From positions 1 to 30,042 of IMG/VR virus record IMGVR_UViG_3300048070_000030: a stretch of 30,042 bases of DNA. The stretch is one strand, 5' to 3'. The DNA comes from a virus. Below are positions 1 to 30,042 of the stretch, one piece after another. Under the pieces are notes generated by a model. That model was not told the DNA's origin. It worked only from the letters and a program-made list of their open reading frames with translations, and did not search any database. A program made the translations under genes and the position numbers. The stretch's first letter is position 1. Each line of letters opens with the position of its first letter.

Positions 1-44
1 TCCTTCGTCTTGCCGGTTGCAGCAATGGCGATGCGAACACTCAT
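1..44 (-). CDS. Start of an unidentified gene leaving the left edge
   Basis: An ATG at 44 overlaps the stop codon of the next gene upstream on this strand in an ATGA junction, the same coupling used across this genome. A GAGGTG ribosome binding site lies about six bases before it. Only about 14 codons are visible, reading MSVRIAIAATGKTK. That is too little to assign a function. The GKT stretch resembles the end of a P-loop, but this could be chance. The gene should be co-transcribed from the promoter at 382-410. Confidence 0.5.
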   Translation of the reverse strand, partial: MSVRIAIAATGKTK

Positions 45-343
45 GCTGCACCTCGGCGTGCATTGACACGAATCGAGATGACTTCCTTCTCGGTCGTGTG
101 TGCGGTCACCAGCTGACGGCTGGGCCGGAGCTTCGCAGCGACTGCCTTCCAGTCAATGCTCGTGCGCAGCGACTCTACAACTACTGCGCGGAAGGTCTTG
201 CCTTCCATGGCGTGGATGCCTGCTTCGATGAAGGCTTCGCGGATGTCACTCTCGCGTTCCTTCAGGTCAGCCATCTGTGCGCGGATTACACCAAGCTCGT
301 CGGCCAGTGCGGGGAGGTCTCTCTTTGCTACTCGTGCGTTCAT
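41..343 (-). CDS. Small early phage protein, coiled-coil N-terminus, function unknown
   Basis: This 100-residue protein starts at an ATG preceded by AGGAGC, and a consensus-like promoter sits directly upstream. Residues 8-35 are rich in Leu, Ala, Glu and Arg and are likely helical or coiled. The C-terminal half (GKTFRAVVVESLRTSIDW, then PSRQLVTAHT) resembles a type of small hypothetical protein I recall from many phages near replication genes. The role of those proteins is not known to me. It is the first gene of a minus-strand unit that continues past the left edge. Its strong, palindrome-bearing promoter suggests regulated early expression. Confidence 0.8.
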   Translation of the reverse strand: MNARVAKRDLPALADELGVIRAQMADLKERESDIREAFIEAGIHAMEGKTFRAVVVESLRTSIDWKAVAAKLRPSRQLVTAHTTEKEVISIRVNARRGAA

Positions 344-368
344 TGTCTTGCTCCTGTGTGTTTTGTTG

Positions 369-385
369 TACTACGGGACGTAGTA
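369..385. promoter_or_regulatory. Operator-like palindrome overlapping the -10 box
   Basis: The sequence TACTACG-GGA-CGTAGTA is a perfect inverted repeat with 7-base arms and a 3-base centre. It overlaps the -10 hexamer (382-387) and covers the expected transcription start of the minus-strand promoter. A dimeric repressor bound here would block RNA polymerase. The regulator is not identified. The second promoter of the window (11263-11290) lacks this palindrome, so the two could be controlled differently. Confidence 0.55.
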
Positions 386-410
386 TAACACAGGACCGCT
401 GCCGTGTAAA
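382..410 (-). promoter_or_regulatory. Sigma70-type promoter, minus strand
   Basis: On the minus strand TTTACA (405-410) and TATACT (382-387) are separated by 17 bases. Each box matches 5 of 6 of the bacterial consensus at the optimal spacing. It lies in the 124-base gap between the primase stop (468) and the start at 343. The stretch around it (CCCCTTTACAC, a central AGCGG, then TGTG before the -10) recurs in the promoter at 11263-11290. The host RNA polymerase would probably read it. Confidence 0.75.
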
Positions 411-467
411 GGGGGGGTGATTATGTTAAATAGATCAATAACTTACAGATCTACGGGTGGCGGGGTT

Positions 468-2576
468 TCAGTCGTATGATTTTTTGAAGTAGCAGGGCTG
501 GTTGTAAGATTCGGTAGCGCCAATGACATCAGCGTCGAGGAGGTCGTTGATAATGTTCTCGCGTTCGTGCCGTTTGATGTTCTTTGTATTTCGAGTCAGG
601 ATCGATTGCGGCATCATCCCGTGCTTCAGACAGAGCCGCTGGTTCGAGGTCATCTGTTGATTGATGTATTTCTGTGGCTCGCTGATGACGGCTTCAATTC
701 GTAACGCGTGCTTCTCGACGAAACCTTCGCCACGTCCAACAAATTGCAGCTTACTTGTCCAGCACTCATTACTCCATGACACGAGTCTGATTGCCCAGCG
801 TGCGATGTCAGGGTTAATCACTGGACGCTTTGCATTCACACCGACAGCTGCAACACCTGCCAAGATGAGCGCGTTTTGATTTGCGCGTGCCCACGTTTCA
901 TCTACTCGTGACCGACGTCGTGCCACTTCTTCAAATTCGTCGAAGCGCTGATACGTGTCGGTGTCTTCGAATACTACTTCAGTGAAATCTCCCTGTGGCT
1001 CGTGCGCGATCAGTTCACGTGCGTGCTTCTTGAGTGCTGACGGAAAGACTTTTTTGCGGCGCATGTTACGAGGTGGGAAGTAGTCGCCCGTGTCCATCAG
1101 GATGAATCGATTAACGAAGCCGGTTTCTTTTGCAGTGCCTGTGATAGCTTCCATGAGTGCGTCGGGTTGTGCAGTTGCGAGGAGAGTGATGAAAGGATTT
1201 TCGAGCGGTGGGATTGCTTGTCTACGACCGGGAACACCTGCGACAAATTTATTGGCTGCTCCGTAGAGTGAGATGACGTGTGTCAGTACGGTGAAGTCTT
1301 GGCCGCTCGTGTTCTTGACGTTTGCCATGTACCTTGCAGCTTCGTCCCATAGCCAACACGCCATGCCTTCTTCTGCAAGTATGTCCAGCATCGCATAATA
1401 AGATTGGAAACCCCGGAAGGTGATTTCATCTAGCCCTGTCTTACGTGTGAACTCAGAGACTGCTGTGAGCACAGAATCCTTGCCGCCACCAGTCTGCGCC
1501 GTGACCATGAGGTAAGGTTGCAGTGGTGTGTCCCAGTGTTGCACCACGTAATGATTACTGCTCGCCAGTGCAGTGCACATGATGCCAGATGCGAGAGCGA
1601 AGATTGGCTGATCAAGATACTGCGATCCGCGTGCCCATTCTGCAATCTCACCAACCAGTCCCGGCACTTCGAGCAACTGCTCATCGAACTCGATGGCTTT
1701 GGGCTCAGCACGCTTTTCTTCTGTCAGTATGGGGGGTGTGACGATAAGGCCTTCGTGTGCACCGCTCTGAGTCCAGCGTCGTAATGCTGTGACGACCGGC
1801 ATCGACATCCAGTCCTGTAGCGTTGTGAATCCTTTCGTGCGATCACCTGCATCATGCTTCTCAATCGTGTTGATGACAGCGTTGGTTCGGTCGTCGAGTT
1901 CGTCCTCTTCTTCTTGGATAACTGTGAGCACAGCACCCATGACTTTCTTGATCTTCTTCGCAGGCCATCTCTGATGACACAGTGCACCCGTGCACGCGTG
2001 TACATAGTCGTGACGTGATCCTGCCTGTGGGTAGTAATGGAGGAAGACAGCTGCGACTGCGATCTCATCGCACAGTCGTTCGAGGTCGAGCTTGGTCAAG
2101 CTCATGAATTCGTCAGGACCATCGTGCAAGAAGTACATGCCGCCTTCGGGATGACGTGACGGTGGGATGACTGACTGGGATCCAGTGCTGCGGATTTCGA
2201 CGATGGTGCCCAGCTCTTGGACCTGCCACTTCTTGGTCTTTGAGCCTGCTACCCGGTAGATGTAATGCGAGTATTCCTTGTTGCTGCGACCGTAAGTGAA
2301 CGTCTCCGGGAGGAGGTACTCGGCCACCCAGATTGCCTCGTCCATGTCCAGATCGATGTCGGTGGCATGCGCAGATGGCTCCCCCCAGAGAGCCCCGATG
2401 TTGTCCCCGATGCGGAAGGCTCCGGCCTCCAGATCCTCCTCGACGAGGCGCAAATGCGGCCAGTTCTTGCTTTTCGGCCTTTTGGACCTACTCTGGAGCG
2501 GTACGGTGTATACATCTCTGGCTAACCAGTCTAATGCCGTTTGCGTTGGATCGAAGCCTGATTTATTCTGTGTCAT
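468..2576 (-). CDS. Primase-polymerase (AEP/PrimPol) fused to a P-loop helicase domain
   Basis: This 702-residue protein likely makes primers and unwinds DNA at the phage fork. The N-terminal AEP/PrimPol domain (about 10-175) shows the metal-binding DIDLDMD at 73-79, SHYIY at 103-107, and the R-x-G...PPSRH stretch at 129-142. The C-terminal half (about 300-560) looks like a DUF3987-type ATPase. It has Walker A TAQTGGGKDS at 359-368, Walker B CWLWDEA at 407-413, a sensor-like TLLATAQPD at 464-472 and a candidate arginine finger R490. It starts at ATG 2576, with only a weak ACGAG before it. It is divergent from the polymerase gene, and a possible promoter lies at 2681-2709. The family-level call is firm, but helicase activity is inferred from the motifs. 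Confidence 0.85.
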   Translation of the reverse strand: MTQNKSGFDPTQTALDWLARDVYTVPLQSRSKRPKSKNWPHLRLVEEDLEAGAFRIGDNIGALWGEPSAHATDIDLDMDEAIWVAEYLLPETFTYGRSNKEYSHYIYRVAGSKTKKWQVQELGTIVEIRSTGSQSVIPPSRHPEGGMYFLHDGPDEFMSLTKLDLERLCDEIAVAAVFLHYYPQAGSRHDYVHACTGALCHQRWPAKKIKKVMGAVLTVIQEEEDELDDRTNAVINTIEKHDAGDRTKGFTTLQDWMSMPVVTALRRWTQSGAHEGLIVTPPILTEEKRAEPKAIEFDEQLLEVPGLVGEIAEWARGSQYLDQPIFALASGIMCTALASSNHYVVQHWDTPLQPYLMVTAQTGGGKDSVLTAVSEFTRKTGLDEITFRGFQSYYAMLDILAEEGMACWLWDEAARYMANVKNTSGQDFTVLTHVISLYGAANKFVAGVPGRRQAIPPLENPFITLLATAQPDALMEAITGTAKETGFVNRFILMDTGDYFPPRNMRRKKVFPSALKKHARELIAHEPQGDFTEVVFEDTDTYQRFDEFEEVARRRSRVDETWARANQNALILAGVAAVGVNAKRPVINPDIARWAIRLVSWSNECWTSKLQFVGRGEGFVEKHALRIEAVISEPQKYINQQMTSNQRLCLKHGMMPQSILTRNTKNIKRHERENIINDLLDADVIGATESYNQPCYFKKSYD

Positions 2577-2609
2577 CTCGTTGCTTGCTTTTGCTCTTGT
2601 TACGGGACC

Positions 2610-2645
2610 GGGGGTGGGGCGATCTGTTGGGACTGTCCCACCCCC
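2610..2645. repeat. GC-rich inverted repeat between the divergent primase and polymerase genes
   Basis: GGGGGTGGG (2610-2618) and CCCACCCCC (2637-2645) are perfect 9-base complementary arms around an 18-base loop. The loop holds GGGAC-T-GTCCC, so a competing smaller hairpin can form. No T-run follows on either strand, so it is not a standard intrinsic terminator. It lies between two divergent genes, in the leader of the minus-strand primase. It could be an operator, an mRNA structure or an origin element; the sequence does not decide. Confidence 0.5.
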
Positions 2646-2680
2646 AAACTAAATGAGTGTTTATTGCCGTGGGACGGACC

Positions 2681-2709
2681 ATCCTACAGCGCAACCGGAG
2701 CACTGACAA
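2681..2709 (-). promoter_or_regulatory. Tentative promoter for the primase-helicase gene
   Basis: Reading the minus strand, TTGTCA (2704-2709) and TAGGAT (2681-2686) are spaced by 17 bases. They match 5 of 6 and 4 of 6 consensus positions. The predicted start would give the primase an mRNA leader of roughly 100 bases containing the inverted repeat at 2610-2645. It resembles neither of the two stronger promoters. I found no convincing plus-strand promoter for the polymerase in the same gap. Confidence 0.35.
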
Positions 2710-2732
2710 ATGGTCTTGATAGTCACAGGCTC

Positions 2733-5237
2733 ATGCCGAGCCTGAATCCTAATTGCGAACAATGCGGCCTACACGCCACCGCTGCCACTGTATGTATGCG
2801 GGGCGAGGGTTCGCAAGCCCCGGACGACATTAAAGTCTTTGTTGTGGGGGAAGCTCCCGGACCTGCAGAAGATAAACGTGGCGCACCCTTCCTCGGGGAG
2901 GCTGGCAAGATTCTGCGCAACGAACTCCATAAGAACAAGCTCCTCGATCAAACTTACATCACCAATTTGGTCAAGTGCGCGCCCCCAAACGGAAGAGCCC
3001 CTACGGCAGCAGAGATCAAAGCCTGTCGCCCCTACCTTGAGGAAGAGATCGCGCGCTTAGCACCCAGTTACGTCATCACTGCCGGTGTGACGCCCACGAA
3101 GACGCTTTTCCGTGGCAAGGCGAAGATCACTCAGTTCCACGGAGAGATCATAGAGAATCCCAAAGTCAGTTACGTCGGGATGCCCATCTTTCATCCGGCG
3201 TATACGCTTCGCGATCCGTCGAAGCTCCCTGCTCTTCAAGATGACATCGGTCGGCTCGCTCGACTCATGAAGGGCGGCTTGCGCAACGACACAGTCGAGT
3301 GGTCGGTTGTCAGAAAGGGAAACCTCGACACCTTCATAGCTGAGTTTGAGGAGGCAACCGAATTCGCATACGACTGCGAGACATCGGGGCTCTTCCCATT
3401 CGCAGAAGATGGGTACGTCACTGCAATTGCAATTAGTCTCGCTCATCGGACGTGGGTGATTCCGGGATTTATGCACCCTGATTACCAGCGATTTTCGCAT
3501 AGTCCCTTTGCGCACGGAAATGCTCTTCGGAAACTGATGCAGCTTCTGTTTTTTATTGCTCATCGCGACAAGAAAAAGACCTATGCCCAGAACGGGAAAT
3601 TCGATAACAAGTGGATGCGTACCCAGTTCGGTGGCAGCTTCCGCCTGTCGTTCGACGTCATGCTCGCACACCACGTCCTGAATGAGAACCTTGCGCACGA
3701 TTTGACCAGCCTGTGCCGCACCTACCTCGACGAACCAGAGTACGACATCTCCCTCGCCGAGAAGCAGGGCAAGTCTGAAAAGCCCATGCGCAACTACAAG
3801 TACTGCGCACAGGATGCCACGTATACCTTCCGGCTGGGCAAACTGTTCGAAGAGATGTTGCGCGAGTTACCTGAGCTGCACCGTCTCTTCTGGAAGCTCA
3901 CGATGCCGGGTGTGCGTGCGATGGAAGATGCCGAAATGGAAGGGCTCACCATCAACGAAGAGGCGCGCAAAGAAGTGGGTTTGCAGTTGTTGTCAGAGAT
4001 GATCACGCTCAAGCACGAGCTGAATGACATGGCGGGCTACGAAGTGAACTGGAACAGCCCACCGCAGATCGGCAAATTGCTGTACGACGAGTTGGGATAC
4101 AAGTGCGCGATCAAAACACCGAAAGGTAAACCGTCAACATCAGAAGAGGCACTGCTCAGTCTGGCAGGGAAACCTGTTGTCAAGAAACTGCTCGACTATC
4201 GCGGCGCATCGAAGATGTTCAACACCTACATCAAGGGATGGCAACAGTATCGTGTCGGCGACAAATATCACTTCGACTACAAGATCCACGGAACAGTTAC
4301 GGGACGCTATTCATCGCCTCTGCACCCGATCCCACGTGACGGGAAGATCCGCAACCTCGTTGATGCCCCACCGGGCTGGACATTCGTTGCGATGGATCTC
4401 GCCACCGCTGAGATGCGTATTGCTGCACACCTCAGCAAAGACCCAGAGATGCGTCGGTGCTTCAACAACGGCATAGACGTTCACTGGCGCACCCTGATCG
4501 AGAATCTTGCCATCACCACCGAAGGCGAGTGGACGGAGCGAGTATTCCGAACTGCCGAAGCGCTCACCGGTAAAGCGCACGCCTATAGCAAGTGCCTCGA
4601 AATCATGATGGATGCAGGTCCGAAAGCGTGCATCAAGATCGATCCGAAATGGTACGAGGGACGCACCCGTGCCAAGGCCATCAACTTCGGCTTCATCTAC
4701 GGCATGTACGAGAACAAATTCATCCAGCAAGCCACGACCGACTATGGGTGGACGCCGACCTATCAGGAGGCCAAGAACGCCCGCACAGCCTATTTCAGGC
4801 TCTACAGTCGGCTGTCGGGGTGGCACAAGCGCACGAAACGTCTGGCGCGCTCTGACGGCTTTATACGCTGCCTGACAGGCCGCTTGAGGCGTCTCCCCGG
4901 CATTCAGGCCAAGGACAAGTGGACCCGCATGGAAAACGAGCGTCAAGCCGTCAACAGCCCCGTGCAGGGTCTGATCGGCGACTACAAGGTCATGGTGCTG
5001 ATCGAGATCCACCAGACATTCAAACGCAGTCAGGTACGGCTCGTCGGCGAACACCACGACGCTGTGCTGACGTTGGTCAAGAACGAATGCATCGACGAGT
5101 GCGTACCAAAGATGCTGCAAATAGCAGAGTCACCGAAACTACTTAAAACGTTCAAGATAAACCTGAGTGTTCCGATGGAAGGCGAGGCCGAGTTGGGACC
5201 ATGGGGCAAAGGAGAAAAATACGATGTCGCCGCTTGA
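2733..5237 (+). CDS. Uracil-DNA glycosylase fused to family A DNA polymerase
   Basis: This is the replicative polymerase, 834 residues from ATG 2733. The ORF stays open to a TTG at 2664, but that has no ribosome site and would lie over a minus-strand promoter candidate. Residues 1-180 form a family 4-type uracil-DNA glycosylase: GEAPG with E40, N78 in TNLVKC, HPAY with H154, and four Fe-S cysteines (C8, C11, C82, C98). A 3'-5' exonuclease follows with D214/E216, D291 and Y357/D361. The polymerase has motif A D555...E560-M-R, motif B R644-K648-F652-Y656-G, and motif C H775-D776-A777. There is no 5' nuclease domain. About 35 extra residues sit between motifs A and B (near 590-640). The last codons overlap the next gene by 14 bases. 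All catalytic residues except the motif C glutamate look intact. Confidence 0.93.
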   Translation: MPSLNPNCEQCGLHATAATVCMRGEGSQAPDDIKVFVVGEAPGPAEDKRGAPFLGEAGKILRNELHKNKLLDQTYITNLVKCAPPNGRAPTAAEIKACRPYLEEEIARLAPSYVITAGVTPTKTLFRGKAKITQFHGEIIENPKVSYVGMPIFHPAYTLRDPSKLPALQDDIGRLARLMKGGLRNDTVEWSVVRKGNLDTFIAEFEEATEFAYDCETSGLFPFAEDGYVTAIAISLAHRTWVIPGFMHPDYQRFSHSPFAHGNALRKLMQLLFFIAHRDKKKTYAQNGKFDNKWMRTQFGGSFRLSFDVMLAHHVLNENLAHDLTSLCRTYLDEPEYDISLAEKQGKSEKPMRNYKYCAQDATYTFRLGKLFEEMLRELPELHRLFWKLTMPGVRAMEDAEMEGLTINEEARKEVGLQLLSEMITLKHELNDMAGYEVNWNSPPQIGKLLYDELGYKCAIKTPKGKPSTSEEALLSLAGKPVVKKLLDYRGASKMFNTYIKGWQQYRVGDKYHFDYKIHGTVTGRYSSPLHPIPRDGKIRNLVDAPPGWTFVAMDLATAEMRIAAHLSKDPEMRRCFNNGIDVHWRTLIENLAITTEGEWTERVFRTAEALTGKAHAYSKCLEIMMDAGPKACIKIDPKWYEGRTRAKAINFGFIYGMYENKFIQQATTDYGWTPTYQEAKNARTAYFRLYSRLSGWHKRTKRLARSDGFIRCLTGRLRRLPGIQAKDKWTRMENERQAVNSPVQGLIGDYKVMVLIEIHQTFKRSQVRLVGEHHDAVLTLVKNECIDECVPKMLQIAESPKLLKTFKINLSVPMEGEAELGPWGKGEKYDVAA

Positions 5238-5409
5238 AGCAATGATGAACGAGCAACAAAAGCTCGTGAACAAAGGGAATCAGATCGATCAGATTCAGTG
5301 CGCTGCGCTGATGCTGATTGCCAGCAATCTCGGTGACATAAAAGCCGAACTCGAACGCGTCAACGAGAACTTGATGAACATAGAGGTGAATACTCGTGGA
5401 AACAATTAG
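5224..5409 (+). CDS. Small protein between polymerase and nuclease, function unknown
   Basis: A 61-residue protein starts at ATG 5224 after GGAGAAAAA and overlaps the polymerase stop by 14 bases. It probably relies on translational coupling. Residues 8-50 are likely a single long amphipathic helix (LGDIKAELERVNENL), so it may be a small coiled-coil accessory factor. I recognise no family. Its place between the polymerase and the nuclease suggests a role in replication, but nothing in the sequence proves that. Its end overlaps the nuclease GTG start by 14 bases. Confidence 0.7.
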   Translation: MSPLEAMMNEQQKLVNKGNQIDQIQCAALMLIASNLGDIKAELERVNENLMNIEVNTRGNN

Positions 5410-6400
5410 CTTCACCGAAGTGGGGGCGTATCGACGCTGCCCAAAGGCATGGGAATACAAGTACAAGCAACGGTTGAAGCGCAAGCTCAAGCACGTTCGA
5501 TTGCTGCGGGGCGAGATCCTGCACGAGATGCTCAACGCATACATCAACACCAAGATCCATGGTCTGAAATACGACGGCGCGGATCCATGGGACGTGCTCG
5601 AAACGTATGCCCAAGAGTACAGCAACTATTTCGAGGCAGAGAAAGAACTGCACGGTGATGTTATCGGTGACTGCGGCAAGATCTTCGAGGGCTACCTGCG
5701 CAAGTACCGGCGTGACACCCTGAAGTACGAAGCCACCGAACTGATGATCGAGCTGGACCTGAGCAAGCTGGGCAGTGGTGCACTCAACGTCAAGTTCATC
5801 GGTTTCATCGATAAGATCGCCGTGGATCCACAGAAGCGTCGTTGGGTGATGGATCATAAATTCGTCAAGTCCATCCCCACAGCTGACGACCGCTTCAGTG
5901 AGCTGCAGTTGCTCCTCTACGTCTGGGCCTACGGCATGCAGAACCCGAAGGAGACGCTCGACGGCGTCTGCTGGGACTACGGCAGGGCTAAGTCGCCCAC
6001 GGAGCCTGAGGTGCTCAAGAACGGCTCCCTGAGTCAACGGAAGAACCTCGACTGCGATGTCTACACCTACCGCAATGCCATCCGTAAACAGGGCTTGGTA
6101 GAAGCGGACTATGCGGATATGCTGTCGCACCTCCAAGGCAAAGAGGACTCGTTTTTCGAACGCGTATTTTTGCCAACACCTAACACCGACATGATCGTCG
6201 AAGTGGTCAATGACTTTCTGCAAACGACAGCTGAGATTCAGGCCAAGCGCGAAGACGGACGTTGCTCGCGCAGCATGTCGCCGTTCAACTGCGCGACGTG
6301 CGAATTCCGCCCACTGTGCGAAGCCGAAGTACGCGGTCTCGATGCCGACTTCGTGAAAAAGTCCGAATACGAACCGCGAGGAGAAAGAAATGGCTCTTAA
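5396..6400 (+). CDS. PD-(D/E)XK nuclease, Cas4/RecB-like, with Fe-S cysteines
   Basis: This 334-residue protein starts at GTG 5396 with AGAGGTG upstream. It shows the RecB/Cas4 nuclease pattern: H43 (LHEML), D139 in GFIDK, D153-H-K155 in the catalytic DxK strand, and Q171/Y175 in the QLLLYVWAY helix. One N-terminal cysteine (C15, in RRCPKAWEY) and a C-terminal cluster (C299, C302, C308) form the four-cysteine site that holds a 4Fe-4S cluster in AddB and Cas4. It likely resects DNA ends for recombination or replication, working with the ATPase and SSB encoded next. It is not evidence of CRISPR, since there is no cas gene or array. It overlaps the following gene by 11 bases. Confidence 0.9.
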   Translation: METISFTEVGAYRRCPKAWEYKYKQRLKRKLKHVRLLRGEILHEMLNAYINTKIHGLKYDGADPWDVLETYAQEYSNYFEAEKELHGDVIGDCGKIFEGYLRKYRRDTLKYEATELMIELDLSKLGSGALNVKFIGFIDKIAVDPQKRRWVMDHKFVKSIPTADDRFSELQLLLYVWAYGMQNPKETLDGVCWDYGRAKSPTEPEVLKNGSLSQRKNLDCDVYTYRNAIRKQGLVEADYADMLSHLQGKEDSFFERVFLPTPNTDMIVEVVNDFLQTTAEIQAKREDGRCSRSMSPFNCATCEFRPLCEAEVRGLDADFVKKSEYEPRGERNGS

Positions 6401-7259
6401 AAAACGACCTACCACGAAGAAGAAAAAAATGCTTGGCAAGAAACGGGTCAAGAAGGCAGCACAGCCTGTTGCACCGACGATATCTATCCTCGACAAGATC
6501 CAGCCAGTGAGCGAGCTGGCAGAGAATCTCGTCATGCTCGTGTACGGTCGATCCGGCACAGGCAAGACGCACTTTGGTTCGACGTTCCCTCGACCGTGCC
6601 TGTTCATTGACGTCAACGAGAAGGGTCTCGACACGATTGCCCAAGAAGAGAACATCGATGTCGCACGCGTCACCGACTGGCAAGAGATGGACGAGCTGCT
6701 CTGGGCACTCAAAGACGGCATGAAGTACGAGAGCGTCATCATCGATCAGGTGACCAATCTACAAGATCTCGGCATGCGCGAAGTGCTACGAAAGCAGCGC
6801 AAGGGATCCGACGAAACATTCAGCCAGCGAAACTGGGGTCAGCTCTCCGGCATGCTGAAACAATTCATTACTGACTTCCGCGACCTGTCGGAGCAGTACA
6901 ACCTTCTGATGATTGCGCACGAGCGCATCGATGAACCCGGCGACGAAGATGCAGAGGAACGCATCGAGCCGAACATCGGCGCACGCGTGATGCCATCTGT
7001 CGGCACCTTCCTCGATGGTGCAGTCGATGCTATCGGCTGTACGTTCATCAAAGAGCGGTGGGAAACCGAAGGAAGGGAGGAGGTGCGACACGTGGACTAC
7101 TGCATGCGAATCGGTCCACACGCATATTATTCAACGAAGATTCGCAGACCGGTGTCCGCTGGTCCGATTCCGGAGCTGATCGTCAACCCGACGTACCAGA
7201 AGATCAAGAATCTAACCACGGGCAAACAACCACAACGTAAGGTAAGGAGAAAGAAATAA
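6390..7259 (+). CDS. Sak4-like RecA-fold ATPase
   Basis: This 289-residue protein starts at ATG 6390 behind GAGGAGAAAGAA. It has a basic N-terminus (residues 4-22), Walker A YGRSGTGKT at 52-60, Walker B SVIIDQ at 115-120 and a conserved NLLMIAHE strand at 171-178. This matches the phage nucleotide-binding family that includes Sak4. Those proteins are single-domain RecA-like ATPases that stimulate single-strand annealing together with a phage SSB. The gene sits between a Cas4-like nuclease and an SSB-like gene, which fits a nuclease, annealing ATPase and SSB recombination set. It overlaps the next gene by one base (TAATG). Activity is inferred from the family. Confidence 0.85.
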   Translation: MALKKRPTTKKKKMLGKKRVKKAAQPVAPTISILDKIQPVSELAENLVMLVYGRSGTGKTHFGSTFPRPCLFIDVNEKGLDTIAQEENIDVARVTDWQEMDELLWALKDGMKYESVIIDQVTNLQDLGMREVLRKQRKGSDETFSQRNWGQLSGMLKQFITDFRDLSEQYNLLMIAHERIDEPGDEDAEERIEPNIGARVMPSVGTFLDGAVDAIGCTFIKERWETEGREEVRHVDYCMRIGPHAYYSTKIRRPVSAGPIPELIVNPTYQKIKNLTTGKQPQRKVRRKK

Positions 7260-8053
7260 TGGCAACGCGCAAAAAAAGGCCTGCCAAAAAGGCAGCGCCA
7301 GCAAAGGCGTCACGCGGGCGTCGGGGCAAGAACGTCGTCTCAGTCGATTTCACAGATGTCGAGTCTGGGGGTGGAATGCCCACGCCCGATGGCTACTACA
7401 TCGCTGAGATCTCGAAAGCAGAGCAGGAGGTCAGCCAGAGCGGCAACGACATGATCACTGTCGTGTGGAAGACCAACATCGGCTCCAGAGTGTACGACCG
7501 TTTCGTGCTGGTACCACAGTCACTGTGGGTACTGCGCACGGCACTGGAGTGCATGGGCTTCGACGTACCTGATGGCCCGATGGACTTCGACGTCGATGAT
7601 CTGGTCGGCAACTCTTGCGGCATCGAGATCACCAACGAAGAGTACGAAGAGAAGGACCAGCCTCGTGTGACCGGTTACCTGCCCTCTGAGGTTGCTGAGC
7701 AGTACATCGAAGAGTCAGGTGGCTCCGTCGAGGAAGACGAGGACGAGGAGGAGTACGAAGAAGAGGAGGACGAGCCGGAAGAGGAAGAAGAAGACGAAGC
7801 TGAAGAAGAAGAAGAGGCTCCAGCTCCCAAGAAGAAAGCGGCCAAGAAGAAAGCTCCGGCCAAGAAAAAAGCACCAGCTAAAAAGAAGGCCAAGAGCACG
7901 GCGCTGCGACCGGGTGCTCGCGTCATCTTCGGTGACGAAGACGGCGAAGAGTATCAGGGCGTGATTGAGGGCATCGAAGGCGACATGGCAATTGTCGTTG
8001 ACGATGAGGAAGGTGAGTGGGAGATTCCGCTGAGCGAGCTGCAGAAGGCGTGA
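7259..8053 (+). CDS. DUF669-like ssDNA-binding protein with acidic, Lys-rich and SH3-like C-terminal parts
   Basis: This 264-residue protein starts at ATG 7259 (AAGGAGA upstream). After a basic N-terminus (1-24), residues 27-140 resemble the DUF669 phage SSB family: PTPDGYY, SGNDMITVVW, SRVYDRFVL, LVGNSCGIEI. A run of almost only Glu and Asp follows at about 147-187, then a Lys/Ala/Pro stretch at 190-213, then a compact segment (215-264: RPGARVIFGDEDG, YQGVIEGIEGD) that looks like an SH3/KOW-type barrel. Bacterial SSBs use an acidic tail to recruit partners; here the acidic block is internal. Neighbours are the Sak4-like ATPase and the helicase. The SSB role is likely, while the SH3-like fold is my inference. 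Confidence 0.75.
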   Translation: MATRKKRPAKKAAPAKASRGRRGKNVVSVDFTDVESGGGMPTPDGYYIAEISKAEQEVSQSGNDMITVVWKTNIGSRVYDRFVLVPQSLWVLRTALECMGFDVPDGPMDFDVDDLVGNSCGIEITNEEYEEKDQPRVTGYLPSEVAEQYIEESGGSVEEDEDEEEYEEEEDEPEEEEEDEAEEEEEAPAPKKKAAKKKAPAKKKAPAKKKAKSTALRPGARVIFGDEDGEEYQGVIEGIEGDMAIVVDDEEGEWEIPLSELQKA

Positions 8054-9477
8054 TCCGGACTCAACTCCGTCCCTATCAGGAAGAGGCTGTCGCTGCGGCA
8101 CGTCCGCACGACGGCTTCTGCCTGTTTCCAGAGCAACGCACAGGGAAGTGCCTTGTCTCGCTCGCGATAGTCGATGAGCGCAAGCCCGATGTGTGCATCA
8201 TCATCTGTCCGAAGAAGGCAGTAAAAACGTGGGACGATGAGATCGACAAGCACCTCGATAACGATTGGGGTTGCGAGTTCTACATCATCACCTACCAAGA
8301 GCCAGTCAAAAATCTCGACCTGCGCAAGGAGTGGTACAAAGAAACACTGAAGTGGCAAAAAGAAGGCGTGAGCATCATGGTCATTGCCGACGAAGCGCAT
8401 TACATCAAGAAACCGGGAACAGCGCAGTCACGATTTGCGCGAACTCTGGCGAAGCGTGCGACATCCCGGCTCGCACTTACTGGCACGCCATTCGACAAAG
8501 GTTACGAACAGGTGTGGGCGATCTTCGACTTCATCGGTCATAAAGAGATCTTCGGCACCTACGAGAATTACAAAGAGCGATACGTCGTCTACAAGACGAT
8601 GGAGCGCAGAGATGGACGTCAGTACCCGGTGCTCGTCGGGTACCAACGCGAGGAAGAGATCCTCGAATACATTCACGATTACAGCTATCGCATCACGTTC
8701 AATGAAGCGCGCAAAGCCATGGGCAAAGATCCCGTGCGACTGCGCCGACGCAAGATACGGTTCAAGCTCACCCGTAAAGCGAGAGCGATCTATAACGAGC
8801 TAGAGTCAGATATGGAAACCACCATTGGCGAGCTAACAGTCGGGGCTCCGCTGCCTGTTACGTTGCCGCAAAAATTGCAGCAAGTCTGTGGTGGTTTCCT
8901 TCTACATCAGGAGCGTATTCCGGGACAGCGCAAGCGCACTCGAACAATCATCCCCTGCGGTACCGAGAAGCTCGACCGCATGATGGCATTGCTCTCCGGT
9001 TTTGGGCAGGAGCGCGCTGTCATCTGTTGTCGGTTCACGCACGAGATCGACGCCATTGCAGACAAGTTTGAAGAGTTCGGCTGGACGTACAAGATCATCG
9101 ACGGGCGCAACGAGTGGGATGGCGAATTCGACGTTGACTTCGTCATCCTGCAGGTGAAGAGCGGTTTGGGCTTCGACCTGTCGCAGGCGAATGCGTACAT
9201 TTTTTACAGTTGGGATTACAGCTGGATCACGTTCGATCAGTCACGTTTTCGCATCATGAACATGGAAACCACCAACTGGGTGTACTACTACTTCATGATG
9301 GCCGAAGACACCATTGAGGATGACTACTATGAAGCGGTTGCGAAGAAGAAAGATTTCGCAGAACTCGTCCTCGACCGGTACCGTAAAGAGAAGGTACAAG
9401 AGCGTCGAGGAACAGCTCGCAGGGGTGCGCGCCGAGTTCGGAAAACCAGTAGACTCGCGGAAGCGCCCTATAGGTGA
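8050..9477 (+). CDS. SNF2-type (SF2) DNA helicase
   Basis: I place the start at GTG 8050, whose GTGA overlaps the previous stop and which has AGAAGG upstream, giving 475 residues. GTG 8017, with GAGGAAGG before it, is also possible and adds 11 residues. LRPYQEEAV opens the first RecA lobe. Motif I is PEQRTGKC (K33), Ia is IICPKKAVKTW, II is DEAH at 114-117, III is ALTGTPF. The second lobe ends in QANAYIFYSWDYSW and FDQSRFRI, equivalent to motifs V and VI. This is the compact phage SNF2-like helicase without added domains. It likely remodels forks or branched DNA alongside the nuclease genes. Motif I departs from the usual GxGKT, but the lysine is kept. Confidence 0.88.
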   Translation: MIRTQLRPYQEEAVAAARPHDGFCLFPEQRTGKCLVSLAIVDERKPDVCIIICPKKAVKTWDDEIDKHLDNDWGCEFYIITYQEPVKNLDLRKEWYKETLKWQKEGVSIMVIADEAHYIKKPGTAQSRFARTLAKRATSRLALTGTPFDKGYEQVWAIFDFIGHKEIFGTYENYKERYVVYKTMERRDGRQYPVLVGYQREEEILEYIHDYSYRITFNEARKAMGKDPVRLRRRKIRFKLTRKARAIYNELESDMETTIGELTVGAPLPVTLPQKLQQVCGGFLLHQERIPGQRKRTRTIIPCGTEKLDRMMALLSGFGQERAVICCRFTHEIDAIADKFEEFGWTYKIIDGRNEWDGEFDVDFVILQVKSGLGFDLSQANAYIFYSWDYSWITFDQSRFRIMNMETTNWVYYYFMMAEDTIEDDYYEAVAKKKDFAELVLDRYRKEKVQERRGTARRGARRVRKTSRLAEAPYR

Positions 9478-9520
9478 ATCGACAAAATAGCGTGCAATAT
9501 TTTTTTCGGAAATCGGTTTT

Positions 9521-10027
9521 ATGAACGAATCGAGTTTGTGGGAGTGGTTACGGGACGTTGCTCTGCCCCTAGGGCAATACTCTCGAATTGAATCCCCAGA
9601 CACCGCGCCGGGATTTCCTGACGTCTTCTACCAGATGCCCAGCGGGTCTCGTGGAGCGCGTGGCACCAAGGAACCTGAGCGCATCCCCGGCATGGGAACC
9701 TGCGGAACCATCGAGCTGAAGTGCAACATGCGCCCCTCCAAGGTGCCCTTCCCGGACGAGGAAAAAGGCCTGCATTCATCCCAGCTGCGCTGGATCCGGG
9801 AGAACTACAGTGAGGGGGGGATGGTTCTGATCATTGCAGAAGTGCCCGGAGTGATTTACATTATCCACGGCAAGGATGCCGAGAAATTCAATGGAGCTAC
9901 GCACGAAGAGCTGTCAGAGATGGCATGGGAAACGATAACAAGAAGCGATCCCAAGACAGCTGCATCCACACTCGATGCATTGCTCAGAGTGCCGACTAAC
10001 TATCGGCTTTTCGCAGAGTACTACTGA
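9521..10027 (+). CDS. PD-(D/E)XK endonuclease, VRR-NUC / Holliday-junction-resolvase-like
   Basis: This 168-residue protein has a compact nuclease core: PGFPDVFY with D34, GTIELKC with E65-x-K67, then HSSQLRWI (Q88) and a VLIIAE...VIYIIHG strand pair. That order is typical of phage Hjc-like and VRR-NUC nucleases that cut branched DNA before packaging. It starts at ATG 9521. No good ribosome site is visible. The 43-base gap after the helicase (9478-9520) is AT-rich with a run of seven Ts at 9500-9506, unlike the tight junctions elsewhere. Poor initiation could lower its output. The exact substrate cannot be told from the sequence. Confidence 0.8.
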   Translation: MNESSLWEWLRDVALPLGQYSRIESPDTAPGFPDVFYQMPSGSRGARGTKEPERIPGMGTCGTIELKCNMRPSKVPFPDEEKGLHSSQLRWIRENYSEGGMVLIIAEVPGVIYIIHGKDAEKFNGATHEELSEMAWETITRSDPKTAASTLDALLRVPTNYRLFAEYY

Positions 10028-10037
10028 GGAGAAAAAC

Positions 10038-10241
10038 ATGTACGGAAATGATGTTGTATGTTCTGAGGGGAGTGCTCTTGAAGCACGCTCACCCACGGTC
10101 ACCGAAAGGTTGGAGAGCGAAAAGAAAAACCTCGAACTGCGCCTCGCAGCAGTCATCGGACTGCTCGAAGATCTCGATGCAAACCCGGAGACCAAGAGTA
10201 TTCTCGATAAGCTCTCGCAGCTGGGTCATCGGGTGTACTAA
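10038..10241 (+). CDS. Small helical phage protein, function unknown
   Basis: A 67-residue protein starts at ATG 10038 after a clear GAGGAGAAAAAC, and ends one base into the next gene (TAATG). The reading frame is open further upstream, but no ribosome site supports an earlier start. Residues 20-62 (TERLESEKKNLELRLAAVIG and following) should form a helical hairpin or coiled coil. Similar short proteins occur in phage early regions, without a known role that I can name. Confidence 0.75.
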   Translation: MYGNDVVCSEGSALEARSPTVTERLESEKKNLELRLAAVIGLLEDLDANPETKSILDKLSQLGHRVY

Positions 10242-10657
10242 TGCGCTCATGCACCTACCGAAACCGGCATCACGTTGAGTGCTGCACCGAGTGTGGTCTT
10301 GGCATCGACTTCTGTCAGTGCGTAGATCCTGACGGCCAAGCAGACATGCGATTGACCAGTCCTGATGGCTTGGTCATGAAGATGATCGCCGATGAGCTGA
10401 CGGCAGCACGTGGAGCATTCCCCGGCAAGACGCACATGCTGTGTGCGCTGGTTGAAGAGGTAGGTGAGCTGGCACAGGCGTTGATGGAACACGACCGGCA
10501 GCAAGGGACCTCAGTACAGGAGTGCTTGCGAGAAGCAGTTCAGGTTGCAGCTATGGCAGTGCGTGTTGCCGTCGAAGGCGACGACAACTTCCTGTACGAG
10601 TTCCCCATCATCGAAGACGAGTTGCCACGTGGTCCTGTTGGAGGACAGTACCAATGA
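10241..10657 (+). CDS. MazG-like NTP pyrophosphohydrolase with Cys-rich N-terminus
   Basis: This 138-residue protein begins at an ATG overlapping the previous stop. The C-terminal part (about 45-115) has the all-alpha pyrophosphohydrolase signature: LVEEVGELAQAL with E72, E73 and E76, followed by a second helix with E98. In family members that second helix usually reads E-x-x-D; here my alignment gives E98-A-V-Q, so one metal ligand may be replaced. The N-terminal 30 residues hold C4, H10, H11, C14, C15, C18, C25 and C27, a plausible zinc site. Phage MazG proteins are thought to hydrolyse nucleotides or lower alarmone levels. Activity here is uncertain because of the Gln. Confidence 0.75.
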   Translation: MRSCTYRNRHHVECCTECGLGIDFCQCVDPDGQADMRLTSPDGLVMKMIADELTAARGAFPGKTHMLCALVEEVGELAQALMEHDRQQGTSVQECLREAVQVAAMAVRVAVEGDDNFLYEFPIIEDELPRGPVGGQYQ

Positions 10658-10908
10658 GATACGACCGCGAGCGTGTCGTAAAGATCATCGACAGGATGCT
10701 CGATGACGCACGGAGAAGGGGGATCTACCAGACCGACGAATGCATCAACGAATTAGAGAAGCTCGTCGGCGACGTAAGATCCGAAGCAATCAGCTACACA
10801 TGGACGGAGGCTTGTTCGCACTATGATCGCGGCATGGATCCTCGCAACGTTTCTATTCCACAGCTGGTGGAAAAGACGCGCGAAGATCTGAACCCGAAGA
10901 GGGATTGA
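10654..10908 (+). CDS. Small charged helical protein, function unknown
   Basis: An 84-residue protein starts at ATG 10654 in an ATGA overlap with the MazG-like gene, with GGAGGAC ahead of it. It is rich in Arg, Asp and Glu (RERVVKIIDRMLDDARRRG) and likely all-helical. No domain is recognised. Its coupling to the MazG-like gene suggests joint expression rather than a defined function. Confidence 0.75.
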   Translation: MRYDRERVVKIIDRMLDDARRRGIYQTDECINELEKLVGDVRSEAISYTWTEACSHYDRGMDPRNVSIPQLVEKTREDLNPKRD

Positions 10909-10909
10909 C

Positions 10910-11074
10910 GTGATTGCGTGGTGGTGGTTGCTGATCACAGCGATGGTCTTTACGGCTGTCGGTTTTTTTACATGCTGCATCTTCACGATGTCCAGCAGAC
11001 AGGAGGAGATGTATGAGCGAGAACAACGACAACGACGAGTTGGAGAACCCCCAAGAGACTACTGCGACTGGTAG
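10910..11074 (+). CDS. Putative small membrane protein
   Basis: A 54-codon frame opens at GTG 10910, two bases after the previous stop, with AAGAGGGA as ribosome site. It fills the only gap in this operon. Residues 3-27 (AWWWLLITAMVFTAVGFF and on) are a clear transmembrane helix, followed by a basic, Arg/Gln/Glu-rich tail. The last 62 bases overlap the next gene in another frame. The membrane stretch, start site and exact fit to the gap favour a real gene. Against it, the tail composition may only reflect the overlapping frame. Function unknown; small phage membrane proteins often affect the host envelope or superinfection. Confidence 0.45.
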   Translation: MIAWWWLLITAMVFTAVGFFTCCIFTMSSRQEEMYEREQRQRRVGEPPRDYCDW

Positions 11075-11258
11075 TGATGACGGCTCCGATGATGCTCCGG
11101 AACTGGGGATCTCGGTAGGCGTGGAGGGACCGAACGTTATTATCCTGTTCTCTCAGAGGCTTACGACAGTCGGGATGCCCCCGGAGGCAGCGGAAACAAT
11201 GGCGAATGCCTTGCTGGAACACGCTGCCAGTGCACGTGAGAACAGGAGTGCGAACTAG
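11013..11258 (+). CDS. Small acidic phage protein, function unknown
   Basis: This 81-residue protein starts at ATG 11013 after CAGGAGGAGATGT. Residues 1-32 are acidic and disordered-looking (Asp, Asn, Glu, Thr, Ser). Residues 33-78 are ordered: VGVEGPNVIILFSQRLT, then MPPEAAETMANALLEHA, a strand-turn-helix pattern that I associate with common small phage proteins of unknown role. It is the last gene before the internal promoter at 11263. Confidence 0.75.
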   Translation: MSENNDNDELENPQETTATGSDDGSDDAPELGISVGVEGPNVIILFSQRLTTVGMPPEAAETMANALLEHAASARENRSAN

Positions 11259-11262
11259 CCCC

Positions 11263-11290
11263 TTTACACACAAGCGGAAGTGTGTATACT
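11263..11290 (+). promoter_or_regulatory. Sigma70-type promoter, plus strand
   Basis: TTTACA (11263-11268) and TATACT (11285-11290) lie 16 bases apart, immediately after the stop at 11258. Both hexamers, the preceding CCCC, the central AGCGG and the TGTG before the -10 box are shared with the minus-strand promoter at 382-410. It would drive the genes from 11321 onward. The +1 region (GGGGCC) lacks the ACTACG palindrome seen at the other copy. Confidence 0.7.
11265..11286. promoter_or_regulatory. Operator-like inverted repeat inside the promoter
   Basis: TACACAC and GTGTGTA are perfect 7-base arms around an 8-base centre (AAGCGGAA). They span from the -35 to the -10 box, so a bound dimer would sit on the promoter spacer. 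The related promoter at 382-410 keeps only the outer ACAC...GTGT, with a less regular centre. No candidate regulator is proven; the zinc-ribbon protein encoded just downstream is one possibility. Confidence 0.5.
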
Positions 11291-11320
11291 GGGGCCTGTC
11301 TAACACTGGAGGCAAGACTC

Positions 11321-11506
11321 ATGGCAAATCCCGCTGCCCATAGCGACAGCGTCGGCGCGCAGATGGCAATGATGCGCAAACGAGGCTGGAAGAAGTGTGC
11401 GAACCCGGAGTGTGGCAAGCGCTTCGAGGGTCTCACGATCACCCATTATTGCTCGGACGAGTGTCGGTTCCGGGCTGCATACCTGCGACGCAAGAAAGGA
11501 AAATAA
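11321..11506 (+). CDS. Zinc-ribbon-like small protein
   Basis: I start this gene at ATG 11321 (GGAGGCAAGAC upstream), giving 61 residues. The frame also opens at a GTG at 11282, but that lies before the promoter's -10 box and cannot be on its transcript. Two cysteine pairs, CANPECGKRF (C27, C32) and CSDEC (C45, C49), form a likely zinc-binding treble-clef or ribbon. The ends are basic (RRKKGK). This suits nucleic-acid or protein binding, for example a transcription regulator. As the first gene behind a palindrome-bearing promoter it could be autoregulatory; that is inference only. Confidence 0.75.
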   Translation: MANPAAHSDSVGAQMAMMRKRGWKKCANPECGKRFEGLTITHYCSDECRFRAAYLRRKKGK

Positions 11507-11509
11507 ACC

Positions 11510-11752
11510 ATGGCGTTTTTAAAACAACACCGAAAGGCAGAGCTGCAGATTGATGGCCGCTTGTTGATCGGCAAGTTCGCAGTAAGCCTGACCAATCAGG
11601 GCGACCGCGAAGTGATCATCGAGTTCATCAATGAGATGCGCAAGCAGCTCCGTGAATTTGATCCCAACAAAGGCAAAACGAAGAAAGTCGGAGCACGGAA
11701 ACGCTCGACGAAGAAAAAGGTCGGACGCAAAGTTGCCGCGAGACGACGGTGA
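11510..11752 (+). CDS. Small protein with basic histone-like tail, function unknown
   Basis: An 80-residue protein starts at ATG 11510, three bases after the previous stop, with AAGGAAAA upstream. Residues 1-48 look like a small alpha/beta unit (AELQIDGRLLIGKFAVSL, then a helix). Residues 52-80 are almost only Lys and Arg with Gly, Ala and Thr, a tail that should bind DNA or RNA. The family is unknown. It overlaps the following GTG start by four bases. Confidence 0.75.
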   Translation: MAFLKQHRKAELQIDGRLLIGKFAVSLTNQGDREVIIEFINEMRKQLREFDPNKGKTKKVGARKRSTKKKVGRKVAARRR

Positions 11753-12213
11753 TCATGGTCGATCTGGAAGGGACGCTGAGCGATCATTCGCATCGCTTGG
11801 CAACCCTTCTAGAGAGCGAAGAGAAATACCAGAAGCGTGATCGTACTCACTGGAAGGAGTACTACGCGGGTCTTATCAACGACGCCCCTCGACCACACAT
11901 CATGGCTCTCGTGCGCGAGTACATTGCGGACGACATTCGCCCACTCATTTACAGCACCCGCTTCATCAACAAGTACAAGCACGAAGAGGAGTGGCTGAAA
12001 CTGCACGGACTCTGGGACGAGGTAGATCTACTGCAGCGTGAACCCCACATGACTAAGATCAAGGGACCTGAACTGGTTGTGCAGTGGGTGCGTCAGTACG
12101 AACCCGTGCTTATCATCGACGACCGTGACGAAGTAAGGGACGCAGTACGTGCGCTCAACCTACCGACAGTAGCGTACGCACCGAATGCGTTCCTCAATCT
12201 GGAGGAGTTATGA
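11749..12213 (+). CDS. HAD-superfamily phosphatase-like protein
   Basis: This 154-residue protein starts at GTG 11749 (GTGA overlap) or ATG 11755. It has HAD motif I as VDLEGTLSD (D5, E7), motif II in LIYSTRF (Ser69/Thr70), a motif III lysine near residues 103-105, and motif IV as LIIDDRDE (D124, D125). Compact phage HADs of this kind resemble the 3'-phosphatase part of polynucleotide kinase or 5'-nucleotidases. The second aspartate of motif I, normally the general acid, is Glu here. The substrate cannot be told. The gene is coupled to the next by ATGA. Confidence 0.75.
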   Translation: MIMVDLEGTLSDHSHRLATLLESEEKYQKRDRTHWKEYYAGLINDAPRPHIMALVREYIADDIRPLIYSTRFINKYKHEEEWLKLHGLWDEVDLLQREPHMTKIKGPELVVQWVRQYEPVLIIDDRDEVRDAVRALNLPTVAYAPNAFLNLEEL

Positions 12214-12434
12214 ACTCACTACACTGCATCGACGGATGGCTGGGCCATCTCTGGAACACCAACGGAACGTGCAAACGAGGCTGCGGTGCTACCGGTAGAA
12301 GCCTTGTCGCCGCGACATCGGCGGACGACCAGTTCCTCTCTGAAGCGCACGTGCTAGTCCACCCTGCTGGTCTGATTGACCAACACGGTTCGGTGCGCCC
12401 CCGGCTCCGGCTGGTCCGGGGATTCCGCGTCTAG
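12210..12434 (+). CDS. Small Cys-containing protein at the end of the early operon
   Basis: ATG 12210 overlaps the HAD stop (ATGA) behind a strong GGAGGAGTT, so translation very likely starts here. The first 30 residues (MNSLHCIDGWLGHLWN, then CKRGCG) have spaced Cys and His, as in small phage zinc-knuckle proteins. After about residue 27 the frame runs 146 bases into the 3' end of the opposite-strand gene, and its composition there may be a by-product of that gene. The functional part may be only the N-terminal third. Confidence 0.5.
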   Translation: MNSLHCIDGWLGHLWNTNGTCKRGCGATGRSLVAATSADDQFLSEAHVLVHPAGLIDQHGSVRPRLRLVRGFRV

Positions 12435-14190
12435 GACGATTCATCATCATCTCTCGCTGCATGTAACCCCGAAGGTTGGGAGGGACACGAGGTCCTCCCT
12501 GCACGAAAGGATCCGCTCCCGGCGGAGGTGCAATAGGTCCTCCACGTGGATCGTACCCGGCAGGTTTCATCGGCATTGGCATGCGCTGCGTCATCATCGG
12601 AGGTTGCATCGGCGCAGGACTACCCGGTCCATTTGTTGTTTGCTCCAAGCCCCCCATGACTGGTTGAGTCGTAGACATCATCCGAGGATCGATGCGAGGT
12701 GGCATCCCACCCATCGGCTTTGTCATTCCAGCCATCCGAGGAGGTACGCCACCAACGGGAGCAGCAGCATAGCCGCCCACAGCGTAGCCAACACGACCAC
12801 CACGATACTTCTCTTCCAGCTCCCGAAGCTCGCGCTCGGTACGTGTCTCCGAGGCTTCCTTCTTGCCGAGTAGGGACGCGAGCCAACCGACTTCTTCTTC
12901 CTCCTCAGCTTTCGCTGCCGGTGGGGGTGGCGGATCCACATGATGCTTGCGCTCCCACAGGTTGTAACGAGCAGAGCCCTCGGGATACGGGTTGGGTCCT
13001 TCAGCGTGTCCGGGACGGACTGCGCCCCCTTCTTGGTAGCGTCTCACGGCTCCTCCTTCGGCTGATCCGAGTATTTGTTCGAGGCGTGCTCGATGAGCCA
13101 GCAGCGCCCGTGAATGATCTGTGTCTCTTCCTGCCATGCGATCTGGCGGCGTGTAAGGTGTGACAGGAGGCGGCACGAGACCACCATCTGGAGGCCTTCC
13201 CGGCGGAAGGACGGTGTCATCACCGGGTACAGTTCCCGGAGGAACGCGTCGACCTCCTCGTCCGCCACGCCCACCTCGACCACCACGTGGACCGAGTCCG
13301 GAAGGATAGGTCGGCGTCGTGACGCCATCAATTGCACTCTCACCCGTCACAGTTTGTTGCGGGGGGTACCAGTTGACCGATTTAATATCGACGCCTTCGC
13401 CCAGAGGTCGGTCGGGTGTCCAACCGTTCGCCCCCTTCTGACGCATCGCCCAAAAGAACTTCGCCAGCGCTGTTTTGCCGGGGATGTCAGCCCACGTTCT
13501 CATTTCCACGTCGCCACCTTCCTGCATGTGTAGTCCCGGTGCGAATCCACGTTGCACGATGTCACTCATAGGAGCCAGACCCCCTTCGTACATTCCCGGT
13601 GGTGATGTCGAAATGTAAGACGCCGGGTCACGTCGAATTATATTGCGTGCCAATCCAACACCTCCTCCGGGTACAGTACCGTAAGGTGCTTCAGAACCTG
13701 CCGGAGTAGGAGGGTAGAACACAGTGTGCTTGTTGAGATCTGAGGCATACTTTCGACCCTTCTTTCCCTTCGCTCCTTGCACACCCTTCCGAGTTTCCGG
13801 TGGGGTATAGGCAACCCAACCCGCGCGCACCAGAGAACGCCGCTTACGAGCGTTCTTAACGTTTGACAAGATCTCGTCACCGTACTTGCCCTCCTCCTGT
13901 CGACGCAACGCCTGCTTCCGACGTTGTCGCTCGTTCTTGCCAGTCCCTCGCTTGACGTTAGGATCCGTTGCCCATGGAGCCATGAGGTCGTACACGCGCA
14001 GGTCTTTATTCTTCCGCGAGCCCCAGTTGAAATAATTTGAAGTGCCTCCGGTCGCCATGTGCAACGCGCCCTTGTCGGCCTCGTGAAATTCACTCGCCAC
14101 ACTCTGAGGAATACCTGCGCGCTTTGCGAAGTCGGGATTGTTGGCTGCAGCTGCCATGAAGCGCCGCTGCTTCGGTGACGTGCTAGGCAT
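12289..14190 (-). CDS. Pro/Gly-rich virion-associated protein
   Basis: This 633-residue protein is the last gene of the virion module. It opens with SPKQRRFMAAAANNPDFA and GIPQSVASEF (5-35), a helical N-terminus that I recall from proteins of many marine phages near packaging or structural genes. Residues 60-150 are basic. A short folded segment (about 231-280) is followed by long low-complexity stretches: repeated GGR at 303-313, then Pro/Gly/Met-rich sequence to the end. EGG motifs lie at 200-204, 222-226, 377-380 and 385-389. The start overlaps the small terminase stop by 8 bases. A structural or packaging role is inferred. The far C-terminus is weakly constrained and overlaps an opposite gene. 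Confidence 0.7.
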   Translation of the reverse strand: MPSTSPKQRRFMAAAANNPDFAKRAGIPQSVASEFHEADKGALHMATGGTSNYFNWGSRKNKDLRVYDLMAPWATDPNVKRGTGKNERQRRKQALRRQEEGKYGDEILSNVKNARKRRSLVRAGWVAYTPPETRKGVQGAKGKKGRKYASDLNKHTVFYPPTPAGSEAPYGTVPGGGVGLARNIIRRDPASYISTSPPGMYEGGLAPMSDIVQRGFAPGLHMQEGGDVEMRTWADIPGKTALAKFFWAMRQKGANGWTPDRPLGEGVDIKSVNWYPPQQTVTGESAIDGVTTPTYPSGLGPRGGRGGRGGRGGRRVPPGTVPGDDTVLPPGRPPDGGLVPPPVTPYTPPDRMAGRDTDHSRALLAHRARLEQILGSAEGGAVRRYQEGGAVRPGHAEGPNPYPEGSARYNLWERKHHVDPPPPPAAKAEEEEEVGWLASLLGKKEASETRTERELRELEEKYRGGRVGYAVGGYAAAPVGGVPPRMAGMTKPMGGMPPRIDPRMMSTTQPVMGGLEQTTNGPGSPAPMQPPMMTQRMPMPMKPAGYDPRGGPIAPPPGADPFVQGGPRVPPNLRGYMQREMMMNRPRRGIPGPAGAGGAPNRVGQSDQQGGLARALQRGTGRPPMSRRQGFYR

Positions 14191-14749
14191 CTTCTATCTC
14201 CCCGGTACGTCCGTCGATCAGAGCGTTGTCCGGTTTCGGTTTGATCAGTGCAAGGATCGAAGACATGACTTCCATCTTCGTCTCGTCGCGCAGTCCGATA
14301 GGTGCATCTGCTGCGCCGCGCACTTCAGTCTCTCGACGGTCAGACCAGTTCTTGCGCTGACGATTGGTCAGCCACAACTTGATCGCCTGCACGTCGGGCT
14401 TGTACTTCTTCTGCGTGGTGTGTGTGATGATCTCACCGTCCCACATCATCACCTTCTCTTCGTCGTGTTCATAGCCGGTGGCCGTCTGGAACAGTGCGTT
14501 GAGTACAGCTGCATCAGCGTCGGTGTAACCATCCTCGACTGCTTTCTTGAACGAGGGATACTGCGCCTTCCAGATGCCCATCTGCTGACGGCTGATGTCG
14601 AAGATCTCAGAGATGTCATCCTCATCGAAACCGTTCATCATGATCGCGCGAATCTGGTCAGCGTAGTCAGGCAGGAACACACGCTGACCTGCCGACATGA
14701 TCTGACCGTGTCGGTTCCGCGCTTTGCGATTGATTCGTTTAGCAGGCAT
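14183..14749 (-). CDS. Terminase small subunit
   Basis: This 188-residue protein likely recognises phage DNA for packaging. Residues 27-68 form a helix-turn-helix-like region (DEDDISEIFDISRQQMGIW). A helical section follows (FKKAVEDGYTDADAAVL), then a beta element where KVMMWDGEII is followed by TTQKKYKPD, then PDVQAIKLWLTNRQRKNW at 118-135. That order, with the A-x-K-x-WL-x-NR block, is typical of small terminases from many tailed phages. It starts at an ATG overlapping the previous stop by one base (TAATG). The large subunit, usually adjacent, is not in the window; the next gene is a low-complexity virion protein instead. Confidence 0.82.
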   Translation of the reverse strand: MPAKRINRKARNRHGQIMSAGQRVFLPDYADQIRAIMMNGFDEDDISEIFDISRQQMGIWKAQYPSFKKAVEDGYTDADAAVLNALFQTATGYEHDEEKVMMWDGEIITHTTQKKYKPDVQAIKLWLTNRQRKNWSDRRETEVRGAADAPIGLRDETKMEVMSSILALIKPKPDNALIDGRTGEIEDA

Positions 14750-17247
14750 TAGGGCTCCTCTACTACTGCCTCTTCCTCTTCACCACCACCCATGCCCAGC
14801 ATCTCCAACAGCCGCGCACCGATACTCTGTTCCTCTTCTGCAGTCCCTGCCGCTTGTTCGAGCTGCTGCATCATGTCGGGTGCGACTCCCGGAGGAGGAC
14901 CTTTGCCCATGGCTTCCAGCAGTCCCTCGGACGCGTACACCATGTCATGCTCGTCAGAAGAATCCCACTCCTGCGCAGTCATTCGACCACCAGCCATGAG
15001 CATCGGAGTGATCTGTTGCATGATCATGTCCTTCATGGCCGGGTCGCTCTTGACATGATACAGGCGCAGCAAAAGATTTCTGACCGGCGCACTCTGGTAG
15101 GCATTACCTGCTGCGCCGACGAGGCCCAGCGTGATCAGGTTAATTGCGTTTGCAGCTTTCTGACCAAAGCCCCCGGAAGCTGCCATGCCGACACCCTTCC
15201 CGGTTTCCTGCGCAGCTCCCGTCATGCGCAAGTACTCACGCATACCCTCTAGGAGATTACGCTCCTCACCTGCGGGGAAGAGACTCTCCAACTGGGTGTT
15301 GTTGTTGTCCATCCACGACATGAGCTTCTTCGGATCTGCAATCAGATCATCGGCAGGACCTGATCGCCAACCGGCTTTGTACAACCCGTCTTGCAGGAAC
15401 ATACGACGGGCATGTTCACGACCGGTGGGCGTCATCTCTTTGACCATGGTGCCGATCAAAGCATCGTCGCCCGTCGCCATTACTTTACGAACTACCTGCT
15501 CGTCAACGTCGCCCGCCTCGATCAGTGAACGCAGAGTGCCCTTCTCTTCAGTGCGCACCAAATCGTCAAGCTGGTTCGTTGCACGAATCCATGCTGCACC
15601 CGCTGAACCACCCTCTTCTTTCGCGTGGCGTGTCAGGTCAGCTTTGAGTGAGTCAGCAACTTCATTGATTGCAGCCTTAGCTCTGGGTGGAGCGTTCGCT
15701 GCCTGCGTGTACAGGTACTCAAGCCAGTCGTTCATCGTGCCGAAGTCACGCGGGAACTTCTGTCCCGCAGGCGTATCGACACCCTGCCAGATTTGATTGC
15801 GAACTTTATCCAAGAGCGCAATGGTGCCCTTGTCACCGAGATCGCCGCGCTTCAGTTCCTGATCGATCATGCTCTTGATGTTCAAGCGGAAGTCGCGCAG
15901 CACGATGTCGTTGGTACCGATCTGATCGATAGCCGTATCGATACCTTGACGTGCGGCATCCAAGCGTGCACCTGCGCGACGGTTCAGATTCTGAGCAACT
16001 TGATAACCGTAACGGGTGTTCACATTGAGATCGTATTTATCCGCCAGCCAGCGCAACACTTCGACACGTTGCTCACGCTGTCTGATGCGCAGGCCACCCG
16101 TACCGGTAAGCGGCATACGCTCGACCATCTTGAGCAGGATCTGCCGGAACGGTGTGTGTGCTTCTGGCACTGCATCTTGTGTCGTCAAGATCGCGGGACG
16201 TTTCGACTGCAGGTGAGGCTTCATCCTTTGAACGAAATCCAACACCTGCTGCTTACGTGGGCCGAGAACTTCTTTCAGTCCTTCGAACTTGGTTTGCAGA
16301 CCAAAGAAATTCTCCGGGATATAGCTGCCAATGAAACGACCACTCCGCTGGGCAAGACCCATCAAGGGGCGAGCGATATCAATCAGAGGACCGATGCCTG
16401 CACTCAATGCAACGTCGAGCTTGTCGAACTGTCCGCCTGCCATCTCTTGACCTTGCTGAATGGCAGCTTCAGTGGCACTGGCAGTCAACGCACCGACACC
16501 CATGCGAGCAGCAGTCCCTTCGATGGCTCCGGTAATGCGTCCTGCCGGAGTAAACATTGCAGTCAGTCCCAGAGCCTGCATCGTATCCATCATGCTCCAG
16601 CCCGGACGATTGATGACAGCTCGATGACCTGTCTTGTTGTTGCCGACGATGATGGTGCCATCAGGGGCAGTCTGGATCCCGATGTCTGGGAAAAGAGGGT
16701 TGCCCTGTTCGTCAGTCTGCGTCAGCAGCATTGCGATCTCAGCAGGGTCATGCATTGTCATTGCGGCAGATGCCAACCAGAGCTTCTGATCGTTGCCGAT
16801 GTCCTGTAAAACTCCGCTGCCAGTACGTCGAGTAGGAGAGACCATCATCTCCTCTCGTTCGCGCAGCTCCATCATGGCACCCATCTTTGCAAACGTACTT
16901 GCTTTGGGATCGTTGAGCACAGCGTTCAACTGTTCAAAGCGAGGATCCATTTCCTGACCCCCGATGAACAGTTCGGGCAGCTCCTTCGCTGCGCGCGATG
17001 TACCGGGTTCCATCGGGAACTCCGAGAAGGGTCCTTGCCGAATGAGGTCCAGTCCACCGGCCTCACCAGAACGTACGAAATCTATCGCAGCCCCAGTAGG
17101 ATCCTGCGCAGCCTCGCCGAGGAAACTCATGTCGAGTCCACGACCAAGATCTTCTGCGTCACCTTCCTGTCTTCGGCCTGCAGGTATCGCGCCCCACGCC
17201 TCGGGACCTTCGACTTCTCCGCCTTCCTGATATTTACGCTTTGCCAT
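14749..17247 (-). CDS. Large internal virion / DNA-ejection protein candidate
   Basis: This 832-residue protein carries KYQEGG at residues 5-10, directly after its start. Residues 110-215 are mostly helical. Residues 216-310 are rich in Gly, Ala and Met with long hydrophobic runs (ALGLTAMFTPAGRITGAI, LSAGIGPLIDIARPLMGLA), as seen in phage proteins that insert into membranes. Residues 330-640 are long charged helices, and the C-terminus is acidic (EEEEAVVEEP). It sits between the small terminase and other virion genes. A DNA-ejection role is inferred from composition and position; I see no lysozyme motif. Confidence 0.65.
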   Translation of the reverse strand: MAKRKYQEGGEVEGPEAWGAIPAGRRQEGDAEDLGRGLDMSFLGEAAQDPTGAAIDFVRSGEAGGLDLIRQGPFSEFPMEPGTSRAAKELPELFIGGQEMDPRFEQLNAVLNDPKASTFAKMGAMMELREREEMMVSPTRRTGSGVLQDIGNDQKLWLASAAMTMHDPAEIAMLLTQTDEQGNPLFPDIGIQTAPDGTIIVGNNKTGHRAVINRPGWSMMDTMQALGLTAMFTPAGRITGAIEGTAARMGVGALTASATEAAIQQGQEMAGGQFDKLDVALSAGIGPLIDIARPLMGLAQRSGRFIGSYIPENFFGLQTKFEGLKEVLGPRKQQVLDFVQRMKPHLQSKRPAILTTQDAVPEAHTPFRQILLKMVERMPLTGTGGLRIRQREQRVEVLRWLADKYDLNVNTRYGYQVAQNLNRRAGARLDAARQGIDTAIDQIGTNDIVLRDFRLNIKSMIDQELKRGDLGDKGTIALLDKVRNQIWQGVDTPAGQKFPRDFGTMNDWLEYLYTQAANAPPRAKAAINEVADSLKADLTRHAKEEGGSAGAAWIRATNQLDDLVRTEEKGTLRSLIEAGDVDEQVVRKVMATGDDALIGTMVKEMTPTGREHARRMFLQDGLYKAGWRSGPADDLIADPKKLMSWMDNNNTQLESLFPAGEERNLLEGMREYLRMTGAAQETGKGVGMAASGGFGQKAANAINLITLGLVGAAGNAYQSAPVRNLLLRLYHVKSDPAMKDMIMQQITPMLMAGGRMTAQEWDSSDEHDMVYASEGLLEAMGKGPPPGVAPDMMQQLEQAAGTAEEEQSIGARLLEMLGMGGGEEEEAVVEEP

Positions 17248-17250
17248 GGG

Positions 17251-18513
17251 TTACTCTCTTGGCTTCGTGTATACCGGTCCACCCCAGTCACCCGCTTCAA
17301 AAAACACGGTACCGGGATCCAGTGCGTCGTACTTTTCTTTCGTAAGTGGGCCTTGAACAGGTCTCGCATCAGGTATCCACGTATTACCTTCCGCAGTCTC
17401 CCACAAATCAGCGACCGCATCTTTGTCACCGGACTGAAACGCCTCTCGAATACCTCTCCGAACATTCACAGAGTAGATAGCTTCCATCTGCTTGAGCATG
17501 CGATAGTTTGCCGTAGCATTTTGACCAAGGCCTACCGAGATTCCCTTCATCTCCATGACGTCACGGTCGGACGACGAGCCTTTCAGATCTGCCAGTTTCT
17601 TGAGGTAATCATCAGCGATGCGCATCTGCAACTCAGTCAGCTCTACCGTGTCACCGAAGTCGACGTTGAGAAAATTGGCGAGCCGATTCTTCAGTACGTT
17701 GACACCACTGGTTTCAATGATGGTCTCAGCATTTTCCAGAAGTTCGTTTGCACGACGTACATTTACGAGAGATGTTTTCACTCTGTATGCAGTCCCGATC
17801 ATATCTTCACTGCGGGCAGTCTGAGACTCCGCTCGATCTGCTGCTTCAGTCAGAGCAGCGATACGCGCAGGCTCCAGTCGATCTGCAGCAATGAAGTACT
17901 CACCGTCGTCGTCTTTGAGAGCCATCATGTCCGGTGCGCCACTCTGGTCTTCACGAACAACACCGAAAATCAGACGCTGCTGCCCAATAGGTTTGTTCAC
18001 GTCCTCCGGTGCAACCATAGTTTGGACGCCACCGTGCAATGACTTCGCCTGATTGCCGTAGCCCGTCTGCTTGAGCAACTGATCGATCATCTCACTCTCG
18101 GCAGCGATCTCAGCGGACGTCAGTGCATACTCCTGCTCGTCCCACATGGTCTCTGCTTCACCACGTCGTGCGGACTCTTCGCGCAATGCACCCGCAGCCA
18201 TGCCAACGTTCTCTCCGAACGCACCTGTCTGAGTCGGTGACAACATGGCCTGCGCAAGAGCGAGCCACTTGTCCTGTTCCATGCGGGATCTCTGATCGTC
18301 GCGACGTGATGCCAAGTTCTCCCGTGTTGCGCGCAACCGGTCGATAGCCGATTGTTTGTTGTTCATGATCAGCTGGGTAAGAGATTGCCCTGCTCCGGGA
18401 TTCGTCGTGCGTTGCACGATCTCTTCCGGCGTAAGACTCTCTTCCTCTTCAGGCATAGGTGGTCCCATGACTGCTGCGAGCCCGCCTTCCTGAAATCTCA
18501 TTGGTGTTCTCAT
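17251..18513 (-). CDS. Helical virion protein, DNA-ejection-type candidate
   Basis: I start at ATG 18513, which forms an ATGA junction with the previous stop and has GGAG ahead of it; a TTG at 18534 would add 7 residues. The 420-residue protein has RFQEGG at 6-11, nearly matching the N-terminus of the next gene. A long predominantly helical body follows, rich in Glu, Ala, Gln and Met (TAEIAAESEMIDQLL, MADQ-type repeats absent). Large helical proteins in this position of podovirus genomes are commonly ejected with the DNA. I do not recognise a specific family. Confidence 0.65.
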   Translation of the reverse strand: MRTPMRFQEGGLAAVMGPPMPEEEESLTPEEIVQRTTNPGAGQSLTQLIMNNKQSAIDRLRATRENLASRRDDQRSRMEQDKWLALAQAMLSPTQTGAFGENVGMAAGALREESARRGEAETMWDEQEYALTSAEIAAESEMIDQLLKQTGYGNQAKSLHGGVQTMVAPEDVNKPIGQQRLIFGVVREDQSGAPDMMALKDDDGEYFIAADRLEPARIAALTEAADRAESQTARSEDMIGTAYRVKTSLVNVRRANELLENAETIIETSGVNVLKNRLANFLNVDFGDTVELTELQMRIADDYLKKLADLKGSSSDRDVMEMKGISVGLGQNATANYRMLKQMEAIYSVNVRRGIREAFQSGDKDAVADLWETAEGNTWIPDARPVQGPLTKEKYDALDPGTVFFEAGDWGGPVYTKPRE

Positions 18514-19811
18514 TGCTGCTTCTCCGGCCTCCAATGCGAGGGCATTTCATCTGACTCCTGTACCAGATTTTTCCCTCCGAGAATGCCAACAGACTCAAAC
18601 GGATTCTTCACCAGCTTCCGCGCCCAGTTGCTGACTCCCGTCGCTGCCCTAGTGAAAGTCGGGAAGTACTGGTTGAAGAACTGTGCCAGCCCTCCCTGTG
18701 CATAGCCGCCCTCAGCGAATGCTTTTGGGTACGCATACCCACCCTCCGCATAGTCAGGTACCTCTTCCCACTCTCCGTCGATGTATCCACCTTCGGCATT
18801 GCCATCGTTCAAGCCTCGGTACACACCGTACGCGCCGACAATCTGTGACAGCGGTGACGGTTGGTAAATGCTCGCCGGTCCCACATCCGTTCGAGTCTGC
18901 GTGGTATCCATCGGCAGACCCCTGATCAGCTGGTTCATGAATGCAAGTCGGTCGAACGGCAACTGACGCTGTTCGAGGAAGTCTTGGTAAGCCAGATCCA
19001 GACTGCGCTGATCCTGTCCTTGCTGCTGTGCACCGATGCCTTCCAGTGCTGCTGCATCCAAGTACCCCATCCGTTGAGACGCTTCGCCCATCCGGCCCAG
19101 ACCTTCGGCACCTTGGTACATCTGCTGGGCACCAGCCTCTTCGAGGGCACCGACGATGCGTGCCAGCTCGGCGTCGCGCTGTCGTCCCTGCCCAAAGATG
19201 TCTGCCGCCTGACCATACGCACCGTGAAGTGCTTCGAGTCGTTGCGCTTCGAGGCCTTCCGAAATGTCGCGTGTACCACGAATAGCGATGTCTTCCATCG
19301 ACCCGGTGCCACCACGAGATCCGTACTGACCTGCGCCTCCGAACATGCCAGAGACACGAGGCATGAACTCCTCGGTCAGGGTGCGCGTTGCGAGATCCTC
19401 CTGTCGGTCGAGCACGTTCCCGATGTACGGGCTCATGTAGTCCTCGACGACGCCGGGGTCGGTCCAGTCCTGTGCTCCACGTGCAACAAACGGAGCTGAG
19501 GCACGCCCGATGTTCGCAGCGCGATCCAGACCTCCCATGTAGCCCTGTGCGCCCGCTTCGAGGTAGGGCTGGTACGCACCCACGTTCGCCTCTGTCAGGC
19601 CAAATGCGGCCTGCTGCTCGGGCGTAAAGCCTGCGATCCTCGGCCCACCGTACGGGATGTAGGGCTCAGCAGCCGCTGCGTTCGCTCGCGCGATCAGCCC
19701 CTGCGTGTAGTCCGACATCCACTTCGGGATATTTTCTACGGTTTGTCCGTAGGTTGTGACCGACTGTGGAGGACGTCCCTCAAATAGGAAGTCGTAAACG
19801 CTGTCTGACAT
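18510..19811 (-). CDS. Virion protein with C-terminal EGG repeats
   Basis: This 433-residue protein is largely helical with many Gln and Ala residues (GAQQQGQDQRSLDLAYQDF near 255-280, then RQLPFDRL). The pattern is familiar from virion proteins of marine podoviruses, often annotated as internal or tail proteins without known function. Residues 338-375 carry NAEGGY, YAEGGY, FAEGGY and AQGGL in quick succession, followed by a basic, hydrophobic C-terminus. It starts at an ATG overlapping the upstream stop by one base, and its stop overlaps the next start (ATGA). Confidence 0.7.
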   Translation of the reverse strand: MSDSVYDFLFEGRPPQSVTTYGQTVENIPKWMSDYTQGLIARANAAAAEPYIPYGGPRIAGFTPEQQAAFGLTEANVGAYQPYLEAGAQGYMGGLDRAANIGRASAPFVARGAQDWTDPGVVEDYMSPYIGNVLDRQEDLATRTLTEEFMPRVSGMFGGAGQYGSRGGTGSMEDIAIRGTRDISEGLEAQRLEALHGAYGQAADIFGQGRQRDAELARIVGALEEAGAQQMYQGAEGLGRMGEASQRMGYLDAAALEGIGAQQQGQDQRSLDLAYQDFLEQRQLPFDRLAFMNQLIRGLPMDTTQTRTDVGPASIYQPSPLSQIVGAYGVYRGLNDGNAEGGYIDGEWEEVPDYAEGGYAYPKAFAEGGYAQGGLAQFFNQYFPTFTRAATGVSNWARKLVKNPFESVGILGGKNLVQESDEMPSHWRPEKQQ

Positions 19812-21760
19812 TACGCTCTCCCTGCCGCAGCTCGGAGCCGTGGCATGTAACTCTCGACCGACTTCGCCTTATGGCTGAAGCCCCCCTTCTTCAGGTTGGT
19901 CGCCTTGTGTTTGCGCAGGTTCTGACGCATCTCATCGAGACGCTGAGCCCCCGCCTTGCCAGATCCGTCACCGAGAAGTGCGACCGTTTCGGCGTCTATG
20001 ACGTATTCACCGTCGCTCAGGCGCGCGGGGATGTCATCTGACCTACCAGTGCCCGGTCCCATGACGAAGCGCTCAGCGCCGCTCTCGTAGCCTCCCATGG
20101 CGAATCCAGTGCCCTGTCCAAGAGGCTGCTGGCCCGGTGGGTACCAGTTGCCGTCAGGTCCTGAGGTGTACCCGGCCTGCCGGAGCTGTGGAATCGCCTG
20201 TCGGGCCATCTGAGCCGGGATGACCTGCCCTGTGGCGATCATACCTTGAACCCCTTGGCCCATCGGAGCGCCAGCGGCTTCGAGCCCGCCTGTCGTCGGC
20301 GTCCCGACTTCCCCGGAGAAGGGATCTGGCGTGATGAACAAAGCTTCACCTGACTGCGGTGCGCCGGTCGTCCCGTAGGTGTAGTACGCATTCGGATCGG
20401 TCGGGCCGATGAACTGACGCGTGCTGCTGTAGACGGGAAGGTCCTCGCGCATCCACGGAGGCATCTCCGGAGCCTGTGGATCTTCGTACTCACCACCGAA
20501 GGCACCGGCACCTGCCATGAGCGGGAGTCCGTACTTGATCAGGGTATCCATGTCCAACCCGGCAGGGGCTGGCGCAGGAGCACCTCCGCCTCCCGGAGCG
20601 GGAGTCACAATCGGAGGCTCTGGCGGACCTGCGGGTCCTCCCGGCTCACCGTAACCGGGCTCCGGTGCAGGTGGTCCCATCTGTTCGAGACCTCCACGCG
20701 GTTGCGCCGTGACCTGTATCTCTTCGAGGGTCTCGGGAGGCCTGCGTGCGAGGATGCCCCCTTCCGGAGGAGCTTCGAGTCCGAACATCTGTTGACCTTT
20801 GGCCGCGAGCGAGTCCATGGTCGGCTTCATCATCTGGCCCAGTGCGCCTTGCATGGCACCTGATGCGAAGTCACCCCCTGACAGGGAGGATCCTGCGCCA
20901 CCTGCCAAACTGGATCCGACCAATGCTGCGGTCGAGTCCGACAGTCCGGGAGCGATGTCCTTGACGAAGCCACCCGCAACGTCACCGAGACCACCAGTGA
21001 CAGCACCGGAGATGGCACCTGACATGAAGTCGCCACCACCTGCTGCAGACATGCCGCCACGCAGGAGAGCATTACCGACGACACTCGCCGCTGTGCCTGA
21101 CGCACCCAGCATGCCGCCGATAGCTGTGCCCAGTCCGGGGGCAAAGATGCTCAACGCGATGGGTGCAACGACTTGGAAGATTTTCGAGCTGAAGACTTTC
21201 TTCACTGCTTTCTTGACCTTCTTCCAGATCTTGGACAGGAACCCATATTCGGGCATGCCGGTGTCAGGGTTGGTCTCAGCAGGACCCCACATCGCTTGGA
21301 TGACTTCGAACTCTTCAGGGCTCATGTGCAGCAAGACGGAATCAGCACCACGTCCACCCTTGCGCGTTACCTGAGCGGCGGATGCGAGACCACCTTCCGC
21401 CTTCTCGACGTAGCCGCCCATCTCGTAGAGACGCACCTTCTTGGCCTCGCCTTTCGTAGCACCGGCCTTCTTCATCATCTCTTGCGCAGCGAATGAGTAC
21501 AGCAACTCAGGCCCACCGGGCATCGACTCGATCAGGTCAACTGCTTCGAGGATGTCTTGATCAGCACCCTGCGTCTTCAGCAAATCACCCAGCCCACGTC
21601 GTGCACGGATACCTTGCGTCGCGTTGCTCTTTTTACGCTCTTCTTCAGTCGGCATCGGTTTGCCTTTGCGCGCTCCGGGCGTATACGGACCTCCGGGAGG
21701 ACCTTGCGCTTCAATCCGCTTCGGTTTGCCGCCTTTCTCAGGTGGTTTCATGTCTGCCAT
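19811..21760 (-). CDS. Gly/Ala-rich virion protein with amphipathic and hydrophobic core
   Basis: The start is ATG 21760, four bases after the upstream stop; the frame stays open to 21910, but that part overlaps the previous gene. The 649-residue protein has YEMGGY and AEGGL near 112-125. Residues 163-177 form a lysine-rich amphipathic helix (LSKIWKKVKKAVKKVF), then comes a Gly/Ala/Ser hydrophobic section to about 300 (IALSIFAPGLGTAIGG). The middle is Pro-rich. The end holds MGPGTGRSDDIPARLSDG and EYVIDAETVALLGDGS, a block I recall from many marine phage virion proteins. Membrane insertion during DNA ejection is my inference. Confidence 0.7.
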   Translation of the reverse strand: MADMKPPEKGGKPKRIEAQGPPGGPYTPGARKGKPMPTEEERKKSNATQGIRARRGLGDLLKTQGADQDILEAVDLIESMPGGPELLYSFAAQEMMKKAGATKGEAKKVRLYEMGGYVEKAEGGLASAAQVTRKGGRGADSVLLHMSPEEFEVIQAMWGPAETNPDTGMPEYGFLSKIWKKVKKAVKKVFSSKIFQVVAPIALSIFAPGLGTAIGGMLGASGTAASVVGNALLRGGMSAAGGGDFMSGAISGAVTGGLGDVAGGFVKDIAPGLSDSTAALVGSSLAGGAGSSLSGGDFASGAMQGALGQMMKPTMDSLAAKGQQMFGLEAPPEGGILARRPPETLEEIQVTAQPRGGLEQMGPPAPEPGYGEPGGPAGPPEPPIVTPAPGGGGAPAPAPAGLDMDTLIKYGLPLMAGAGAFGGEYEDPQAPEMPPWMREDLPVYSSTRQFIGPTDPNAYYTYGTTGAPQSGEALFITPDPFSGEVGTPTTGGLEAAGAPMGQGVQGMIATGQVIPAQMARQAIPQLRQAGYTSGPDGNWYPPGQQPLGQGTGFAMGGYESGAERFVMGPGTGRSDDIPARLSDGEYVIDAETVALLGDGSGKAGAQRLDEMRQNLRKHKATNLKKGGFSHKAKSVESYMPRLRAAAGRA

Positions 21761-21764
21761 CGTT

Positions 21765-22034
21765 CTATCCCGTGAAGTTTGTCGTCGCGAACATTCGCTC
21801 CGCCCACTGTTTCCAATTGTCGTAGTCGTACGGGTCAGGGACATCTTGCCCCAGTGGATCGGAACCACCAAATACTCCGGTAGCCCAGTCCTGCCACTTC
21901 GAGGCGTCATCGAGCCTCTCGTAGTTGTAATCTGACCCCTGTTCCAAGCCTGCGAAGAAGCCTAGTTGGCCCATCATGGCATCGGCCCACTGAATGACTT
22001 CGGTATCGGCAAAACCTCGAGGATCGATGATCAT
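21765..22034 (-). CDS. Small virion-module protein, function unknown
   Basis: This 89-residue protein starts in an ATGA junction with the preceding gene. It is acidic and rich in Trp, Tyr and Asp (DASKWQDWATGVFGG, DYDNWKQWAERMF), with two similar W-x-x-W-A segments that may form a short helical repeat. No family is recognised. Its place between the hub candidate and an ejection-type protein suggests a minor virion component. Confidence 0.7.
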   Translation of the reverse strand: MIIDPRGFADTEVIQWADAMMGQLGFFAGLEQGSDYNYERLDDASKWQDWATGVFGGSDPLGQDVPDPYDYDNWKQWAERMFATTNFTG

Positions 22035-23593
22035 GATTCGACCCTTCCGTCCGCCGGTTCAATGTGAGCGTAGGTTTTGCCCAGCTCGTAGTTGCCACCC
22101 TGCACGTTGCTCGTGAACTTGAAGCTCATCAGTCGTTTGATCTCTTTGAACTTCACTGTCTCTTCGTCCGAGGAGGATGGTGTTTCAAAAATGGTTTTAG
22201 TATCGCCATCGACAACAGTGGCTTTGGCATTTGCACGACCACGTACCTGCAGACTCATGTTGCCTGCTTGAACGAGGTCAGGTTCGACCCGCGCAACCCG
22301 GAGAGATTTGTCTGCGACCTGCTGGTCGAGCATGCAAAACTCATGCGTCTCGAATGACGAGAGGATTGCACTCACCGAGGAAGCGCGGATCTGATCAAAT
22401 GCCGTTTCATGCTGCCATAACGTTCTCCCCATTCCTCCGGTTGTACGAATCTCGTTGTCCACCATGAAGGGACGCTGATACACGTCAGCATAGATGCCAG
22501 CGCAACGCCCCTGCCCAGTGGAAATATTGCTACCGGGCAATGGCGTGTCGAACCAGTAACCTTCGCGCACGTTGAACACGACAGCATGCGTGCACTCCGT
22601 CGCATTTCCTCTTGGGTAACACCACCACAGCTCACCGTAGCGAGGGATCTTCATCCCGAAACACTTTTGGCGTGCGTTGAAGTTGATGTTGTTGAAGAAC
22701 CAGTCCTGATTCATGTTGTTGGGGATCTCGCGTACGACGCCATTGAACATGTACCAACGGTCCACACCGGGCCAATAGTAAATACCGTCCATTTCAATGA
22801 CGCCCTGAGAACTCATGATGGTTATGCCACGAGCAATGACGTCGTACGCGAAGTCGGGAGGACCACTCGGAATGAAGGTGGCCCGAATGAGAGAGTCGAG
22901 TGCCCAGAACAATGCAGCTGGACCTTGACCAGATCCACGAAGAGGCATGCCCTTCACGATCTTTTGTGTACCGATGTTGACGGCGACCGGCTGCACTGAC
23001 AGGTTGTTCGCCTGCGATTGCAAGATGAGTCCTTCACTGCCGTATGTCCACGTGTACACACCGCTGGTCACGACGCCGCCGCTGGTTGCCTCTCCACCGT
23101 TCCAATCAGCATGCAAGCCAACTGTGCCCAGTGCAGTGACAGCATCGATGGTGTCAATGTAAAGCGTACCGTTGACACTGTTGTCGATGTTGGCTGCGTT
23201 CGGTGCAACGTGCGCCATCAACACGTGATTACCTGTGCCGCTCGTGTCGGCGAAGATGTCGAACTGCCACTGGTTGTCGATGTTGGCAGCGAAGCCACCC
23301 GGCGTACGATCTGTGAACAGGTTGAGCGTACCGTTCGACACTTGGTACTGGCCGATGGTATTCGGGTGACCAAGGTGCAGGTATTGGATGTTGTCGGCAG
23401 AGAAGGAGTGCATGCCACGAGTGATCTCGGGCACCGTGTCCGTCACCTGTTGGTAGCCACCAATCTTCTTCGGCTTCCCACGCTGAAAACGGCACCACTC
23501 ACCATCGATATAGTGCTCGTTGTCGAAACGCGTTCCGTCCCGTTTGATTCCGGGAGCGGACAGCAGAAGTGCGGGTTGCTCAGCCAAAGTCAA
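22031..23593 (-). CDS. Tail hub / DNA-stabilisation protein candidate (P22 gp10-like)
   Basis: This 520-residue protein starts at TTG 23593, with GAGGACTT just before it. It is rich in beta-strands and aromatic residues, with turns such as YIDGEWCRFQRGKPKKIGGY (27-46), WTYGSEGLILQSQ, YYWPGVDRWYMFNG and EGYWFDTPLPGS. This recurring strand-turn pattern is that of propeller-like phage proteins such as P22 gp10 and T7 gp12-type tail tube components. These close the portal channel and attach the tail. It is followed by the small protein at 21765. The class is likely; the exact homologue is uncertain. Confidence 0.6.
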   Translation of the reverse strand: MTLAEQPALLLSAPGIKRDGTRFDNEHYIDGEWCRFQRGKPKKIGGYQQVTDTVPEITRGMHSFSADNIQYLHLGHPNTIGQYQVSNGTLNLFTDRTPGGFAANIDNQWQFDIFADTSGTGNHVLMAHVAPNAANIDNSVNGTLYIDTIDAVTALGTVGLHADWNGGEATSGGVVTSGVYTWTYGSEGLILQSQANNLSVQPVAVNIGTQKIVKGMPLRGSGQGPAALFWALDSLIRATFIPSGPPDFAYDVIARGITIMSSQGVIEMDGIYYWPGVDRWYMFNGVVREIPNNMNQDWFFNNINFNARQKCFGMKIPRYGELWWCYPRGNATECTHAVVFNVREGYWFDTPLPGSNISTGQGRCAGIYADVYQRPFMVDNEIRTTGGMGRTLWQHETAFDQIRASSVSAILSSFETHEFCMLDQQVADKSLRVARVEPDLVQAGNMSLQVRGRANAKATVVDGDTKTIFETPSSSDEETVKFKEIKRLMSFKFTSNVQGGNYELGKTYAHIEPADGRVES

Positions 23594-23951
23594 AAGTCCT
23601 CGGGTCTACCGGTTGCAAGTCATGGATAGGTGCCTTGCACGTGTCACACACAAAAGGTTGCTGCGGATCAGGGTTCCGGTTGTTCAACAGCTTCGCGTGG
23701 TAGGCAGTTAAAACTTCACCATCTTCAGGCCAGTGATCGTAGAAGAGTGCAATCAAACCGCATCCGCCGAGACCAGTGTGCTGCATTGGAACCATGTTCT
23801 TGATGTGCTGAGTCGTGAATTGATTCAGCCGCATCGGCCTGATCTCAACACCCTTCTTCAACTTGATGTCAGCCGTGTCGAGAGCCTGCTCCATAGTCTC
23901 CCGCATCTCTACCGAGATTCCTTTTGGCAATGAACGCACGATCTCAAACAT
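23580..23951 (-). CDS. Conserved-looking 123-residue protein, function unknown
   Basis: The likely start is ATG 23951, overlapping the tail-fibre stop by one base (TAATG); an earlier open stretch to 24032 lies inside that gene. The protein has an alpha/beta pattern (MRETMEQALDTADIKLKKGV, then NQFTTQHIKNMVP) and a C-terminal CDTC pair in FVCDTCKAPIH that may bind metal with nearby His. An LTAYHAKLLNN segment precedes it. I know no family. Its stop overlaps the TTG start of the next gene by 14 bases. Confidence 0.65.
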   Translation of the reverse strand: MFEIVRSLPKGISVEMRETMEQALDTADIKLKKGVEIRPMRLNQFTTQHIKNMVPMQHTGLGGCGLIALFYDHWPEDGEVLTAYHAKLLNNRNPDPQQPFVCDTCKAPIHDLQPVDPRTFDFG

Positions 23952-26338
23952 TAGGGAATGTCCGTCCTGCTGAGCCTCATCCAGCTGTTCTCTGCAAACG
24001 TTGTGGTGCCCGTCGCAACAACCTGAGCCCACTGTGTGGTCAGGGTGAGCGTGCTCGTAATAATTTCACAGTTTCCGTTGAGGAAGCCGACACCCTCACC
24101 CGTGTTGAGCGTCACGATCTGTGCACCCACGACACCATCCATCGTAGTGAAGTAGGTGTCGGCGTTAGACGGACTCGCTCCAGTGTTGGCTCGATACGTG
24201 AACTGGTACGGGGCTCCCGAGAAGGCTCCGCCTGTGCTTGTCCATCGGAATTTAAATCCAGCGGTAGCAGTCGTCACACTGTACTGGAAGTAGCCAGACA
24301 GACCATACCGACCAACAGGCAGCACGATGCCAACCAGATGATCGTCGTTCTGGTAAGTAGTCGAAGCGACAACCGCCTCGGATGCCGTTTTTACAGATTG
24401 CACAAAAGTGAGCGCATCACTCTCAGTGAGCACTCGTTCAAAGCCAGCACCTGTCAGCAGGTTGTTGACTTCAAAACCACCATCACCGTCGTCGAGTGTG
24501 CGTGCCACTTCGATGGCACCACCACCCGGCTGGTAATACAGCTTGACGTCAGCGTTAGGATTAACCTGCACCATCGTGCGTGCGACACTCAAGCTGTCCC
24601 GAACGATAAGCTCCAGTGGAGCACTGTCGAGACTGTTCTGGAGGACCAGAGTATTGCTCGTCTGGTAACCAAGGAACGCTCGGCCTAAGAATGCAGTAGT
24701 CGTCAGGTTGATGCCGACTGTGTTGTCAGCAGATCCTCTGAACGAGGGGTTGCCTCCGCCCTGACGGTATCGACCGTTGATTTCCACGTAAGCACTGACA
24801 TGCGTGGTGCTGATTCGGATCAGACCGTCAGCAACGTTGATTCGGTTTTGAATGTCCATCTCTTCCGAGAACAGATCCTGACCGATAAACAACGCGATGG
24901 TGCCGTCTTGATGCGTGAAGCGTAGCTCACGGGGATTCGCATCACCGTTGGCCGCACTCTTGATGTTTACCTGTCCAGCAGCCACAGCATCGACTACTTC
25001 AACACCTGTATTGAACAGCATCTGCGGCTGCAACAACGTACCGAGAGCTGACAGCGTCGCCTTGTACGTGATGTTGTCGTCGATGTCTTCGTACGCGAAG
25101 AAGTCTCCCAGTGCGGGCGACGGTACTGTGCTCAGGTTGTTGACGTCGAGTGTGATCGCTCGGTTAGCTGTGAGGTCACCTCCACCTGACAGGCCACTGT
25201 TTGCAGCCGTCTGGATCTCGATGGTGTCCGCAGCAGCACCCAGATTGGTGAGCGCACCTGCTGCCGTCGTTGCGCCTGTGCCGCCCTGACCGATGGTGAT
25301 CGGGAAGACAACACTGGTCGAAGACACGGCATTGATCACGTCAACGGTATCGCAGTAAACAATAGCGCTCTGGCCTTGGGGGATGATCTGACCGGCACCG
25401 GCAGCGGTGTCGATCTCCAGAGTGAATGCCCCGGTCGTCTGATTGTCGACCCAGTATTGCTGCGTCGTGTTCGGAACCACGATGCGTCGGTTACCGGTCA
25501 GAGCCCCCGTGAATCGATAGGAGATCCTATCGAGGTTCGCGCCAGAGAGAATGAAATCACCGGAGCCCGGTACCGCAATCGACACGAAGTCGAAAGCGAT
25601 GACGGACGATGCCGTCAGGCCGACAGTGAAAAAGTTAGCACCGTCTGTGAAGATGAACGTGCTGCTGTTCGGATCCAGATTAAGGCTTGGACTGCCGTCG
25701 ATGTTACCGGCTCCGGGCACAATGTTGAGCGTGCCACTGCCGGAGTTGCGCAGCATGAAGAACCAGTTGTTGGCAACAGCTCCCGGCGACGGCAAGTTAC
25801 AGGTGCCTGCACCAGCGGTGTAGATCAGCACCTTCGCTCGATCACCATCGACCACGGTGAAAGGCGTTGCCGCCTCGACATCCGAGTCCATGATCTGTTC
25901 GAGCATGCCGAAGCCATCCGCCTGCAGTCCTGCGCCAGCCAGTGCAGCGGCAGATGCGAACGTGGTAGCTGCGCCCAACTGGAAAGCAGACCAGACGCCT
26001 GCTTCCGTTGAGTTGTCAGTCAGGACCAGTACCCACTGCTGTCCTGTACCAACAAACTGGATCACACCACCCGTTGCGTCACGCATGGTAAATGCGTTAG
26101 CGCCGATGTTGTTGATCGTCGCCTTGTTGCCCGTGCTTGCGTTGCGAGCATCGGGCATATCGATACTGAGTGCGGCGACGGTGGCATCAATGTCTAGAAA
26201 GTCCGCGACAATGTTGTTGCCCGTGATCTGCTGTTCGGTCGGCCACTGCAGTGTGATGTCAACAGCCGTCGTTACCTGCAGGTAACTCAGCTGCGACGGG
26301 AAGATCAGTTCGCCGCCAAATACGTCGGTGTAAGACAT
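23951..26338 (-). CDS. Tail fibre / receptor-binding protein
   Basis: This 795-residue protein starts at ATG 26338 (GGGAGAACG upstream). It is Thr/Ser/Gly/Ala-rich and almost all beta. Repeated units such as TVVDGDRAKVLIYTAGAG and RRIVVPNTTQQYWVDNQTTG are classic fibre strand repeats. ITIGQGGTGATTAAGALTNL followed by SGLSGGGDLTANRAITLDV, in the middle (about 345-400), is a known fibre motif. The C-terminal 150 residues look like a globular jelly-roll tip that could bind the host surface. No lyase or peptidase motif is visible. Confidence 0.82.
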   Translation of the reverse strand: MSYTDVFGGELIFPSQLSYLQVTTAVDITLQWPTEQQITGNNIVADFLDIDATVAALSIDMPDARNASTGNKATINNIGANAFTMRDATGGVIQFVGTGQQWVLVLTDNSTEAGVWSAFQLGAATTFASAAALAGAGLQADGFGMLEQIMDSDVEAATPFTVVDGDRAKVLIYTAGAGTCNLPSPGAVANNWFFMLRNSGSGTLNIVPGAGNIDGSPSLNLDPNSSTFIFTDGANFFTVGLTASSVIAFDFVSIAVPGSGDFILSGANLDRISYRFTGALTGNRRIVVPNTTQQYWVDNQTTGAFTLEIDTAAGAGQIIPQGQSAIVYCDTVDVINAVSSTSVVFPITIGQGGTGATTAAGALTNLGAAADTIEIQTAANSGLSGGGDLTANRAITLDVNNLSTVPSPALGDFFAYEDIDDNITYKATLSALGTLLQPQMLFNTGVEVVDAVAAGQVNIKSAANGDANPRELRFTHQDGTIALFIGQDLFSEEMDIQNRINVADGLIRISTTHVSAYVEINGRYRQGGGNPSFRGSADNTVGINLTTTAFLGRAFLGYQTSNTLVLQNSLDSAPLELIVRDSLSVARTMVQVNPNADVKLYYQPGGGAIEVARTLDDGDGGFEVNNLLTGAGFERVLTESDALTFVQSVKTASEAVVASTTYQNDDHLVGIVLPVGRYGLSGYFQYSVTTATAGFKFRWTSTGGAFSGAPYQFTYRANTGASPSNADTYFTTMDGVVGAQIVTLNTGEGVGFLNGNCEIITSTLTLTTQWAQVVATGTTTFAENSWMRLSRTDIP

Positions 26339-26982
26339 CAGACGTTCTCCCTCGTGACCTGTCTGTCGACAATGCGTTTGATGTCTTGCCCTTCAAGAAT
26401 CGCAATGTCTTTCTCGTAAATCTTTTCCCATGTCGGGATGCGTTCGTCGTTCTTTAAAAACGGAGTTGCCTGCAGGAGGGCACCGTGAAGCAGGGCGTTC
26501 GGGGCAAAGTCCGTCGTCCAGTTCGTTTGGTTGGTACTATCCAGCAACGCAGGCAACTCCCAGTAGTTCACCTCGAACGGATACGCTGCATCCGCCGAAG
26601 GAACAATCAACCAGTTGAAGTAGTCGTAGTCTGCGTAGAACTTTGGTTGTGCGGTCAGATCTTCATCCGGCCAGTAACGCCGACAATACTCGTAAGAGCG
26701 GGTGAACAGGGGGGTGCGTACCTGATCGGTGCCCACGCCGAAGTTGATGCTGATCGTTTCACGCCAGCGATTTGGCTTCGGTATAACTGATTGACCAATG
26801 CCCATGGTGTCTGTGACGACACGCACAAAACCGAGGATCTTTAATCGGTTCGCCAGCTCCCGCTCCGCAAGGTTGATGAGAGACGGAAGCTGGTCGAACA
26901 CAGTGGGATCCACAGCCGTGCCTCGCTCCAGATAAGCACGGAGATCACCTAGCAGCGAGTTGAATGTCATCGAAACGGCCAT
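26338..26982 (-). CDS. Head-tail adaptor / tail tubular protein A-like
   Basis: This 214-residue protein starts at ATG 26982 (GAGGAGTAACTC upstream). The order of elements fits podoviral adaptor proteins (P22 gp4, T7 gp11, SU10 adaptor type): LPSLINLAERELANRL near 31-46, a strand region with IPKPNRW, the RSYEYCRRYWPD block, then PNALLHGALLQATPFLKNDE and W-x-x-x-Y near the end. Such proteins form the ring below the portal. It is coupled by one base to the tail fibre gene. I rate the class as likely rather than certain. Confidence 0.65.
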   Translation of the reverse strand: MAVSMTFNSLLGDLRAYLERGTAVDPTVFDQLPSLINLAERELANRLKILGFVRVVTDTMGIGQSVIPKPNRWRETISINFGVGTDQVRTPLFTRSYEYCRRYWPDEDLTAQPKFYADYDYFNWLIVPSADAAYPFEVNYWELPALLDSTNQTNWTTDFAPNALLHGALLQATPFLKNDERIPTWEKIYEKDIAILEGQDIKRIVDRQVTRENV

Positions 26983-26995
26983 GAGTTACTCCTCG

Positions 26996-27421
26996 TCACC
27001 CTGTAATGGGTGGGTCTTCTTCTTCAGGTGGATCCTCAGGATCCGCTGCGGGTGAGGGGTCCGGATCAGGCACTTCCGGCTCCTCGGGTTCTACCAACTC
27101 CAGCTCCTCGGGCTCATCCTCGGCAAGCAGCTCTTCCTTCGCGCGTTGCAACCGCTCGTGCGCGTCGTCAGATCTTCGCCGCATGATGTCCCACTCCTCG
27201 GGAGTTGGCTCACGTCCCTGCTTAGCCATCTCTTCGATGGTCTGCGTGAACTCTTTGAGATCATCCAGCGCATCGTCACCCTCTGCGATGAGAGTGCCGA
27301 GGATGCCGAGTAGCTCGGAGGCTTGGCCCAGACGCACACTGGAACCTCCGCCGAGAGCGGGATTTGCCATGACAGTGCGCAGACCGTTGATCGCGATTAG
27401 TGCAAGTGAGATTAGATCCAT
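26996..27421 (-). CDS. Small protein with acidic Pro-rich tail, function unknown
   Basis: This 141-residue protein starts at an ATG overlapping the lipoprotein stop (TAATG). Residues 1-90 are helical, including REPTPEEWDIMRRRSDDAHE, a sequence type that I recall from small phage structural-region proteins. Residues 98-141 are nearly all Glu, Asp and Pro and probably disordered. Its position between the lysis cassette and the adaptor gives no clear role. Confidence 0.65.
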   Translation of the reverse strand: MDLISLALIAINGLRTVMANPALGGGSSVRLGQASELLGILGTLIAEGDDALDDLKEFTQTIEEMAKQGREPTPEEWDIMRRRSDDAHERLQRAKEELLAEDEPEELELVEPEEPEVPDPDPSPAADPEDPPEEEDPPITG

Positions 27422-27831
27422 TAGCTTTCTGCTCCTTTGATGTTACGAATAAGTTCATTCACCAGAGGGGCGAGCCGCGTAACCCAATCGTCCAGCCTCT
27501 CCGACGCAAGGATAAAGCGCTGTTCGCTCGTCTCCCCTGCTTCGAACTCAGCTCGCACGACCAAGAACTCCGTGTAGGCATCCAGCAAGCTGTCAGCCAC
27601 GGGCTTGGCTTGCTCTTCCGCCTGAATAATTTTCAGTCGTACGCCTCGCGGGATGTTCTGCTGTTCAACGAGATCAGCAGCCTTCTCCTGCACGATGACG
27701 AACGTACCGTATGCAGCGTACGCACGCTGCTCGCTGGTTTCTGCTGCGCGCATTGGGTTCGCAGACTGACAGCCTGCAATCGCAATTGCCCAGAGCAGAA
27801 TCCACGCGATGCGGTAGTCGAGTTTCCTCAT
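27421..27831 (-). CDS. Phage lipoprotein in the lysis cassette, candidate outer-membrane spanin
   Basis: This 136-residue protein starts at ATG 27831, in an ATGA overlap with the holin stop and after GGAGGAGGC. It has a signal peptide (basic MRKLDYR, then hydrophobic IAWILLWAIAIA) and a lipobox AIAGC with C21 as lipidation site. Gln follows the cysteine, which favours the outer membrane. The mature part is a long helix pair (NIPRGVRLKIIQAEEQAKP and beyond). Usual Rz1 proteins are shorter and Pro-rich, so this would be an atypical o-spanin. A general phage lipoprotein, for example one blocking superinfection, remains possible. Confidence 0.7.
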   Translation of the reverse strand: MRKLDYRIAWILLWAIAIAGCQSANPMRAAETSEQRAYAAYGTFVIVQEKAADLVEQQNIPRGVRLKIIQAEEQAKPVADSLLDAYTEFLVVRAEFEAGETSEQRFILASERLDDWVTRLAPLVNELIRNIKGAES

Positions 27832-28064
27832 ACTGTGCCTCCTCCATCACCCGATCCTGTAACCTTGTTCACCAAGCGACGGGTGGATATCGCCTGATAG
27901 TCTTTCAAGAAGGCGACAACTGCGCCGCCGATGATTGAGACCCATGCCGACTGCCTGATCGCACCGAACGTGAGTTCAGGGTTTTCTGCGAACAACGTGA
28001 CCATGGTGCTCGTGAAGAGAATGAGGGCTGCAATCAGCGCTCCGACGAGAGTGTTAACGTTCAT
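27828..28064 (-). CDS. Holin candidate, two transmembrane helices
   Basis: I start at ATG 28064, which has an excellent GGAGGAAAGGTC site; a longer frame to 28106 has no ribosome site and lies inside the endolysin gene. The 78-residue protein has hydrophobic segments at about 4-25 and 38-53, separated by AENPELTF, and a charged C-terminus (KDYQAISTRR). Size, topology and position directly after a lysozyme-like gene suit a class II holin. It overlaps the endolysin stop by 11 bases and the lipoprotein start by four. Confidence 0.7.
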   Translation of the reverse strand: MNVNTLVGALIAALILFTSTMVTLFAENPELTFGAIRQSAWVSIIGGAVVAFLKDYQAISTRRLVNKVTGSGDGGGTV

Positions 28065-28512
28065 GACCTTTCCTCCAGCTATTGATGTACTCGTCCGTCG
28101 TGCCACGTCCGAGATCAGTGTTGTAGTGCTCCTTCCAGTAAGCTGCCTGACCTTTCAGATCGCCAGCCTGTGGGAGTGGAGCGCGCACACGCCTGTAATG
28201 CACACGGCACATCGCAACTGCGTACTTCAAATTCCAGATTAGCTCGCGCGAATCCGGTCCTCCGATTTCGAGGATCGCGTTTGCAAGTGTGTCGCGGTAG
28301 CGCAGGTAGTTGTCCCAGATATCGTCGTGTGTCTTCGGCTCCATCTGGCATACGCCCAACGCAGGTCCGCTGCCCAGCTGCTTGATGTAAACCAGCCGGG
28401 ATTCTTGCAAGCACGTGCCCAACACCAGCTCGGAGGCTGCTGCAGAATACATACCGAGATCTTCGAGCGTGGGCTCGATGATGTACTCGATGAATTGTTC
28501 GCGGTCGATCAT
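28054..28512 (-). CDS. Lysozyme-like endolysin
   Basis: This 152-residue protein should cut the peptidoglycan at lysis. ELVLGTCLQESRL puts a catalytic glutamate at E37, followed by GSGPALGVCQMEPKTHDDIW, the G-x-x-Q-M pattern of lysozyme-like and lytic transglycosylase folds. The C-terminus has a conserved-looking AAYWKEHYNTDLGRGT. There is no signal peptide, so export would need the holin. It starts in an ATGA junction with the Rz-like gene. Comparable proteins are sometimes annotated as virion proteins, so a role in entry cannot be excluded. Confidence 0.72.
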   Translation of the reverse strand: MIDREQFIEYIIEPTLEDLGMYSAAASELVLGTCLQESRLVYIKQLGSGPALGVCQMEPKTHDDIWDNYLRYRDTLANAILEIGGPDSRELIWNLKYAVAMCRVHYRRVRAPLPQAGDLKGQAAYWKEHYNTDLGRGTTDEYINSWRKGHER

Positions 28513-28856
28513 TCAGAATCGTCCTGTTTGAGTTCTTCTCTCGCGTCGCGCAGAGCCTCCAGCTCGATCTCTAGTTCAGCAAGCTCATTGGCGTCATCTG
28601 CTGTCCAATCTGTACCCGCTTGCTGGCGAAACTTCAGTGCTGCGATCTCTTTGCGCAATGCGTTGATGTCGCGCGTAAGCAGGACAGCGAACGAGTTTTG
28701 CAACGGCTGTGCTTGCTCCTGCGCGATTTTCTTGATGTCTTCCGCCAACGCTTCTGTGATCAGAGGCTTGCCGACGAACCACATCACCGGGGCAACGACC
28801 GCTAGAGAGCCGATCACGCTCACAATAGTGTTTACAGATATCTCTCTAGCGGCCAT
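28509..28856 (-). CDS. Membrane-anchored coiled-coil protein, candidate Rz-like inner spanin
   Basis: This 115-residue protein starts at ATG 28856 after GAGGAGTAAGACG. One N-terminal transmembrane segment (about 10-30, TIVSVIGSLAVVAPVMWFVG) is followed by an all-helical, charged region (residues 36-112, ending REELKQDDSE) that should be a periplasmic coiled coil. That layout matches inner-membrane spanins. With the downstream endolysin, holin and lipoprotein it completes a lysis set. The alternative is a plain membrane scaffold protein; no sequence signature separates the two. Confidence 0.6.
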   Translation of the reverse strand: MAAREISVNTIVSVIGSLAVVAPVMWFVGKPLITEALAEDIKKIAQEQAQPLQNSFAVLLTRDINALRKEIAALKFRQQAGTDWTADDANELAELEIELEALRDAREELKQDDSE

Positions 28857-28860
28857 CGTC

Positions 28861-29130
28861 TTACTCCTCGGGGACCTCCCCCTTCGCTGCCGGTGTTTCC
28901 ACGGGAGCTATAGGAGGAACTTCCGGACCTCCCGTAATATTTTCCGGCTGCACCGGATTCGCCAGAACCACCTCACCGCTGGCAAGTGCCTGCAGCATTC
29001 CTTCAAGAACGCTCAAGGCACCCGACTTCGCAACGGACAGCGGGACCAACAAATCATCCTGCTGCAAGAGCTTCACGCCTGCAGCTGCTGCCATCTGAAT
29101 CTGTACTGCTGATACTTCTTGCTTTGCCAT
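28861..29130 (-). CDS. Small protein, function unknown
   Basis: An 89-residue protein starts at ATG 29130 behind a strong AAAGGAGAAAAT in the 20-base gap after the tail-protein stop. Residues 5-57 are helical with many Ala, Leu, Val and Gln (SAVQIQMAAAAGVKLLQQ); residues 58-89 are rich in Pro and Glu and likely flexible. No signal peptide or domain is seen. It lies between a tail gene and the lysis cassette and belongs to the same transcript. Confidence 0.65.
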   Translation of the reverse strand: MAKQEVSAVQIQMAAAAGVKLLQQDDLLVPLSVAKSGALSVLEGMLQALASGEVVLANPVQPENITGGPEVPPIAPVETPAAKGEVPEE

Positions 29131-29150
29131 TTTTTATTTTCTCCTTTGCT

Positions 29151-29927
29151 TCACGTGATAATCCGGAGACGATTCGAATAAACACTTACGACTTCGAATC
29201 CGGAGGATTCGGGTGATTCTGTTTGATCTGTACCAAAGGCCAGTGCATCTGCAGGGTTAGCTGCAGTAATCCAGTAAGTCCAGCCACCCCATGATGATCG
29301 AGCACCTCCGGGGTTCCCAGCTAGACCGTTGACAACATACGCGTCAAGCGTAGCGATTTCATCTTCACCCGTGACAACTCCCGGCAAGTTATCGATCACG
29401 CCAACTGCGCCAGCACTGTTGTTCTGACTCTTGAACCAGTAGTTGAGCGTGAGCGTCTGGTCATTGGCGAGTAAACCAATCCCTGATGCCGGGAAAGCAG
29501 TAGTAAAACTGCCGTCGTTTGTCAGCAGGTTGCCCCCTTGAACATTCGATACTCCTGTCAGCCCCTTGAGATCGAACGCAGCCATCTGCGCTGAGTGTAC
29601 TGACGATCCTGACACCACATTAACCGTCCAGTCATCGTTGGCATCCCCTGTCGCAATGCGCCACCGTACAATCTGCGTCGAGGTGTTGATGATAATGTTC
29701 GGCCACTGTGCTGACTCAACCGGGTGCGTACCAGAGAAGAACGTGCCCTGCTGACACCCAACAAGTAAATCCCCGGCCTGATAGCCCGGAGGCTTGCCAA
29801 GCGCAAACGGACCCACTCCATCGGTCGGACTGAAGTAACGAGTACCGACGCTTCTGAACCCAATGAAAAGCCCTCCCCCTCCTCCGGGGATAGCTGGGGT
29901 ACCGAATGGGAATTGGATATGACTCAT
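29151..29927 (-). CDS. Tail-associated beta-rich protein
   Basis: This 258-residue protein starts in an ATGA junction with the upstream fibre-like gene. After a Gly-rich N-terminus (GGGGGLFIGFRSVGTRYF) it is all strands and turns with a high share of Gly, Asn, Ser, Thr and Trp, including ALGKPPGYQAGDLLVGCQ and SSWGGWTYWITAANPADAL. That is typical of receptor-binding or decoration modules of phage tails, which often have a single jelly-roll. Repeats and enzymatic motifs are not evident. The exact role is unknown. Confidence 0.65.
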   Translation of the reverse strand: MSHIQFPFGTPAIPGGGGGLFIGFRSVGTRYFSPTDGVGPFALGKPPGYQAGDLLVGCQQGTFFSGTHPVESAQWPNIIINTSTQIVRWRIATGDANDDWTVNVVSGSSVHSAQMAAFDLKGLTGVSNVQGGNLLTNDGSFTTAFPASGIGLLANDQTLTLNYWFKSQNNSAGAVGVIDNLPGVVTGEDEIATLDAYVVNGLAGNPGGARSSWGGWTYWITAANPADALAFGTDQTESPESSGFEVVSVYSNRLRIIT

Positions 29928-30042
29928 GGAGTAAAGCCACTCCCCCAGATGTAGTAGTCGGTGGCCGACGTGCGATAGATCGTCACGACACCCTGCGTCA
30001 GTGTGCCACCACCGACAGTGTCGGTGCCGTCTGCTTCGAACA
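29924..30042 (-). CDS. C-terminal end of a fibre-like gene, cut by the right edge
   Basis: The last 38 codons of a minus-strand gene are visible, ending in TGA at 29924-29926 within an ATGA junction. They read like the end of a tail-fibre or tail-protein chain: VGGGTLTQGVVTIYRTSATD followed by YYIWGSGFTP. The Gly/Thr-rich strand pattern with an aromatic finish is common at fibre C-termini. The rest of the gene lies outside the window. Confidence 0.6.
   Translation of the reverse strand, partial: FEADGTDTVGGGTLTQGVVTIYRTSATDYYIWGSGFTP

Follow-up and report, generated by a model that had tools for sequence, protein, structure and literature searches.

The window analysed here is the whole 30,042 nt stretch of the IMG/VR virus record IMGVR_UViG_3300048070_000030. 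On its plus strand, positions 2733 to 5237 are translated as one unbroken frame of 834 aa, which is open from a TTG at 2664 and for which the ATG at 2733 was taken as the start. The protein is a fusion of a uracil-DNA glycosylase (UDG), a 3'-5' exonuclease and a family-A DNA polymerase, and its gene sits in a phage replication module, with the virion genes on the opposite strand. The divergent neighbour on the minus strand encodes a Prim-Pol/DUF3987 primase-helicase (468..2576). Downstream on the plus strand lie a PD-(D/E)XK (Cas4-like) exonuclease (5396..6400), in an order common to phage relatives, a conserved Sak4-like ssDNA-annealing ATPase (6390..7259) and a SNF2/DEAD-type DNA helicase (8017..9477). 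Further along, at 11749-12213 (+), a small protein resembles the PNKP HAD phosphatase (2.1e-07), and is perhaps a DNA/RNA 3'-end repair enzyme.

Pfam placed three domains on the single 834-aa chain: UDG at residues 30-164 (1.4e-28), DNA_pol_A_exo1 at 197-376 (5.6e-19) and DNA_pol_A from residue 413 (1.4e-62). The UDG domain as a whole spans residues 1-182 (2733..3278, +), which scored 137.9 bits against the NCBIfam model TIGR00758 'UDG family 4' (cut-off 125.3). These residues were folded alone, polymerases having occupied the top rows of the fold search with the whole protein. The AF2 prediction (pLDDT 96.1) matched the UDG of Sulfolobus tokodaii (4zbx) with Z 26.5 and an rmsd of 1.9 Å over 178 residues, and that of Thermus thermophilus (1ui0) with Z 26.3. 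The predicted fold of residues 185-829 resembles Klenow/Bst/Taq polymerase I (Z 38.7). This part comprises the exonuclease domain (residues 197-376, 3321..3860, +; D214, E216, D291, Y357, D361) and the polymerase domain (residues 413-834, 3969..5234, +; D555, R644, K648, F652, D776; Z ~38 to Bst Pol I), assigned from Pfam and residue conservation; the catalytic residues expected of a family-A polymerase with proofreading are present. In the chain, the UDG domain precedes the proofreading exonuclease, in the slot that is occupied in cellular Pol I by a 5'-3' exonuclease.

An earlier note on this DNA had proposed a family 4-type UDG joined in frame to an exonuclease-polymerase, and both the domain assignments and the structure prediction agree with it. 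A stop or separate genes between the two domains, the pattern that the note named as evidence against a fusion, was sought in the homologues. Their full-length frames run on with no stop between the domains, and none of them has UDG and polymerase as separate genes, which rules out a sequencing artefact as the source of the fusion; split genes or a frameshift were therefore rejected. The polymerase of ctLwi270 (MW202554.1, 1727-4364) is annotated as two ORFs with the UDG in the first; the ORFs lie ~150 bases apart, which may reflect an intron or a frameshift. Identity as UdgX was also rejected: motif 1 is GEAPG rather than GEQPG, KRRIH is absent from the sequence, and TIGR03914 gave 93.6 bits against a cut-off of 189.95.

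The active site of the window's UDG domain can be followed along the plus strand. The sequence CEQC (2754..2765) supplies the predicted Fe-S ligands C8 and C11, and motif 1, GEAPGPAED (2847..2873), contains E40 and E46. The segment T77-N78-LVK-C82...C98 (2961..3026) carries the uracil-binding N78, the ligands C82 and C98, and G87 at the motif-3 position, and motif 2, HPAYT (3192..3206), contains H154. The family-4 motifs are thus all present (GEAPG with E40, N78, and H154-P155), with the four cysteines in CxxC...C...C spacing, and the trio E40, N78 and H154 and the cysteines all occupy the positions given in the earlier note. Among fused UDG domains with all four Fe-S cysteines, 84-89% share a fifth one close to the N-terminus, which in the window is Cys21 (2793-2795).

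The same note called the domain a complete family-4 UDG. This holds for the trio and the cysteines, and is slightly overstated because the water-positioning Asn of motif 3 (N89 in T. thermophilus) is Gly87 in the window. The motif-3 Asn is a catalytic accessory and no requirement for family-4 membership; it was kept in 76 of the 81 homologues first scored with intact trio and cysteines. E40, N78, H154, E46 and F53 match residues whose mutation lowers the activity of T. thermophilus UDG. In that enzyme, k2/Km fell ~2500-fold in H155S, ~900-fold in E41Q, ~44-fold in N80A and ~7-fold in N89A (PMC5387724). With the trio and the Fe-S ligands in place, the window copy has most likely kept the ability to recognise and excise uracil. 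Excision is perhaps slower, as the motif-3 Asn is replaced by Gly; given the ~7-fold cost of N89A, the glycosylase may be weakened, not dead.

We assembled 187 non-redundant polymerases from IMG/VR, phage records and GTDB genomes. A UDG-fold domain precedes the exonuclease in 154 of them, and four lack any N-terminal domain. The remaining 29 have an N-terminal region with no confident UDG match; many of these come from bacterial genome records and probably represent cellular Pol I with its own 5'-3' exonuclease. PHROG 17 aligns over the whole window protein, and 184 phage-collection records align over >=80% of it, some with a diverged UDG remnant only. The search for the same fusion in polymerase collections, suggested in the earlier note, was therefore productive, and the note's description of the fusion as uncommon is at least overstated: besides the 154 homologues, it has been published for phage PaBG and its relatives, and a structure of the example from phage phiLo is solved. 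The UDG-exo-PolA fusion is already known, and the window adds one more member.

The conservation of the catalytic trio was scored on 153 homologues, with one incomplete sequence (L113) dropped and another (L165) scored allowing for an intein. The intein of L165 (IMGVR_UViG_3300043607_000009, 1849-6060) interrupts the UDG domain just before the Cys82 equivalent (..TVR/CVVGST...THN/CRPP..); its match to Pfam Intein_splicing (5.8e-06) is under the curated cut-off of that model. Trio and four cysteines were intact in 82/153 homologues. The trio was altered with the four cysteines kept in 38, both were altered in 26, and only the trio was kept in seven, so that the trio is altered in 64 of the 153 scorable homologues. 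One of the homologue scans used a pattern that includes N78 and C82 and so favours intact copies; a scan on polymerase motifs only found the trio intact in 23/54. Some clades hold a diverged UDG remnant lacking the cysteines and motifs. The exonuclease and polymerase catalytic residues of the same proteins are near-invariant, with D361, D555, K648 and D776 present in 154/154.

In the phylogeny of the polymerase region, the trio switched state 26 times, or 17 times after branches with support <0.95 were collapsed. Under the scoring before the correction for L165 and L113, the intact state changed 28 times, compared with an average of 51 changes when the labels were shuffled. The four nearest tree neighbours of the window comprise one intact copy (L003) and three with N78Q and H154D (L002, L024 and L026), the last of which also has E40A. 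In the altered group the pocket residues G39, E40, G43, E46, F53, N78, N87 and H154 all relax, whereas P42, G118, G137, P155 and D171 persist; the group for this comparison was selected on the four cysteines, whose retention there is a criterion. By analogy with the kinetics of one enzyme, we infer that activity has been lost in the altered homologues.

The altered UDG domains stay under purifying selection, with pairwise dN/dS of 0.02-0.25. In the altered relatives near the window, dN/dS is higher in the UDG than in the polymerase part by a factor of 1.3-3, and this weaker constraint also fits slow decay; in the PMBT14-like clade the two values are similar. The 82/153 homologues that keep trio and cysteines indicate that catalysis itself is selected in many lineages.

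The best explanation for a glycosylase that has been repeatedly disarmed, yet kept under selection, is a role that needs no cutting. The reading that we favour, with modest confidence, is that the UDG domain is a fork-attached module for DNA binding or uracil sensing, in which glycosylase activity is optional. The conserved job would be to bind DNA beside the polymerase, and such binding may hold the enzyme on DNA, contact and read uracil, or both. Some lineages would have retained base excision as an option, and many would have given it up. Two points weigh against this reading: the selection for catalysis that the intact copies indicate, and the weaker constraint on the UDG part in the altered relatives near the window. 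As the excision residues are present in the window, cutting, sensing and holding may coexist there. The suggestion in the earlier note that the domain may sense and pause rather than cut is in line with this reading. That note also asked how a phage with such an enzyme avoids damaging its own template. For the many lineages that lost the catalytic residues and kept the domain, a partial answer is at hand; it does not extend to the lineages with intact residues.

Replication-coupled repair would account for the domain differently: the fused UDG would excise uracil from template or nascent DNA, and altered copies would belong to phages that no longer need it. The equipment of the window copy speaks for this (trio, Fe-S ligands, E46 and F53, in a family-4 fold that matches uracil-excising enzymes at Z 26), as does the retention of trio and cysteines in 82/153 homologues. 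The genomes add a further point in its favour. In each of the 42 records with a match to PF03167, the only match is the fused copy, which leaves no other UDG for the task; a stand-alone UDG compensating for altered copies was likewise looked for, and none was present in the records searched. A role in fidelity has also been proposed by the authors of the PaBG study (PMC7412058). Against repair, the trio has been lost repeatedly while the domain was kept under purifying selection, and cutting uracil out of a template that is single-stranded would put an abasic block in the polymerase's path. Nor does the genetic setting help, as we found no phage dUTPase or ThyX that would limit uracil in the window's clade, and no thymidylate synthase in the clade's records other than the window; these records are fragments and may be incomplete, and the host may supply the enzymes. 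On balance we regard repair as an unlikely account.

In phages of other clades than the window's, the polymerase gene is often directly preceded by a divergent thymidylate synthase/pyrimidine hydroxymethylase gene. Varying sets of thymidylate synthase/hydroxymethylase, dCMP deaminase and thymidylate kinase genes occur upstream of the polymerase in L028, L029, L030, L038, L039, L040 and L052, and their gene content suggests that these phages may carry modified thymine. Loss of catalysis appeared to be tied to the thymidylate-synthase/hydroxymethylase genes in the raw comparison (p=0.0003). The median over phylogenetically independent pairs was p=1, however, and we therefore claim no link between thymine genes and an altered UDG.

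Archaeal family-B polymerases stall at template uracil. A purely sensory role, in which the UDG pocket would capture uracil in the template before it reaches the active site and stall synthesis with no cutting, is consistent with the position of the domain on the polymerase and with the intact uracil pocket of the window; it was also the second alternative raised in the earlier note. In the altered homologues, however, relaxation extends over the entire pocket and takes in N78 and F53, which contact uracil, and the reading of uracil therefore cannot be the family-wide function. We consider a dedicated sensor improbable; lineages that retain the pocket, such as that of the window, could still sense uracil.

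The UDG fold has also been joined to a second kind of polymerase. The Pol III alpha (family C) of phages hairong, B1VFA, RHEph10 and ANB28 carries a C-terminal UDG-fold domain, and E/N/H and the cysteines are absent from all four examples. The copies with this C-terminal fold are L051 (Pseudomonas phage hairong, 1567-4950) and L347-L349. DnaE with a C-terminal UDG domain was noted earlier in Yersinia and Salmonella strains (PMC3919608). The Pol III alpha fusion is independent of the PolA fusion.

This second fusion bears on whether the UDG domain might be a structural relic, packed against the polymerase and retained for folding only, with no DNA-directed role. Clades that hold only the diverged remnant are in keeping with a relic, and the 4/187 polymerases lacking any N-terminal domain indicate that the UDG domain is dispensable in principle. 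An independent fusion to another replicase is hard to square with it, as are the persistence of the Fe-S ligands in 38 catalytically altered copies and, in an old altered clade, a dN/dS that is no higher for the UDG than for the polymerase part. We therefore think a relic very improbable.

Returning to the fork-attached module, we propose a broader reading more tentatively, at a little under an even chance: that the UDG fold was recruited at least twice onto phage replicases, at the N-terminus of PolA and the C-terminus of Pol III alpha, chiefly for non-catalytic holding of DNA, and that its activity was lost many times. If so, the window, in which the residues are present, and the three close relatives that lack them form a natural comparison of the domain's role. 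Whether a glycosylase fold serves as polymerase clamp or sensor is directly testable in these close relatives.

Several known systems can be set beside the window, which has the in-frame N-terminal UDG fold that defines phage UDG-exo-PolA fusions of the PaBG, phiLo and SPO1 kind. UDG, 3'-5' exonuclease and polymerase A were described in one chain in PaBG and its relatives, in all 11 members, in 2020; beyond that group, its authors saw no close relatives of the UDG (PMC7412058). The domain order of PaBG gp205 and the Lupandier jumbo phages is that of the window, which comes from a different lineage, and the accessible part of the paper reports no loss of the catalytic site in the group (PMC7412058). 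The polymerase of Thermus phage phiLo (PDB 9QHS, a structure solved 'with modified template' and released 2026-03-25) likewise combines a UDG with trio and four cysteines, a 3'-5' exonuclease and a family-A polymerase; it differs in its length of 1175 aa and its distant sequence, with a UDG domain at Z 17.2 and 22% identity to that of the window. Bacillus phage SPO1 gp31 also carries a UDG fold N-terminal on a family-A polymerase (83 bits), but its motif 1 reads QENP, N78 is replaced by Ser and the cysteines are absent; some type-4 UDG/UdgX entries in the PDB bear the name 'phage SPO1 DNA polymerase-related protein'. The family-4 UDG of T. thermophilus (1UI0) shares the fold, the equivalents E41/N80/H155 and the four Fe-S cysteines with the window domain; unlike it, the enzyme stands alone and has the motif-3 Asn89. 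The DnaE-UDG proteins (PMC3919608; hairong, RHEph10, B1VFA and ANB28) resemble the window in placing a UDG fold on a DNA polymerase, but that polymerase is of family C and the position C-terminal, and the four phage copies lack the catalytic residues and cysteines.

Across the family, a repair fold has lost its catalytic residues again and again and yet stayed on a replicative polymerase, a pattern that may be compared with the processivity UDG of vaccinia virus. Vaccinia D4 is a family-1 UDG. It is a separate protein, joined through A20 to a family-B polymerase, and its likeness to the window, as a UDG fold linked to a viral replicative polymerase, is one of analogy. D4 acts as the processivity factor of its polymerase (PMC10253040), and the holding of DNA by the phage UDG domain would parallel that role.
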